Part shown: one piece after another, positions 1 to 64,000 of the stretch
Layout of the letters: every line of letters starts with the position of its first letter
Position numbering within the stretch: position 1 is the stretch's first letter
Assembly: GCA_027030245.1 (NCBI GenBank)
Contig: JALVFE010000010.1
Coordinates: forward strand, 1-64,000
Reading direction: 5' to 3'
Source: Melioribacteraceae bacterium
Lineage (GTDB): Bacteria > Bacteroidota > Ignavibacteria > Ignavibacteriales > Melioribacteraceae
DNA: 64,000 bases
Made by a program: the position numbers and the translations under genes
The notes under the pieces: generated by a model
The model's input: only the letters and a program-made list of their open reading frames with translations
The model's database searches: none
Told to the model about the DNA's origin: nothing

Positions 1-293
1 TATTACGATCAATACTCTAAACAACTTTCATTATTCTAACTTTTATAGGGTTACTTTCTGTTTCGTAAGGAAATCTGTCCAATTTAAGCTCTTTTCCGAT
101 TTTCCCAATTTGTTTTGGACAGCAGTGATTAAACAAAACAAAACCTTAGGTAAAATGGCGTAAATTCATTCCTATATGAAAATATCAAAAGGAAATTTCC
201 ATAAAAAGAATGATTTTTGTTACACTATATTTGATAAATATTATGTATTTTGAAGTTACACTAGCCTTCCCCCCAAAAATGGAGTGTCTATAG
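1..293. other. AT-rich intergenic stretch, no gene seen
   Basis: I see no convincing reading frame, RNA gene or strong hairpin here. The sequence is AT-rich and leads into the partial tRNA copies that follow. Confidence 0.5.
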
Positions 294-295
294 AA

Positions 296-413
296 GAACC
301 CTCAACCTTTTGATCAAAAGTGAATGGGAAATATTAATGGAATCGGAATTTTAGTGCACCCGGAAGGATTCCTCCATAGGAGTCCCTTTGGGAGAACCCT
401 CAACCTTCTGATC
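296..413 (-). repeat. Two partial copies of the tRNA-Arg 3' half
   Basis: Positions 296-315 repeat, with one mismatch, the stretch of the tRNA-Arg gene running from the anticodon arm to the T arm. Positions 354-371 plus 394-413 repeat the acceptor/T-arm end and the same inner stretch, but are split by a 22-bp insert at 372-393. Both copies are followed by the same short sequence (tgatcaaaagt). They look like remnants of duplications or integrations at the tRNA 3' end. No integrase gene is visible nearby, so the integration origin is inference. Confidence 0.75.
372..393. repeat. 22-bp double mini-hairpin insert in a tRNA fragment
   Basis: The insert consists of two adjacent 11-nt hairpins, CTCCATAGGAG and TCCCTTTGGGA, each with a 4-bp stem and a 3-nt loop. 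Removing it restores the uninterrupted tRNA sequence GGATTCGAACCC, so the boundaries are exact. The first hairpin resembles the CTCCGTAGGAG core of the REP units near the RAYT gene; the second recurs inside decayed CRISPR repeats near 59683. Confidence 0.75.
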
Positions 414-608
414 AAAAGTAAATTAAAAGTTGTTGTGATTAGTAATATAAATTCAGCTTTCTTGGAGATATCCCCTTTGAATTATTTGACTATTGATACA
501 ATAATTTTCTTCCCAAAATCGAAAAGGTGTGTTACAGCGAATGGCATAGATATAAAGAGCCCGAATTTAAAACCTTGTAAACTACTATTATATAAGGAAG
601 TAATCTTG

Positions 609-682
<74 letters not shown>

Positions 683-793
683 GATTTATTTCGGTGTGTA
701 AAGATAAATAATTATTTTATTTGTTGACAAGAAAAAAGAATGGGCAGTTGAATATATTAAAACAACAGGGCAGGGAGTCAATATAATTGGAAT

Positions 794-2170
794 TTAAGAT
801 TCCCCGTCTTTCGGGATGCCCAATTTTTTCATCTTCTTGTAAAGATTTGTTCTGTCAATTCCAAGCACGGAAGCGGCGGCATTTAATTTCCAATCGTTTT
901 CGCGCAGGACTTTCAAAATATATTTCTTTTCAAATTCTGCTTTAGCTTGCTTTAACGATTTTTCGGCGCTTTGAAAAAGATCGTTTTTCATTGTACCGGT
1001 GAGTGCATCGGTATCCATAGCCGCTTTCATATCTTCGAAAGTCAACTCTTCGCCGGTGGCGAAAATCACAAGTTTTTCAATTACGTTTTTTAACTCCCGA
1101 ACGTTTCCTTTCCAAGGATGATTTAGCAGAATCCCTTCCAGTTGTTTATTAAATCCCCTTACTTTTTTATTGTACGTATTATTAAACTCGCGCAAGAAAT
1201 GATACGCCAAAGGAAGAATATCTTCCCTCCGTTCACGTAACGGGGGAAGCCAAATATTCACAACATTTAACCGGTGGAACAAATCGGCTCTGAATGTTCC
1301 GTTCGCCACTTTCTGCTTAAGATTTTGATTTGTAGCCGTTATAATTCTAACATCAATTTTTTGCGGAACGTTCTTGCCGATTACGTCCACTTCGTCTTCT
1401 TCCAAAACGCGGAGCAATTTTGCCTGTAGGTGCAAGTCCATGTCACCGATTTCGTCCAAAAACAATGTTCCGCCGTCTGCCGCAAGGAATTTACCTTTGC
1501 GGTCTCTATAAGCACCGGTAAATGAGCCTTTTTTATGACCGAATAACACGCTTTCTAGTATCCCGCTTGGTATTGCGGCGCAATTAACTTTTATGTAAGG
1601 TTTTCCCTTTCTGTCACTGTTATGGTGAATTGCCCACGCAACCAATTCTTTACCGGTTCCCGTTTCTCCTTGAATCAGAACTTTTGCGTTAGTTGAGGCT
1701 ACTGTATTTATTTTGTCGATCACTTTTTTAAGCGCTTTGCTTTCACAAACAATTTTATAATTTTCTGTCAATTCTTTGTATATGTTCTCTTTTTCGTCGA
1801 TGAGATTCTTTTGTGTTATGGCGTTTTTTACGGCAATGAATAGTCTATCGGGATCGACGGGTTTCTCTATAAAATCGTATGCGCCGTTTTTGATAGCTTC
1901 CACGGCAATAGAAATAGTACTATGCCCGGAAATCATAATAACAGGAACATTCGGATTTTTTTGTAGTGAAATTTTCAATAATTCAATTCCATTGATACCT
2001 GGCATTTTAACATCCAATAAGATACAATCAAAGTAATTATTTTGGATCAGCTCGAGAGCATGACTCGAGTTAGAAATTGTAGCAACGTAAAAACCTTTAA
2101 TTTCCAGAAATTTTTTTACAGATTTAAGTAAATTCTCGTCATCATCGATTGATAATATCCGTTTGTACAT
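794..2170 (-). CDS. Sigma-54-dependent NtrC-family response regulator
   Basis: A cytoplasmic transcription activator with three domains in order. The N-terminal receiver has an acidic pocket (IDDDEN) and a phospho-acceptor Asp in LLDVKMPG, about residue 53. The AAA+ sigma-54 interaction domain has Walker A GETGTGKE, a GSFTGA loop that contacts sigma-54 and Walker B LFLDEIGD. The C-terminal Fis-type helix-turn-helix is around AAASVLGIDRTNLYKKM. I chose the ATG at 2170 over the GTG at 2182 because the GAGGGC Shine-Dalgarno lies between them; this gives 458 residues. The likely partner is the histidine kinase at 4246-6762, upstream on the same strand but now separated by a transposase and repeats. 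The target regulon cannot be read from the sequence. Confidence 0.93.
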   Translation of the reverse strand: MYKRILSIDDDENLLKSVKKFLEIKGFYVATISNSSHALELIQNNYFDCILLDVKMPGINGIELLKISLQKNPNVPVIMISGHSTISIAVEAIKNGAYDFIEKPVDPDRLFIAVKNAITQKNLIDEKENIYKELTENYKIVCESKALKKVIDKINTVASTNAKVLIQGETGTGKELVAWAIHHNSDRKGKPYIKVNCAAIPSGILESVLFGHKKGSFTGAYRDRKGKFLAADGGTLFLDEIGDMDLHLQAKLLRVLEEDEVDVIGKNVPQKIDVRIITATNQNLKQKVANGTFRADLFHRLNVVNIWLPPLRERREDILPLAYHFLREFNNTYNKKVRGFNKQLEGILLNHPWKGNVRELKNVIEKLVIFATGEELTFEDMKAAMDTDALTGTMKNDLFQSAEKSLKQAKAEFEKKYILKVLRENDWKLNAAASVLGIDRTNLYKKMKKLGIPKDGES

Positions 2171-2250
2171 GATTGCCCTCACAAATAAAAGATTTTAATA
2201 TTCATTTATATTAATTATTGAATATAAAATCATCAAATATGTTGTTAATG

Positions 2251-2421
2251 TTTCACCCCTCCAGGGTTTTATTTTATTTCGTGTTACATTTGCTATAAAT
2301 ATTTCACGCCTACGGCGTTTATGAATTAAAACAATTGCTCAATTAAAATTTTTCCTCACTCCGTAGGAGTGAAATATTTATAATATTCATATCGCCCAAA
2401 ACACCGGAACTCCGTAGGAGT
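2251..2421. repeat. REP palindrome cluster downstream of RAYT gene
   Basis: Contains CCCTCCAGGG, CGCCTACGGCG and two copies of ACTCCGTAGGAGT (around 2358 and 2409), joined by conserved spacer DNA (tttattttatttcgtgtt, ctataaatatttcac). The same block recurs at 2931-3053 and 3367-3437. These are typical REP units of the kind mobilised by RAYT transposases. Confidence 0.8.
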
Positions 2422-2433
2422 GACACGATTTCT

Positions 2434-2904
2434 TTATTTATCATTATCATTAAAGTTGAATAGATATTTTTCATCGTAATTAATTTTATATTTTTCCAAA
2501 AATTTTTGATATTCTTCTTTGAATGTTCTTCGTTTATGATGCTCTTTCTGATTATTAATGTATTTTATTATGTTCGGTAATTGTGACTCAGAATACGAAA
2601 ATGCACCAAAACCCTCTTGCCAACTGAATTTCCCTTTAGTGTATTTTTTGTTGTTAATGTATTTAGTAGAATTGTTTTTAATGTCTCTAACCAAATCTGA
2701 TAAAGAGATATTCGGTTTAATATTCAGTAGAATATGTATATGATCTTTGTAACCGTTTATTGCCAGCAGTTTTTGGTTTTTGTTGGTGATTATTCCGGTT
2801 ATGTATTTAAATAAATCGGTTTCCCAGGATTTTTGAATAATCCCGTGCCGTCCTTTGACAGCAAATATAAGGTGAATATAAATTTTTGAAAATGTGTTAG
2901 GCAT
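2434..2904 (-). CDS. REP-associated tyrosine transposase (IS200/IS605-like TnpA)
   Basis: A 156-residue single-domain Y1 HUH nuclease. The HUH motif is DHIHIL (His55 and His57), and the catalytic tyrosine is most likely Tyr115 in IIKYINNQKEHH. The N-terminus (FSKIYIHLIFAVKGR) and WQEGFGAFSYS are typical of the family. It would nick single-stranded DNA at hairpins through a phosphotyrosine link. It has no partner tnpB and no IS200-type ends, but is flanked by REP clusters on both sides. That makes it a RAYT, a domesticated relative, rather than an autonomous insertion sequence. The frame is intact. It sits between a response regulator and its probable kinase. Confidence 0.9.
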   Translation of the reverse strand: MPNTFSKIYIHLIFAVKGRHGIIQKSWETDLFKYITGIITNKNQKLLAINGYKDHIHILLNIKPNISLSDLVRDIKNNSTKYINNKKYTKGKFSWQEGFGAFSYSESQLPNIIKYINNQKEHHKRRTFKEEYQKFLEKYKINYDEKYLFNFNDNDK

Positions 2905-2930
2905 AATATTTTTTATTATACTTTATGTTT

Positions 2931-3437
2931 CACCCCTCCGGGGTTTTATTTTATTTGTGTTTCATTTGCTATAAATATTTCACGCCTACGGCGTTTTTGA
3001 ATTAACTCAACTATTAAATTAAAATATATCATCACTCCGTAGGAGTGAAATGTATAATCAAAGTTATCATTCTAAATTTTATTTAGATATAACATTAGTT
3101 ACAAAATTAATTATTTATTTTCAAAAGTTTCAAAACTATAAGATCATAATCGCTACGTATTGTTTCTATTATAAATTATCTATACATAACGAAAATTAAT
3201 TCGCTTGATAAGAATTAATACAACTCCGTAGGAGTGGTATATTTATAATATCCAAATCCACCCCAAATAACAGAACTCCGTAGGAGTGAAACATAAATCA
3301 AAGCCATTATTCTAATTTATTTTAGATATAACATTAATCGCATAATTAATTTTTTATATTTAATTGTTTCACCCGGACGGGGTTTTATTTTATTTCGTGT
3401 TACATTTGCTATAAATATTTCACGCCTACGGCGTTTT
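2931..3437. repeat. REP palindrome cluster upstream of RAYT gene
   Basis: Three REP stretches: 2931-3053 (CCCCTCCGGGG at 2933, CGCCTACGGCG at 2983, then ACTCCGTAGGAGT), 3220-3290 (two CTCCGTAGGAG hairpins) and 3367-3437 (a second copy of the first block). The copies share spacer DNA and orientation, so they look like block duplications. No gene lies within 2905-3538. Confidence 0.8.
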
Positions 3438-3495
3438 CAATTATTGTCAATTTATCCACTGTAAGCGGATTGGTTAAACAGCTCATTATTTTTTA

Positions 3496-3566
3496 GATCC
3501 CGAAACAATCCGCCGATGGCGGACGGGATGACATACCGTCATGCTGAACTTGTTTCAGCATCTATT
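3496..3566. repeat. Dispersed palindromic repeats overlapping GIY-YIG 3' end
   Basis: A GATCCCGAAAC...GGGATGACA palindrome, with a CGCCGATGGCG mini-hairpin nested at 3511-3521, is followed by CATGCTGAACTTGTTTCAGCATC. The second palindrome supplies the last codons and stop of the GIY-YIG gene. Related copies lie at 3900-4105, 38900-39060, 41640-41950 and 53560-53815. Confidence 0.8.
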
Positions 3567-3811
3567 CCCCAATCCTTTGATAAGTCCTCCCATTCGGGAT
3601 TTGCCGATTCTATTAAATTTATTTTCCATTCCCGATGCCAATTTTTTAATTGTTTCTCTCTCCTAATTGCCTGTTGTACATCTGTAAATATTTCGTAATA
3701 AACCAATTTTGTTAAATTATATTTTTTTGAAAATCCTTCTATAATTCCTTTTTTATGTTCATACATTCTTCGTACTAAATTGTTCGTAAAGCCTATATAT
3801 AACGTTTTCAC
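3539..3811 (-). CDS. GIY-YIG nuclease domain protein with atypical start
   Basis: The stretch TLYIGFTNNLVRRMYEHK and the C-terminal EKQLKNWHREWKINLIE match small stand-alone GIY-YIG endonuclease-like proteins. The coordinates use the GTG at 3811, but the family's first motif half (EYYVYIITN) is encoded in frame upstream to about 3850, where there is no ATG, GTG or TTG. Only an ATT at 3851-3853 follows the stop codon. So either a rare start is used or the original start has been lost. The last seven residues (DAETSSA) and the stop are made of a dispersed palindromic repeat. The role of these proteins is not established. Confidence 0.7.
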   Translation of the reverse strand: MKTLYIGFTNNLVRRMYEHKKGIIEGFSKKYNLTKLVYYEIFTDVQQAIRREKQLKNWHREWKINLIESANPEWEDLSKDWGIDAETSSA

Positions 3812-3899
3812 TTTATTAGTAATTATGTAGACATAATATTCTTTTATTGAAATGTTTAAATATTAGCTCAAAGTTTAATTACCTTAAAGGTAATATTGT

Positions 3900-4200
3900 A
3901 CATTTTAGATTCCGAAACGAGTTCGGAATGACAGATTCTTTTTAAATCCCGAAATGAATTCGGGATGACACGTTCTATTCACTCCACCGAATGCGGACGG
4001 AATGACAGGTTCTTCTTACCGTCATGCTGTTCGCCGCAGGCGAATTGTTTCAGCATTTGGTTTTCCTACTTAGATCCCGAAACTAGTTCGGGATGACACG
4101 TTCTACTCAATCCGCCGGAGCAGAAAGAATAACACACGAAAAATCCCAAATCCCAATGACAAATGACCAGTGACAAATGACCACTGACCACTGACAAAAT
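3900..4200. repeat. Dispersed palindromes and minisatellite-like DNA
   Basis: Four copies or variants of the CCGAAA(C/T)NNGTTCGG(G/A)ATGACA palindrome, a CATGCTG...TTTCAGCAT unit carrying a nested CGCCGCAGGCG mini-hairpin at 4032-4042, then a low-complexity run built on short words such as acaaatgacc and agtgac. No gene is visible between 3812 and 4245. Confidence 0.75.
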
Positions 4201-4245
4201 CCAAAACGTATATTAAAATTTTCAAAGAACGGGAACGTTATTACA

Positions 4246-6762
4246 TTATTCACCTTTCAATGTTACTTTAACCGTGGTGCCGGTTTCAGCAGAAGATTCA
4301 ATTTCGATTATCCCACCGTGATCTTCCACTATTTTCTTTGCAAGAGCCAAACCCATACCCGTTCCGTCTTTCTTTGTGGTAAAATAAGGCTCGAATACTC
4401 TATCTTTTATATCATTCATTATTCCCGGACCACTGTCTTTAATACCGATTTCAACCAACGTGGAAAAATCCCCGTTGGGTTTATATTTTTCATTTACATT
4501 TCCGTTTTTGTAACATTTGCTTGCAATTTCCAGTTTACCGACGCCGTTCATCGCATCGATTGCATTTTCTATAATGAGATGGAACAGTTGTATTAATTGT
4601 TTCTCGTCGCCTTGCACGGTTTTGCAGTCTTCGTCTAAATTCCATTCAACGTTTACGCCTCTCGACGTATAACTTGCGAAGTTTTTTAATGATTTATATA
4701 GCAATTCGTTAATGTTCAAGAATTGTTTTTTTGTTTCGTTCAGATTTGTAAACTTCAAAAAACTGTTTACCAATTCTTTTATACGGGATATTTCCGTTTT
4801 CATCAACATTATGTCGCTTTCATATTTATCTTTACCGTTGATGTTTTCCTCGTTTAATCTGAGTTGCAATGTTTTCAGATTTAAACCGATAGATGAAAGC
4901 GGTGTTTTAATTTCGTGCGCTATTCTCTGTACCGTGGAAGTCCATACTTTACCACGGTCGCCGAGCAAAGGTTGGGTATAATCCCGTATTTCCAGAAGGT
5001 AAGCATAAGTAAAACCGATGAATGAAGTAAAAGGCGTAATGTTTACGTCTCCTTTAAACTCTTTCGTTCCGGTAGAAAATGAAATATCACCTTCTGTTTT
5101 GTTTTTCGTTTTCAGTGCTACTTCGGTAAGGTGAAGTAGCCGCGGTAAATTTCCGAATACCGATTTATAGCTTTCCTTTTTGCGCACATCCGTATTTACG
5201 TCCAAATATTTCTTGGAGTTTTCGTTCATAAAGAAAATTTTACCGGAATGATTCAGTATAATAATTCCGTTGTTCGATCTTTGCAGCGAATGCCCGAAAT
5301 ACGTTATATATGTTGATAGATAAGAATTTACACGGTGTGCAGCAACAAACAAGGTAAAAAATCCGAGAAACATACCCATTGAAATTAAAGGCAGCAGAGA
5401 ATAAATTTTATTTTTTTTTACGGTAAACAGGTAATTGTTTTTTAAGTTGGAAACAGCTAATTGCGGGGGTTTGTTTTTCCCGTTTAACTTTATTGTTATT
5501 GCATTACGATTAGTTACGAAAAGCTCAGGGAATGTATATTCTGCCATAATATTAAGGGAATTAGAAATTAAGTATAACTTTTTAGTAATAGAATTGCCAG
5601 CAATCAAAAAATTATTTTCAAATGAAGGAAGTTTCACTTTTTTATTAAAGATAAGATGATTATCTGTTGTCTTAGTAGTTTTTAGTATCTTCAGCTTTGT
5701 GTCCATCTTATAAAGATTTCCGTCCAAATCGGAAGTGTAAATTATTTCTTTATCTTCTTCCTTTATTTTTATAGGTCTATGAAGTTGTTTAGGAAAGTTT
5801 TTAAAAGAATCTATTTTTTCCCCTTTGAAATTAAAAAGTAGAGCATTCATAATTCTTGCCGAATCGGAATATTGTTGGTAAAATACTAGAATATTATTAG
5901 TTTTTCCATTTTTTACGGGTATGGAATATTCCGCTCCGGCACTACTGCCCAAAGGCACCGGTTTAAAAAACGGTTTTAAATTGTCATCCAGAACAATCAA
6001 CCACTTGACATGATCGTGAATCCCGGTCTTTTTTTTCATATTTGCTGGAGCTTGTGTTGAGAGAATTATTTCAGTTCTTCCATCGTTATTCAAATCGTAA
6101 AATTTCAAATCTTGCAAATCCGCTCCGCTTTCGAATTTGTTTACTATTCTCCGTTTCTCCATGTCGAAGGCATAAACACCCCTCGGATAAATAGCGTAAC
6201 CCGTTTTAACGGTAAAAATAAATTTCTTTGTAAGCGTATGATTAGTTTTTAATAATCCGTAAGGATGAAGATAAACATCCCAGAAATTTCCTTTAGCGGA
6301 GTCGGGTTTGGATAATAGAAATTGGCGGTTCAGAATGTAATCTTTGGCTTTAACATCGATAACAGAAAGAAAAAGGGAATCGGTGGCTTTGAAGAACATG
6401 AAAACTTCTTTATAACCGTCCCCGTTATAATCTTCGGCATAAATCCAATCCGGATCAGAACGTCCGAAAGTGTTAAATTGGTCTATTAAATAAGTGCCAT
6501 TTTTGAAAACAATAATGTGGTCATTCAACGGTTTGTCCATATAGGTGAATTCAATCTTATCGCTTATGCCGTCGTTATTTAAATCGATATAGAAAAAAAT
6601 TTCCGTACCGAATTTTGTAAATCTTTTCTCATCAAGTCTAAAATAGTAAGGCAAATTGGTTTTCAGAATGTAGTAAGATGCTATAGCGCTAAGAATAAGT
6701 GAAACGGTTATAAAAATAGCGTACAGTTGTTTTATGGAAGTAATTTTAATTTTGAGTTTCAA
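4246..6762 (-). CDS. Membrane sensor histidine kinase with FG-GAP-like sensor region
   Basis: Residues about 12-32 form the first membrane helix. A long extracytoplasmic region contains FG-GAP/VCBS-like calcium-binding motifs (DLNNDGISD, DYNGDGYKE, DLNNDGRTE), suggesting a beta-propeller. A second helix lies near 453-476, followed by a PAS-like domain to about 595. The kinase core has the H box IAHEIKTPLSS (His616), the N box IIENAIDAMN (about 733), and the DSGPGI and GTGMGLALAKKI ATP-binding boxes. At 838 residues it is large for a kinase. The start is a TTG; I found no better one. It lies upstream of the NtrC-type regulator on the same strand, its probable partner. The ligand is unknown. 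Confidence 0.9.
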   Translation of the reverse strand: MKLKIKITSIKQLYAIFITVSLILSAIASYYILKTNLPYYFRLDEKRFTKFGTEIFFYIDLNNDGISDKIEFTYMDKPLNDHIIVFKNGTYLIDQFNTFGRSDPDWIYAEDYNGDGYKEVFMFFKATDSLFLSVIDVKAKDYILNRQFLLSKPDSAKGNFWDVYLHPYGLLKTNHTLTKKFIFTVKTGYAIYPRGVYAFDMEKRRIVNKFESGADLQDLKFYDLNNDGRTEIILSTQAPANMKKKTGIHDHVKWLIVLDDNLKPFFKPVPLGSSAGAEYSIPVKNGKTNNILVFYQQYSDSARIMNALLFNFKGEKIDSFKNFPKQLHRPIKIKEEDKEIIYTSDLDGNLYKMDTKLKILKTTKTTDNHLIFNKKVKLPSFENNFLIAGNSITKKLYLISNSLNIMAEYTFPELFVTNRNAITIKLNGKNKPPQLAVSNLKNNYLFTVKKNKIYSLLPLISMGMFLGFFTLFVAAHRVNSYLSTYITYFGHSLQRSNNGIIILNHSGKIFFMNENSKKYLDVNTDVRKKESYKSVFGNLPRLLHLTEVALKTKNKTEGDISFSTGTKEFKGDVNITPFTSFIGFTYAYLLEIRDYTQPLLGDRGKVWTSTVQRIAHEIKTPLSSIGLNLKTLQLRLNEENINGKDKYESDIMLMKTEISRIKELVNSFLKFTNLNETKKQFLNINELLYKSLKNFASYTSRGVNVEWNLDEDCKTVQGDEKQLIQLFHLIIENAIDAMNGVGKLEIASKCYKNGNVNEKYKPNGDFSTLVEIGIKDSGPGIMNDIKDRVFEPYFTTKKDGTGMGLALAKKIVEDHGGIIEIESSAETGTTVKVTLKGE

Positions 6763-7136
6763 AATCTTACAAGGTTTTTATGTGCTGATAAGTTATTTAT
6801 AACCGAAACAAAAATTAAACCAAAAAAACTTATACAATTAATTCAAATATAAAAAGTTATTTTAAAAACATTAAACCTTCGTATTAACCCCAAATTTATA
6901 AAAAAATAAGAAGAAACTTAATTACGGTCATTGCCAACCTTGAACATATAAAAGGATAACATATCTTTTTTGTTTCAAATTTTACACTAGTTTTAATAAT
7001 AAATGTTGCAAAAAATACAACAAAACCGTTTTGTAATATTAAAAATTAGCGAAAATTGGGAAATTTTAAATTGGTATGACTTATGCTAAAGTACAAATGA
7101 ATTAAATAGTTTTTATAAAGCATAAAAATTAGGGCT
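6763..7136. other. Divergent AT-rich intergenic region
   Basis: This region separates the kinase from the plus-strand gene at 7137 and must hold both promoters. It is very AT-rich. I see no clear operator, hairpin or extra reading frame. Confidence 0.4.
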
Positions 7137-7511
7137 ATGTCAATAGTAGAATTATTTTACAAATTAAGAAACGGCGGTTTAAGCCTGGTAGAAACAAACA
7201 AGCTATTGGCTTCGGTTTATAACATTTCTTATTCGTATTTAAAATTGAAAGCGGAAAGCAAGCCCGAAATTTACGAACCCGGATTGGATTTAAAAGAAAT
7301 GGCAATCGAAAGCACAGCATTGCTTTTCAGAAAAAACGGAACAAACCGGATATTATTGAATGAAAAGCTGTCAAGTCACTCCGAAAGAATTAATTCCCGG
7401 GCAGAATTAATTTATTACATTAACAGAATTGTAAGGGAAACCACGGATAGGGTGGTAGAATTTGAATTAATAAAACGTGATCTCATTAGGGTTGGGGAGG
7501 GAACGAATTGA
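7137..7511 (+). CDS. Hypothetical protein, possibly prematurely terminated
   Basis: A 124-residue, mostly helical, charged protein I do not recognise. There is no signal peptide or membrane helix. The start ATG has a poor Shine-Dalgarno. The reading frame stays open after the TGA at 7509-7511 for about 50 more codons (beginning NLPEYGKLYVAKS) up to the start of the next gene. A nonsense mutation in a longer gene is therefore possible. Function unknown. Confidence 0.5.
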   Translation: MSIVELFYKLRNGGLSLVETNKLLASVYNISYSYLKLKAESKPEIYEPGLDLKEMAIESTALLFRKNGTNRILLNEKLSSHSERINSRAELIYYINRIVRETTDRVVEFELIKRDLIRVGEGTN

Positions 7512-7661
7512 AACCTGCCGGAATACGGAAAATTATATGTTGCAAAAAGTACAAAGAGAGGATTTCGCATCGAATTAGGAGAGAATTTTGATAAAACAAG
7601 AAAGATAGTATTGTTTAGGCAAATACATAATTTTTGTTTTAATCTAAACAAAGGAAATAAA

Positions 7662-9125
7662 ATGAATAGTATGAAATTAACAATCATAGCCTTGATAACT
7701 ATTTCATTCGTAAATATTGATAATTACGCTCAGAGAAATATTTATAATACCGCAGATTATGTTCTTTCAAGTCCTACGAAGAATGAATTATATAAAATTA
7801 GTTTGGGGATGACCTCTCTAATCGACAGTATTATTGTTTATAAAAAATCTTCTGGATACAATGAAAAAATTTCAGTACAATACGATTCGAACAATAATAT
7901 AATATCTAAATTGAAACAAGAATGGGTTAATAATAAATGGGAGAATTTGAAACGATATTTGTATAAATATGACGAGAAAGGTTATAACATTGAATATCAA
8001 ATTGAAAATTGGGACAATAATGAGTGGATTAAAAATTTAAAGTTAACATTTTCTTACAATGTAAATGGTGATTTGATAACCAGATTATATGAAAAATGGG
8101 ATGAAACTAATTGGGTAAATTACTCCCGTGAAACTTATTCTTATGAAGATTCAATGTTAGTATCTTGGGTGAAAGAAAAATATGAGAACGATCAATGGGT
8201 TAATTTTTACCTTAGAACATATAATTATAACAATCAAAATTATATGAGTATGCAAATAGGAAAAAAGTGGGTTGGATCCAAATGGCTTAATGATTGGAAA
8301 ATTACGTATACATATGATGACATTGGAAATTTAACCGTATTTTTGTTAGAGGATTGGAATGATAGTTTATGGATTAATAAATCAAAGCAAACATATTCTT
8401 ATGACCAAAATAATAATCTTATACTTTTCTTATTTGAAGACTGGAATGGCGCTCTATGGGAATATAGTTATAAAGAGAGCTATTCATATAATCCCAACAA
8501 TAAAAAAACTATGTGGTTGAGAGAAATGTGGGATGGGAACCAATGGATTAATTATTGGCATGGGATTTATACTTATAATACCAATCAAAATTTAATAGAA
8601 TACTTATTTGAAAGTTGGGATGGTACTCAATGGGGAAATGGACAAAGAACAACTTATTCATACGATTCTTATGGTAATCTTATTTCATTTGTAGGAGAAA
8701 AATGGGATGGTTATAATTGGATTTCTTCCGATGTTTCGGTTTACGTTTCAGATTCTTTAGGGAATGAGTTTTATCTTTATGGCAATCAAGGTGATTTATA
8801 TTATCATACAATTACGGGCATAAATGAAATAGGTGAAAATAGAATATATTTTTCCTTATCCCAAAACTACCCAAACCCGTTTAATCCAACAACAACAATT
8901 AAGTACGCCATCCCTCAAACTGTAGGGTCAAAGCATGCTTTGACCCTACGATTAAAAGTCTACGACGTTTTGGGTAGAGAAGTAAAAACTTTGGTAAACA
9001 AAGAACAGGCGCCCGGAGAATACAAAGTAGATTTTAATGCCGGTGATTTACCCAGCGGAGTTTACTTGTACCGTCTTCAAGCAGGGGATAATGTAAAGGT
9101 AAGAAAGATGTTGCTGTTGAAGTAG
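7662..9125 (+). CDS. T9SS-sorted repeat protein with palindrome inserted in sorting domain
   Basis: The ATG at 7662 follows AAAGGAA and begins a signal peptide (MNSMKLTIIALITISFV...NYA). The middle of this 487-residue protein is about ten degenerate repeats built on YSYD..GNLI...EKWDG..W(V/I)N, reminiscent of YD-type repeats, probably an adhesin-like surface structure. The last ~85 residues are a type IX secretion sorting domain (SLSQNYPNPFNPTTTIKY ... LPSGVYLYRLQ ... KMLLLK). A perfect 28-bp palindrome at 8922-8949 lies in frame inside this domain and lengthens one strand-loop (about QTVGSKHALTLR). Export and surface attachment are inferred from the domain; the ligand is unknown. Confidence 0.85.
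   Translation: MNSMKLTIIALITISFVNIDNYAQRNIYNTADYVLSSPTKNELYKISLGMTSLIDSIIVYKKSSGYNEKISVQYDSNNNIISKLKQEWVNNKWENLKRYLYKYDEKGYNIEYQIENWDNNEWIKNLKLTFSYNVNGDLITRLYEKWDETNWVNYSRETYSYEDSMLVSWVKEKYENDQWVNFYLRTYNYNNQNYMSMQIGKKWVGSKWLNDWKITYTYDDIGNLTVFLLEDWNDSLWINKSKQTYSYDQNNNLILFLFEDWNGALWEYSYKESYSYNPNNKKTMWLREMWDGNQWINYWHGIYTYNTNQNLIEYLFESWDGTQWGNGQRTTYSYDSYGNLISFVGEKWDGYNWISSDVSVYVSDSLGNEFYLYGNQGDLYYHTITGINEIGENRIYFSLSQNYPNPFNPTTTIKYAIPQTVGSKHALTLRLKVYDVLGREVKTLVNKEQAPGEYKVDFNAGDLPSGVYLYRLQAGDNVKVRKMLLLK
8922..8949. repeat. Perfect 28-bp palindrome inside a coding sequence
   Basis: GTAGGGTCAAAGCA is followed directly by its exact reverse complement TGCTTTGACCCTAC. It belongs to the GTAGG(G)TCAA...TTGACC family of dispersed palindromes seen at 53428-54012 and 61695-61900. 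Here it keeps the frame open within the T9SS sorting domain. Confidence 0.85.
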
Positions 9126-9154
9126 ATTATTAAAGATTCGCTCAACCTTAAAAA

Positions 9155-9198
9155 TAAAACCCGCGGTCTGTTGTAATTTAACGGACCTGCGGGTTTTG
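9155..9198. terminator. Bidirectional terminator between convergent genes
   Basis: The stem AAAACCCGC-GGTC / GACC-TGCGGGTTTT, with A-rich and T-rich flanks, lies between the T9SS protein gene (plus) and the transglutaminase-like gene (minus). It can serve both. Confidence 0.8.
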
Positions 9199-9206
9199 TA
9201 TTTTTG

Positions 9207-10190
9207 CTAATTCAGATCTTTAAAACGGAATTCCGTTTGCACGTAGTCGAATTTGTTATCGTTTACCAAAACGTAAGGATAAATCAAGTAATTTGCCTTT
9301 TTTATTTTCCCGCCTGAAGTTCTAAGCGGAATATCCCTTCCGATGGTAAACGCCACGCGGTTGGGATCCAATTTACCGAAGTAAAATTCCCGTTTACGGG
9401 GATTCTTAAAGGCTTCCGAGGCATCTACCGGCACCCAGCCGTTTCCGGGCGAATAAAATTCCGCCCAGCAATGGTAACCGGAGATTTTCCCTTCGCCTTT
9501 CTTTTCGGGAATGGGAAAACCTATAACAAAACGGGAGGGGATTTGTTGCGCACGACTTAACCCAATAAACAATGAATGAAAATCCGTGCAGTTACCCGTA
9601 CGCGCATCACAAGCATATAGAACATCTCCGCGTCCCCAACCGGTAGTGCTTTTTTTATCATATACCATTGTATCAACTACATGCTCGAACAGTAATTTTG
9701 CTTTATCGATTTCCGTTAAAGTCGGGTTTTTAATAATTTGATCAGATTCTTCTTTAACAATTCCTTCGGTCGGCACTAAACTGTCGGGCATTAGAAAACG
9801 GTTTAATAAATTCGTATCCATCGAATATTTTTCTTCCGCTTCAAGAAATCTTTTTACATTAAATTTAACTGTTACGTTTAATGAATTGGGAATATCCTTT
9901 TGCAATGTGATATGTAGAAGTTTGTTTTGGTATTCCAGATCAGCTTCAATGCGATAATCCAAATCGGTTATTAATTTCATATCCGAAATGTTTTGTGAAT
10001 TATCGCTTTTGGGTAGGGGAATGAATATGTCAACATTTTCGGATGATTCGGGGAACTCCGGAATTTTCATTTCATAAGTGAACTCAAACTCTCTGGAATC
10101 TATTAAATTATTTCCGGGACTTTTTGCAAATATAATTGATAATACAATACCGGCAATTACAGCCGGTATTATAACGTTTCTTAATTTCAT
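9207..10190 (-). CDS. Membrane-anchored transglutaminase-like protein
   Basis: The ATG at 10190 is preferred to 10223 because AGGTAG sits just upstream of it, giving 327 residues. An N-terminal hydrophobic segment (VIIPAVIAGIVLSIIFA) is a signal anchor. The C-terminal half is a transglutaminase/protease-like fold with the expected triad: Cys201 in GNCTDFHSLF, His240 in GYHCWAEF and Asp256 in PVDASEA. Upstream lies a beta-rich domain of about 120 residues. Such proteins usually act in the periplasm as peptidases or cross-linkers; the substrate is unknown. It follows the His/Pro-rich secreted protein gene, 42 bp away on the same strand, so the two may be co-transcribed. Confidence 0.85.
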   Translation of the reverse strand: MKLRNVIIPAVIAGIVLSIIFAKSPGNNLIDSREFEFTYEMKIPEFPESSENVDIFIPLPKSDNSQNISDMKLITDLDYRIEADLEYQNKLLHITLQKDIPNSLNVTVKFNVKRFLEAEEKYSMDTNLLNRFLMPDSLVPTEGIVKEESDQIIKNPTLTEIDKAKLLFEHVVDTMVYDKKSTTGWGRGDVLYACDARTGNCTDFHSLFIGLSRAQQIPSRFVIGFPIPEKKGEGKISGYHCWAEFYSPGNGWVPVDASEAFKNPRKREFYFGKLDPNRVAFTIGRDIPLRTSGGKIKKANYLIYPYVLVNDNKFDYVQTEFRFKDLN

Positions 10191-10231
10191 ACTTTGTACT
10201 ACCTTTTTAACATTAATAAACAATAAAGGAA

Positions 10232-10840
10232 TTAATTATCTTCAACTTTTTTGGTTTTCCAAACACCGTCTTCTTCGTACCAAGTATATCTTGGGTTACC
10301 GTTATCTTTGTGAACGATTGTACGGGTTGCTTTCAAGTCGTCTTTCGTTGCTCCTTGCATAAAAATATCGATATCGTATGTATTACCGTCATCAGCTTTG
10401 AAATCCGCACAAACGAAAAATTCGTTGTCGCCGAGATTTGCTAATCTTTCTTTGTGAATCTTAACCAACTTACATTTCAATGTTTTGTTGTGTTCGGTAT
10501 CTTCAACAACAAAGAAGCCTTCGGAATCTTTCGATTGTTCTGCGATGTATACTTCAACCGCATCGGCAAATTCTTCAATTGTCAAATGAGCTTTTTTATG
10601 CTCAGTAGGATGTTCCGGATGCTCGGCTGTTTCTTTAGCAGGGTGCTCTTTCGCTTTTTCCATTTTTGCCGGATGTTCTTTTGGGTGTTCGGTCGGATGC
10701 TCCGTAGGGTGCTCGTTTTTGGTTTTCTCTACTTTCTTTTTAGTAGGATGTTCCGTCGGATGTTCTTGCGCTAATGCGTTTGAATAAAATCCGACTACAG
10801 TTAATACTAACAAATATATCATTATTTTAGATACTCTCAT
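10232..10840 (-). CDS. Secreted protein with EHP(T/A/K) repeats
   Basis: A signal peptide (IMIYLLVLTVVGFYSNALA) precedes a low-complexity region at about residues 26-85. That region has about a dozen Glu-His-Pro tripeptides, several as EHPTEHPT pairs, mixed with Lys. The C-terminal ~115 residues look like a compact globular domain (HLTIEEFADAVEVYIAEQ ... YTWYEEDGVWKTKKVED). The repeated histidines could bind metal such as zinc, copper or nickel, but nothing else in the sequence proves this. A strong Shine-Dalgarno (AAGGAGG) precedes the start. I know no named family. Confidence 0.75.
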   Translation of the reverse strand: MRVSKIMIYLLVLTVVGFYSNALAQEHPTEHPTKKKVEKTKNEHPTEHPTEHPKEHPAKMEKAKEHPAKETAEHPEHPTEHKKAHLTIEEFADAVEVYIAEQSKDSEGFFVVEDTEHNKTLKCKLVKIHKERLANLGDNEFFVCADFKADDGNTYDIDIFMQGATKDDLKATRTIVHKDNGNPRYTWYEEDGVWKTKKVEDN

Positions 10841-11037
10841 GGTACCTCCTTAAGTTAAATAAATGAATTAAGATTATTGATAAAAAGAGATGAAATCTTA
10901 TTTTTTTAATAATAGTATTTTTTTCTTCTTATCACAAATAAATTTTGGTGCATTAATTTTTCCACAAAAATTAACAGCGGAATAAACAATTGATGTTAGG
11001 TAGATTAAAACGGGAGAAAAAATTTATGGAAACTTAC

Positions 11038-11064
11038 AAAAAAGCTCCGGTTAAGGAGCTTTTG
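11038..11064 (-). terminator. Terminator of the cold-shock gene
   Basis: The hairpin AAGCTCC-GGTTAA-GGAGCTT, with a T-rich tail on the minus strand, starts about 20 bp after the cspA-like stop codon. Confidence 0.75.
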
Positions 11065-11082
11065 TCAAACAGATTATTATCG

Positions 11083-11295
11083 TTATTGAATAACTTCTAC
11101 TTCTGTGGCTTGCGGACCTTTTTGTCCTTGACCTTCAACAAAAGTTACTTTTTGACCTTCTTCAAGGGTTTTATAGCCATCGGCAATAATTGATTGGAAA
11201 TGTACAAATACGTCATCTCCGTTTTCTTGTTCGATGAAACCATAACCTTTTGAACTGTTAAACCATTTTACAGTTCCTTCTTTGCGCTCTGCCAT
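11083..11295 (-). CDS. Cold-shock protein, CspA family
   Basis: A 70-residue single cold-shock (OB-fold) domain, the usual family length. RNP1 (KGYGFIEQ) and RNP2 (DVFVHFQSI) are intact, as are the GTVKWFN start and EGQKVTF strand. It binds single-stranded RNA and DNA and acts as an RNA chaperone. The gene stands alone with a strong Shine-Dalgarno (AGGAG) and its own terminator. A long gene-free stretch upstream leaves room for the extended 5' leader typical of these genes. Confidence 0.96.
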
Positions 11296-11739
11296 TTTAC
11301 AGATACTCCTATAAATAAAAAAAATAAAAAATTGAACAGAGACAAAACAACTTGTAGAAAAACTTCTGCACTGCTTTTAATACACTGAACAATTTGTACA
11401 ATTAAATAATTCCTTATAAAAAGGAACGACTCAATATAGAGATAAAATTTAGGAAAACCTAATTATTTAATTTTTAATTTGTAAAAAATAAAAATTCAGG
11501 ATTTAGCCGGCTCTCGGTGAAAACCTGATCGTCAAGTATTAATTTTTTTTGATTCTGTTAAGCGGAAAACGGTCGATTATTTTGATGTGCCGTAATCATA
11601 ATGCTTTATAATAAATAGTCCGGTTTAAATAGCCAATTTTGTTACATCCGAATTGTACGTTTTTTGATAAACAAAATGTTAATAAAAATTTATTTTTACG
11701 TCGCATTTTTAAGTAATAGTTGGAGGTTGGATTACCAAT
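11296..11739. other. Gene-free stretch upstream of the cold-shock gene
   Basis: AT-rich. On the minus strand, TCAGG at 11528-11524 pairs with CCTGA at 11500-11496 around a loop containing GCCGGC, followed by T-rich DNA. This could be a terminator of a short transcript or a leader structure. No gene is seen. Confidence 0.35.
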
Positions 11740-11802
11740 ATGTTACAAAAGCTGTTGTATACTTTTATATTAATTTTGGCAACCGCATATCTCTTCATTT
11801 AA
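11740..11802 (+). CDS. Candidate 20-residue hydrophobic peptide
   Basis: An ATG preceded at 13 nt by GGAGG opens a 20-codon frame encoding a single hydrophobic helix (LLYTFILILATAYLFI). A strong hairpin terminator follows at 11828. The layout (Shine-Dalgarno, membrane peptide, terminator) fits a small membrane protein. The frame is short enough to arise by chance. Confidence 0.3.
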   Translation: MLQKLLYTFILILATAYLFI

Positions 11803-11827
11803 TTTGTAGTGAGTAACCTTTAAAATT

Positions 11828-11866
11828 AAAAAACCCTCTCCGGAAATTCCGGAGAGGGTTTTTTTA
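11828..11866. terminator. Strong bidirectional terminator
   Basis: AACCCTCTCCGGA-AAT-TCCGGAGAGGGTT with A and T runs on both sides. On the minus strand it closes the lipoprotein gene; on the plus strand it would close the small frame at 11740. Confidence 0.85.
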
Positions 11867-11887
11867 TAGGTCAACAACAATTAAATT

Positions 11888-12787
11888 TTATAACGGAATA
11901 GGAGTGGGAAATTCAAAATCGGCGCCGAATTCCCAGTTTTCGAGGGACGGCAAATTATAAATTTCATAGAAATTAGGTATTTCTATTCCGTAAGTTTGAA
12001 CTAATTGTCCGTTTCTGTAAACTTCAACAAGACCGAATCTGGAATTGTTAAATCTGAACATCATTGTATAGAAAGCATCGTCGGTGCTGTTATAGTTATT
12101 TACATAAACCATTACATTTCCAGTAATAGCAAAATCGTTAGCAATGTAATCATATCTGAATTCGATATCATTCAATACTAATTCGAATTTGTAATGCAGT
12201 TCGGTATCTTGACCGTTCATAACTCCAGCCCATCTTCTTTCGAAGCTGCCTTCACCGTTAATTATTGAAGGATTGGCGGTCAACGGAGTTACGTTTCCGT
12301 CATAATCGTACCAAACTTCATCGCCGTAAGGTTCGCCGTTAACAAAACCGAAAGCGATATGTGCGTCGAGATACATTCTCATGTATTCTGCACCTTCCGG
12401 ATTTCTTTGAACATTTTTTGAACCGTCTTGAAATTGGATTTTAGCTAAATATTCTGCCGTATAAGCATCTGTTTGGCCGAAAGGCGATTTATCAATTTCA
12501 CCTCTCCAAGTATGCCAACCTGCAAAATAGTAATAATCTCTGCTATCGTTTGCTTTTCCCAATGCTGAATCGGGAAGTTTTGTGTATCCCGCCATCGATT
12601 CGGTAATTTGTTTTACCGTTTCGTTTATCATGGCTTGGGACTGGTCTTTTGCTTCTTGCAATGTCGGATTGTAAACCTGTTTTTGCATTTCTTTAGCAGG
12701 TTCGGTGGTGTTTGTACAAGAAGTAAAGATAAAACCAAGAAGTAATAATGAACTCAAAATGAGTTTCAATTTTCTTGTTTTATTCAT
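11888..12787 (-). CDS. Predicted lipoprotein, function unknown
   Basis: The N-terminus is a lipoprotein signal peptide with lipobox LGFIFTSC, so Cys24 would be lipidated. The remaining ~275 residues are polar and rich in aromatic residues (YYYFAGWHTWRGE, EVWYDYDGNVTPL), without a motif I recognise. The start has a good Shine-Dalgarno (AAGGAGC). It lies downstream of a TonB-dependent receptor on the same strand, 175 bp away, so it might be a partner outer-membrane lipoprotein. Only proximity supports that. Confidence 0.75.
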   Translation of the reverse strand: MNKTRKLKLILSSLLLLGFIFTSCTNTTEPAKEMQKQVYNPTLQEAKDQSQAMINETVKQITESMAGYTKLPDSALGKANDSRDYYYFAGWHTWRGEIDKSPFGQTDAYTAEYLAKIQFQDGSKNVQRNPEGAEYMRMYLDAHIAFGFVNGEPYGDEVWYDYDGNVTPLTANPSIINGEGSFERRWAGVMNGQDTELHYKFELVLNDIEFRYDYIANDFAITGNVMVYVNNYNSTDDAFYTMMFRFNNSRFGLVEVYRNGQLVQTYGIEIPNFYEIYNLPSLENWEFGADFEFPTPIPL

Positions 12788-12962
12788 AAAGTTGCTCCTT
12801 AAATTGTTGTTTGTTCTTTTTGTTGATTATCACAAATTCTTTTTTCTAACCCGGCTACAATTTTTTTGTAACTCATGGGCAATATAATGGAGCAAATTTC
12901 CGAATTTGTGATATCGATCAACATTGAGAACAAAGCATTCTCAAATATGATCACTCCCACAA

Positions 12963-15395
12963 TTAAAACAGAACTCTTATTCCGAAAGACGGAATAATAG
13001 GCCACAAAAGTACTTTTTCGGTCTTAGGTGTACCGACCGGTGTAAACTTATATTCGTAACCTTGAATATTTTCGAAATTGGTAAAGTTACTTATATCAAT
13101 GAACGTGAACAAAGAAAAGCTATTGAATTTGAATTTCTTACTTACTCTGAAATCCAACCTTTTGTAAGCAGGTAAGTAGGCGGAATTTTTATCTTTTTTG
13201 ACCCAAGTCCAATCGCCTTTAATATCATTATAAACCGCTTCTCTGGGAGTATATACATAACCGCTGCCATAGAAAAATCTGGTGCCTATTTCCCAGCCTT
13301 TTCCCAAATTAAAATTAAGTACTGTTGCCAAAGTGTGCGTTTGATCGGTAAATCTCGGGTATTCACCGATATTGTCGTTTAATAAATCTTCTTTTGCAAC
13401 CAAATAACTGTAGCTAATCCAGAAATAGAGTCTGGGCAAAATTATAGTAGAGAAAAAATCCACGCCTTTGGAAAACCCTACGGCATCGTTTTCTCTCGAA
13501 TACGCCAAACGGTCGAATGCGGAAAAATACGATGAAATAAGGTTGCTGTATTGTTTGTAATAACCTTCAATTCTGAATGTTATTGAAGAACTTCCTTCTT
13601 TGTCCAACGGGATAAATTGTTCTAAACCAAGTATATAATGAGTTGCTTTTTGTGCTTTTGTATTGGAATCGGCAACAAAAGTGTATTTTAATTGATTATA
13701 CGTCGGCGATTGATAATAATGCCCCCAAGCCGCCCGTATTGTTGTTCCGAAATCTGTTTTATATGATAAACCGATACGCGGACTGATATTTAAATCATTG
13801 TTAATGTTATAATAATCAACTCTGCCACCGACGTTTATCAAAAAATTGTCTGTGATTTGAAAAATATTTTCAACGTATCCCGCCATTTTATATGCGGAAA
13901 CGTTAATGGTATCGCTTTCCAGGTCGTCATCGTATCTTATTTTTTGTTTGTAGGTCGTATCCGGATAATGGGTTGTGTTATTAACTTCGTCTATTATTCT
14001 CATGTCTTTTGTTTTTTGATCGAACGTTAAATCCCTGAACACAAACCCGGTTTTTATTTCGTAATAATCAGAAAGCAAACTTTCGAACGCAATTTTACCT
14101 TCCAATGTTTTTATTCTAAGATGATCTTTTATCTCCCGCCGGTTATCTATGTGTTTAAAATATTCCTTCGTATCGGTGGAGATAAGCTGTTTATAGTTAG
14201 ATTCGGTAAATCTGTTTTCTTCATCGGTTTGATCGTAGTACGATAATCTTAAATTCAAAATAGATTTACCCGAAAGCACGTTTTTGCTTTGTATATCGAA
14301 CAGATTAGTAAAATATTCGGCGTTATTGTCTTCATTCGATTTTAGGTTTTCTTTGAAAAAAGCACTTTCGCCCTTAAAAGTTCCCAAGCGCGGTTGGTAA
14401 GATTTCGTTTTTTGGGGATCGTAAACAAAATCATCTCCCGAATGAATAAATTCCATCAGAATCTTGTTCTTTGGAGATAAATTGTACGAAAATACTCCTT
14501 GCACATCATAAAAAGAAGGCTTTGCAAGAGTTATATCTTCGTAGGAAAGTAAAGACAAAACATACTCCAAATAACTTTTCCGCGCGCCCAAAATAAACGA
14601 ACCTTTATCCGAGACCGGTCCTTCAATAAATGCATCGAGATAAGCGAGGCTTAAAGTGGCAGCTCCGGTATATTTTTTCCGGTTTCCTTCACGGTATTCA
14701 ATGTTTAATACGGAACTCATTTTATCGCCGTAACGTGCGCTAAAACCTCCGGTGGAAAGATCAACTTTTTTTATCAAGTCGACATTAAAAATTCCCACGC
14801 TGGCATTTGCGGCTTCTTTAATATGATAAGGTTGATAAACTTGCGCGCCGTTAACTAAAACGAGATTCTCGTCTTTATTACCGCCCCGAACGTTAAACTC
14901 CGCGCTGAATTCATTGTCGGATGAGATTCCCGGTAGCGCTTGAACGGAACGCATAACATCCGGCATGGAAGGTGAAATTTCCGTGATTCTTTCGCTTTGA
15001 ATCGAAAGGTTGCTGATTCCTACATCTTTACCTTTCTCCGTCTTTGCGTAAACCGTTACTTCTTGCAGAAGTAAATCGGTTGAAAATAGTTTTACAAGCA
15101 AGAAATCTTTTAAGCTTTCGCGGGGAAGTGTAATTTTTTCGGTTTTATATCCGACAAAACTAACGGTTATCTTTTGCTCTGTTTCGGGTACGGTTATCTG
15201 AAATCTGCCGTTCAAATCGGTGGAAGTACCGGTACCCAGATCATCGAAAAATATATTTGCAAACGGGAGGGGTTCGTAGGTTGAACCGTCTACTACTTTT
15301 CCTCTAATGGTAACCTGAGAAAACAGATTGGAAAATGATATGATTACTAAAATGAAAGTCAATATAAATTTCGGGGTTCGTTTCATAAATTTCAA
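12963..15395 (-). CDS. TonB-dependent outer-membrane receptor
   Basis: An 810-residue protein. A signal peptide (about 1-26, ending NLFS) leads into a carboxypeptidase-regulatory-like beta-sandwich (VTIRGKVVDGSTYEPLPFANIFF..GTGTSTDLNGRF). The plug domain is at about 125-240 (MPDVMRSVQALPGISSDNEFSAEFNVRGG). A 22-strand-type barrel follows and ends with an aromatic-rich C-terminus (FGIRVLF), the usual outer-membrane assembly signal. It imports a bulky or scarce nutrient using energy from TonB. The plug with FNVRGGNKDENLVLVNG resembles receptors common in this phylum, whose ligands are mostly unknown. A tonB gene is divergent at 15691. Confidence 0.92.
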   Translation of the reverse strand: MKFMKRTPKFILTFILVIISFSNLFSQVTIRGKVVDGSTYEPLPFANIFFDDLGTGTSTDLNGRFQITVPETEQKITVSFVGYKTEKITLPRESLKDFLLVKLFSTDLLLQEVTVYAKTEKGKDVGISNLSIQSERITEISPSMPDVMRSVQALPGISSDNEFSAEFNVRGGNKDENLVLVNGAQVYQPYHIKEAANASVGIFNVDLIKKVDLSTGGFSARYGDKMSSVLNIEYREGNRKKYTGAATLSLAYLDAFIEGPVSDKGSFILGARKSYLEYVLSLLSYEDITLAKPSFYDVQGVFSYNLSPKNKILMEFIHSGDDFVYDPQKTKSYQPRLGTFKGESAFFKENLKSNEDNNAEYFTNLFDIQSKNVLSGKSILNLRLSYYDQTDEENRFTESNYKQLISTDTKEYFKHIDNRREIKDHLRIKTLEGKIAFESLLSDYYEIKTGFVFRDLTFDQKTKDMRIIDEVNNTTHYPDTTYKQKIRYDDDLESDTINVSAYKMAGYVENIFQITDNFLINVGGRVDYYNINNDLNISPRIGLSYKTDFGTTIRAAWGHYYQSPTYNQLKYTFVADSNTKAQKATHYILGLEQFIPLDKEGSSSITFRIEGYYKQYSNLISSYFSAFDRLAYSRENDAVGFSKGVDFFSTIILPRLYFWISYSYLVAKEDLLNDNIGEYPRFTDQTHTLATVLNFNLGKGWEIGTRFFYGSGYVYTPREAVYNDIKGDWTWVKKDKNSAYLPAYKRLDFRVSKKFKFNSFSLFTFIDISNFTNFENIQGYEYKFTPVGTPKTEKVLLWPIIPSFGIRVLF

Positions 15396-15690
15396 CTCGT
15401 TATAGTTATTGAACGCAACCTCTAATTAAAAAAAGAAATATTTTGCTTTTGTGTCTCAGGTCAAGAAGTAAAAAGAACGCTTTAGAAGTAAATTAAAAGA
15501 TTAATATATCCAAAAATATATCCAATACGTAAACTTATGGAATAATTTTTTAAACGCAAGTTTAAACAAAGTTTTAATTTTCTCGGTTGAGTATTTTTCG
15601 CGCCGAAAAAGAAATATTCGTGTTTATTCGGAGCAACAAATGGGCTTTTGTACTGTATAAAAAGTGGAAAAAATTCAAGAAAATGAGTCA

Positions 15691-16395
15691 ATGCGGTATT
15701 TCCGGATGACCCGGGAGGAAGCCATGAGACTCAGAAAAAACCCGAAAGTTGATTTACGAAGAAAATACCTGCGTAACGTTGAAATCGGAATAATATTAGC
15801 GCTTTCTTTAACGATTTTGGCATTCAAATATTTTCCTCATGTAAAGTTCGAGAAACCGAAAATAGAAGCTCCTCAAGAATTAGTGAAGGTTGAAGATGTA
15901 ATACAAACAAAACAAGAAGCCCAGTTACCGCCTCCGCCTAAACCCCCGATTCCGATAGAGGCTCCTGTTGAAGATATTTTGGAAGATGTTGAAATCGAAT
16001 CTACAGAATTAATCGTAAACGAGAAAGTAAATACTCCACCGCCTCCGCCACCGCCAAAAGAAGAAAAGGAAGAGGAAACTCAACCGACATTTTTCGTAGT
16101 TGTGGAAGAAATGCCGGAACCGATAGGCGGAATTGAGGGAATACAAAAAAGAATCAAATATCCCGAAATTGCAAAACGGGCCGGAGTAACCGGAAGGGTT
16201 TACGTTAAAGCGTATGTTGATGAAAACGGAAACGTGGCAAAAGTAGAATTAATTAAAGGAATAGGCGCGGGATGCGATGAAGCCGCAATGAAAGCCGTTA
16301 AGGAAACAAAATTCAAACCGGGAAAACAAAGGGGCAAACCCGTGAAAGTTCAAGTAATAATTCCGGTTTATTTCAAATTAAGGGAAAATGTTTAA
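15691..16395 (+). CDS. tonB: TonB family energy transducer
   Basis: A short cytoplasmic N-terminus (MRYFRMTREEAMRLRKNP) precedes one membrane helix (VEIGIILALSLTILAFKYF). A Pro/Glu-rich periplasm-spanning linker follows with poly-Pro runs (PPPPKPPIP, PPPPPPPKEEKEEE). The C-terminal TonB domain has the typical YPEIAKRAGVTGRVYVKAYVDENG. It couples inner-membrane proton motive force to outer-membrane receptors. I chose the ATG at 15691 because related proteins begin here; a GTG at 15664 would add nine residues, and neither has a strong Shine-Dalgarno. It is divergent from a TonB-dependent receptor, a natural pair. Confidence 0.9.
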   Translation: MRYFRMTREEAMRLRKNPKVDLRRKYLRNVEIGIILALSLTILAFKYFPHVKFEKPKIEAPQELVKVEDVIQTKQEAQLPPPPKPPIPIEAPVEDILEDVEIESTELIVNEKVNTPPPPPPPKEEKEEETQPTFFVVVEEMPEPIGGIEGIQKRIKYPEIAKRAGVTGRVYVKAYVDENGNVAKVELIKGIGAGCDEAAMKAVKETKFKPGKQRGKPVKVQVIIPVYFKLRENV

Positions 16396-16415
16396 CAAAA
16401 GCGGAGAAAATTAAT

Positions 16416-17168
16416 ATGGAATTAAATGGTTCGTTAGCCAAAGCAAGAAAGTATATTGAATCTCATTCCAAGCTGCAAGAAGAAAATTTGACGAAAAAAA
16501 CGGTTAAACCCGGTCCTTGCATAACAATCTCAAGGCAGTGCGGCATTGATACGACAAGCATTTGCGAAAAACTTGTAACTGTTTTTAACAATCTAAAATC
16601 CGAAGAAACCGCAGAGTGGGCTTTTTTCGATAAAAATTTAATCGAGAAAGTGATAAAAGATCACGATTTGCCCGAACGGATAAACAAATTTTTAAGCGAA
16701 GAAAAAATTTCCACCGTTAATGCAATGTTAAACGAACTTTTGGGCGTGCATCCTCCAATTCTGCAATTGGTTCATAAAACTTCGGAGACAATATTAAAAT
16801 TAGCGCAAGTAGGAAATGTAATTATTGTGGGAAGGGGAGCGAACATCATTACTTCGCATTTTAAGAATACATTTCACATCAGACTAATTGCTCCGAAAAA
16901 TTTCAAGGTAAAAAAAGTTGAAAAGAAATTTGGCGTTGGAAGAAAAGAAGCCCTTGAAATTTTGGAAAAGGAAGATAAAGCCCGTAAAGAATACATTGAG
17001 ACTTATTTCAGAAAAGATATCAACGATCCGCTTTTATATGACGCAGTACTGAACGTAGCAAAGTTCGATGAAGATTTATTGGTAAAAATTTTACGAGATA
17101 TGATTGTAGAAAGATTTCCAAAATATTTTAATAAGGAAATAGAGATTTATCAAATCAGTCGTATCTGA
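16416..17168 (+). CDS. Cytidylate kinase-like family protein
   Basis: A 250-residue P-loop protein of the cytidylate-kinase-like family. The nucleotide-binding region is the degenerate form GPCITISRQCGIDTTSICEKL instead of a classic GxxGxGK(S/T). VGNVIIVGRGANIIT is the usual central strand, and the Arg-rich lid is EKEDKARKEYIETYF. Family members sit near many different genes and their substrate is not settled, so a CMP kinase role should not be assumed. It follows tonB by 20 bp on the same strand and may be co-transcribed. Confidence 0.8.
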   Translation: MELNGSLAKARKYIESHSKLQEENLTKKTVKPGPCITISRQCGIDTTSICEKLVTVFNNLKSEETAEWAFFDKNLIEKVIKDHDLPERINKFLSEEKISTVNAMLNELLGVHPPILQLVHKTSETILKLAQVGNVIIVGRGANIITSHFKNTFHIRLIAPKNFKVKKVEKKFGVGRKEALEILEKEDKARKEYIETYFRKDINDPLLYDAVLNVAKFDEDLLVKILRDMIVERFPKYFNKEIEIYQISRI

Positions 17169-17559
17169 ATGTATAACGCGTAAGGATTTTACTTCCGTTT
17201 GATTTACACAAAACGGTAAAAAGATATTTGCTGAGAAAATGTCTTAGATTGTATTTCTAACAAGATTAACATTTTAACACACATTTCAAACTGTTAAAGT
17301 ATTTGCGTGGCTCACCAAATAAAGATTGATACTTAACTAAATAAACATAAAACATTCCGTTTGCAGGCACGTCTAAATTAGCAACTGTAAACAATTTAGT
17401 GAATGTTTAAGGAGGTAATTCCGCATTTGGAACCGGTTAAGGGTAACAACGAATTTGTAAATGGAAAAATATAAACATAACAATGCTTCGGCATAGTTTA
17501 ATATTTGCAAATATCAGTTTTAAGAAAAATAATCATTTTATAACTCAAAGAGGATTAAA
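17169..17559. other. Intergenic stretch, no gene seen
   Basis: AT-rich DNA with a GGAGG at about 17410 that is not followed by a convincing frame. No tRNA, strong hairpin or repeat family member was recognised. Confidence 0.4.
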
Positions 17560-18015
17560 ATGAATATTAAACGAATCCTGAAAAATGGAATTATCTCCGG
17601 TGTTGTTATGGGAATTACTTTGTTTATTGCCGGCGCAATCTTTTCGAGAATCATTTACGGACCTCAATTTGCCCCGCCCGGTAAATTTCAACCGGAACAA
17701 CTTAATGCATGGTATTTTATTTGGACAAAATTATTAATTGGCGCTTTTTTCGGTTTGTTATTTACTTTTTTCTATGAGATTCTGCCTCTTTCCAAAAGAA
17801 TTAAAAATGCGTTTGTCGGTTTTTTATACGGCTTTTTGTTTTGGTTCGTAATTTCAATATGGAATTTATCGCATCCTTTGATTTACGGATCTGTCAACAA
17901 CCGGGACCAATTATTTTGGTTGCTTTATTCCCTTAGCGGATTTCTGGCATATGGCACCGTTTTAGGATTTTTGTACAAGAAACAAAACCCTAAAATAAAC
18001 GTACCGAGTTATTGA
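17560..18015 (+). CDS. Small integral membrane protein, function unknown
   Basis: A 151-residue protein with four hydrophobic helices: about 14-32 (GVVMGITLFIAGAIFSRII), 51-70 (LLIGAFFGLLFTFFYEIL), 84-104 (GFLYGFLFWFVISIW) and 122-141 (WLLYSLSGFLAYGTVLGFL). Most segments begin near a small-residue-rich GxxxG-like stretch. The start has AAGAGG upstream. No family is recognised, and it stands alone. Confidence 0.7.
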   Translation: MNIKRILKNGIISGVVMGITLFIAGAIFSRIIYGPQFAPPGKFQPEQLNAWYFIWTKLLIGAFFGLLFTFFYEILPLSKRIKNAFVGFLYGFLFWFVISIWNLSHPLIYGSVNNRDQLFWLLYSLSGFLAYGTVLGFLYKKQNPKINVPSY

Positions 18016-18140
18016 AGGGAAATTTTTTTGATATTCCCGTAACACGTTTCCGCAATTTTAAGGGGAAATTATTCTGTTAAGTATACAACCGGACTTTATT
18101 CCGGGAAAAATATTAGAGTATAAATTTGTTAATACAAATT

Positions 18141-19259
18141 TTATTCGTTCAAATGCATCGTATGTAAAAGTGAAACAATATTTTCTCTGCTTATTATTCC
18201 GGTAATTTCACCCGATTCGTCGAACACGGGTAATTGGTTTACTCCGTCTTTGTCCATTTGTTTCAATGCATCCAATAACGGTTCTTCGGGGTGTGTTTTT
18301 TTGACTTCCTTCATCGGTGTCATTATTTGTTCAACCGTAGTAGTTTCCCATAATTCTTTGGGTACGCTTTTAATTGCGTGAATTGTAACAATTCCTATAT
18401 GTTTACCGTGATCTTCAACAATAAAAAATCTTCTGTTTCTTAAAAGAATTTCGTTATCGATAAATTCGCGGATTGTAGTATTGGCAGGCAAAAGGGCAAA
18501 AGCCCTGCTCATTGCGTCTTCCACTTTTTTACCGGCAAGCAATTTGTAAAGGACTTGTTTTTGTAGTTGTGCCAAAGCCGCACTTTCCAAGAACCAACCG
18601 ATAAACGCAATCCAAATTCCGTCTATAACCGCACCGTTCATCATAAGAAAGAAACCGATAAGGATGAAAACGAATCCGAAAAACCTTCCTACCACCGAGG
18701 CAATTGTTGTTGCTTTTTGAAAATCTTTTGTAATCGACCAAACAATCGCACGGAAAACCCTTCCGCCGTCCAAAGGGAAACCGGGCACCAAATTAAATAT
18801 GGTTAATATTAAATTTATCTCAAATAAATAATTAAATATTGCATAAATTTGAGAATTTTCGGGGGATAAACGGCTGATTAAATAACTCAATCCGGCAAGG
18901 AACAAACTCATTAAAGGTCCGGCAATGGAAATCCAAAACTCTTGTGTAGAACTTTTAGGTTCTTCTTTGATTTCGGCAATCCCTCCGAAAATAAACAACG
19001 TAATCTGGTTTACTTTTATGTTGTATTTCCCGGCTACTACGGAATGGGAAATTTCATGAAGCAAGACGCTCAGGAAAAACAATACCGATGTAACAGCGCC
19101 GGCGAACCAATATTCGAAAGTCGACCAACCTTTAAATTGAGAAGGGAAATAACTACCCGCTAAAATCCACGTTACCAAAATAAAAACCAAAAACCATGAA
19201 TAATCTATCCCTACCGAAATACCCTTGATTTTTCCAATGTAAATTTGGTTCCGTTTCAT
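18141..19259 (-). CDS. Site-2 protease (M50 family) with CBS domain pair
   Basis: A polytopic membrane metalloprotease of 372 residues. The zinc motif HEISH is at 68-72 and the third ligand Asp164 lies in NLVPGFPLDGG, both within predicted membrane helices. A C-terminal pair of CBS domains (about 245-370, VEDAMSRAFALLPANTT and VEQIMTPMKEVKKTHPEEPL) probably senses an adenine nucleotide. Members of this group cut membrane proteins within the bilayer. The substrate here is unknown; no anti-sigma factor is adjacent. Confidence 0.92.
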   Translation of the reverse strand: MKRNQIYIGKIKGISVGIDYSWFLVFILVTWILAGSYFPSQFKGWSTFEYWFAGAVTSVLFFLSVLLHEISHSVVAGKYNIKVNQITLFIFGGIAEIKEEPKSSTQEFWISIAGPLMSLFLAGLSYLISRLSPENSQIYAIFNYLFEINLILTIFNLVPGFPLDGGRVFRAIVWSITKDFQKATTIASVVGRFFGFVFILIGFFLMMNGAVIDGIWIAFIGWFLESAALAQLQKQVLYKLLAGKKVEDAMSRAFALLPANTTIREFIDNEILLRNRRFFIVEDHGKHIGIVTIHAIKSVPKELWETTTVEQIMTPMKEVKKTHPEEPLLDALKQMDKDGVNQLPVFDESGEITGIISRENIVSLLHTMHLNE

Positions 19260-19326
19260 GTTGCCCCCGCTGTGTAATTTTAAAACTTTGGGTTATAAAA
19301 TTAAAACCGATTTTAGTTCCGTAGAA

Positions 19327-20574
19327 TTACCATTTAATTGCATCGGGTTCGATTTTTATTACATTTAAAATTTCGGTGGAAAGAACATCTCTGGCATATC
19401 CCGTTGATTTGAACAGAACGAAGAAATAATCATTGAACCCGGTTGACAATTTTTTTAGTTTGTTTTCTATTAAAGCCAAGTTTTTTTCATCGGAAATGAA
19501 CTTTACGGCCCCTACCGAGCCGGTGGCATAAAAGCTTACGATAAGATAAATGGTATTATGATTAGGACCCGGAATCTTCATGAATATACTGTAATCGATG
19601 TGATCGTAAGCGGGGATACCGGTTCTTATGTAGGTTAAAGTTGTATCAATGTTACCTAGTTTTTGCAGTGTCAGTTTTTCTTTCCCGATAACATTATAAT
19701 TAATATTTAAATCTTTAATTACTTTGTCAAGAATTCCCAAAGTCCAAAAGGAACCCAGAAAAACAATGTCGTTTTTTTTCAAATCGTTCGATGTTAAAGT
19801 CGATGCGCTTTTAATCGTATATTCGGTTCCGAACTTTGCAAGTATTTTTACAACATACGGAAGAGGCCAAACGGCGGCTTGATTGAAAAAGGAAAATGGT
19901 AATTTTTTGAAATTGTTGCGCGAAGGGTCTTCCGATTTGAATTTCTCGAATTCCTTTTCGTTGTTTATTTTGGAATCGCGGTACATCTTTCTTGTGGAAG
20001 TTGTGTTAAATTCGGAAAAATCAGAATAGTAGATAAAATCGTCTCCCAATGCTATAAGTTTCGGATTTTTTGATGTGGTAAATGCGCTGAAAAGACTTGA
20101 TAGTTTTTCTCCGCCCGGTATTGCGGTATTTCCGACTTTTTGCGGTGAGCTTGAAATCAAAAGATAGCCGATAATTATTAAAAGAATAATTGTTAACGGA
20201 ATAAAAATGTAGTAAGGGTTTTTCAGTTTATCGAGAAATGTTTCTTTATTATGATAGAAAAATTGGACTTCGTAATGGCCTTTGGGGATTTTAACCCTTA
20301 CCTTCGATTTTTTCCCCATGTTTTGATAATATCTTTCAAGTTTTTTCCTCAAATTATAAACCGAGACGCGGACGATTGTGTCTTCCGTAGGATTAAAACT
20401 CGAATCTTTATTAAATACATCGACGGCTATGGTAAACTCGTTCGGCGTTTTATTTTCTATAGAGGATTCAACGAGGTATGTCAGCAATTTTGAGTTAAGT
20501 TTTGAATTTTTAAAACTATCGCTTTTTAATATTTCCTCTAAAATTGCCCTTTTTGTTTTATCGTCGATTGTCAT
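19327..20574 (-). CDS. Membrane-tethered winged-helix regulator
   Basis: The first ~110 residues resemble the winged-helix domain found in adenylate-cyclase/TPR-type regulators, especially TIVRVSVYNLRKKLERYY followed by VRVKIPKGHYEVQF. One membrane helix follows (IFIPLTIILLIIIGYLLI, about 133-151). The ~260-residue extracytoplasmic domain is not recognised. The design is ToxR/CadC-like: a sensor outside and a DNA-binding domain inside. It is divergent from a TonB receptor that starts a glycan-use cluster, and three tandem decamers lie between them, so it may control that cluster. The ligand is unknown. Confidence 0.7.
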   Translation of the reverse strand: MTIDDKTKRAILEEILKSDSFKNSKLNSKLLTYLVESSIENKTPNEFTIAVDVFNKDSSFNPTEDTIVRVSVYNLRKKLERYYQNMGKKSKVRVKIPKGHYEVQFFYHNKETFLDKLKNPYYIFIPLTIILLIIIGYLLISSSPQKVGNTAIPGGEKLSSLFSAFTTSKNPKLIALGDDFIYYSDFSEFNTTSTRKMYRDSKINNEKEFEKFKSEDPSRNNFKKLPFSFFNQAAVWPLPYVVKILAKFGTEYTIKSASTLTSNDLKKNDIVFLGSFWTLGILDKVIKDLNINYNVIGKEKLTLQKLGNIDTTLTYIRTGIPAYDHIDYSIFMKIPGPNHNTIYLIVSFYATGSVGAVKFISDEKNLALIENKLKKLSTGFNDYFFVLFKSTGYARDVLSTEILNVIKIEPDAIKW

Positions 20575-20670
20575 AAGCTTAGTGAAAGTTTATTAATTAA
20601 TATAGAAAGTATAAAAATCATTTCCAACCTTAAAATTCCTCTTTTAACATGAATTTAACAGTTAAATTAA

Positions 20671-20700
20671 CCGTTTTTCACCGGTTTTCACTGTTTTTTT
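20671..20700. promoter_or_regulatory. Three tandem decamers, candidate operator
   Basis: CCGTTTTTCA, CCGGTTTTCA and CTGTTTTTTT follow each other without gaps, one per helical turn, between the winged-helix regulator and the TonB receptor. OmpR-type winged helices often bind such direct repeats. The assignment to this regulator is inference. Confidence 0.45.
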
Positions 20701-20784
20701 TAATTGGCACATGTTATAATGCTTTCGCACTCAAACGGCACTCGGCATTGGCAAAATAAAATATTTTTAACAGGACCTACACAT

Positions 20785-23694
20785 ATGAAAAAGTATTTTA
20801 AGTATTTTTTGTTTTTTTTACTTCTCTCCGATTTATTATTTGCACAAAGCGCCTCAATTACCGGTAAAGTTATAGCAGAAGATAGTCAATCTCCGCTACC
20901 CGGAGCTAATGTTTCAATTAAAGGAACAACGCTCGGCGCTGCAACCGATTTGGAAGGCATGTATAAGATTGCTAACGTCCCTTCCGGAGATTACACCTTA
21001 AAAGTTTCTTTTATAGGATATGAAAGCAAAACTGTTAAAATATCCGTAACCCCGAATGCACACATTGAATTGGATTTCAGCCTGAAACCAAAAAGTATTG
21101 AAGGCGAAGAAGTAGTGGTGACCGCACAGGCAATAGGTCAGATGCAAGCAATTAACAAACAACTCTCCGATGATAAAATAATAAATGTTGTTTCGTCGGC
21201 AAGAATTCAAGAGGTCCCGGATGCCAATGCCGCCGAATCCGTAGGCAGATTACCCGGAGTTTCCGTTTTGAGAAGCGGGGGAGAAGGTAATAAAATTGTA
21301 GTTCGCGGTTTGGCTCCCAAGTTTAACCAGATTAAAATCAGCGGAATTCAAATGTCAGGTTCCGATCCGGCAAACAGAAGCACGGATTTAAGCATGATTT
21401 CGTCTAATATGTTGGAGGGAATTGAAGTTTCCAAAACCGTAACGCCGGATATGGACGCGAACGTTATAGGCGGTGTGGTTAATTTCGAACTGAGGGAAGC
21501 AAGATTATCAGCAGGCGGAAAAGGTTTGTTCGAATTTATGTCTCAAGGAGGTTATACAAGTTTATCCAACGCCCCCAATAAATTTAACAATTATAAATAT
21601 ATGGCAAGCTTTGCCAACAGATATTTTGAAGATAGATTTGGAGTTTTTGCACAAATCGATATTGAAAGGAAGAACCTTACTTCCAACGAGCTGGGAGCGA
21701 ATTACGATCACCTTGGAAATAGTACCACCGACTATATTATCACGGAATTGAATTTGTACGATATTCCGCGCGACCGCAAAAGATACAACGGTGTTCTTGT
21801 ACTTGATTATAAGTTGAATTCCGGAAAATTAAAATTGGTTAACTTTTTCAGTTCGGGAAATACCCAAACAATCAGAAGGGGCGAAAATTTTAATATTGTT
21901 TCAAACTTACATTCTTATTTCATTACCAATTCCGAAAACAAACTTAATATAATCACAAATTCATTGGCTTATACACAAAACTTATTAGGGCTGAATCTTT
22001 CGGTTAAACTTTCTCATTCTTATTCGGAAAATGAAAATCCTGATGGTTGGACTGCGGATTTTGTCCAGACTTCCGCAGGTCTCGGAGGTTTTAACAATCA
22101 AGCCGATATTGATCCGCAAGCAATTCCCAAAGCGGCAAACAATAATTTCGAAAGTACGTTTCTTCATAATTTCGTTACTAACAAAAGTTTTACGAAGGAA
22201 CAGATTTATTCCGTAAAAGCCGATTTCGATTTTGATTGGAACGTTTCAAATTTAATGTTGATGAAAATAAAATTCGGCGGGGATTTCAGTCACAAAACAA
22301 AGTATTACAATTACGACCAATTCGACGGGCAAGGTTTGGATTTAGCGAGTGCGCAATATGTTGATAATCTTATTATAAATCATTTCGGTTTGCCCGCAAC
22401 ACTCGGTACAACAATACCTATAACCTATTTCCGCGATAAAGATTTTGATTACGGAACATTTTTAAGCGGCGATTACCAAATGGTTCATCCGCTCAATTAC
22501 GGAATGCTTTCCGAATTATCCGGCTTGCTTAGAAACAATTACCAAGACATCTTGGCAAACGGGGGAGCTATTGCTTACGGACCAAACAATTTCTTATCAA
22601 CTACCAACGATTACACAGGATATGAAGACCAGTCGGCATTTTATTTAATGACTACAATTAATATCGGTTCGGATATAACTTTAATTCCGGGAATCCGTTA
22701 TCAAAATCTTAAAACTTCTTACACAGCCGCCCGGGGAATAGAAAGTCCGTTAAATTATTACAATTATAACCATTACGATACAACTGTGGTGCAAAACCAC
22801 GGCTATTTATTGCCTGATATAATTTTGCGATATAAACCAATCGATTGGTTTGATGTAAGATTATCATACACTAATACGTTATCTTATCCCGATTATAATG
22901 CGATAATTCCGAGAATAGATGTTGCTACAAGTTCAATTGCATGGAATAATTTTGAATTAAAACCATCTCGTTCTACAAACTACGATTTGTATATTTCGTT
23001 TTACAGTAATTCTATCGGTCTGTTTACAATCGGCGGATTCATGAAAGAAATAACGGATTTGATTTATCCGTGGTCTTTTTATGTTTCCGGAGCCGATGCG
23101 TTAAAATATTTTCCGCCTTCGTTAATCGGTTCTTCCAATCCGCGCAGTAATTACCGCGTCGATACTTATGTGAACAATTCGTTCTTGGTTAAGAATTGGG
23201 GATTAGAACTCGACTGGCAAACACACTTTTGGTATTTGCCGGGATTTCTTTCCGGTTTGGTGTTAAACGTTAATTATACTCATATCTTCTCCGAAGCCGA
23301 GTATCCATACACTATTATCAAATCAACTGGAAGGCAATTAACAATTATCGATACATCTTATTCGGACAGATTACTGTATCAACCCGATAACATCGTAAAT
23401 GTTTCTTTGGGATACGACTATAAAGATTTCTCGGTTAGAGTTTCAATGTTGTATCAAGCCGATATTTTTACCGGACCCAATTTTTGGCCGCAATTACGAA
23501 GCAGTACAGATGCTTACACAAGATTCGACCTTTCCGTTAAACAGAAATTACCTTGGTACGGAATTCAAATTTACGGTAATATCAATAATATTAATAATGT
23601 TAAAGATATCAGCTTAATCCAAAATAATACCGTACCAAAGTCGTTACAAGAATACGGAATGACGGCAGACATCGGAATCAAATGGAAATTATAA
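20785..23694 (+). CDS. TonB-dependent receptor of a glycan-use cluster
   Basis: The start is taken at 20785, where a signal peptide (MKKYFKYFLFFLLLSDLLFA) follows an AGGA, giving 969 residues. Next come a carboxypeptidase-regulatory-like domain (SITGKVIAEDSQSPLPGANV ... DLEGMYKIANVPSG), a plug (EVPDANAAESVGRLPGVSVL, then VVRGLAPKFNQIKISG) and a long barrel ending in DIGIKWKL. The plug type is that of carbohydrate-linked TonB receptors in many Gram-negative bacteria. No SusD-like lipoprotein follows. The downstream genes encode a secreted beta-helix protein, a permease and a disaccharide phosphorylase, which suggests it brings in an oligosaccharide. Confidence 0.92.
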   Translation: MKKYFKYFLFFLLLSDLLFAQSASITGKVIAEDSQSPLPGANVSIKGTTLGAATDLEGMYKIANVPSGDYTLKVSFIGYESKTVKISVTPNAHIELDFSLKPKSIEGEEVVVTAQAIGQMQAINKQLSDDKIINVVSSARIQEVPDANAAESVGRLPGVSVLRSGGEGNKIVVRGLAPKFNQIKISGIQMSGSDPANRSTDLSMISSNMLEGIEVSKTVTPDMDANVIGGVVNFELREARLSAGGKGLFEFMSQGGYTSLSNAPNKFNNYKYMASFANRYFEDRFGVFAQIDIERKNLTSNELGANYDHLGNSTTDYIITELNLYDIPRDRKRYNGVLVLDYKLNSGKLKLVNFFSSGNTQTIRRGENFNIVSNLHSYFITNSENKLNIITNSLAYTQNLLGLNLSVKLSHSYSENENPDGWTADFVQTSAGLGGFNNQADIDPQAIPKAANNNFESTFLHNFVTNKSFTKEQIYSVKADFDFDWNVSNLMLMKIKFGGDFSHKTKYYNYDQFDGQGLDLASAQYVDNLIINHFGLPATLGTTIPITYFRDKDFDYGTFLSGDYQMVHPLNYGMLSELSGLLRNNYQDILANGGAIAYGPNNFLSTTNDYTGYEDQSAFYLMTTINIGSDITLIPGIRYQNLKTSYTAARGIESPLNYYNYNHYDTTVVQNHGYLLPDIILRYKPIDWFDVRLSYTNTLSYPDYNAIIPRIDVATSSIAWNNFELKPSRSTNYDLYISFYSNSIGLFTIGGFMKEITDLIYPWSFYVSGADALKYFPPSLIGSSNPRSNYRVDTYVNNSFLVKNWGLELDWQTHFWYLPGFLSGLVLNVNYTHIFSEAEYPYTIIKSTGRQLTIIDTSYSDRLLYQPDNIVNVSLGYDYKDFSVRVSMLYQADIFTGPNFWPQLRSSTDAYTRFDLSVKQKLPWYGIQIYGNINNINNVKDISLIQNNTVPKSLQEYGMTADIGIKWKL

Positions 23695-23736
23695 ATAAAA
23701 CATTTTAATTCAAAAACAAATAACAGGAGGATTTGC

Positions 23737-25467
23737 ATGAAATCAGTTTTCAAATCAATTTCTTTGTTAATAGTTACAATTATCTTCTCTACGAGCGTAA
23801 TAACGCTTGGAGCTGGGGATACACTTTACGTTTATGCAAACGGACCGTTTCTGAATGAAGTAATCGGAAACGACACAACGGCTACCGGCGAACAAGCCCA
23901 CTCTGTGTACAAACTTGTCTCGCGCGATACTACTTATCTTTACTCCGGAACCCTTACGGTGAAAAGCGATTTCGCAATTATCGGTGAATTAGGTCCGGAT
24001 GGACGGCCGCCTACAATTCAACCGGCAGTATTATCCGACGGTTCGATACCTTCGAATCCTTTCGCTTTTACCGGTGCAAACACAAATGTGGTGTTCAATA
24101 ATCTTTACATACTCGGAATAGCTCCTAACGGTTCCGTAAGTAACGACGGTATTGCAATTCAAGTATCCGCCGATAACATAAGAGTTACAGTTGATAATTG
24201 CGTATTCGAAGAATGGCGCGCATTCGCAATCGGATATAACGGCAATTGGGATAAGTTCTTTATTACAAACTCTAAATTCAGAAATATGAATCATCCCAAT
24301 CAATGGTATATCGGTGAAGTTCTGAGAAACGAATGGCCAGGAGCGGCATATACGGATTCCGTTGTAATGAAATACAACACAATCTTTTGCGTAAACGGTT
24401 ATGCTGCTGCGCCCGTAACAAAATATTATATGACATATTTCGAATTTAATCATAATAATGTTGTTTACACTTTTAAAAATCCGTTTTTCATTTTTAACGT
24501 GACGGACGCTAAAATAAATAACAACATTTTTTACGGAGCTTGGGCGGGCGGTATCAGCAAACAAGAATATCCGTGGTGGGATCAATTATGGTCGCCGGAG
24601 ATCGGTTCAATAATCGATCTTGATACACTCGATTTGGCAAAGGACAGTGTTTTCAATCCCGCCGATATAGGTAAAGACAATTTCCGTTGGTTATCTGAAG
24701 CCAAAAGAACCATCGAAGTTAAAAACAACGCATACTTCTGGCCACAACAAATGGTTGACTTCTGGACAAGTTGGAACGATACAGCAACAGTAGATTCGAT
24801 TTATACCGTTACTTGGATGAACGAGAGAACCACCAATATGTTTAATGATAAAGACCATTGGCCCGGTTTGGTAGAAGAAAATAATATTAATGTTGATCCG
24901 CAATTCGGACCTTCTATTAACGAAGTAATGAACAATACAAGCGGCGAATACGGTATCGGTTTATTCAATTGGTTTGCACAAATTAGAACGGGAACCGCAT
25001 CGACAGATTTGTGGGGTTACAAATTAACGCAAGTCGGTAGTAACGCCGATTGGGTACCGGCTTGGCCCTTACCGGAAAAAGATGATATGCATTATTCAAA
25101 TACAGCACTTTTAACTCATGCAACCGACGGTTTACCGTTAGGCGATCCGTACTGGATTACCGGAACAACCGGAATCGAACAAGAAGGAAACATTTTACCG
25201 ACTGAATTTACTTTATTCAATAATTATCCGAATCCGTTCAATCCTTCGACAACAATTAAGTTTAATATTCCCGAAACCGGTAACGTTAAACTTAAAATTT
25301 ACAATGTTATGGGACAGTTAGTGAAAACAGTGCTGGATGAAAATGCTATGGAACAAGGGCAATATAAAATTACCGTTGATATGAATAATTTATCGAGCGG
25401 AATTTATTTCTATACCTTAGAGCACTCCGGTAGAGCTATTACCAAGAAAATGATATTGATGAAATAG
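23737..25467 (+). CDS. T9SS-sorted secreted beta-helix protein
   Basis: A signal peptide (SISLLIVTIIFSTSVITLG) leads to a ~430-residue region with right-handed parallel beta-helix character: repeated short strands such as NVVFNNLYILGI, NIRVTVDNCVFEEW, KFFITNSKFRNMNH and AKINNNIFYG. The C-terminal type IX sorting domain begins FTLFNNYPNPFNPSTTIKF and ends ITKKMILMK. The fold is shared by pectate lyases and other polysaccharide-binding proteins, but I cannot identify a catalytic set. A strong Shine-Dalgarno (AGGAGG) precedes it, 42 bp after the receptor. It probably acts at the cell surface on the same substrate. Confidence 0.85.
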   Translation: MKSVFKSISLLIVTIIFSTSVITLGAGDTLYVYANGPFLNEVIGNDTTATGEQAHSVYKLVSRDTTYLYSGTLTVKSDFAIIGELGPDGRPPTIQPAVLSDGSIPSNPFAFTGANTNVVFNNLYILGIAPNGSVSNDGIAIQVSADNIRVTVDNCVFEEWRAFAIGYNGNWDKFFITNSKFRNMNHPNQWYIGEVLRNEWPGAAYTDSVVMKYNTIFCVNGYAAAPVTKYYMTYFEFNHNNVVYTFKNPFFIFNVTDAKINNNIFYGAWAGGISKQEYPWWDQLWSPEIGSIIDLDTLDLAKDSVFNPADIGKDNFRWLSEAKRTIEVKNNAYFWPQQMVDFWTSWNDTATVDSIYTVTWMNERTTNMFNDKDHWPGLVEENNINVDPQFGPSINEVMNNTSGEYGIGLFNWFAQIRTGTASTDLWGYKLTQVGSNADWVPAWPLPEKDDMHYSNTALLTHATDGLPLGDPYWITGTTGIEQEGNILPTEFTLFNNYPNPFNPSTTIKFNIPETGNVKLKIYNVMGQLVKTVLDENAMEQGQYKITVDMNNLSSGIYFYTLEHSGRAITKKMILMK

Positions 25468-25485
25468 GAATTGAACGGATGAAAA

Positions 25486-25515
25486 TACCGGATCGGAAGA
25501 AATTCCGGTCCGGTA
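25486..25515. terminator. Hairpin after the beta-helix gene
   Basis: TACCGGATCGGAA-GAAA-TTCCGGTCCGGTA forms a nearly perfect 13-bp stem. The following DNA is A/T-rich without a clean T run, so it may be a weak terminator or an mRNA-stabilising hairpin between the receptor genes and the permease gene. Confidence 0.5.
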
Positions 25516-25567
25516 ATTATTTAATAATCCATAATTAACAAAGCTATTTTCGTATTAAGGATATTGC

Positions 25568-26857
25568 ATGTCTGATACTCCCGCTAAAAAAAAGAATCCT
25601 GCGTTTTGGGTACCGACCCTTTATTTTTCCGAGGGATTGCCATTTGTTGCCACCGCGACAGTATCGGTTTTAATGTATAAAAGTCTGGGTTTGAAAGATT
25701 CTGAAATTGCTTTCTTTACAACTTTGATTATGTGGCCATGGACTTTGAAACCATTGTGGAGTCCGTTTCTCGAAATGTTCAAAACTAAGAAATATTTTGT
25801 GGTGGCAACAGAATTTATCGGCGGAGTCGCGTTCGGTCTTCTTGCTTTATCCTTGCCTATAGAGGGTTTTGTTAAGTATTCATTGGTGATGTTTTTCATA
25901 ATAGCGTTTAATTCGGCTACCCACGATATTGCGGCCGACGGTGTTTTTATCAATGCTTTAACTCCGCGTGAGCAGGCAAAATATGTTGGTTGGCAAGGAG
26001 CATTTTACAACATTGCCAAAATTATTTCCCAAGGCGCGCTCGTTTATATTGCGGGAGTCTTGGAATTGAAAATCGGAGTGGTGGAAGCCTGGATGATTGT
26101 TATGGGGTTATTCGGATTTATCCTAGTTACCATGAGTATTTACCATTTTAAAATCTTACCTTCCGGCGGTGCGGCGAGCAACGTTAAAAACGTTAAGGAA
26201 GCATTTCAAACATTTGTTACCGTAGTAAAAACTTTTTTTGCCAAAAAATATATTCTGTGGGGAATTGCATTCATTATTTTATTCAGAACGGCGGAAGGGC
26301 AACTGACCAAAATTGTTCCACTGTTTATGCGGGCGGAAAGATCCGCAGGCGGATTGGGTTTGCTTACTTCCGATATAGGAATTGCTTACGGAGTATTCGG
26401 CTCGGCTGCATTTGTAATAGGATCAATTTTCGGCGGATATTTTGTTGCAAAGAAAGGATTGAAAACTTCAATCTTTTTTCTTGCGGTTATGTTTAATATT
26501 CCGGATGCCGTTTATGCTTATCTCGCATACACAACGCCCGAAAGCTTTACGGTTATTTGTACTGCCATCACTCTTGAATGGTTCGGGTATGGTTTCGGAT
26601 TCGTTGGCGTAATTCTGTTTATGATGCAACAAATTGCACCGGGTAAATATAAAATGGCTCATTATGCATTTGCCACCGCGGTAATGAACTTGGGATTTAT
26701 GCTTCCGTCGATGGTGAGTGGATATATCAGCGATTATTTGGGTTATAAGCATTTTTTTATTTGGGTGATGTTTGCCACAATCCCCTCATTCCTCGTTGCG
26801 TGGTTTGTGCCTTTTAAAGAAGTTGATATGGAAGAAACGGAATTAGTAAAAACTTAA
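25568..26857 (+). CDS. MFS permease, AmpG/PAT-like
   Basis: A 429-residue protein with about twelve membrane helices. The N-terminal signature (FWVPTLYFSEGLPFVATATVSVLMYKSLGL, then WPWTLKPLWSPFLEMF) is typical of AmpG-like major facilitator permeases, which carry sugar-containing muropeptides or disaccharides inward. Four bases separate its stop codon from the GH94 phosphorylase, so the two are translationally close. That placement suggests it delivers the phosphorylase's disaccharide to the cytoplasm; this is inference. Confidence 0.88.
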   Translation: MSDTPAKKKNPAFWVPTLYFSEGLPFVATATVSVLMYKSLGLKDSEIAFFTTLIMWPWTLKPLWSPFLEMFKTKKYFVVATEFIGGVAFGLLALSLPIEGFVKYSLVMFFIIAFNSATHDIAADGVFINALTPREQAKYVGWQGAFYNIAKIISQGALVYIAGVLELKIGVVEAWMIVMGLFGFILVTMSIYHFKILPSGGAASNVKNVKEAFQTFVTVVKTFFAKKYILWGIAFIILFRTAEGQLTKIVPLFMRAERSAGGLGLLTSDIGIAYGVFGSAAFVIGSIFGGYFVAKKGLKTSIFFLAVMFNIPDAVYAYLAYTTPESFTVICTAITLEWFGYGFGFVGVILFMMQQIAPGKYKMAHYAFATAVMNLGFMLPSMVSGYISDYLGYKHFFIWVMFATIPSFLVAWFVPFKEVDMEETELVKT

Positions 26858-26860
26858 AAA

Positions 26861-29263
26861 ATGAAATACGGATATTTCGACGATAAAAATAAAGAATATG
26901 TAATCGAAAGACCGGATATCCCGGTTTCTTGGACAAATTATCTCGGCGTAAAAAATTTCTGCACTGTAATCTCTCATAATGCCGGGGGGTATTCATTTTT
27001 TAAATCCCCGGAACATCACAGAATTACAAGGTTCAGACCTAACGGGATCCCTCTCGATCGCCCGGGACACTATGTTTATTTGCGTGATGATGAAACCGGA
27101 GAATATTGGTCGGTTTCCTGGCAGCCGGTCGGTAAAGATTTTAATAAAGCAAAATATGTTTGCCGGCACGGACTTTCCTACTCGAAATTCGAATGTGAAT
27201 ACAATGGAATTAAAGCATCTCAATTACTTTTTGTACCGCTTGACGATGATGTTGAAATTTGGGATGTAATTGTTAAAAACGCTTCCGGTAAAGAAAGGGA
27301 AATTAGTGTTTTCAGTTATTTGGAATTTTCGTTTCATCATGTGGAGATTGACAATCAGAATTTTCAAATGAGTTTGTACGCCAGCGGCTCAAACTACAAA
27401 GACGGAATTATCGAATACGATTTTTATTACGAGCCATGGACATATCACTTTTTCGCTTCGAATTTTAATCCCGATTCTTATGACTGTGTGCGCGATAAAT
27501 TTATCGGAAATTACAGAACGGAAACAAATCCCGTTGCAGTTGAACTGGGTAAATGTTCCAACAGTACGGAACTCGGTGGAAACCATTGTGCTTCGCTTCA
27601 TAAAAAATTAAAACTTAAACCGGGGGAAGAGAAAAGACTTGTTTTTATGCTCGGCGTCGGCTCGAGAGAAGAGTCCGGATATAAAATAAAAAATAAATAT
27701 TCCGATTTTGGTAATGTTGATAATGAGTTTAACAAGTTAAAAAAATATTGGGAAGAAAAAACTTCTGTATTTCAAGTCCGTACTCCCCACGAAGGTTTGA
27801 ATAGTATGATAAATATTTGGACTTTGTATCAAGCGGAAACTACGGTTGTTTGGTCGCGGTTCGCTTCTTTTATCGAAGTCGGCGGTAGAGTGGGATTGGG
27901 TTATCGCGATACATCACAAGATATTATGGGAGTTGTTCATACAAATCCCACGAAAACAAAGGAAAGAATAATCCAGCTTTTACGCGGGCAAACCAGTAGC
28001 GGTTACGGATTGCATCTTTTCGATCCCGAAGTATTCGAACCGGCGGAAGATAAACTTCCGGGAGTAAAATTACCGACGGTAGTACCTTCTCAAAGCCCTT
28101 CCGATATTATTCACGGGTTGGATGATGTGTGTTCGGACGATGCATTGTGGTTGGTTGTTTCGGTTTGCGAATGGATTATAGAAACGGGTGAAACGCATTT
28201 CTTTGATGTAACAATACCTTTTGCAGATAAAGGTGAAGCTACTGTTTACGAACATTTAAAAAGAATCCTCGACTTTTCCGCCAAATATACCGGCTCATCC
28301 GGAATTTGCATGGGATTAAGAGCTGATTGGAACGATTGTTTGAATCTGGGCGGCGGCGAAAGCTCAATGGTTTCTTTTATTCATTATTGGGCTTTACAAA
28401 GTTTTATCGAATCGGCTAAAGCTTTAAATCGTTCCGAAGATGTTGCATATTATTCGGAAATGGCCGAAAGGGTAAAACAATCTTGCGAAAATGTTCTTTG
28501 GGACGGTGAATGGTATATCCGGGGTTTTACCAAAAACGGTGACAAGATCGGGTCAAACGAATCGGAAGAAGGGAAAATATTTTTGAATGCCCAATCTTGG
28601 GCAGTTTTATCCGGTGTTGCTTCGGAAGAACGCGCAATAAAAGCAATGAACGCCGTAGATAAATATCTCTTTTCCGAATACGGTTTACATCTTTTATGGC
28701 CTGCTTATTCCAAACCAAACGACGATATCGGATATGTTACGCGGGTTTACAAAGGTATCAAAGAAAACGCTTCCATTTTCAGTCATCCTAATCCGTGGGC
28801 GGTAATTGCCGAATGTAAATTGGGCAGGGGAAACCGCGCCATGAAATTTTACGATGCTATTCTGCCGTATAACCAAAACGATAAAATAGAAATAAGACAG
28901 GCGGAACCTTACTCTTATTGTCAATTCATTTACGGAAAAGACCATCCCGCTTTCGGCAGGGCACGGCATCCTTGGCTTACAGGAACGGCTTCTTGGTTTT
29001 ACACTGCGGCAACTAAATATATTTTGGGTATAAAACCAACTTACCGCGGTTTGATGATTGATCCGTGTATTCCGTCAGATTGGCAAGAATTTGTAGTTGT
29101 GCGCAAATGGAGAGGTGCCGTTTATAAAATATTAGTTCGCAATCCCGATAAGGTTGAGAAAGGCATCAAATCATTAAAACTTAACGGAAAAGAAGTGAAA
29201 GGCGTTATTCCGATTCAACCGGAAGGCACGGAAAACCTTGTTGAAGTTATAATGGGTAAATAA
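26861..29263 (+). CDS. GH94 disaccharide phosphorylase
   Basis: An 800-residue cytoplasmic enzyme of glycoside hydrolase family 94. It starts with the family hallmark MKYGYFDDKNKEYVI and contains GYRDTSQDIMG. The catalytic region is GLRADWNDCLNLGGGES, with Asp492 the likely general acid. It would split a beta-1,4-linked disaccharide with phosphate to give a sugar 1-phosphate and a free sugar, saving ATP. Cellobiose and N,N'-diacetylchitobiose phosphorylases are both of this length, and I cannot separate them by eye. The lack of a signal peptide, and the permease gene four bases upstream, fit intracellular use of imported disaccharide. Confidence 0.9.
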   Translation: MKYGYFDDKNKEYVIERPDIPVSWTNYLGVKNFCTVISHNAGGYSFFKSPEHHRITRFRPNGIPLDRPGHYVYLRDDETGEYWSVSWQPVGKDFNKAKYVCRHGLSYSKFECEYNGIKASQLLFVPLDDDVEIWDVIVKNASGKEREISVFSYLEFSFHHVEIDNQNFQMSLYASGSNYKDGIIEYDFYYEPWTYHFFASNFNPDSYDCVRDKFIGNYRTETNPVAVELGKCSNSTELGGNHCASLHKKLKLKPGEEKRLVFMLGVGSREESGYKIKNKYSDFGNVDNEFNKLKKYWEEKTSVFQVRTPHEGLNSMINIWTLYQAETTVVWSRFASFIEVGGRVGLGYRDTSQDIMGVVHTNPTKTKERIIQLLRGQTSSGYGLHLFDPEVFEPAEDKLPGVKLPTVVPSQSPSDIIHGLDDVCSDDALWLVVSVCEWIIETGETHFFDVTIPFADKGEATVYEHLKRILDFSAKYTGSSGICMGLRADWNDCLNLGGGESSMVSFIHYWALQSFIESAKALNRSEDVAYYSEMAERVKQSCENVLWDGEWYIRGFTKNGDKIGSNESEEGKIFLNAQSWAVLSGVASEERAIKAMNAVDKYLFSEYGLHLLWPAYSKPNDDIGYVTRVYKGIKENASIFSHPNPWAVIAECKLGRGNRAMKFYDAILPYNQNDKIEIRQAEPYSYCQFIYGKDHPAFGRARHPWLTGTASWFYTAATKYILGIKPTYRGLMIDPCIPSDWQEFVVVRKWRGAVYKILVRNPDKVEKGIKSLKLNGKEVKGVIPIQPEGTENLVEVIMGK

Positions 29264-29362
29264 AAATCCTATTACCTGATGTTTTTTCCCGCTTCATCTT
29301 GCGTTAGTATATTCTAAATATTTATCTTTCGGCAAGTAATTGAAACCTTGAGGAGACATCTA

Positions 29363-29854
29363 ATGAAAGACAGTCCGGTAGTTGGAATAATTATGGGAAG
29401 TGATTCCGATTTGCCCATAATGGAAAAAGCTTTCGCAATATTAAAAGAATTCGAAATCCCTTACGAAGTAAAAATTTTATCGGCTCACCGAACTCCCGAA
29501 GAACATGCGGAATATTCGAGAACAGCCGCCGAGAGAGGGTTGAAAGTAATCATTGCCGCTGCCGGTATGGCGGCGCATTTACCCGGAGTTACTGCCGGAC
29601 AAACAACTTTACCGGTAATCGGTGTTCCGATTAAATCAAGTTTTCAAGACGGATTGGATTCTTTGTTGTCAATCGTTCAAATGCCGCCGGGAATTCCCGT
29701 TGCAACTGTTGCCGTTAACGGGGCAAAAAACGCGGCTTTGCTGGCAATACAAATTTTGTCTGTTGCCGACGAAAAACTTGCGCAAAAGTTTGTGGAATAC
29801 AAAAAGAAAATGGCGGAAGAATCGATGAAGAAAAACGAGAAACTACAAACTTAA
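29363..29854 (+). CDS. purE: PurE, N5-carboxyaminoimidazole ribonucleotide mutase
   Basis: A 163-residue class I Pur[12 protein letters not shown] is the nucleotide-binding start, SAHRTPE the conserved loop with the catalytic His, and [12 protein letters not shown] a second signature. It moves the carboxyl group of N5-CAIR to give CAIR in purine synthesis. I place the start at the ATG at 29363, with AGGAG upstream; a TTG 15 bases earlier is unlikely. No purK is adjacent; purC and purD are elsewhere in this window. Its end overlaps the convergent CDF gene by 12 bp. Confidence 0.95.
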
Positions 29855-30856
29855 AGTTTTATGCTCTTCTGCCTTTAATGTAAGTGCCTCGCCGATTAAT
29901 TTTTTCTTGTCCCAAACCGTTTCTTCACGGAAACCGTCTTTTCTCACTTTACATTCTTGATATTTGCAATACTTACACAATGAATCCGTACAGTAATCGA
30001 TATGTAATTTCACTTGAGCGGTTGGAATGGATTTTTGTATTTCGCTTTCTATTTTTTCCTCTTCTTCGTGCGATTCCCGGATTGTAAAATAGTAGGGAAG
30101 AGTTAAGTGAAAATCAATGAATACTTTTTCAGCAGATTTCCAAAATCTTAGTTGATGAATGTCGATCCAATGGTCTTTACGGTTTTCAATTAGGATTTCG
30201 ACAATCCGGCTGAGTAATTTTTGGTCGGTCTCGTTCATCAAACCGCCAATGGATTCCCTGATTAATTTATAACCTGTAAAAATAATGTTGAAGCCGACTA
30301 TTATTGCTACAATAGGGTCGATAATTTTGTATCCTGTTATCAAAACCAAAACCAAACCCGTAACTACTCCGAAGCTTGTAAACGAATCCGTTAAAACATG
30401 TTTTCCATCTGCGACCAAAGCCAACGAATCGGTTTTTTCCCCGCGTTTGACCAGAAAAAAGCCGAGGAATAAATTTGTAAATCCGGCGAATGCGATTAGT
30501 ACCGTTCCGTAATCCAAATCTTGAATTTCAAACCCGGAAAAAATTTTTACTACCGATGTGTAAATAATGGAAACGGCAGCGAGAAGGATAAAAAATCCTT
30601 CCACGCCGGCAGAAAAATATTCAATATTGCCGTGCCCGTATAAGTGTGACTCATCAGGTGGTTTTGTGCTTAAAATTATACTGTAAAGCGCCATCGCAGT
30701 CGCTAAAACATGAACTACCGATTCCAAGGCGTCGGCAAAAATAGCACTTGAACCGGTAAGAAAGTAGGCAAAAACTTTTACTATGAATAAACCTATTCCT
30801 ACCCAAAAAGAAAGATATGCAGCCGATTTTTTTAATTTAATATGAGATTCCGGCAT
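29843..30856 (-). CDS. Cation diffusion facilitator with Cys-rich tail
   Basis: A 337-residue CDF-family exporter of divalent metal ions (Zn, Fe, Mn or Co). Membrane helices start with [19 protein letters not shown]. The metal-site motifs are [11 protein letters not shown] (in place of HxxxD) and [12 protein letters not shown] (HxxxD). The cytoplasmic domain ([19 protein letters not shown]) follows. Beyond it lies a ~40-residue extension with five cysteines ([17 protein letters not shown]), which could bind a metal and regulate transport. The metal cannot be read with confidence. Confidence 0.88.
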
Positions 30857-31082
30857 CGATAACCTTTTTATTTCCGATCAAAATATAAAAATTGATTTTG
30901 CGGAATAAAAGAGTAAATATCATTTTTTAGAAATAAATTATGTCAATTTCTTACGAATTAGAAAAAAGGAACCTTTGTCTCTTTTATTTTCTGCGAAAAT
31001 GGGATATTTGATAAGGATTCCAGGCTCCGAATCGATGGCATATATGTTGACTTATATTTTGTGAATACCGAAAGGAACAAAA

Positions 31083-31553
31083 ATGTTACTCGAAGAAAAA
31101 ATTAGAACAAGCGAAGAAGTTAAAAAACTTGTAAAAAAATACGGAGCATCTCAATCTTCCATTCTCCCGATTTTGAAAGCCATTCAAAAAAAATACGGAT
31201 ATGTTTCTCAATTTGCACAGAACGAAGTAATGCGATTGCTTAATGTCAGTTATATCGATGTCAATAATGTAATATCATTTCATAAAATTTTAGATAAACC
31301 TCAAGCAAAATATACTATTCGCATTTGCCAATCCTCTTCTTGCCGGACAAAATCCAAAGACCAAATAATAAAAACGATTGAACGGAAATTTAATGTTAAA
31401 ATCGGTGAGGTTTCAAAGGATAATAAAATTTTCCTTAAATCAACCGGTTGTTTGGGTTTGTGCCACTTGAGTCCGGTTATTTCTATAAACGAAAGAGTTT
31501 ATACACAAGTAACACCGAAAAAAGTAGAAAAGCTGCTTGGCATACTGAAGTAA
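31083..31553 (+). CDS. NuoE-like [2Fe-2S] thioredoxin-fold protein, stand-alone
   Basis: A 156-residue protein of the NADH dehydrogenase 24-kDa / HymA family. The four cluster ligands are in place: Cys82 and Cys87 (CQSSSC) and Cys123 and Cys127 (CLGLC). The N-terminal helical part (ILPILKAIQKKYGYVSQFAQNEV) is also typical. In complexes it passes electrons between FMN and the rest of an NADH-dependent dehydrogenase, hydrogenase or formate dehydrogenase. No nuoF, hydrogenase or formate dehydrogenase gene is nearby, so its partner must be elsewhere. Confidence 0.88.
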   Translation: MLLEEKIRTSEEVKKLVKKYGASQSSILPILKAIQKKYGYVSQFAQNEVMRLLNVSYIDVNNVISFHKILDKPQAKYTIRICQSSSCRTKSKDQIIKTIERKFNVKIGEVSKDNKIFLKSTGCLGLCHLSPVISINERVYTQVTPKKVEKLLGILK

Positions 31554-31571
31554 CATCAATCCTTGTCAAAC

Positions 31572-31606
31572 ATTCCTGCTTTTAGAATTCAAAAAAGTGT
31601 AGGAAT
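31572..31606 (+). terminator. Possible terminator after the NuoE-like gene
   Basis: ATTCCTGCTTTT pairs imperfectly with AAAAAAGTGTAGGAAT and is followed by TTATTTT. It lies about 20 bp after the stop codon. Confidence 0.4.
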
Positions 31607-31754
31607 TTATTTTACAAGTGATAAATTAGTTTTAGTTTTTTCGAAGTGAGATTTAAACGCAGAGCGGTTATTTTACGCATCAGTTGGGTTCCACAACGCA
31701 TTTAGGCGGTTGTGTAATATTTTTTGACAAATTTACCCGAAGTCTCAAAATAAA

Positions 31755-31778
31755 AAGCACAATTTTAATCATGTGCTT
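31755..31778 (-). terminator. Terminator overlapping a stop codon
   Basis: On the minus strand AAGCACA and TGTGCTT pair around an AT-rich loop and are followed by TTTATTTT. The hairpin overlaps the stop codon of the gene ending at 31769. Confidence 0.7.
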
Positions 31779-32083
31779 AATTTTGTCCTTTCTTCCGAAT
31801 AATAAGCGTTTTTTCGATAGGAAAAATCATTCAATTCTTCCTCGTCCATTACATGAAACTCTTCTGTTTCATCGACGAAAAAACTGGCGATAAAAAATTT
31901 CATTAATTCTTGATAATTTTTGTCGGAATATCTTTTTTCGATAATTTTTTTGCATTTTTTGAAAATTTGCTTGTCTTTTCCGTTTTTTGCGCAAACTTCC
32001 GGGGGATCGGAAATTTTCATTTCTTTCATTACTTCCCGCAGCAGAATACTGGCAGCCAAAGAAGCATCGTAATAAGCTTCCAT
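31769..32083 (-). CDS. Small conserved-looking protein, function unknown
   Basis: The start is placed at the ATG at 32083, directly after AAGGAGAATAAA, giving 104 residues. The protein is helical and charged and starts MEAYYDASLAASILLREVM. It has two cysteines (VCAKNG and KKCKKII) but no paired CxxC motif. I do not recognise a family. It lies between a NuoE-like gene and a tRNA, alone on its strand. Confidence 0.6.
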   Translation of the reverse strand: MEAYYDASLAASILLREVMKEMKISDPPEVCAKNGKDKQIFKKCKKIIEKRYSDKNYQELMKFFIASFFVDETEEFHVMDEEELNDFSYRKNAYYSEERTKLST

Positions 32084-32200
32084 TTTATTCTCCTTAAAGT
32101 TGTTGGTTGATAACAAAAATTTTTCAACTATTATGCCAATAAAGGAAATTAAGAAGTTGAGTTACTTAATTATCGGAGAAAAGGGGAGTGAATTAAATAA

Positions 32201-32226
32201 AAAGCCGTGGTCGGTATCACGGCTTG
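32201..32226 (-). terminator. Terminator downstream of tRNA-Phe
   Basis: On the minus strand AAGCCGTG and CACGGCTT form a perfect 8-bp stem followed by TTTTATTTAA, four bases after the tRNA 3' end. Confidence 0.8.
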
Positions 32227-32230
32227 AGGG

Positions 32231-32303
32231 TGGGCGGAGACGGAATCGAACCGCCGACACAAGGATTTTCAGTCCTTTGCTCTACCGACTGAGCTATCCG
32301 CCC
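32231..32303 (-). tRNA. tRNA-Phe (anticodon GAA)
   Basis: A complete cloverleaf on the reverse strand. The acceptor stem GGGCGGA pairs with UCCGCCC, with discriminator A at 32231. The D arm is AGCUCAGUCGGUAGAGC. The anticodon stem AAGGA/UCCUU encloses loop CUGAAAA (anticodon GAA). The T arm carries GGUUCGAUUCC. CCA is not encoded, and a terminator follows. Confidence 0.97.
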
Positions 32304-32398
32304 GAAAAATGAAGTCCAAAAATAACAATTTATACCAAAACTTCAAAAAAGAAATAGCTTTTCCTGAATATTTTTTACACCTGAACGCATTGAAAAGT

Positions 32399-33331
32399 TT
32401 ACATTACTAAAGCCATTATTGCTTTTTGTACGTGTAATCTGTTTTCTGCTTCGTCGAATACGACTGAATTTTCCGAATCGATCACTTCGTCCACAACTTC
32501 GTCGCCCCTGTGCGCCGGCAAGCAATGCATAAAAATATAATCTTCCTTCGCGTTTTTTACCAGACCGGGATTTACTTGATATTGAACGAAATGCTTTCTC
32601 CGTTCTTCCGCTTCGGCTTCTTGACCCATGCTTGCCCAAACATCGGTGTAAATTATATCGGCATCTTTAACCGCTTCAACGGGATCGGAAATTATTTCGA
32701 TTTTACTTCCCATCTTTTTAGCATTTTCCATTGCGTTTTTTACAATTTGTTCGTCCGGCTTATAATTTGACGGTGTGGCAAGGGTTAAATCCATTCCCAC
32801 TTTGGAGCATCCGTGGAGCAAGCTGTGAGCCATGTTGTTTCCGTCGCCTAAATAAGCTAATTTTAATCCGCGTAATCTGCCTTTTTTCTCCAAAATCGTA
32901 AATAAATCGGTTAAAACCTGGCACGGATGAAGTAAATCGGTTAATCCGTTAATTACTGGAATCGAAGCATATTTTGCCAAATCCACAACATCTTGATGCG
33001 AAAATGTGCGGATCATGATCCCGTTAAGATATCGTGAAAGGACTTTTGCCGTATCGTGAATGTTTTCGCTTTTCCCTAATTGCAAATCGTTCGGACCGAA
33101 ATACATTCCCAATCCACCCAACTGATAAATTCCCGTTTGGAAAGAAATCCGGGTTCTAGTAGAAGGTTTGGAAAATATCATTCCGAGTGTTTTACCTTCC
33201 AAAACTTTATGGGGTTCACCTATTAACTGCTTTTCCTTCAATGTTTTGCTTAATTCGAATATCTGGTTTATTTCTTCGAGACTTAAATCGTTTATTGAAA
33301 CCAGACTTTTTCCTTTCATATTTATGGCCAT
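32399..33331 (-). CDS. argF: Ornithine carbamoyltransferase
   Basis: A 310-residue enzyme of the usual length. SKPSTRTR binds carbamoyl phosphate, FGPNDLQLGKSENIHDTA and HPCQVLTDL are core motifs, and HCLPAHRGDEV carries the Cys that contacts ornithine. It joins carbamoyl phosphate and ornithine to citrulline, or works in reverse in catabolism. It is 77 bp downstream of a carbamate kinase gene on the same strand. That placement suggests the catabolic or reversible ATP-yielding direction, though biosynthetic use cannot be ruled out. No arginine deiminase gene is present in the window. Confidence 0.93.
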   Translation of the reverse strand: MAINMKGKSLVSINDLSLEEINQIFELSKTLKEKQLIGEPHKVLEGKTLGMIFSKPSTRTRISFQTGIYQLGGLGMYFGPNDLQLGKSENIHDTAKVLSRYLNGIMIRTFSHQDVVDLAKYASIPVINGLTDLLHPCQVLTDLFTILEKKGRLRGLKLAYLGDGNNMAHSLLHGCSKVGMDLTLATPSNYKPDEQIVKNAMENAKKMGSKIEIISDPVEAVKDADIIYTDVWASMGQEAEAEERRKHFVQYQVNPGLVKNAKEDYIFMHCLPAHRGDEVVDEVIDSENSVVFDEAENRLHVQKAIMALVM

Positions 33332-33408
33332 AATTTCTCCGTAATTTTGATTTAACTAAAATTGTTGCTTTATCAAATCAACATAAACCGTTAGTAAGCA
33401 TCTTGATT

Positions 33409-34356
33409 TTAATCCCTTACTATCCTGGTTCCGGGATTTTTTTTGTTCAGGCTTTCCGCATTTGTTATGATTGCTTCTTTCCCGCCGTTTTCCACAAAGA
33501 GCAGGGCGGCTTCAATTTTAGGAGCCATACTTCCGGCGGCAAATTCTCCTTTTTCCAAATAATAGCGGGCTTTTTTTGCCGTAATTTTATGCAAAGCCCG
33601 TTGCTTTTTAGTATTGAAGTTTATGTAAACATTCGGAACATCCGTAATAATATAAAGTGCATCGGCTTTTATGTCTTTTGCCAATAAAGCGGAAGCCAAA
33701 TCTTTATCGATTACAGCTTCGATTGCTTCGAGATAATTATTTTTATGTTTGTAAACGGGAACGCCGCCTCCACCGACACCAATCACTATCGTACCGCGAC
33801 GGGCTAACCCGCTGATTACTTTCACGTTTAATATTTTTTTCGGTTTGGGAGAAGGAACGACGCGCCGCCAACCCCGTTTTCTGGGATCTTCCTTGAAAAT
33901 CCAGCCCTTATTTGCCTTTGCCAGTAAATCGGCTTCTTCCTTTAAATAAAAAGGTCCAATCGGCTTTGTCGGATTTTCGAATGCGGGATCGTTAATATCT
34001 ACCAGCACTTGAGTAACGAGCGTAACAACGTTTTTTCTCATTTTATGTACGTTAAGAACATTCCGCATCTGCCGTTCAATCATGTAACCGATTCCGCCTT
34101 GGGAATCGGCAACACAAATATCGAGCGGCATTTTAGGAATTTTATATTCTTTCCAGCCGGCTTCGTTACGCAAAAGGATATTCCCGACTTGAGGTCCGTT
34201 ACCGTGCGTAATAATTATGTTGTAATCGTTTTTAATAAGCTGGAGAACTTGTTCGCATGTATCGTAAGTATGTTTTTCCTGTTGTTCGATAGTGCCGATT
34301 TCGTTCCCGCGCAAAAGGGCGTTTCCGCCGAATGCAACAACAGCTATTTTTTTCAT
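33409..34356 (-). CDS. arcC: Carbamate kinase
   Basis: A 315-residue amino-acid-kinase-fold enzyme. VVAFGGNALL is the N-terminal nucleotide-binding strand, THGNGPQVGNILLRNE the carbamate site, and VIGVGGGGVPVYK and VIDKDLASALLA later signatures. It makes ATP and carbamate from carbamoyl phosphate and ADP. Its start overlaps the stop of the COG2403 GTPase gene by four bases (ATGA), so the two are translationally coupled. It lies directly upstream of argF. Confidence 0.94.
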   Translation of the reverse strand: MKKIAVVAFGGNALLRGNEIGTIEQQEKHTYDTCEQVLQLIKNDYNIIITHGNGPQVGNILLRNEAGWKEYKIPKMPLDICVADSQGGIGYMIERQMRNVLNVHKMRKNVVTLVTQVLVDINDPAFENPTKPIGPFYLKEEADLLAKANKGWIFKEDPRKRGWRRVVPSPKPKKILNVKVISGLARRGTIVIGVGGGGVPVYKHKNNYLEAIEAVIDKDLASALLAKDIKADALYIITDVPNVYINFNTKKQRALHKITAKKARYYLEKGEFAAGSMAPKIEAALLFVENGGKEAIITNAESLNKKNPGTRIVRD

Positions 34357-35672
34357 ATCATACCCTTGCTTTTTAACATACTCTCCAGCGTAAGATTACC
34401 GATTTCCTGCAATTCGTACATTACTCTTGTTGAAGGTTTATTGATATTCAGGATTCTACCCAAATCTATCGGCGTACCGATAACAACGGAATCGCACTCA
34501 ACTCTGTTTATTGTTTCTTCCAAGTCTTTCATTTGTTGCGCGCCGTAACCCATCGCCGGCAGAAGCGTTCCGATGTTCGGGTATTTCTTGTAGGTATCGG
34601 TAATCGATTTAACCGTCCAAGGACGCGGGTCTACAATTTCGGATGCGCCTAATTTTTGTGCGGCAACCGTTCCGGCACCGTATTTCATTTCGCCGTGGGT
34701 CAAAGTAGGACCGTCTTCAACAACAAGTACTCTTTTACCTTGAATTAGTTCCGGTTTGTCAACAATCAACGGCGAAGCTGCTTCGATTATAGTTGCATTC
34801 GGATTTACGGCTCGGATATTATTCAAAACTGTCAATACGTTTTCCGGAGCGGCAGAGTCTATTTTGTTTACAACCGCAACGTCAGCCATTCGTAATGAAG
34901 TGTTGCCCGGGTAGTAGGTAAGTTCGTGACCGGGTCTGTGCGGATCGACTACGGTAAATGTCAGGTCGGCATGATAAAACGACATATCATTGTTTCCGCC
35001 GTCCCACAAAATAATATCGGCTTCTTTTTCGGCTTCCCTTAAAATTGCTTCGTAATCCACGCCTGCGTAAATAATGCCGCCCAAAGCAATATGGGGTTCG
35101 TATTCTTCAATTTCTTCGATTGTGCATTCATGTTTTTTCAAATCGTCCAAAGTTGCAAAACGTTGTACCTTTTGTTTCACCAAGTCGCCGTATGGCATGG
35201 GATGACGTATTGCAACAACTTTTTTGCCGTGTTCCCTTAAAATTTTAACTATTTTTCTTGAAGTTTGGGATTTCCCGCAACCGGTTCTAACCGCAAGAAC
35301 GGCAATAACCGGTTTTGTACTTTTAATCATTGTTTCCGCTCCGCCCAAAAGTCTGAATGAAACTCCAGCAGCGTTAACTATCGACGCTTTCGTCATAACG
35401 TAATTAAACGGAACGTCGGAATAAGAGAAAACTACTTCGTCCACATCAAACTTTTTGATTAAATCGACCAATTCGCTCTCATCGTAAATTTTTATTCCAT
35501 CCGGATATAATTTCCCGGCCAATTCGGCGGGGTAAACCCTTCCTTCTATGTTCGGTATTTGTGTTGCAGTAAAAGCTACAACATTATATTCTTCTTTGTC
35601 TCTGTAGAACACGTTAAAGTTATGGAAATCGCGACCGGCAGCTCCCATAATCAAAATATTTTTCCTGTTCAT
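34353..35672 (-). CDS. COG2403-type predicted GTPase
   Basis: A 439-residue protein. An N-terminal Rossmann-like part (NILIMGAAGRDFHNFNVFYRD) leads to a P-loop domain with the form AVRTGCGKSQTSRKI in place of the classic Walker A, and VVNKID as a guanine-recognition-like motif. The family is annotated as predicted GTPase or related to cyclic 2,3-diphosphoglycerate synthetase; its true reaction here is unknown. It leads an operon with arcC and argF and overlaps arcC by four bases, suggesting a role in carbamoyl phosphate or amino-acid fermentation. AAGGAG precedes the start. Confidence 0.8.
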   Translation of the reverse strand: MNRKNILIMGAAGRDFHNFNVFYRDKEEYNVVAFTATQIPNIEGRVYPAELAGKLYPDGIKIYDESELVDLIKKFDVDEVVFSYSDVPFNYVMTKASIVNAAGVSFRLLGGAETMIKSTKPVIAVLAVRTGCGKSQTSRKIVKILREHGKKVVAIRHPMPYGDLVKQKVQRFATLDDLKKHECTIEEIEEYEPHIALGGIIYAGVDYEAILREAEKEADIILWDGGNNDMSFYHADLTFTVVDPHRPGHELTYYPGNTSLRMADVAVVNKIDSAAPENVLTVLNNIRAVNPNATIIEAASPLIVDKPELIQGKRVLVVEDGPTLTHGEMKYGAGTVAAQKLGASEIVDPRPWTVKSITDTYKKYPNIGTLLPAMGYGAQQMKDLEETINRVECDSVVIGTPIDLGRILNINKPSTRVMYELQEIGNLTLESMLKSKGMI

Positions 35673-35727
35673 CTTACTCTCCTTAAGTTATTCTGAATTT
35701 TACAAACTAATTAATTTAATATCCAAA

Positions 35728-37560
35728 TTATTCAACTGTTACGCTTTTTGCCAGGTTGCGCGGTTGGTCAACGTCAAGACCTTTCTTAACCGCAATGTGA
35801 TATGCAAGTAGCTGTAACGGAATTACATTCAAAATCGGCATCAACATTCTAATTGTGCCCGGAATTTTAATCACATAATCCGATAACGATTCGAGTTTAT
35901 CATCGTCTTCGGTGGAAATAGTGATGATTTTGCCTTCCCTTGCTTTTACTTCTTCTATGTTACTGAGTATTTTTTCATAAACGGAATCGCGCGGAGCGAG
36001 AAAGACCGTTGGCATATTTTTATCAATTAACGCAATGGGTCCGTGTTTCATTTCCGCTGCAGGATATCCTTCGGCGTGTATGTATGAAATTTCTTTCAAT
36101 TTCAACGCGCCTTCCAAAGCAACGGGGAAATTATATCCGCGACCCAAATACAAGAAATTTTTTGCATCAACAAAGTTTTCGGCAATTTTTTCAATTTTGT
36201 CGTTAAGCTTTAATATCTGTTCAACTTTTCCGGGAATCGATTGCAGTTCTTCGATTATTTTTTTTCCGTCAACTTCGCTGAGTGATTTTCTTCGCGCAAG
36301 AAGTAAAGTAATAAGCGCCAAAACCACCAATTGGGAAGTGAATGCTTTTGTGGAAGCAACGCCTATTTCGGGTCCGGCGTGAATGTAAACCCCGGCGTCA
36401 CTTTCCCGTGCAATAGAGCTTCCTACAACGTTACAAACTCCAAGTACCAAAGCGCCGCGCCTTTTGGCTTCGCGCATTGCCGCAAGCGTATCGGCGGTTT
36501 CTCCACTTTGGGAAATAAAAATCATCGCATCGTCTTTTGTGATAATTGGATTTCTATATCTGAACTCAGATGCATATTCCACTTCCACGGGAATACCGAC
36601 GTATTGTTCAAGCATATATTCGCCAACGAGTCCGGCATGCCACGAAGTTCCGCAAGCGCTGATAATTATTCTTTTCGCATCGGACAGACGGTCGATTACT
36701 TTTCGTAACCCTCCCAAACGCGCAGTTCCTTCTTCGTAAATTAATCTTCCGCGCATCGAATTCGTAATCGATTCGGGTTGTTCCATAATTTCTTTTAGCA
36801 TAAAATGCGGGTAACCGCTCTTGCTTATTTCGTCAAGGGCAATAGTAACTTCGTGAACTTCTTTTTGAATTTCTTCGTCGTGAATGGTTTTTGCGTTGAA
36901 TTTATCTTTATAAACTTCCACAACTTCATCGTCATCTAGATAAACAATTTGACTTGTATGGGTAATCAGTGCGGTAACATCCGAAGCAAGAAAGTTTTCG
37001 TTATTTCCGATACCCAAAACCAAAGGCGAACCTCGGCGTGCGGCAATGATTTTGTCCGGTTCTTTAGATGAAAGCACCGCTAATCCGAAAGTTCCTTCAA
37101 CTTCAATAAGAGCTTTTCTAACCGCTTTCAATAGGGAACTTCCGTTTTTCATGAAATTATCGATTAGATGTACCAGAACTTCAGTATCGGTTTCCGAGCG
37201 GAATTTATAACCTTTCGATTCCAATTCTTTTTTTAGCACGTCGTAATTTTCGATAATTCCGTTGTGGATAACGCAGATTGTTTTGTCGGCGTTAAAATGC
37301 GGATGAGCGTTTTCTTCCGTGGGAGCGCCGTGAGTTGCCCAGCGCGTGTGCCCAATTCCTACATTCGATTCAAAACTTTCTTTTTCCACTGCTTGTTCTA
37401 ATTTCGCTACTTTACCTACGGTCTTTACGATTTTACATTTGTCTTCTGCAAGAATGCCAACTCCTGCGGAGTCATAACCGCGATATTCCAATCTTTTTAA
37501 TCCACCGATGATAATGGGAACGGAATTTTTGTTTCCGATATAACCTACTATACCGCACAT
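35728..37560 (-). CDS. glmS: Glutamine-fructose-6-phosphate aminotransferase (isomerizing)
   Basis: A 610-residue GlmS of standard length. Cys2 (MCGIVGYIG), the N-terminal nucleophile, releases ammonia from glutamine. The glutaminase domain runs to about residue 230 (GHTRWATHG). Two SIS sugar-isomerase domains follow (ISACGTSWHAG, FISQSGETADT, YPAAEMKHGPIAL). The C-terminus DQPRNLAKSVTVE is the conserved tail. It makes glucosamine 6-phosphate for cell-wall and LPS synthesis. I see no glmS ribozyme signature upstream. Confidence 0.97.
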   Translation of the reverse strand: MCGIVGYIGNKNSVPIIIGGLKRLEYRGYDSAGVGILAEDKCKIVKTVGKVAKLEQAVEKESFESNVGIGHTRWATHGAPTEENAHPHFNADKTICVIHNGIIENYDVLKKELESKGYKFRSETDTEVLVHLIDNFMKNGSSLLKAVRKALIEVEGTFGLAVLSSKEPDKIIAARRGSPLVLGIGNNENFLASDVTALITHTSQIVYLDDDEVVEVYKDKFNAKTIHDEEIQKEVHEVTIALDEISKSGYPHFMLKEIMEQPESITNSMRGRLIYEEGTARLGGLRKVIDRLSDAKRIIISACGTSWHAGLVGEYMLEQYVGIPVEVEYASEFRYRNPIITKDDAMIFISQSGETADTLAAMREAKRRGALVLGVCNVVGSSIARESDAGVYIHAGPEIGVASTKAFTSQLVVLALITLLLARRKSLSEVDGKKIIEELQSIPGKVEQILKLNDKIEKIAENFVDAKNFLYLGRGYNFPVALEGALKLKEISYIHAEGYPAAEMKHGPIALIDKNMPTVFLAPRDSVYEKILSNIEEVKAREGKIITISTEDDDKLESLSDYVIKIPGTIRMLMPILNVIPLQLLAYHIAVKKGLDVDQPRNLAKSVTVE

Positions 37561-37846
37561 AATTTATCTCCTAAATAAAAAATAAAAACTTTAAATAAAG
37601 ACGGGCGTGTTAATGATCGGGACAATGCCTGAAGAGCAATAGGTTGATTTTTTTTACGAAGTATGTAATGATCTTTTTTGTCCGAAACATATTTGTAAAT
37701 AAAAAATTCCTTGCTCAAAATATCAAATAAATTTTAATAATTGTAAAAAAAATGTTTTCAGTGAATCGGATTTTAAAACAAAAACATGATGAAACGGAAC
37801 AAGAAAATCAAGAGCGGGCGAAATTAACAAAATCTTTTATTCGATG

Positions 37847-38563
37847 TTAATCGACAATCAATGCCATCCGGAGAACGTCGTGATAATCACCGTCGATCAG
37901 AATTTCTTTTCTCAGAATACCTTCGATCTTGAATCCCAAATCTTTGTTTAACCTGATATTTGCGATATTTGTGTCGAGTGTATGTAAATAAATTTTTCTC
38001 AGTTTTAAAGCCGAAATTCCGTATTCAATCCACATTTTCGTTGCTTCTTTTGCATAACCTTTTCCTCTGAATTCTTTTTCTCCCAGTAATTTTCTAAGTT
38101 CGGCTTTGTTATTAACTTTATCGTAATCCAAAAACGCAAGAAGCCCTATCGGTTTATCGTTCATCAGAGTAATTATCCCGAATGTATTGTTTTTATTCCG
38201 TAACAACTCATCCAAATTATGTTCTTTGGCAGTCAATCTGGAAAGTAAAAATAACCTGCCTTTTTCTTCGTTTATCCATTTTTCAACTATAGCATAATCT
38301 TCTTTTTCCGAAAAACCGCGTATTTTAATTTTTTCACCCGTTATCGGCAGTTCAAGGGATTTTTCTTTCGGAACAACTTGAATAACATCTTCGGATTGAT
38401 TGTTATTCAATTTTTCCTTCATGGTTAAATCGAGTAACTGGTTAACGAGTTTGATATAATCTTGTGTCGAAAATCCGAATTGCGCCGTTTCTTTGTAAAT
38501 GCCTTTTGAAATTACTTCCAAAGTTAATTTGTTAATCTCTGTTGTGTTGAATTCTTTTTCCAT
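37847..38563 (-). CDS. GNAT N-acetyltransferase, RimJ/RimL type, with N-terminal extension
   Basis: The C-terminal ~165 residues form a GNAT domain. Its acetyl-CoA loop is around GEKEFRGKGYAKEA, and the RimJ-type end reads LHTLDTNIANIRLNKDLGFKIEG. The first ~70 residues (TLEVISKGIYKETAQFGFSTQDYIKLV) form a separate helical part not typical of the family. The acceptor could be a protein N-terminus, an amino acid or a drug; the sequence does not say. It is a single gene ahead of a repeat-rich zone. Confidence 0.8.
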   Translation of the reverse strand: MEKEFNTTEINKLTLEVISKGIYKETAQFGFSTQDYIKLVNQLLDLTMKEKLNNNQSEDVIQVVPKEKSLELPITGEKIKIRGFSEKEDYAIVEKWINEEKGRLFLLSRLTAKEHNLDELLRNKNNTFGIITLMNDKPIGLLAFLDYDKVNNKAELRKLLGEKEFRGKGYAKEATKMWIEYGISALKLRKIYLHTLDTNIANIRLNKDLGFKIEGILRKEILIDGDYHDVLRMALIVD

Positions 38564-39226
38564 TTGCCCGCTTTTTTTTAAAACAAAATAATAGAAATTA
38601 TCCGGCTAATTGTGACGTCAATCAATTTTGCAGAAAAAACCTTATGCGCAAGTTTAACACACTAAGTAAATGAAAATGATGTAATTAATCAAGTAAAAGC
38701 TAAAAATAAAATTAAAATAAAAGTGATAAAAGTTAAATATTTAAGTATGTGGTTTTGTGTGAAAATAAGAAACGTAAAACGTGAGACGTAAAACGGAAGA
38801 CGTAGAACGGAAGACGTGAGACGCAAGACGTGAAATGTAGGGGACGAAAATCTTCGTCCCCGAAATTTTTTTATTAGCGAATTAGGGGCAAATTAATTGT
38901 TCATTTTAGATCCCGAAACAAGTTCGGGATGACAAGTTCTATTCTGTGTAAAGCTCTCCAAAAATATTTAGTTTATGTGTCATGCTGAATTCATTTCAGC
39001 ATACGAGTTCATTTTAGATTCCGAAACAATCCGCCGACGGCTGACGGAATGATAGTTTCGAAAGCGGACGTGATAACAGAAAAGAAATTCCAAATCCCAA
39101 CTAACAAATTCTAAACGACAAATGAACAATTCCCAATGAAAAGTGACGATTGATCAATAACCATCTCCCAAACGTGAGACGTAAGACGTAAAACGTAAGA
39201 GATGTAACCCTTACGTCCCGGTTGTA
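38564..39226. repeat. Repeat-rich zone before the S9 peptidase gene 3' end
   Basis: In order: a run of short near-repeats built on aacgtgagacgtaaaacg (38770-38840), a strong hairpin GGGGACGAA-AATC-TTCGTCCCC at 38840-38861, GATCCCGAAAC..GTTCGGGATGACA palindromes (about 38912 and 39017), a CATGCTGAATTCATTTCAGCAT unit, then words such as aacgacaaatgaac and again acgtgagacgtaagacg. No gene is seen. Confidence 0.75.
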
Positions 39227-41377
39227 CTAAAGATTGTCGATAAAATAATTAGTTATCTTGTTGTAAAGGTGAATGGCATCGCGACCAACAACACCGTGTT
39301 TGTGTCCTACGTACGGGAAATAATCCAGCGGAATATTAAGATCGGCTGCTTTCTTGGCAAACTTAAGGGTATGTTGCCAAACCACAACCGGGTCGGATGT
39401 TCCGTGAACCAAAAGCAGTTTGCCCTTCAAGTTTTGTACGTAATTCAACAAGTTTGCTTTTTCGTAACCTTCTGGATTTGTTTCGGGAGTGTCCATATAT
39501 CTTTCGGTATACATTACTTCGTACATTTTCCAATCAATTACGGCGCCGCCGGCAACGCCAACTTTGAATGTGTTGTTCGTTCTTAACATAAGTGATGTTG
39601 TCATAAAACCTCCGAAACTCCAACCGAAAACCCCTATTCTTGTGGAATCAATGTAACTCAACGATTTCAGATACTTAACTCCCCGCATTTGATCTTCTAT
39701 TTCCACAGTTCCCAAATTTCTGAACGTAGCTTGCTCGAATTCCAAACCTCTGTTTGCAGATCCCCGGTTATCCAAAGTAAAGATCACAAATCCTTCTTGC
39801 GCCATTTTGTAAAACCAAAGTCCGTATCTTCCGCGCGGCCATGAATTAGTAATTAATTGAACGTGTGGACCTCCGTAAACGTAAACAACAGCGGGGTATT
39901 TTTTATTCGGATCGAAATCGGGCGGGGTAATCATTCTGCAATATAAATCCATATTATCTTTACCTTTAATTGTAAAGATTTTAAGTTCACCCAAATCATA
40001 ATCTGCCAACGGATTTTTCGATCGAAGTAAAATACTTACAGTATTTCCATTGCCATCGATAATTTTTGAAATTCCCGGAGTTTTTATATTTGAATAAGTA
40101 TCGAAGAAATAGGTTGCGCTCTCGTTTGGAATAATTGAATGAACACCCGTATCAGTGGTAAGTTTATTTCGCATTCCGGTTAACAAATTAACTCTGTAAT
40201 ATTGTCTTTCAATCGGACTTTTTTCTGTAGAGCGGATAATTATTTCATGTCCGGTTTTATCAAATCCCGCAATGCTTAAAACCTCCCACTTACCTTTTGT
40301 TACTTGGCGAATAAGATTTCCTTCGGTGTCGTAAAGATAAAGATGGTTCCAGCCGTCCCTTTTCGAAAACCACAAAAATTTTCCGGGTTCTTTGGGTAAA
40401 AATATTAACTGATGTTCAGGTTCAACGTATTTTTCATTTTTTTCTTCAAAAAGGATTTTTACAAGTTCTCCGGTCCGAGCATCGTATTTCTTAAGCTGCA
40501 TGTGATTTTGATCGCGGTTAAGGTGCGCAACATATATAAATTTTTCGCTTGGATCCCAAGTTACACAAGTCAAATATTGATCAAGCGGCTCACCGGTTTT
40601 TAACCAAACGGTTTTCCCTGAGTTCAGTTCATAAATCCCTATTGTTACATGATGACTTTTCCGTCCTGCCATCGGATATTTTATGGAAGCAAGTTTAGCC
40701 GGAACGGGTTCAAAATCCACAATAGGGAAATCACTTACCATTGTTTCGTCTTTCCGGTAAAAGGCAATATAATTATTTTTGGGCGACCAAAATATTCCTT
40801 TTGTAATTCCGAATTCGTTTCTGTGAACTGTTTGACCGTTTACTATTCCTGGGTTTTCGTCAAATGTTATTTGGCTTGTTTTACTTGTATCGAGAGAAAC
40901 AAATAAATTGTTATCAATGGTATATGCCATATAACGTTTGTTCGGGGCCAACGCGAAATTTGCGGCTCCGGATTTTGCGCTATTAATTAATGCAACGGAA
41001 TCTTTGTCTGCAAAGTAATAAAAAAGTTTACCTCTTCGTTGGAAGTAAAAAATATTCTGGTCAATCCATTTAAAATTGGGAAAAGTGTAAAGAACGTTAA
41101 ATCCGTTTCGCTTTAAAGCATTGTTTATATCTGTAAGGTGAATAATTTTTTCCACTGCGGAACTGTGAACGGAAGCAACGACAAGATTGAATGATGTATC
41201 GACAGACTTCACGAAACTGTATTTGTCCGAGTCCGGCAACCAATTGAAATTCTGTATTCTCTCCGGTGCAAGTGAAGTATAAGAATTAATTATAACATCT
41301 TCTATGGTGAAATTTTTTTTCTGTGCGGAGATTATTCCGCTAAGGGCTAAAACCGTTAAGAGTATAAGTCGTTTCAT
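39227..41377 (-). CDS. Dipeptidyl peptidase IV family serine peptidase (S9B)
   Basis: A 716-residue secreted or periplasmic enzyme with a signal peptide (MKRLILLTVLALSGIISA). The N-terminal two thirds is the DPP-IV beta-propeller. The C-terminal alpha/beta-hydrolase has the triad Ser587 in GWSFGGF, Asp662 in GTSDPVV and His694 in GHKHGV. FWSPKNNYIAFYRKDE carries the propeller's substrate-binding residues. It would remove dipeptides, preferably X-Pro, from peptides. The gene is bracketed by two repeat-rich zones in opposite orientation. Confidence 0.93.
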   Translation of the reverse strand: MKRLILLTVLALSGIISAQKKNFTIEDVIINSYTSLAPERIQNFNWLPDSDKYSFVKSVDTSFNLVVASVHSSAVEKIIHLTDINNALKRNGFNVLYTFPNFKWIDQNIFYFQRRGKLFYYFADKDSVALINSAKSGAANFALAPNKRYMAYTIDNNLFVSLDTSKTSQITFDENPGIVNGQTVHRNEFGITKGIFWSPKNNYIAFYRKDETMVSDFPIVDFEPVPAKLASIKYPMAGRKSHHVTIGIYELNSGKTVWLKTGEPLDQYLTCVTWDPSEKFIYVAHLNRDQNHMQLKKYDARTGELVKILFEEKNEKYVEPEHQLIFLPKEPGKFLWFSKRDGWNHLYLYDTEGNLIRQVTKGKWEVLSIAGFDKTGHEIIIRSTEKSPIERQYYRVNLLTGMRNKLTTDTGVHSIIPNESATYFFDTYSNIKTPGISKIIDGNGNTVSILLRSKNPLADYDLGELKIFTIKGKDNMDLYCRMITPPDFDPNKKYPAVVYVYGGPHVQLITNSWPRGRYGLWFYKMAQEGFVIFTLDNRGSANRGLEFEQATFRNLGTVEIEDQMRGVKYLKSLSYIDSTRIGVFGWSFGGFMTTSLMLRTNNTFKVGVAGGAVIDWKMYEVMYTERYMDTPETNPEGYEKANLLNYVQNLKGKLLLVHGTSDPVVVWQHTLKFAKKAADLNIPLDYFPYVGHKHGVVGRDAIHLYNKITNYFIDNL

Positions 41378-42339
41378 TTTTCTTTACAAAGTTAGTTGAA
41401 AATTTTCCGCAATATATAAAATTGTTCGGAAATTATTGTTAGGTAAAAAAATAATAAATAAAAAAATCCTTCTGTGAAATTCTGTGCTGAATCTGAGAAA
41501 ATCTGTGGTAAAAAAATAAACCTCAGATATACACAGATTAAACACGGATTATTCACAGAATAATTGGTAATTGGTCAATGGTCATTGGGAATTGCTCATT
41601 TGTCACTTGTTATTTGGGATTTGATATTTGGAATTTTTTGACTATCATTCCAACCACTTCGGAACTGTCATTCCGTCCGCCGCGGCGGATTGTTTCGGAA
41701 TCTAAAATGAACCATGTGAGATGCTGAAATGATTCGCCTGCGGTGAACAGCATTGCATATTCCAAACAGTGTAAAGAACATGTCATCCCGAACTTGTTTC
41801 GAGATCTAAAAAGAAACCGTAATTTTTATCAGATGCTGAACCGAGTTCAGCATGACAGCTAGAGATTTATCTCATCCCGTCCGCCTTTATAACTGTCATC
41901 CTGTCAGCCTATTAACGTGTCATCCCGAACTCGTTTCGGGATCTAGAATGAACTCTCCATTTCATCTGGCGAACGCTATCGGCGTGACATATTTATAGAA
42001 CAAGCATTCTAACATAAAAACCAAAACTCCGCTAGGAGTGACACAAAATAATGACACAATTTATGGTGTCACCCCGCTGGGGTTTTAATGTTAATAGGGA
42101 ATATGATTATTATAAATATTCCACCCCTCCGGGGTTCAGTCGTTCTTTGATGTTTGAGAACTACCGCTAATTCGCTAATGAAAAATAATTCTCAGGACGC
42201 AAAATATACGTCCCATTGCGTTTTACGTCTTACGTTTTACATCTTACGTATGAAATTGGTCTTATGTCATCGGGAATTTGGGATTTGTTACTTGGTATTT
42301 TTTCGAGATTTACACTAATTATCCTCTTTGAAACAGAAT
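41378..42339. repeat. Repeat-rich zone upstream of the S9 peptidase gene
   Basis: Holds the complementary versions of the elements on the other side of the peptidase gene: ggtcaatggtcattgggaattg words (41560-41640), TGTCATCCCGAAC..GTTTCGGGATCT palindromes (about 41775 and 41925), TCAGCATG units, and cgttttacgtcttacg words (42220-42250). REP hairpins also occur near 42030-42140 (CTCCGCTAGGAG, CCCCGCTGGGG, CCCCTCCGGGG). No gene is seen. Confidence 0.75.
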
Positions 42340-42389
42340 TAAATTTGGTTAACTTTTCACACTAATTTAGAAAATAATTAGAGAAGAAT

Positions 42390-43283
42390 ATGAGCCAAAA
42401 AGTTGTTTTACAAACCAACTTTCCAAAGCTAAACTTATTTAAAAGGGGGAAAGTAAGAGACATTTACGACCTCGGCGATTATTATCTTTTGGTATCAACC
42501 GATAGACTCTCCGCATTCGATGTAATAATGAATCAAGGCATACCGTTAAAAGGAAAAATACTGACCAAAATTTCTTCGTTTTGGTTCGATTTTTTCAAAA
42601 ACGAAATTGAAAACCACGTTGTAAGCACAAGCGTCGACGAATTTCCCGAAGAAACCAAAGAATACGCCGATATTCTGGAAGGACGTACAATGTTGGTTAA
42701 AAAAGCCGAGTTGATACCCTTGGAGTGTATTGTTCGCGGTTATATTTCAGGTTCCGGTTGGAAAGATTACCAACGAACAGGTTCAATAAGCGGAATAAAA
42801 TTACCGGAAGGACTGGTGGAATCGGAACAATTACCCGAACCGATTTTTACGCCATCCACAAAAGCCGAAATTGGCGAGCACGATGAAACAATCGATCATT
42901 CCAAAGCAATTGATTTGGTCGGAAAAGAAACGTTCGAATTTTTACGGGAAACTAGTCTGAACATTTATAAAAAAGCTGCCGAATACGCAAAACAAAGGGG
43001 CATTATTTTAGCCGATACTAAAATGGAATTCGGTTATTATGACGGCAAAATAATTCTTATCGATGAACTTTTAACTCCAGATTCTTCCAGATTTTGGCCT
43101 GCGGAAGATTACGAAAAAGGCAGACCGCAAGTCAGTTTCGATAAACAATACGTTAGAGATTATCTGTTGTCAATCAACTTTAATAAAAAACCGCCGGCAC
43201 CGGATTTGCCGGAAGACGTTATTCAAAATACCAGTAAAAAATACTTGGAAGCTCTAACCAAATTAACAGGCGAAAGTTTATAA
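42390..43283 (+). CDS. purC: SAICAR synthetase
   Basis: A 297-residue PurC of the longer (yeast-like) type. [13 protein letters not shown] is the N-terminal ATP-binding loop, [10 protein letters not shown] and [17 protein letters not shown] are family signatures, and [28 protein letters not shown] is the C-terminal part. It joins CAIR and aspartate in purine synthesis. TAAATTTG at 42340-42347 matches the Bacteroidota -7 promoter form TAnnTTTG; that is weak evidence alone. It opens a long plus-strand run and its last base overlaps the next start. Confidence 0.95.
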
Positions 43284-43600
43284 TGACTCCGGTAAAAATT
43301 GAAATTGAAGAAGGGAAAACACTAAAAATACTTTGGGATGACGGAAGTCTCGACAGAATAGGTTTGGATTTTTTAAGAAAAAATTGCCCGTGTGCAATTT
43401 GCACATCCCAACCGGCCGGCTCGGATGAAATGGTTGTGAGAATTTTCGGCGAAAGTCAAACTCAAGTCGCATCGATTCAAGTAGTTGGTCAGTATGCAAT
43501 CAACATTGCATGGAAAGACGGTCATAATACGGGAATTTACGAATTTGATTATCTTAAAGAATTGGCAGAATTGAACAAACCGGATGCAAAAGAAAACTGA
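43283..43600 (+). CDS. DUF971 protein
   Basis: A 105-residue protein matching the DUF971 / gamma-butyrobetaine-hydroxylase N-terminal-like domain: LKILWDDGSLDRIGLDFLR, a CPCAIC cysteine motif and the C-terminal YAINIAWKDGHNTGIYEFDYL. The domain is found alone in many bacteria and next to iron-sulfur genes in some; its role is not settled. The Cys residues may bind metal. The start overlaps the purC stop. Confidence 0.85.
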   Translation: MTPVKIEIEEGKTLKILWDDGSLDRIGLDFLRKNCPCAICTSQPAGSDEMVVRIFGESQTQVASIQVVGQYAINIAWKDGHNTGIYEFDYLKELAELNKPDAKEN

Positions 43601-43639
43601 GCTTGTTTAGAAATTAAATTTATAAACTATTAATAATAA

Positions 43640-44227
43640 ATGGTTTTACCCAATCAACTTACAACATTGCGATTGATCCTTTCGCCGGTTTTCTTTTTTT
43701 TGTTTCTTTCCGAAAACCCGGTTTATAAACAAATTGCGCTTGTAATATATTTTATCGCTGCAATAACGGATTGGTACGACGGTTGGCTCGCGCGGAAGTT
43801 TAATTACATTACAAACTGGGGAAAGTTTATGGATCCGCTTGCGGACAAAGCTCTTACTTCTTCCGCTTTCCTCGCTTTCGTTTTCCTCGATGTGCTCCAA
43901 CTGTGGATGGTTTTGGTAATTATCGTCAGAGATTTTCTAATTACCGGTTTAAGAATTTACGCCGATCTACAGAATAAACCTTTTGTTACAAATAAGCTGG
44001 CTAAAATAAAAACGTTCGTGCAAATGGTTTTTATTTTTTATCTCCTCATTTTTTTCACACTTAAAACCGTCGAACCGGTGAAAAATAAATTCGGGGAAAT
44101 TCTTGACATTCTAACGGATTTGAAATACATAAATTATGTTATGCTTGTAATTACGTTGTTTACGTTTTATACGGGAGTTCAGTATTTGATAAAAAACAAA
44201 AATTTAATAAAAGGTATATTTAAATGA
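43640..44227 (+). CDS. pgsA: CDP-diacylglycerol-glycerol-3-phosphate 3-phosphatidyltransferase
   Basis: A 195-residue membrane enzyme with the full CDP-alcohol phosphotransferase motif: DWYDGWLAR, then GKFMDPLADK, supplying the metal-binding Asp residues. It makes phosphatidylglycerol phosphate. The start MVLPNQLTTLRLILSPVFF is typical. Its end overlaps the pgpA start by four bases, and pgpA performs the next step, which supports the assignment over other CDP-alcohol transferases. Confidence 0.93.
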   Translation: MVLPNQLTTLRLILSPVFFFLFLSENPVYKQIALVIYFIAAITDWYDGWLARKFNYITNWGKFMDPLADKALTSSAFLAFVFLDVLQLWMVLVIIVRDFLITGLRIYADLQNKPFVTNKLAKIKTFVQMVFIFYLLIFFTLKTVEPVKNKFGEILDILTDLKYINYVMLVITLFTFYTGVQYLIKNKNLIKGIFK

Positions 44228-44676
44228 ATCCGAACTTCATAGAGAAATTAGCAGGTTCGGTTTTTTTTACAGGTTATTCTCCGGTCGCTCCCGGTACAAT
44301 CTCGAGTTTGGCGGCATTGGCAATTTTTTTGATTCCCGGATTTGAAAATCCGACCATGATGCTGATAATTATTTCCGTTTTTACCGTTTGGGGAATAAAA
44401 TTGGGCGATAAATTTGAAAAAAAATACGGAAAAGATCCTTCGCAATGTACAATCGATGAATTTGTGGGAACCTGGATCAGCCTGTTATTTGTTCCCAAAA
44501 TATATTGGATTTTGGCAATAGATTTCGTAATATGGAGATTACTCGATATTATAAAACCGTTTCCCGCCGGAGTTTTGGAAAAACTGAGCGGCGGAAAAGG
44601 AATAATGTTAGATGATATTGTTTCCGGTGCGTATAGTTTGGTAATTATTCATATATTTATATCACTCATTTTTTAA
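44224..44676 (+). CDS. pgpA: Phosphatidylglycerophosphatase A
   Basis: A 150-residue membrane protein of the PgpA family: GYSPVAPGTISSLAAL at the N-terminus, CTIDEFVGTWISL (Asp/Glu metal site) and RLLDIIKPFPAG, ending with DDIVSGAYSLVI. It removes the phosphate from phosphatidylglycerol phosphate. It overlaps pgsA (ATGA), a clear two-step pair. Confidence 0.94.
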   Translation: MNPNFIEKLAGSVFFTGYSPVAPGTISSLAALAIFLIPGFENPTMMLIIISVFTVWGIKLGDKFEKKYGKDPSQCTIDEFVGTWISLLFVPKIYWILAIDFVIWRLLDIIKPFPAGVLEKLSGGKGIMLDDIVSGAYSLVIIHIFISLIF

Positions 44677-44692
44677 TTATTCACAAAAACAA

Positions 44693-45949
44693 ATGAAAGC
44701 ACAAATTATTACAATTGGCGACGAAATTTTAATCGGTAAAACACTTAACACAAACGCATCTTTCATCGGGGAAAAACTTTCGGAAATCGATTTCGAAATT
44801 TCCAAAATATCGGTTGTGGGAGACGAGGAAGATGCAATTATCCGTGAATTTAAAGACGCATTCGAAAATAATGATGTGGTAATCGTTACCGGAGGTTTAG
44901 GTCCAACTCACGATGACGTAACAAAAAAATGCGTTACCGAGTTTTTCGATACGGAGTTGGAACTCGACCAAGATATTCTCTCCGAAGTTCTCGAATTTGC
45001 AAAGAAAAGAGGAGTGAAGGAAACAGAGAAAGTCCGGGGTCAAGCAATGATTCCCAAAATAGCCGAACCCATAAAAAATACAAAGGGAACGGCGCCCGGT
45101 ATGTGGATTGAAAAAGATAACAAAGTGTTTATCGTTATGCCCGGAGTTCCTTATGAAATGGCGGAAATGTTCGAAAAATATATTGTTCCCAAATTAAAAG
45201 AGAAGTATAAAGATTCCCTTACCGCCAAAGAAATTACGCACTTGCTTACAACCGGCATCCCTGAAGTTGTTTTATACGAAAAGCTCGGCTCGCTAAAAGA
45301 TATTTTAGGAGATGGTAAACTTGCTTTTTTGCCGAGTCAGTACGGAGTTAAAATGAGATTGACCGTGGTGGGCGAAAACAAAGAAGATGCACACAATAAA
45401 CTTTTGGAAATTGAACAAAGAATTAGGGCTTTGGTAGGAAGATATATTTACGGAAAGGACGATGACACACTCGAAAGTGTAGTCGGAAGATTGTTAAAAG
45501 ACAGGGGATTGACTTTGGCGGTAGCCGAATCGTGTACCGGCGGATTAATCAGTCACCGCATCACAAACGTAAGCGGAAGCAGTTCGTATTTCGAAAGGGC
45601 TTTGATAACTTACAGTAACGGTGCAAAGGTGGAACTGCTCAATATAGACGAAGACTTGATTGAGCAATACGGAGCGGTAAGTATGGAAGTTGCCCGTTTG
45701 ATGGCTGACGGAGTAAGAAAAGTTAGCGGTACCGACATCGGACTTGCGGCAACCGGAATTATGGGACCTACCGGAGCAACTCCAACGAAACCGGTTGGAT
45801 TAGTTTACATTGGAATTTGCGACGATAAAGTTTGTACGTCGAAAGAGTTCAGATTTGGAGATGACAGAATTTTGAACAAAGAACGAACTTCGCAAGCGGC
45901 TTTGGATATGTTGAGAAGGAATTTGCTCGGAATTCCTTATGACGAATAG
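44693..45949 (+). CDS. cinA: CinA family protein (NMN deamidase-related)
   Basis: A 418-residue two-domain protein. The N-terminal MoCF/COG1058 domain (IITIGDEILIGKTLNTN, VIVTGGLGPTHDDVTKK) has ADP-ribose pyrophosphatase activity in characterised relatives. The C-terminal CinA domain (LAVAESCTGGLISHRIT, AATGIMGPTGATPTKPVG) is an NMN amidohydrolase. It helps recycle pyridine nucleotides; the competence link comes from other species. Its end overlaps thpR by 11 bases, and recA follows, a common gene order. Confidence 0.93.
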   Translation: MKAQIITIGDEILIGKTLNTNASFIGEKLSEIDFEISKISVVGDEEDAIIREFKDAFENNDVVIVTGGLGPTHDDVTKKCVTEFFDTELELDQDILSEVLEFAKKRGVKETEKVRGQAMIPKIAEPIKNTKGTAPGMWIEKDNKVFIVMPGVPYEMAEMFEKYIVPKLKEKYKDSLTAKEITHLLTTGIPEVVLYEKLGSLKDILGDGKLAFLPSQYGVKMRLTVVGENKEDAHNKLLEIEQRIRALVGRYIYGKDDDTLESVVGRLLKDRGLTLAVAESCTGGLISHRITNVSGSSSYFERALITYSNGAKVELLNIDEDLIEQYGAVSMEVARLMADGVRKVSGTDIGLAATGIMGPTGATPTKPVGLVYIGICDDKVCTSKEFRFGDDRILNKERTSQAALDMLRRNLLGIPYDE

Positions 45950-46493
45950 ATTGTTTATCGCCCTCGATTTACCGGAAAATATCGTTCGCGAAATTTCAGA
46001 AATCCGGAAATCGATTTACAACGATGAAAATATCAGATGGGAGCCGGAAGAGAAACTTCATATTACCCTTAAGTTCCTCGGCGACGTAAATACGAATTTG
46101 ATCCCGGCAATTTCACAAGTTATCGAATCCGTTTGTGCGGATAACGGGGAAATTGAACTAAAGTACAAAAGTTTCGGATATTTTTTCAGAAAAGGTGTTC
46201 CGAAAATTTTATGGCTCGGTTTTGATTACCAAGAAAACTTAATTAATTTAAATAATAAACTTAACGAATCGCTTGAAAGTCTGGGGTTCGAAAAAGAAAA
46301 AAGAAACTTCAAACCTCATCTTACTTTATTGAGAATTAAAGGCAGAGAAGATTTTAAAAAACTCGATGACTTTCTTGAATATAAATTACCGGGAAAATCT
46401 TTTTACTGTAGTTCCGTAACTTTGTTCAAAAGCGAATTGAAACCAAGTGGTTCAGTTTACACTAGTATTAAAAATTTTAAATTGAAATCATAG
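45939..46493 (+). CDS. thpR: RNA 2',3'-cyclic phosphodiesterase (2H family)
   Basis: A 184-residue 2H phosphoesterase with both HxTx motifs: HITLKFLG and HLTLLRI. The start [13 protein letters not shown] is typical. Relatives open 2',3'-cyclic phosphates on RNA ends. It lies between cinA and recA. Confidence 0.92.
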
Positions 46494-46504
46494 AGGAGGA
46501 TAAA

Positions 46505-47554
46505 ATGTCTAAAGAGAAAGACGCCAGACTTAAAATGTTGGAAGATACCATTTACAGCATCGAGAAAACATACGGCAAAGGCGCCATTATGAAATTAGGC
46601 GACGGCGTCATCAATAAAGTGGAAGCTATTTCTACGGGATCGATTTCACTCGATTACGCTTTGGGAATCGGCGGATTACCCAGAGGAAGAATAGTTGAGA
46701 TTTACGGTCCGGAATCTTCGGGAAAAACAACTATTTGTTTGCACGCAATTGCCGAAGCACAAAAGCAAGGCGGTATTGCCGCCTTTATTGATGCCGAACA
46801 TGCTTTGGATATCAATTATGCAAAACGTCTCGGCGTTGATGTTCAAAATCTTTTAATTTCCCAACCCGATTACGGCGAACAAGCTCTTGAAATAGTAGAT
46901 ACTTTAGTCCGTAGCAATGCTTTGGATATTATTGTTATCGATTCGGTTGCCGCTTTGGTTCCCCGTTCTGAAATTGAAGGCGATATGGGCGATCCGCAAA
47001 TGGGTGTTCAAGCAAGATTAATGTCTCAAGCGTTAAGAAAAATTACCGGAGCCGTTAGTCGTTCTAAGACTTGCGTGATCTTTACCAATCAGCTCAGAAG
47101 TAAAATCGGGGTTATGTTCGGAAGTCCCGAAACAACTACCGGTGGAAACGCACTAAAATTTTATGCTTCTGTACGATTGGATATAAGAAGAATTGCAGCT
47201 ATTAAAGACGGACAGGAAATAGTTGGTAACCGTACAAAAGTTAAAGTTGTAAAGAGCAAGGTAGCTCCGCCCTTCAAACAAGTGGAGTTCGATATTTTAT
47301 ACAATCACGGAATCAGCAAAGAAGGCGATTTAATTGATATGGCGGTTGAAAAAGGACTTGTTAAGAAAAGCGGCGCTTGGTTTACTTACGGCGAAGAAAG
47401 ATTTCAGGGAAGGGAACAATTCCGCCGTGCATTGGTTGAAGATGAATCTTTAAAAGCTAAGTTGGAAAAAGAAGTTAAAATAAAACTTGGAATGATTAAC
47501 GAAGAAGAACCGAAAAATAACGGTGCGAAAGAAAAAGTAACCGCAACAAAATGA
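46505..47554 (+). CDS. recA: RecA recombinase
   Basis: A 349-residue RecA with Walker [10 protein letters not shown], the signature [14 protein letters not shown], and the typical start [21 protein letters not shown]. It forms filaments on single-stranded DNA, drives strand exchange and triggers LexA cleavage. AGGAGG precedes the start. Its stop overlaps the recX start (ATGA). I did not find a clear SOS box in the thpR-recA gap, which is only 11 bp. Confidence 0.98.
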
Positions 47555-48174
47555 TTATAACCCGCCTTGTTAAAAAGGGGAAAAATGTTATTGTTGAAGT
47601 TGACGGTACTGATGAATTTTTAATTAGAGAAGAAATTGTTTATAAAGCCGGACTCAGAAAAAACGACGAGCTGAATGAGGAAAAGCTTGAGGGACTCATC
47701 CGGCAAAGTTCTTTAATAAAAATCAAAGAAAAAGCACTCGACTTGCTTTCGAGGAGACCACATTCTTCGAGAGAATTAAAAACCAAGTTGATTAAAAAAG
47801 GATTCGACCCCGTGCAAATCGATTCGGTTATACGGGAACTTAAAGAGAAGCGTTATTTAAACGATTTCGAATTTGCAAAATTACTTGCGGAAGAAAAAAT
47901 CGGTAAGAAAAAGAAAGGTTTGAACTTGGTGAAAAAAACTTTGATCGAAAAAGGAATTGACAGAAATATAATTGATGAAATCCTTAATTCTTATGCGAAT
48001 AACGAAATACTTTACGAAAACGCATTAATATCAGCCGGTAAAAAAATAGCAAGTTTGGATTATAAAAATCTTACGGAGAATGAGCTCAAAAACAAGGTGC
48101 GTAGATTTCTTAATTCACGCGGATACGATAGGGATACAATTGAAAAAGTAATTAACACAAAATTCAGCGGATAA
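47551..48174 (+). CDS. recX: Regulatory protein RecX
   Basis: A 207-residue protein of tandem three-helix repeats: [24 protein letters not shown], then [15 protein letters not shown] and the C-terminal [19 protein letters not shown]. It binds RecA filaments and limits their growth. Translational overlap with recA fixes the identity. Slightly longer than many RecX proteins because of an N-terminal extension of ~55 residues. Confidence 0.94.
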
Positions 48175-48180
48175 AGTTTA

Positions 48181-49350
48181 ATGGAAAAATTTAAAAGTCT
48201 TGATTATTATAATATTGAAGAATTGTTATCTGAAGAAGAAAAATTAGTAAGGGATTCAATTCGCGAATTTGTTTCAAACGAAGTTCTGCCTATAATTGAA
48301 AAACATTACCGCGAGGGAACTTTCCCGTTACACCTTATTCCGAAGTTGGCGGAACTCGGTGTTCTCGGAATAACTCTTCCCGAAAAATACGGCTGTTCGG
48401 AAATGAATAATGTTATCTATGGATTGGTTATGCAAGAATTGGAAAGGGGCGACAGCGGTTTAAGGAGTTTTGTATCCGTGCAAAACAGTTTGGTAATGTA
48501 TCCGATTTATACTTTCGGCAGCGAAGAGCAAAGACTGAAGTGGTTGCACAAATTGTCTTCCGGTGAAAAAATCGGTTGTTTCGGTTTAACCGAACCCGAT
48601 TACGGTTCTAATCCGGCCGGAATGGTTACCAAAGCGGAAAAGGTGGATGGCGGGTATGTTCTTAACGGAGCTAAAATGTGGATTACCAACGGCTCGATAG
48701 CCGATGTGGCTGTAGTTTGGGCTAAATTGGACGGGGTAATCAGAGGTTTTTTAGTCGAAAAAGGATTCAAAGGTTTTTCGGCGCCTGAAATGAAAGGGAA
48801 ACATTCCTTGCGCGCATCAATTACTTCTGAACTTATTTTTCAAGACGTATTTGTCCCCGAAGAAAATTTATTGCCCGGGAGCAACGGATTGAAATCACCT
48901 TTGAAGTGTTTGAATCAAGCGCGCTACAGCATTGCGTGGGGCGTTGTCGGATCTATGCTTGCGGTTTATCATACCGTTTTGGATTATGCTAAAAGCAGAA
49001 TTCAATTCAGCAAACCCATTGCCGGTTATCAATTAATTCAAGATAAACTTGTTTATATGGTTACGGAAATAACCAAAGCGCAATTATTGAATTTGCAATT
49101 GGCAAAACTTAAAGATGCAGGGAAAGTTAAACATACGCAAATTTCATTGGCAAAAAGAAATAACGTTGAAAAAGCTTTGGAGATTGCGAGAATGGGCAGG
49201 GAAATTCTCGGAGCTAACGGTATTCTCGACGAATACCCCGTGATGAGACACGCAAATAATTTGGAATCGGTTAAGACTTACGAAGGAACACACGAAATGC
49301 ATACGCTTATTATCGGAGAAGATATAACGGGCATTTCCGCATTTGATTAA
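48181..49350 (+). CDS. Acyl-CoA dehydrogenase, glutaryl-CoA dehydrogenase-like
   Basis: A 389-residue flavoenzyme. CFGLTEPDYGSNPAGM and WITNGSIADVAVVWAK are the FAD and substrate-binding signatures. The catalytic Glu lies in TYEGTHEMHTLIIGEDITG near the C-terminus, the position used by glutaryl-CoA and short-chain enzymes. It oxidises an acyl-CoA and passes electrons to ETF. The close match in style to glutaryl-CoA dehydrogenases is suggestive, but the neighbours give no pathway context. Confidence 0.88.
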   Translation: MEKFKSLDYYNIEELLSEEEKLVRDSIREFVSNEVLPIIEKHYREGTFPLHLIPKLAELGVLGITLPEKYGCSEMNNVIYGLVMQELERGDSGLRSFVSVQNSLVMYPIYTFGSEEQRLKWLHKLSSGEKIGCFGLTEPDYGSNPAGMVTKAEKVDGGYVLNGAKMWITNGSIADVAVVWAKLDGVIRGFLVEKGFKGFSAPEMKGKHSLRASITSELIFQDVFVPEENLLPGSNGLKSPLKCLNQARYSIAWGVVGSMLAVYHTVLDYAKSRIQFSKPIAGYQLIQDKLVYMVTEITKAQLLNLQLAKLKDAGKVKHTQISLAKRNNVEKALEIARMGREILGANGILDEYPVMRHANNLESVKTYEGTHEMHTLIIGEDITGISAFD

Positions 49351-49393
49351 CAATAATTAAAGAGGAATAATTTATTTGTTAACGGAGATATAA

Positions 49394-50872
49394 ATGCACA
49401 AAGAAAAGATATTATACGAAGCGCTTACGTTCGACGATATATTACTTGTTCCCGCTAAATCGTCGGTGCTTCCGCGTGAAACGGATTTATCTACAAAGTT
49501 TACAAAAAAAATAAAATTGAACATTCCGCTTGTTTCCGCTGCAATGGATACGGTAACAGAAGCCCGTATGGCAATAGCAATGGCTGCTCAAGGCGGAATC
49601 GGTATTATTCATAAAAATATGTCCATAGAAAGACAATCCGAAGAAGTTGATAAAGTTAAACGCTCGGAAAGCGGTATGATTGTAAATCCGATTACATTAA
49701 AAGAAGACAGTACCGTGCAAGATGCCTTGGAATTGATGAAAAAATATAAAATTTCAGGTATTCCGATTGTTGATGAACATAATAAATTGATTGGTATCCT
49801 CACTAATCGCGATTTAAGGTTCGAGCCCAACGTAAATTTACCTGTTAAAGAAGTAATGACAAAAACCGAATTGAAAACCGCGCCCGTCGGCACAACATTG
49901 GAAGAAGCTAAAATGATTTTACAAAAACACAGAATTGAAAAACTTCCCGTTGTTGACGAAAACGGCGTGCTCAGGGGATTGATTACATACAAAGATATTT
50001 CTAAAAAAATAAAATTTCCCAATGCCAGTAAAGATGAACTCGGAAGATTAAGGGTTGGTGCCGCCGTTGGAGTTACAAGCGATACGATGGAGCGCGTTAA
50101 AGCTTTGGTTGATGCCAATGTTGATGTAATCGTTGTCGATACTGCACACGGACATTCCGAAGGGGTTATTAAAACCGTAAGGGAAATAAAAAAAACTTTC
50201 CCCGATATCCAATTAGTGGCCGGTAACATTGTTTCGAAAGAAGCGGCACTCGATTTGGTAGAAGCGGGAGTTGATGCGGTGAAAGTAGGAATCGGCGCCG
50301 GTTCGATTTGTACTACAAGAATAGTTGCCGGTGTCGGTGTTCCCCAAATTTCCGCTATTCTCGAAGTTGCGGATGCTCTTAAAGATACAGGCGTTCCTTT
50401 AATTGCCGACGGCGGAATAAAACAAACGGGCGACGTTGCGAAAGCAATTGCCGCAGGTGCCGATACGGTAATGATCGGCGGTATGTTTGCCGGTGTTGAC
50501 GAAACCCCGGGCGAAAAAATCCTTTACGAAGGTAGAAGTTTCAAAGTTTACAGGGGAATGGGCTCTATCGGAGCAATGAAAGAGGGGAGTAAAGACAGAT
50601 ATTTTCAAGATATGGAAGACGATATCAAAAAATTAGTGCCCGAAGGCGTTGAAGGACGTGTACCGTATAAAGGTCCGTTAGCCGATACGGTTTATCAGTT
50701 TATCGGCGGATTACGCGCATCGATGGGATATTGCGGAGCAAGGGATATTGAAGAATTTAAAAACAAATCCAAATTCGTGAAAATTTCTAATGCGGGACTG
50801 CGCGAAAGCCATCCGCACGATGTAATTATTACAAAAGAATCACCCAATTATCAATCAAAATTTATCGGATAA
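49394..50872 (+). CDS. guaB: IMP dehydrogenase
   Basis: A 492-residue enzyme of full length. The barrel starts [19 protein letters not shown]. Two CBS domains lie at about 95-210 ([38 protein letters not shown]). The active-site loop is [17 protein letters not shown] with the catalytic Cys. [17 protein letters not shown] is the mobile flap. It makes XMP from IMP, the committed step to GTP. It sits near purD and purC but with unrelated genes between. Confidence 0.97.
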
Positions 50873-50878
50873 ACCCAA

Positions 50879-52159
50879 ATGTTCAAGGTTCTGGTCATTG
50901 CTTATTATTATCCTCCAATGGGTTTGAGCGGCGTACAACGCACATTGAAATTCACCAAGTATATGCCGCGTTTCAATTGGGAACCAACCGTTATTACTAC
51001 AGGTAAAACAGGTTATTTTGCACACGATTTAACCCTGCTCGAAGAGGCGGAAAAAGCCGGTGTGATCATTAAAAGAACGGAATCTTTCGATCCCCAATCT
51101 TTACTTAAACGAAAAGGTACGATGAAAATGCCCCCGGAAATAATTAGGAAAACATTAAGCAGGGTAAGCAAAACATTTTTTATTCCGGATAATAAAAAGT
51201 TTTGGTCACATAAAGCATATAACTTAGCGGTGTCAATCCTAAAACATGAACATTTTGATGTAATCTTTGTATCCGGACCACCGTTTTCAACTTTTATTAC
51301 TGCCGCAAAATTGAGGGAGCGTTTTAATATTCCGCTGATTATCGATTATCGTGATGCATGGACAGGAAATCAATTTGCTTTTAATCCTACGCCTTATCAT
51401 TCATGGAAACATAAAAAACTGGAAGATAAGATTTTGCGTAAAGCGGATAAAGTAATTGTGGTTAACAGGTTAATCAAAGAAAATTTGTTAAAGAAATTCC
51501 CGTTCCTCACTTTTAACGATGTACTTATTTTGCCTCACGGATTCGATTCCGAAGATTATGAAAATGTTGAACCGATACGTGAGGAAAAAAGGAAGTGCAA
51601 AATACTGTATTCCGGTATTTTTTACGAAAGTATTACTCCCAAATATCTTTTGCATGCTTTTAAGGAACTCAGCGTCGAAAGGCCCGATATTGCCGCAAAT
51701 ATCGAACTTCAATTTGCGGGTCATTTCAGGAGGGAGAACCAAAAACTTGTTGCACGTTTGGGACTCCAAAACTTCGTTAGAGAGTTCGGTTATTTGAATC
51801 ACCGGGAAACAATTAGGCGCGTTGTTTCTGCGGATGTTCTTTGGGTAATGCTGAGCAATAAAAAAATGGAAGCGGTAACACCCGGGAAGTTATATGAATA
51901 TTTCGGAAGCGGTAAACCCGTGCTTGCAACCGTTCCCGAAGGTGAAGCTAAAAAAGCTGCTCAGAAATACGGAGCATCGTTTATAGTTCCACCGGATGAT
52001 ATAAAAACCATAAAAAATACTTTAATTGAAATCGATAAGTTATTCAGATTAAATAAATTACCTAAGCCAACCAGAGAATTTATTCTGGAGCATGACCGAA
52101 GATTGTTAACAGAAAAATTAACAAAAGAATTTCAATTTTATTTGCGGGCTGAATTATGA
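50879..52159 (+). CDS. Family 4-like glycosyltransferase
   Basis: A 426-residue GT-B-fold enzyme. The N-terminal acceptor domain starts VLVIAYYYPPMGLSGVQRT; the C-terminal donor domain contains KLYEYFGSGKPVLATVPEG, the typical nucleotide-sugar motif with Glu. It probably adds a sugar to a surface polysaccharide or lipid. Donor and acceptor cannot be told. It starts six bases after guaB and overlaps purD by four bases, so it is embedded in the purine gene run. Confidence 0.88.
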   Translation: MFKVLVIAYYYPPMGLSGVQRTLKFTKYMPRFNWEPTVITTGKTGYFAHDLTLLEEAEKAGVIIKRTESFDPQSLLKRKGTMKMPPEIIRKTLSRVSKTFFIPDNKKFWSHKAYNLAVSILKHEHFDVIFVSGPPFSTFITAAKLRERFNIPLIIDYRDAWTGNQFAFNPTPYHSWKHKKLEDKILRKADKVIVVNRLIKENLLKKFPFLTFNDVLILPHGFDSEDYENVEPIREEKRKCKILYSGIFYESITPKYLLHAFKELSVERPDIAANIELQFAGHFRRENQKLVARLGLQNFVREFGYLNHRETIRRVVSADVLWVMLSNKKMEAVTPGKLYEYFGSGKPVLATVPEGEAKKAAQKYGASFIVPPDDIKTIKNTLIEIDKLFRLNKLPKPTREFILEHDRRLLTEKLTKEFQFYLRAEL

Positions 52160-53430
52160 ATGTATTAATTGTTGGCTCCGGCGGAAGGGAACATGCATTG
52201 GCGTTAAAAGTCAAAGAAAGCCATAAACTTGAAAATCTTTTTATTGCGCCCGGAAATGCTGGTACATCTTTCATTGGAAAGAATGTGAATTTGAATCCTT
52301 CCGATCACAAAGAAATAATTGATTTTTGCAAAACTCAAGGTATTAATTTGGTTGTTATCGGACCTGAAAAACCTTTGGCCGAAGGTTTGGCTGACAATCT
52401 GGCTGAAAATAATATTCCCGTTTTCGGACCGCGAAAAAATGCCGCACAAATAGAAAGCAACAAAGCATTTGCCAAAAATCTGATGAAAAAATACGGAATT
52501 CCCACCGCAGAATACAAAGTGTTTAAGAAACAAGATTATATAAACGCTGTAACTTATGCAAAATCAATAAGTTATCCGGTAGTAGTTAAAGCATCGGGTT
52601 TGGCTGCCGGAAAAGGTGTATCGATTTGCTATACGGCTTTAGAAGCGGAAAATGCAATCAAAGAATGCTTTGAATATAATGTTTTCGGAGATGCCGGAAA
52701 CGAGATTGTCGTTGAGGAATTTTTAGAAGGACAAGAATTTTCTGTATTTGCCGTTGCAAGCGGTACGGATTATATTGTTTTACCTCCGGCACAGGACCAT
52801 AAAAGAATAGGCGAAGGTGACACCGGAAAGAACACCGGCGGAATGGGAGCTTATGCTCCAACGCCGTTTATAACCGATGAAATTTTGCAAAGGGTAAAAA
52901 CGGAAATAATAGAAAAAACACTTAATGCTCTCAAATCCGAAGGCAGGGAATATTCGGGATGTTTATATTGCGGATTAATCTTAACCGAAGAAGGTCCGAA
53001 GGTTATTGAATTCAATTGCAGATTCGGCGATCCCGAAACCCAAGTCGTTTTGCCGTTACTCGAAGGTGATTTTTTGGATTTATTATATTCGGTTGCAAGT
53101 GGTAATATAAATAAAGCGGCGGTGAAATATAACGGTGGAGCGGCGCTTTGTGTTGTTACGGCTTCCAAAGGGTATCCCGGCAAATATGAAAAAGGATTTG
53201 AAATAAAAGGATTGGAAAAAATTAACGATCCCGATATTCAAATTATTCACGCAGGAACAAAAGCTGTAAACGGAAAGATTTTCACCAACGGTGGCAGGGT
53301 TTTGAATATTGTGGCAATCGATGGTGAAGGCAACTTAAGATATTGTAAAGAAAAAGCTTATGCTTCATTACTTAAAGTAAAATATGAAGGAATTTATTAT
53401 AGAAAAGACATTGGCAGCAAAGCCTTGTAG
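52156..53430 (+). CDS. purD: Phosphoribosylamine-glycine ligase
   Basis: A 424-residue ATP-grasp enzyme: VLIVGSGGREHALALK at the start, VVKASGLAAGKGVSI as the ATP loop, and CRFGDPETQVVLPLL as the metal-binding region. It makes glycinamide ribonucleotide. Its last two residues and stop (GCC TTG TAG) run into the GTAGGTCAAC dispersed repeat, which may have replaced the original end. It closes the dense plus-strand run. Confidence 0.96.
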   Translation: MNVLIVGSGGREHALALKVKESHKLENLFIAPGNAGTSFIGKNVNLNPSDHKEIIDFCKTQGINLVVIGPEKPLAEGLADNLAENNIPVFGPRKNAAQIESNKAFAKNLMKKYGIPTAEYKVFKKQDYINAVTYAKSISYPVVVKASGLAAGKGVSICYTALEAENAIKECFEYNVFGDAGNEIVVEEFLEGQEFSVFAVASGTDYIVLPPAQDHKRIGEGDTGKNTGGMGAYAPTPFITDEILQRVKTEIIEKTLNALKSEGREYSGCLYCGLILTEEGPKVIEFNCRFGDPETQVVLPLLEGDFLDLLYSVASGNINKAAVKYNGGAALCVVTASKGYPGKYEKGFEIKGLEKINDPDIQIIHAGTKAVNGKIFTNGGRVLNIVAIDGEGNLRYCKEKAYASLLKVKYEGIYYRKDIGSKAL

Positions 53431-54012
53431 GTCAACTCGCCAGCTTGACCGAAGCCCATGATTGTAGGTCAACCCGAGAAATCGACCTATATCTAAATAA
53501 ATTACACTTTGGCTTGGCTGATTGACATGAGCCAAATTAAAAGGGCTGTTTCGTAAGGGGCATGCTGTCCGTTGTAAGCGATTGGTTCAGCATCTAACTC
53601 AAATCACGAGTTCTTTTTAGATCCCGAAATGAATTCGAGATGACTGGTTCTGTTCTGTGTCATGCTGTTCGCCGAAGGCGAATTGTTTCAGCATCTGCTT
53701 CAACTTCACTGCTACCACCGTCCACACTGGGTTAGAATTAGATTATTTTTCATTAGCGAATTCGCGGCAATTTTAATTGTTCTTTCCAGATTCCGAAATA
53801 AGTTCGGGATGACTGGTTATATTCGATTCGCCATTAGCGGACAGGATGACAGAAAAGAAATTCCAACTCACAAATAACCATTAACAAATGACGATTGACA
53901 AATAACGATTTTTAAGTTTTTAAGATAGCCCCATAAAGCAAAATTGTAATTAAACCTTGCCAAGTTGACCGAAGCATGAGATTGCAAATCAACATGCTAT
54001 TTTGACCAAAAC
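53428..54012. repeat. Repeat zone between purD and the CRISPR leader
   Basis: Contains GTAGGTCAAC...TTGACC units (53428-53500 and about 53955-54010), CATGCTG..TTTCAGCAT units, one with a CGCCGAAGGCG mini-hairpin at 53670-53680, two CCGAAAT..TTCGGGATGAC palindromes, and low-complexity words like caaataacc and aatgacgattg. No gene is visible. Confidence 0.75.
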
Positions 54013-54341
54013 CATTTTTTATTTATTTTTTTTACGAAGATACTTTACGCACGCTTCACGCTTTTCAACCCGCTTTTGTTGCTTTGTAGCGTCGTCACTA
54101 ATGCTATTTAACGAAAAAATCTACTGCAAAACACGGAAATAAAACCCCAAAAATAAGTTTGGCACGATTTTATTAATTTTCGTCGATCGACCCAAAATTG
54201 CAAAAATTTAAAACCAAAAGTGCGAAAACGGGCTAAAAACGAACATTTTGATTTAAAATTCCGTAAAAAAACAACGATCGACGAAACTGCGAAAATGAAC
54301 TGTTTTGTTGCAAAAGTTGTGATTTTTGCATATTTTTAACT
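54013..54341 (+). promoter_or_regulatory. CRISPR leader
   Basis: AT-rich DNA directly upstream of the first repeat on the side expected from repeat orientation. An inverted pair, TTTCGTCGATCG at 54178-54189 and CGATCGACGAAA at 54275-54286, lies within it. This could be a binding site for adaptation or host factors. The exact leader limits and promoter are not determined. Confidence 0.65.
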
Positions 54342-57300
54342 GAACTAATCGGACTATATTAGAATTGAGACAAGTAATTGCCTTATACCGTTTCTGAAAC
54401 GGTATAAGAACTAATCGGACTATATTAGAATTGAGACTAACAATCAATTCTAAATTAACTGTAAAAACTGCAGCCAGAACTAATCGGACTATATTAGAAT
54501 TGAGACTTAAAAATGGAAAAGAAAATCATCAAACAAATCAGAACTAATCGGACTATATTAGAATTGAGACAGCAAACTGCGGATCGAAAAGCGTTCCGTT
54601 CCGCAAGAACTAATCGGACTATATTAGAATTGAGACTCCCCAATGCGTATCTCTTACCGCGGCTCCGTCTTTGAACTAATCGGACTATATTAGAATTGAG
54701 ACACGGATCCGAATTGTAAGGATATTCAGCGCCGTCCAGAACTAATCGGACTATATTAGAATTGAGACCTCGTTAAGTTTCGATAAGTGAAGCGCATATT
54801 GGAACTAATCGGACTATATTAGAATTGAGACGCGTTTTGTAAATTTGACATGGGCAATGCTCCTAGAACTAATCGGACTATATTAGAATTGAGACAATTC
54901 TTCAAGCTTTTCGTCCGCTTCCGGATTATCGGAGAACTAATCGGACTATATTAGAATTGAGACCTTTATATTGTCTCCATCTATAAATCTTGCTTTTTCT
55001 GAACTAATCGGACTATATTAGAATTGAGACTGATTCTGCGTTAGCATATCTCTTCTCCTTTCTTTTGGAACTAATCGGACTATATTAGAATTGAGACCGC
55101 AAAGTAAAGGATATTTTATTTAATATCCTTTACGAACTAATCGGACTATATTAGAATTGAGACACGTCTTCTAAAGATAAAAGCGAATTTTTTAATAAAG
55201 AACTAATCGGACTATATTAGAATTGAGACCGAATTTATTCTTGTCTAAAATTAAGACTTTTGACCGAACTAATCGGACTATATTAGAATTGAGACATATC
55301 CTTTACCTTCTTTGCTCTATTAAATAGAGCAAAGAGAACTAATCGGACTATATTAGAATTGAGACCAGGTTTGTACTTTCATCTTTCCCTCCTTTAATTA
55401 AGAACTAATCGGACTATATTAGAATTGAGACTATTTACAATCCTTCGGGTTTCGCTTATATTTGTGAACTAATCGGACTATATTAGAATTGAGACTCACA
55501 ATCTATCCATTCGCCTTCTAATCCGGCATCTTCAGAACTAATCGGACTATATTAGAATTGAGACCGGCTTTCAAATCCCCAAAGTTCATTACAAAATTTG
55601 AACTAATCGGACTATATTAGAATTGAGACTCATTTTGACTGAACATAACTTCAGCCAAAATGCTGGGAACTAATCGGACTATATTAGAATTGAGACAATG
55701 TATAAATTGCTCATAAGCAAAGAAGAGAAACGAGAACTAATCGGACTATATTAGAATTGAGACTCCATCAAGCACATTGTTCTGCTTAATAGACTCAAGA
55801 ACTAATCGGACTATATTAGAATTGAGACTCGAAGCATGTTAGAAACTAATAAATAATGGCATAGAACTAATCGGACTATATTAGAATTGAGACAGTCTTT
55901 TTTGCTTTTTGGTGCATCTTTTGGATAAGGAACTAATCGGACTATATTAGAATTGAGACTCTTTCCATTTAGCGTCAATAAAACCGGATAATCAAGTGGA
56001 ACTAATCGGACTATATTAGAATTGAGACGTCATTAATAAAATCAACAAAAGCAGATATTTTTTGGAACTAATCGGACTATATTAGAATTGAGACGGTGAT
56101 TCCATATTTCTTATTTTCATTGCTCCTCCAGAACTAATCGGACTATATTAGAATTGAGACGGCGGAGAGCAAAAATTAAAGGGCTTCTTTATGAAGGAAC
56201 TAATCGGACTATATTAGAATTGAGACTCAGGTTCTTAACCATTTCTTGTATTTTACGATATTCGAACTAATCGGACTATATTAGAATTGAGACCTTTCTT
56301 CCGCTTTCGCTCTTGCCTCGTCCGAAGCTTGAACTAATCGGACTATATTAGAATTGAGACGACAAGTTTCTAATCCATATTATATTGTCTTTAAGGAACT
56401 AATCGGACTATATTAGAATTGAGACCGGCCACAAATAGACAAAACCCGCTCAACCGGGCGGGAACTAATCGGACTATATTAGAATTGAGACTGTATTTTT
56501 AGATATTCCTTCACCAAATTTTGGTGTTCAGAACTAATCGGACTATATTAGAATTGAGACTTACTTTTTTCTTTATTTTCTTTTTACTCGATTTGGCGAG
56601 AACTAATCGGACTATATTAGAATTGAGACTAAGTGCTTCAATGCAGTGAATATGATTCCTTGAGTGAACTAATCGGACTATATTAGAATTGAGACGATTA
56701 TATTTCTTACAGTAGTGTAGGAAAGGTACGGAACTAATCGGACTATATTAGAATTGAGACGCGAAGTGAGCGATATGCCTTGTAGGGTCAAAAAAGAGAA
56801 CTAATCGGACTATATTAGAATTGAGACTGTTTTTAATGCTCACCTTATCACCAACTTTGAAAATTGGGAACTAATCGGACTATATTAGAATTGAGACTGT
56901 TGCCATCTTCGTCGAACTCTAACTTTTCGAGATCGAAGAACTAATCGGACTATATTAGAATTGAGACTCTTGGTAAGTTGAGAAATTGATAAACCGATGA
57001 ATGGAACTAATCGGACTATATTAGAATTGAGACCTTCGGAAGCCGTTTTGTTGTATTTTGCGACCAATGAACTAATCGGACTATATTAGAATTGAGACTG
57101 CTTTTGCACGGTTACCCGCGTTCTTACTTCCACGAACTAATCGGACTATATTAGAATTGAGACTAGTAGTTTCCTTTTCAACTATTTTTAAATACCGTTG
57201 AACTAATCGGACTATATTAGAATTGAGACTAAGATAAAAAACATTATACCAAAGTTTTGTTTCACAGAACTAATCGGACTATATTAGAATTGAGACTCCA

Positions 57301-59093
57301 CTTAATTATATCTAGTGGAAACTTAATTAAAGAAGAACTAATCGGACTATATTAGAATTGAGACAGAATTAATCGTTGATAACATTTCTTCCTTTTTCTT
57401 GGAACTAATCGGACTATATTAGAATTGAGACAATGTTGCCTATTTTGATGTGTGGTATTTTGTTCCGGAACTAATCGGACTATATTAGAATTGAGACAGA
57501 GATAATTAAAGATATTGAAGATAAAAAGAATGAGTACTAATCGGACTATATTAGAATTGAGACGGGGGAAGATGTATTTTAATATAAGTTCATCTTCCGT
57601 ACTAATCGGACTATATTAGAATTGAGACTTTTTCAGAACAATGTTTCTTAATTCTTGCCTTGTTAGTACTAATCGGACTATATTAGAATTGAGACTAAGT
57701 TAAAATTTTCATTTTCTTCTCCTTTTAATTGTACTAATCGGACTATATTAGAATTGAGACAATTGTTCTCTATAATGAAGTAAATTAGCGAATTCAGTAC
57801 TAATCGGACTATATTAGAATTGAGACTCGTAAGATGTGAATTTAATACTATCATTAAGAAAGGGTACTAATCGGACTATATTAGAATTGAGACTTATTTT
57901 TATTGATAAATAAGTTAATTGCGATTACAAGTACTAATCGGACTATATTAGAATTGAGACTCGTATGAAGTAAAACGAATTGAATCATTGAGAAAATCGT
58001 ACTAATCGGACTATATTAGAATTGAGACCAGAAATAGTTGAACTAAATAACTTTGCCGATCTTCAGTACTAATCGGACTATATTATAATTGAGACTTTCA
58101 TTTTACCCTCCTTGCCGAATTTTTTGCCCGGTGTACTAATCGGACTATAATAGAATTGAAACTCGTCTTCAACTCGCTCAATCCAAATTTGATAGTCATT
58201 GTACTAATCGGACTATAATAGAATTGAAACGCAACGTCTTTCTTCGCAACTGTGACGCCGTTGCTTGCGTACTAATCGGACTATAATAGAATTGAAACGG
58301 TTTAATTTCTCATATTTCAAAACTTTTGGAGTCAGTACTAATCGGACTATAATAGAATTGAAACTAATTACTCCTTGAAATTTGTTATAGAATTAGTTAG
58401 TACTAATCGGACTATAATAGAATTGAAACTTTGTTTCCATTATAAATCTTCCTTGTTTGTTGTTGTACTAATCGGACTATAATAGAATTGAAACCTGGTG
58501 TTGGGCTGCCCCATGTTTCTCCATATAATTAGCGTACTAATCGGACTATAATAGAATTGAAACTACGATTTTTCGATCGCGGCGTTTACCACCGCCTTAA
58601 GTACTAATCGGACTATAATAGAATTGAAACAATTTAGAAATTTTTGTGCCGTCCGGCCGATCCACGGTACTAATCGGACTATAATAGAATTGAAACCAAC
58701 TTAGGGAGATTTCCCAACAATCTTGTAAGCTCTGTACTAATCGGACTATAATAGAATTGAAACTACGATTTTTCGATCGCGGCGTTTACCACCGCCTTAA
58801 GTACTAATCGGACTATAATAGAATTGAAACCCATTTTAATATCAATCGGAGTACCTTCGAGGATTTGGTACTAATCGGACTATAATAGAATTGAAACAGC
58901 TATAAACTTATCAAGTCCATCCGGCTCTGGAGATTGTACTAATCGGACTATATTAGAATTGAAACTCAATTATCCAGACCGACAAAACACCTTAGAATTA
59001 TGTACTAATCGGACTATATTAGAATTGAAACAGTATTTTTTCTATTTAAGACTAAAAATTAAATATAGTACTAATCGGACTATATTAGAATTG
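54342..59093 (+). CRISPR. CRISPR array, 71 complete repeats plus one truncated repeat
   Basis: Thirty-base repeats of the form G(A/T)ACTAATCGGACTATA..AGAATTGA(G/A)AC, with spacers of 33-40 nt (mostly 35-37). The 3' end matches the ATTGAAAC-type 5' handle of crRNAs in type I-B and III systems, so transcription runs left to right. The repeats fall in ordered blocks. Repeats 1-48 (54342-57497) begin GAAC and end GAGAC. Repeats 49-57 begin GTAC and end GAGAC. Repeats 58-69 (from 58133) read TATAATAG and end GAAAC. Repeats 70-71 read TATATTAG and end GAAAC. The truncated 72nd keeps 26 bases. Spacers at 58564 and 58764 are identical. cas6 lies 4 kb downstream. Confidence 0.99.
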
Positions 59094-59705
59094 TCCCGAT
59101 ACGACCCGATAAATAGAACGAATCGGGATCCCGACATAGCACTATTTATCGCCTTGAAGTCGGGAAGACGGGTTAGTGCTTGTTTGATTTATGATAGGAA
59201 AATATTTCTGTACTAATCGGACTATGCCGCAGGCATCGCTTCGGGATATTAGAATTGTCGAGCCGGAAGGCTATTTAGGATTCGGCGAGATCCCGACATA
59301 GCACTACAATCGCCTTGACGTCGGGAAAACGGGTTGGTGCCCGTTTGATGAAAGTGTTCTTTGCTAATCGGACTATGCCGCAGGCATCCCTTTGGTTATT
59401 AGAATTGTCGAGCCGGAAGGCTATTTAGGATTCGGCGAGATCCCGACATAGTACTTCTTATCGCCTAGAAGTCGGGTTGGTGCCCGTTTGATTTAATATG
59501 TGAAATTGTTCATTACTAATCGGACTATGCCAAAGCAGAATTGTCGAGCCGGAAGGCTGTTTAGGATTCGGCGAGATCCCGACATCGTACTACTTATCGC
59601 CTTGACGTCGGGAAGACGGGTTGGTGCCCGTTTGATTTATTATGTGAAATTGTTCTTTGCTAATCGGACTATGCCGCAGGCATCCCTTTGGGATATTAGA
59701 ATTGT
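59094..59705 (+). repeat. Decayed CRISPR-repeat modules of 142-152 bp
   Basis: Units begin at about 59068, 59210, 59361, 59513 and 59657. Each starts with the left part of the CRISPR repeat (CTAATCGGACTAT). In units 2, 3 and 5 this is followed by a double mini-hairpin and then the right part (ATTAGAATTG). The next ~100 bp are shared between units and fold: AGCCGGAAGGCT, TCCCGAC...GTCGGGA and ACGGG-TTGGTG-CCCGT. The fifth unit ends after the repeat. No reading frame is convincing. Confidence 0.85.
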
Positions 59706-59746
59706 AATAAATTAATGTTAAGTACTCAACAACAAGGGGTAAAGTA

Positions 59747-60154
59747 ATGGAGAAAGTTGTAAGAACAAGCGAAAAAGATTGGTTGGAAAAAGCGCTTAAG
59801 CTATATTTGGAGAAAAAGCCATTTAAATTTATAGATGATGCAAATCTAAAATTCACCGAAGATGATTTAATGTCAGCGGTGAAATTAATACGCGCTGCAA
59901 AATTAAAGGGTGTGGTTTCTTGGCAACGGATAGTTGGTGTACTTGCCGGAATAGGAATTACTGGTGTTGGAGTTTGGATGATAGCGGCAGCAATTGCAGA
60001 TCCTGAACCAACGTCAAAGCTTGGTTTATTAATTGGCGGTGGAATTATTCTTGCTCTAACTGGTTCTTGGGGTATACTCACAGCAATTGGTATGAAGTTT
60101 TCAGTGGCTGCTAAGTCGCCCAAAGGACATGTATTCGTAATTAAACCTGAATAA
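59747..60154 (+). CDS. Small membrane protein, function unknown
   Basis: A 135-residue protein. The N-terminal half is cytoplasmic and helical (DWLEKALKLYLEKKPFKFI). Two membrane helices follow (RIVGVLAGIGITGVGVWMI and LGLLIGGGIILALTGSWGI), with a short tail. I do not recognise a family. It lies just after the decayed CRISPR modules and 67 bp before a DUF1232 gene on the same strand. An AAGGGG-like Shine-Dalgarno precedes the ATG. Confidence 0.65.
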   Translation: MEKVVRTSEKDWLEKALKLYLEKKPFKFIDDANLKFTEDDLMSAVKLIRAAKLKGVVSWQRIVGVLAGIGITGVGVWMIAAAIADPEPTSKLGLLIGGGIILALTGSWGILTAIGMKFSVAAKSPKGHVFVIKPE

Positions 60155-60221
60155 AACATATATAATAAAAATCAGTTTAACTTTAAAATTAATAGTATAA
60201 AAAATAAAAAAAGGAAAAACC

Positions 60222-60572
60222 ATGGATAATTCAACTGGAGATTACAGCAACGAATATAGTGAAGAGTCTTTTTGGAAGAAGGCGAAGCAATTTGCAATAG
60301 TTGCAGGCAAAGAAATAATTGAAAAAGCTTTAATTCTTTATTATTGTCTTATCGATCCTGACACTCCGGCAAGGGCTAAAACAATTATTACAGGGGCGCT
60401 TGGTTATTTTATATCGCCAGTGGATGCAATACCAGACACTACCCCTATTGTCGGTTACTCTGACGATCTTGGTGTACTTGCCATTGTATTATCTTTGGCA
60501 ATTGTAGCCGCACATATAAAACCTGAACATAAAAAAAAGGCACAAGAAAAAATCAAAGTATGGTTCGGTTAA
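60222..60572 (+). CDS. DUF1232 (YkvA-like) membrane protein
   Basis: A 116-residue protein with the DUF1232 signature: GALGYFISPVDAIPDTTPIVGYSDDLGVLAI, which forms a hydrophobic hairpin. The N-terminus is helical and charged. The family is widespread, small and without an established role. AAGGA precedes the start. It may be co-transcribed with the preceding small membrane protein. Confidence 0.85.
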   Translation: MDNSTGDYSNEYSEESFWKKAKQFAIVAGKEIIEKALILYYCLIDPDTPARAKTIITGALGYFISPVDAIPDTTPIVGYSDDLGVLAIVLSLAIVAAHIKPEHKKKAQEKIKVWFG

Positions 60573-60961
60573 TATATTTCTCAAAATCTCTTGGCTTCAA
60601 AAAAATAGTTAAATAAGCACATAACTATTATCTAAGCTGAGCATAAAGAATTTTTGTAATTTTATAAATTAATATATTCATTAAATTCTTTATTGAATTT
60701 GAGATTTATGTTGGTTTAATCCCTGTTACTACTCACGTTCGCGTAACGTGGCAGGACTATCATGATTTATAATAATAAAGCTATTTCTTATCAAACAAAA
60801 TTCTTTTTAAATTCATGTGCAACTAATGATTATAGAGGTATTCGTTATATCAAAATCAATATTTATTTACCACAAAAGATTTCTTATTGAAAAGGAAGAA
60901 CGGGTATCTTTCTTGCGTGCTTCAAAACCAAAGACTTCGAATAAAACCAGGAAAAAATAAA
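60573..60961. other. Intergenic stretch with one small hairpin
   Basis: AT-rich. CACGTT-CGCGT-AACGTG at 60734-60750 forms a 6-bp hairpin in otherwise plain DNA. No gene is seen. Confidence 0.4.
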
Positions 60962-61396
60962 ATGGCTTATCTGGAAATCTCAACGAATGAACTCGCAAAA
61001 ATAATTACAAGTTATTTGGATAGTAATATATCAAATGTTAAAGGATTAACAAATGGATTTTCTTTTGAAGTAGAACTTGGTATTAGATTATTACCTAAAT
61101 CAATTCCCTTAAAATTGGTTTTTACCGAATTCGATGAGGAAAATGAAATTATAATATTTGAGATATTACCGAACAGCAATAGTAAAATTCTTAAAAAAGG
61201 ATTCGTAAAAATTTTAAAAGCCATTTCAAATTTAATACCCGAAGACGAACTTCCGGAAGGTGTATGGATAGAACAAAATTTTTTATTTATTAATCCAGCT
61301 GAAATGATTGAAACCCCAGGCATAGAAGTCACTGTTTTAGATGTAAAATTAAAATCAAAAAAACTTCAAATTAGTTTTGAGATTGAAAGTGAGTGA
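60962..61396 (+). CDS. Hypothetical protein
   Basis: The start is set at the ATG at 60962, preceded by AGGAAAAAATAAA, giving 144 residues. The TTG at 60887 would add an unlikely basic leader. The protein has mixed strands and helices (LEISTNELAKIITSYLD, SFEVELGIRLLPKSIPLKL) and resembles a small ligand- or lipid-binding domain, but I cannot assign a family. Its end overlaps the start of a small membrane-protein frame at 61389. Confidence 0.6.
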   Translation: MAYLEISTNELAKIITSYLDSNISNVKGLTNGFSFEVELGIRLLPKSIPLKLVFTEFDEENEIIIFEILPNSNSKILKKGFVKILKAISNLIPEDELPEGVWIEQNFLFINPAEMIETPGIEVTVLDVKLKSKKLQISFEIESE

Positions 61397-61544
61397 TAAA
61401 ATATTTGAACTATGTGTAAATTTTCTTGAATGGTTAGCTAAAAAATTGGGAATTTCGTATGAACAACTTAATGTAATTTTGTTTGTTTTTTTAATGCCTG
61501 CTTTATTTTTATTACTATTAATATTACTAATCATTAAATGTTAG
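61389..61544 (+). CDS. Small single-span membrane protein, 51 residues
   Basis: A GTG start overlaps the end of the preceding gene (GTGAGTGA), suggesting translational coupling. The N-terminal part is amphipathic (IFELCVNFLEWLAKKLGISYEQ), followed by one long membrane helix (VILFVFLMPALFLLLLILLII). The pattern of a LA.KLG.SYE..NV segment before a membrane span recalls small proteins seen in other Bacteroidota, but I cannot name a family or function. Confidence 0.5.
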   Translation: MSDKIFELCVNFLEWLAKKLGISYEQLNVILFVFLMPALFLLLLILLIIKC

Positions 61545-62156
61545 TGAAAAATTGCATAACTGAATTTTTCACCAACCTGAAATTTTGAGAAAAACACAAG
61601 AAACGAAAACCAAATGTGGAATTGTTTTTGAAACATTAATCAGAAAAACTTAACAGTTCTTGGATTAAAAGTATTCGTTATTAACCTAAAATCCGTAGGT
61701 CAACTTACCAGGTTGACCGAAGCCTGAGATCGTAGGTCAACATGCTATGTTGACCACAGTCCCAATTGATCACTAACTTGCTAAGTTGACGTTTAACAAA
61801 AGCACAGTTTTTACACTAAGTCGGTGATAAAAAAAAGTTGTTGTGAATTTGTTAAATTGACCGAAACAAATTAGTAAGTCAACCTGGCAGGTTGACCTAC
61901 AGACAATACTGAAAATTTCATAAAGATATTTTACATCAAACCTAACAACCTTCTCTTGCGCTTTTTTTTCATCTTTGCTCGGATAGTTCTTATTTCCTTA
62001 GCGCAATCCGGAGTCTATAGAAATGTTTCGGAAATGTTTCCATTGTTTCGCGTGCGTTAATTAAGAATTATTTTTGCAGAAGAAAAAATTATTAGATTGA
62101 AGTTAAATCATAACCGTTATTTCTCTATTTAAATCTGTAAAAAAGGATTTTAAATA
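61545..62156. repeat. GTCAAC palindromes in the gap before the CRISPR-linked genes
   Basis: Copies of GTAGGTCAAC...GTTGACC at 61695-61718 and 61731-61755, and GTCAACCTGGCAGGTTGAC at 61878-61896. The same family lies on the other side of the CRISPR array at 53428-54010. The rest is AT-rich without a gene. Confidence 0.75.
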
Positions 62157-63005
62157 ATGAACAAAATACAAAGAATCATAGCGGCAATTGACGCAGAATT
62201 GGAAAGAACAGGTAAAGATTATTTAACTGCGATAGAAGCAGCGGCACTTTTGGATAAGTTAAATATTTTAAAAGACAGTTCCTCCAGACCCGGCTTACCT
62301 TTGCGTAAATTATTACGCGCCGGAAAAATCCCGCATGCATATCAGAACAAAGGAAAAAATTCCAAGTGGATTATTCCGCATTCAAAAACTGGAAATAAAA
62401 ATAAATCACGGGAAATCCCCCAAAGAAATAAGAAAGTAGATTCAAAGATTAATACATTAAGTAATGTGAATGTTGAGAAAATTTCTAAATTAATCTCAAA
62501 AGCGAGAGAAAAATATAAACCGGAAAAAATCAAATACTTATTAATAGCCGAAGCCCCGCCGGATAATCTCGAAAGATTTTTTTATTATCCGGATGTCCCG
62601 AGTGCCGACTATCTTTTCTTGGGAGTGATCTCCGTGTTGTATCCGGCTGACAAAATTGAATATCTGGATAATTTTCGCAGTCCCAAATTAAAGGAAACGC
62701 TTTTGAATAAATTAAAAGACGAAGGATTTTATCTGATTGATTTATTGGATGTTCCGAAAAGTTATTATAAAGGGATTTTACAAAATGCCTCATATGGAAT
62801 GATGGAAAAAATTAAAAAAATAGCAGATAACGACACGCGCATAATATTAATTAAAGCTAACATCTATGATATTATGTACAAAAAATTAAAAACGGAAGGA
62901 CTCAATGTAATTAACAAAAGAATTGAATTTCCGGCTTCGGGAAACCAGAAAAAATTTTATGTGAATTTCAAAGACGCTCTTATAAAAGCAGAATATTTTA
63001 AATAA
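62157..63005 (+). CDS. CRISPR-adjacent two-domain protein, function unknown
   Basis: A 282-residue protein. The N-terminal ~80 residues look like a DNA-binding helical module (LTAIEAAALLDKLNILKDS, LPLRKLLRAGKIPHAYQ). A charged linker follows. The C-terminal ~165-residue domain begins with the strand-loop IKYLLIAEAPPDNLE. This loosely resembles the first motif of the uracil-DNA-glycosylase superfamily (ExP after a hydrophobic strand), but the other motifs are not evident. It precedes cas6 by 149 bp on the same strand. It may be a defence accessory or unrelated. Confidence 0.55.
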   Translation: MNKIQRIIAAIDAELERTGKDYLTAIEAAALLDKLNILKDSSSRPGLPLRKLLRAGKIPHAYQNKGKNSKWIIPHSKTGNKNKSREIPQRNKKVDSKINTLSNVNVEKISKLISKAREKYKPEKIKYLLIAEAPPDNLERFFYYPDVPSADYLFLGVISVLYPADKIEYLDNFRSPKLKETLLNKLKDEGFYLIDLLDVPKSYYKGILQNASYGMMEKIKKIADNDTRIILIKANIYDIMYKKLKTEGLNVINKRIEFPASGNQKKFYVNFKDALIKAEYFK

Positions 63006-63163
63006 GTTTATCTAACAAAAACAGATAAAATTTGATTGTATAAGTTTTTAAAATAGATTGATTATCATAACACTGTACCAAATTAAAATAAAGTTATTTG
63101 AATTAAACAAAAGAAAGTTTTATATTTTAAAAGATTTCCTTTCTAAATTGTGGAGTGGGGCAC

Positions 63164-63979
63164 TTGAGATTACGATTAATCCTCCGGTTGAACGGTTCTA
63201 ACCTGATTTCTGCAAATTATAATTATTCGCTTGCCTCCGCTATTTACAAACTGCTAAATTTCGGTTCCCCCGAATTTACCGCATTTTTACACGATAACGG
63301 ATTTTTATTAAACGGCAAAAGGTATAAATTATTTACGTTTTCTTTAATCTTAAAGAATATTAAAATCTTCCGCGATGTTTTCCGGATTAACGATAATACG
63401 GTTCAACTTTTTATTTCCTCACCCAAAATTGATGATTTTATTAAAAATTTCGTTATCGGTGCTATCAGGTCTAAAGCTTTGGAGATAAAAGCAAACAACA
63501 CTCTAACCCGCTTCTATATTGAGCAAGCGGAACTTCTGCCCGAACCGAACTATTATGGAAAAATGAGATTTTTGTTACTTTCGCCGTTGGTGTTAACCAC
63601 TCTTAAAGAGAGAAACGGGGTTATGCGGCAATATTTTTACAGATATGATGACGATCCGGATGAATTGGAAGAAAAAATAAACAATAATCTTAAAAACAAA
63701 TATAAATTGGTTTACGGCAAAGATTATACCGGTAACGGAATTAAGTTTTCATGGGATAATAATTACATTAAAAGAAGAATAAACTCCGGAAAAAGAATAA
63801 GTAAAAGAATATTGATTACGCGAGAAATGGAAAACCCGGTTAGTATTGTTGCAATGCAGGCTCCGTTTTATCTTGAAGGCGATAATAAGTTGATTAAAGT
63901 CGGATACGAGTCCGGTTTCGGTGAAAAAAACTCAATGGGCTTTGGAATGGCGGCGGTTACACTCACAAACAAAAATTAA
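63164..63979 (+). CDS. cas6: CRISPR-associated endoribonuclease Cas6
   Basis: A 271-residue Cas6 with two RAMP-like ferredoxin folds. It starts LRLRLILRL and continues NYNYSLASAIYKLL, FLHDNGFLLNGKRYKLFTFS, and the C-terminal glycine-rich loop GFGEKNSMGFGMA. His in FLHDNGF is in a region often near the active site. I place the start at the TTG at 63164 because GGAG lies eight bases upstream and family members begin here; a GTG at 63155 would overlap that Shine-Dalgarno. It cuts the repeat RNA to leave the ATTGAAAC/ATTGAGAC handle. The subtype (I-B or III) cannot be set without the genes beyond the window. Confidence 0.93.
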   Translation: MRLRLILRLNGSNLISANYNYSLASAIYKLLNFGSPEFTAFLHDNGFLLNGKRYKLFTFSLILKNIKIFRDVFRINDNTVQLFISSPKIDDFIKNFVIGAIRSKALEIKANNTLTRFYIEQAELLPEPNYYGKMRFLLLSPLVLTTLKERNGVMRQYFYRYDDDPDELEEKINNNLKNKYKLVYGKDYTGNGIKFSWDNNYIKRRINSGKRISKRILITREMENPVSIVAMQAPFYLEGDNKLIKVGYESGFGEKNSMGFGMAAVTLTNKN

Positions 63980-63983
63980 TTTT

Positions 63984-64000
63984 ATGAGATCAATAGACCA
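63984..64000 (+). CDS. Start of a further gene, cut by the window edge
   Basis: An ATG five bases after the cas6 stop opens a frame beginning MRSID. Only 17 bases are visible. Its position suggests another cas gene in the same operon. Confidence 0.4.

Follow-up and report, generated by a model that had tools for sequence, protein, structure and literature searches.

The 22-bp double hairpin that interrupts a partial tRNA-Arg gene in the DNA analyzed here is a real element, and it is conserved in shape more than in sequence. The best single account of it, which we put forward tentatively and to which we give somewhat less than an even chance, is that of a double-hairpin insertion held in surplus tRNA copies, where it would protect these copies against GIY-YIG enzymes. 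The window, by which we mean the whole analyzed stretch of 64,000 nucleotides, is the start of contig C10 of genome G000, a 3.8-Mb draft in 40 contigs. A reading made from the sequence alone had placed an insert at 372-393 (plus strand) of this window. Direct reading and a genome-wide pattern match show it to consist of CTCCATAGGAG and TCCCTTTGGGA and to lie precisely at the junction GGATTC|GAACC, which corresponds to a tRNA-Arg T-loop read on its reverse strand. The interrupted sequence is a partial tRNA-Arg(ACG) copy on the minus strand (354-413), which extends from the anticodon side to the 3' end (tRNA positions 38-57 and 58-75). Its intact parent, the tRNA-Arg(ACG) at 608-682 (minus strand; ARAGORN and Rfam), has an uninterrupted T-loop with GGATTCGAACC at the corresponding position, and comparison with this parent confirms that excision of the 22 bp restores the tRNA-Arg sequence without a duplication, as had been proposed. 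A second tRNA-Arg copy (minus strand; tRNA positions 38-57), whose edges are approximately 264-315, is decayed and carries a damaged insert that the sequence-only reading had not listed. Rfam searches of the window and of loci L009 and L010 returned tRNAs only.

The other fully paired insert of the window is located in a CRISPR repeat. The CRISPR array has uninterrupted 30-bp repeats from 54342 to 59097 (plus strand), and surplus insert-bearing units follow in tandem downstream of the last uninterrupted repeat, at spacings of 162, 150 and 136. The last of these units contains a fully paired 22-bp double hairpin at 59672-59693 (plus strand), composed of TGCCGCAGGCA and TCCCTTTGGGA, which splits GGACTA|TATTAG of the repeat at the place indicated in the sequence-only reading; the boundary may shift by one base because there is a T at both ends. 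The decayed inserts described in that reading at 59225-59246 and 59376-59395 (both plus strand) are indeed damaged double hairpins in surplus repeat units, and a previously unlisted remnant in a third unit was recognized by eye at 59529-59538 (plus strand). The stated design, exactly 22 bp made up of two 11-nt hairpins with a 4-bp stem and a 3-nt loop, was found at both 372-393 and 59672-59693. Since the CRISPR inserts are tandem copies of one unit, they represent one event and not four. The terminal ‘spacers’ of this array (59090-59660) consist of long units that recur and contain strong inverted repeats (CCCGAC..GTCGGG), unlike ordinary spacers. Elsewhere in the window, a Y1 (REP-type) transposase gene (match at 2548-2892, minus strand) lies amid single CC..GG-style mini-hairpins (CGCCTACGGCG, CTCCGTAGGAG and CCCCTCCGGGG) that extend over 2307-3433 and that are a possible source pool for the hairpins. 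A small GIY-YIG gene is present at 3617-3838 (minus strand), 3 kb from the tRNA-Arg and with no tRNA adjoining it.

To describe the hairpins we used 63 distinct inserts whose outer pairs had been left free by the search pattern. The four outer pairs were of the Watson-Crick type in 61, 62, 62 and 62 of these inserts, whereas the corresponding maxima in 2000 shuffles were 61, 37, 54 and 39. The first outer pair is nearly invariant and therefore uninformative alone; the other three covary strongly. The constancy of the CC..GG cores is not a finding, because the pattern demanded these cores. Full pairing was observed at 91 of 101 T-loop sites. The stems are almost always TCCC, TTCC, TGCC or CTCC, and the loops are variable, being mostly GAA, AAA, GCA or ATA in hairpin 1 and TTC, TTT or TAT in hairpin 2. 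At locus L082 there are runs that we interpret as two and as three doublets. Between loops 1 and 2 there is partial complementarity (0.50 versus 0.35 in shuffled inserts, for a set that includes chance matches), and it is therefore possible that the unit forms a single long imperfect hairpin instead of two.

Within the window alone, chance might seem a sufficient explanation: adjacent 4-bp/3-nt hairpins of any sequence occurred 6 times (gap 0-2) against a null mean of 7.1, and TCCCTTTGGGA with at most one mismatch was found twice against 1.18 expected. However, genome-wide controls reject the chance reading, the enrichment being limited to the CC..GG-core class. This class had 12 matches in G000 compared to one in the reversed control, and 11 of the 12 were fully paired (the exception being C23:78225). 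The context-free CC..GG pattern gave 352 matches against 14 in the reversed control and was present in 54 of 97 genomes (G000 included); with the TTC..GA context of the T-loop there were 110 forward matches against 3 control matches, in 28 of the 97 genomes (G000 included). Doublets of this class are thus far more frequent than in the reversed control when counted genome-wide, and neither of the two refuting outcomes proposed with the sequence-only reading is borne out. An assembly artefact could be suspected from the position of several G000 copies near contig ends (C10, C16 and C17), but doublets are also found in the one-contig genome G071 and in the cultured strain Marinoscillum furvescens DSM 4134. 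Together with the reversed controls and the stem covariation, this leaves chance or artefact with a negligible probability.

Most fully paired doublets of G000 share a single position. The pattern CCNNNGGNNNNCCNNNGG matched 24 places in this genome (15 in the reversed control), 11 of which are fully paired doublets as judged by pairing and flanks. Ten of the 11 separate C56 from G57 in the T-loops of spare tRNA pieces (C10:372, C16:602069, C16:646808, C17:205, C30:26324, C30:26445, C30:246481, C35:4979, C38:109620 and C38:110000), and the eleventh is the CRISPR copy. An intact tRNA adjoins seven of the ten (Arg, Pro, Ser twice, Ser, Lys twice). The stretches retrieved around C16:602069 and C30:246481 contained none, and C17:205 is at a contig start. 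Two further G000 doublets are damaged, namely C10:59376 and C32:42583, the latter between two palindromes. The usual array consists of an intact tRNA followed by tandem units (approximately 67 to 160 bp long among the listed arrays). Each unit comprises a tRNA 3' end with a variable start point, the T-loop doublet and often a terminator-like hairpin; in G071, 11 such units follow tRNA-Thr. There is also a mirror form, in which 5' partial copies upstream of an intact tRNA have hairpins in the D-loop (L058, L346, L326) or in the anticodon loop (L339). Other hairpins in T, anticodon and D loops are likewise found in spare copies of G000 and related genomes, and in the tRNA-Val and tRNA-Pro copies of G058 the anticodon stem-loop is replaced by CTCCGATATAATCGGAG and TCCCGATTTGATCGGGA.

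The spare copies were surveyed by reading flanks of about 1.2 kb around the tRNA positions obtained from Rfam searches (42 in G000, 43 in G071 and 43 in G058). An initial count in G000 and G071 yielded 48 3' copies, with exactly 22 nt inserted in 27 of them, and a more sensitive survey of the same two genomes found 51 spare-copy T-loops interrupted and 2 intact. G000 contributed 18 interrupted T-loops and both intact ones, which belong to tRNA-Met (L314) and have an altered anticodon arm. G071 contributed 33 interrupted and no intact T-loops; 18 of its pieces end short of the T-loop, and two further copies that the survey labelled as having ‘no T’ bear the insert on direct reading. Some of the interrupted copies have no clean doublet: tRNA-Asp copies hold one hairpin, the tRNA-Met of G071 has a 44-nt insert, and one tRNA-Met piece (L300) has an 8-nt insert with no clear hairpin. 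In G058, which was doublet-free in the context-free pattern search, none of the spare-copy T-loops was interrupted (all 8 of the 3' copies were T-loop-intact) and 21 5' pieces were present. As spare copies without T-loop inserts exist, the rule that such copies are capped is genome-specific. None of the 85 ARAGORN tRNAs of G000 and G071 bears an insert, partly by construction because an interrupted tRNA is hard to call. The possibility that the insert is a removable intron of a needed tRNA is unsupported, as the interrupted pieces are partial or lie beside an intact neighbor where examined.

The strongest sign of a precise, duplication-free insertion, mobility itself aside, comes from a palindrome that is found both filled and uninterrupted. 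Uninterrupted copies of the dispersed palindrome GATTCCCACTTYCGTGGGAATGAC number 27 in G086, 11 in G060 and 14 in G091 (at most 2 mismatches; 24 of the 52 are exact), and one retrieved copy per genome (L276, L273 and L282) has 22 bp at the same point without a target duplication. Empty sites, the occurrence of which had been proposed as a check, are thus represented by the parent tRNAs, by the 52 palindrome copies in three genomes and by the T-loop-intact arrays of G058. A long target duplication was also considered and rejected, since the sequence before the insert is not repeated after it. Other doublets are located in terminator-like loops (L272, L285). We also examined 31 fully paired sites that do not belong to the main T-loop class (they include a few tRNA variants); here the dinucleotide abutting the insert, when read outward, was GA on 27 and AA on 15 of the 62 sides. 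Siting at palindrome tips is weakly indicated, with 5 of 38 flank pairs scoring at least 7 compared to 2.5% of the null. Marked copies of tRNA-Arg(ACG) are present in G001 (26-nt insert) and G009; no marked copy was seen in G040, which belongs to the same genus as G009, and the entire copy is absent there. The notion of a distinct, duplication-free mini-insertion is therefore well supported by the controls and the uninterrupted sites. However, the pattern in G000 does not look like that of an element landing randomly in tRNA and CRISPR sequences: the sites are spare tRNA pieces and surplus CRISPR units, and array amplification multiplies the insert.

A scan for GGTTC..GA plus the cores, with one genome per species, gave at least 119 stretches, and a viral scan gave 39. 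Among the at least 181 matches listed from the species and viral scans, at least 34, in at least 21 stretches, had all four outer pairs. Nineteen of the 21 listed fully paired stretches are from Bacteroidota/Bacteroidetes, Ignavibacteriota, Balneolaceae, Marinimicrobia or candidate division LCP-89, and the remaining two are viral contigs; many other listed matches, largely from GC-rich lineages, showed incomplete pairing. Among the matches listed, the double-hairpin element is so far limited to one group of phyla. The arrays of M. furvescens DSM 4134 contained 4 and 8 matches (L102 and L103). In L103, a second hairpin pair of about 20 bp is present in the spacer of the array unit (around 1552-1580 and in later units), and it is missing from the spacer after one intact tRNA there. 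The same locus has a terminator loop with tandem CACGGCAAGTGGCG-like inserts and, at approximately 219-376, a tRNA-Leu-like gene interrupted by a perfect inverted repeat, about 30 nt long (TTTACGATAAATC..GATTTATCGTAAA). In three Moranbacteria loci (L153, L164, L197) the pattern match is a single long palindrome (AACCTAGGGTCGACCCTAGGTT or similar) with GGTTC and GAA flanks and no double hairpin.

Partial tRNA copies are associated with small GIY-YIG genes. With two long-frame matches per genome set aside, a tRNA start is found no more than 1 kb away from 9 of the 12 GIY-YIG matches counted in G000, in contrast to the gene at 3617-3838 of the window, and from 8 of the 18 in G071. In G000, G071 and G058 combined, with copies judged from the more sensitive survey, 12 of the 13 tRNAs that have a small GIY-YIG gene within 1 kb also have partial copies, compared to 17 of the 115 others (Fisher p-value = 2.5e-8). 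Conversely, such a gene is lacking within 1 kb of 17 of the 29 tRNAs that have copies, and the tRNA-Arg array of the window likewise has none adjacent to it, the nearest match being 3 kb off. Tandem units of a GIY-YIG gene and its adjoining tRNA are present at L009, L030, L066, L301 and L307. At L066, five GIY-YIG matches follow tRNA-Asp, 315 bp apart, and the listed frame ends in GGRPD and a stop codon, read from the tRNA-Asp copy and its hairpin. At all five loci (L301 corresponds to G000:C26:1-1600) the GIY-YIG frames are in tandem with partial tRNA copies, and the C-terminus and stop codon of the listed frames are tRNA-derived. The proteins are short and score weakly, below the cut-off, against the group I intron endonuclease model, and a search with one array protein gave no phage match.

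A possible role of these genes is suggested by phage SegB, a GIY-YIG enzyme that cuts within tRNA genes, has the motif RAWTSGAAC in 23 of 83 sites, is required for the tandem amplification of tRNA-Tyr plus segB, and still cuts motif-disrupted substrates, but less (PMC13096335). By our own comparison, TSGAAC is the reverse strand of the T-loop sequence GTTCGA (the terms ‘T-loop’ and ‘T-arm’ are absent from the text of PMC13096335), and the doublet falls inside this motif. We infer that the 22-bp unit is mobile and is put in place by some inserting machinery: it would be a minimal double-hairpin insertion element of Bacteroidota/Ignavibacteriota-type bacteria that enters DNA without target duplication and favors TC|GA-like sites. 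In G000 it would be retained in surplus copies, that is, in partial tRNA genes (mostly in tandem beside an intact tRNA) and surplus terminal CRISPR units. The tRNA arrays would result from tandem amplification beside tRNA genes, probably driven at least in part by the small GIY-YIG homing-type endonucleases encoded in many arrays. Since the insert splits the T-loop at TTC|GA, within the core of the motif cut by SegB, a marked spare copy would escape cutting and hence be stable, and the essential tRNA would have to stay unmarked. A SegB-like specificity is only putative here because the GIY-YIG proteins are short and weak matches, one of them without a phage match.

Several observations weigh against protection as the complete story. 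G058 has GIY-YIG genes beside three tRNAs, yet the TTCGAA T-loop of its tRNA-Pro array is intact in all four copies; the intact tRNA retains the motif, and its escape from cutting is not accounted for by the model; SegB keeps some activity on motif-disrupted DNA; the CRISPR site and the dispersed palindrome are without TTC|GA; and there are arrays that lack GIY-YIG genes. The location in surplus copies fits simple tolerance equally well, with selection purging insertions from the sole working gene. A broader version, in which a structure-directed process caps T, anticodon or D loops of surplus copies of structured-RNA genes with hairpins that are conserved in shape only and serve as marks of cut resistance against tRNA-homing GIY-YIG enzymes, seems to us rather unlikely. 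A similarly low probability is given to an RNA intermediate. In this model the doublet would insert into the loops of abundantly transcribed structured RNAs (tRNA precursors, CRISPR RNA, terminator hairpins); reverse transcription together with local recombination would carry the product back into DNA, and partial copies would remain next to the original. In its favor, the doublets are located in genes for structured RNAs and at the tips of hairpins (T, D and anticodon loops, the CRISPR repeat, terminators), the partial copies adjoin the intact gene, and cyanobacterial small dispersed repeats (SDRs) have reportedly been proposed to act through RNA. The 11 imperfect stem pairs, counted on the tRNA-sense strand in the Bacteroidota/Ignavibacteriota-type lineage, comprise 5 G-U, 1 A-C and 5 other pairs (one case, L267, not being a tRNA), which hints weakly at base pairing in RNA. 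However, this G-U count is tiny, and the repetition of whole terminator-containing units with near-identical spacers is explicable by plain DNA amplification.

It is more doubtful still that the hairpins are favored as an RNA shield which keeps co-transcribed tRNA pieces and surplus CRISPR repeats from tRNA- and CRISPR-processing enzymes, with no DNA endonuclease needed. This would account jointly for the tRNA and CRISPR cases and for the different loops (T, anticodon, D) that are capped among copies, but it leaves the doublet-bearing dispersed palindromes and terminators as well as the exact TTC|GA site unexplained, and the T-loops of G058 are intact in 8 of 8 3' copies. Both RNA-based models rank behind the GIY-YIG model. 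Single-strand transposition of the tiny hairpins by a Y1 (REP-associated tyrosine) transposase is improbable. Such transposition is not known to leave a target duplication, Y1 genes are common (86 of the 97 genomes), and the one in the window at 2548-2892 lies among CC..GG mini-hairpins. Nevertheless, T-loop doublets are present in 4 of the 11 genomes without a Y1 match, which may reflect draft gaps or past presence, and in 24 of the 86 with one, so that no association was detected (p-value = 0.72). A Y1 transposase as a necessary partner is thus unsupported, and a REP/REPIN-type link to this transposase was not found across the 97 genomes.

A 22-bp insert that is conserved mainly in shape and that occupies, across many genera, a single bond of repeats derived from tRNA genes offers a clean system to study how the smallest insertions arise and persist. 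It also ties together two loose ends, namely the tandem tRNA pieces and the small orphan GIY-YIG genes that both occur next to tRNA genes. Should the link to GIY-YIG genes be true, the insert would act as a simple mark in the DNA that counters homing enzymes, an idea that is testable in vitro. For annotation, it accounts for broken tRNA pieces and for tRNA-derived C-termini of GIY-YIG proteins (e.g. GGRPD). Literature searches for double hairpins in T-loops, for hairpins and palindromic repeats at tRNA genes in Bacteroidetes, for GC clusters, for partial tRNA copies and for GIY-YIG genes by tRNA genes in Bacteroidetes returned no related account, and we make no claim of absence from print beyond these searches.

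The element works like the double-hairpin elements (DHE) and repetitive hairpin-forming elements of mitochondria or like the cyanobacterial SDR, a likeness of behavior that may or may not extend to family membership. As in the DHE, which has reportedly also been described from Allomyces, two adjacent hairpins have stems kept by covariation, and dispersed copies at unrelated sites have uninterrupted counterparts. A study on sponge mitochondria describes DHE as pairs of neighboring short hairpins, in which the stems are conserved and the loops vary, and considers them potentially mobile (PMC2800124). The present unit differs in being exactly 22 bp long and in residing on bacterial chromosomes, where it is kept mainly in tandem arrays, at a single bond in the T-loops of spare tRNA copies; because it is found in bacterial genomes, we say that it works like a DHE without classing it as one. 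The SDR of Nostoc and relatives (Elhai et al. 2008) are said to measure 21-27 nt, to share a secondary structure with compensatory changes, and to occur as nested copies and inside a short palindrome. Size, shared structure with compensatory changes, nesting and palindrome insertion are thus similar, but our element belongs to another lineage, is linked with tRNA copies and in part with GIY-YIG genes, and is likened to SDR by description and not by sequence. Repeated tRNA 3' ends are also found in tandem downstream of E. coli tyrT, where they are not known to be interrupted, unlike those described here, and REP palindromes are likewise small and intergenic but longer than the 22-bp doublet. 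Finally, some of the arrays resemble SegB and the free-standing GIY-YIG homing endonucleases by phage tRNA genes in that a GIY-YIG gene adjoins tRNA genes, tRNA and GIY-YIG gene are amplified in tandem, and the motif overlaps the T-loop (PMC13096335); unlike these phage systems, they reside on a bacterial chromosome and combine partial, interrupted tRNA copies with short putative GIY-YIG proteins known by sequence.
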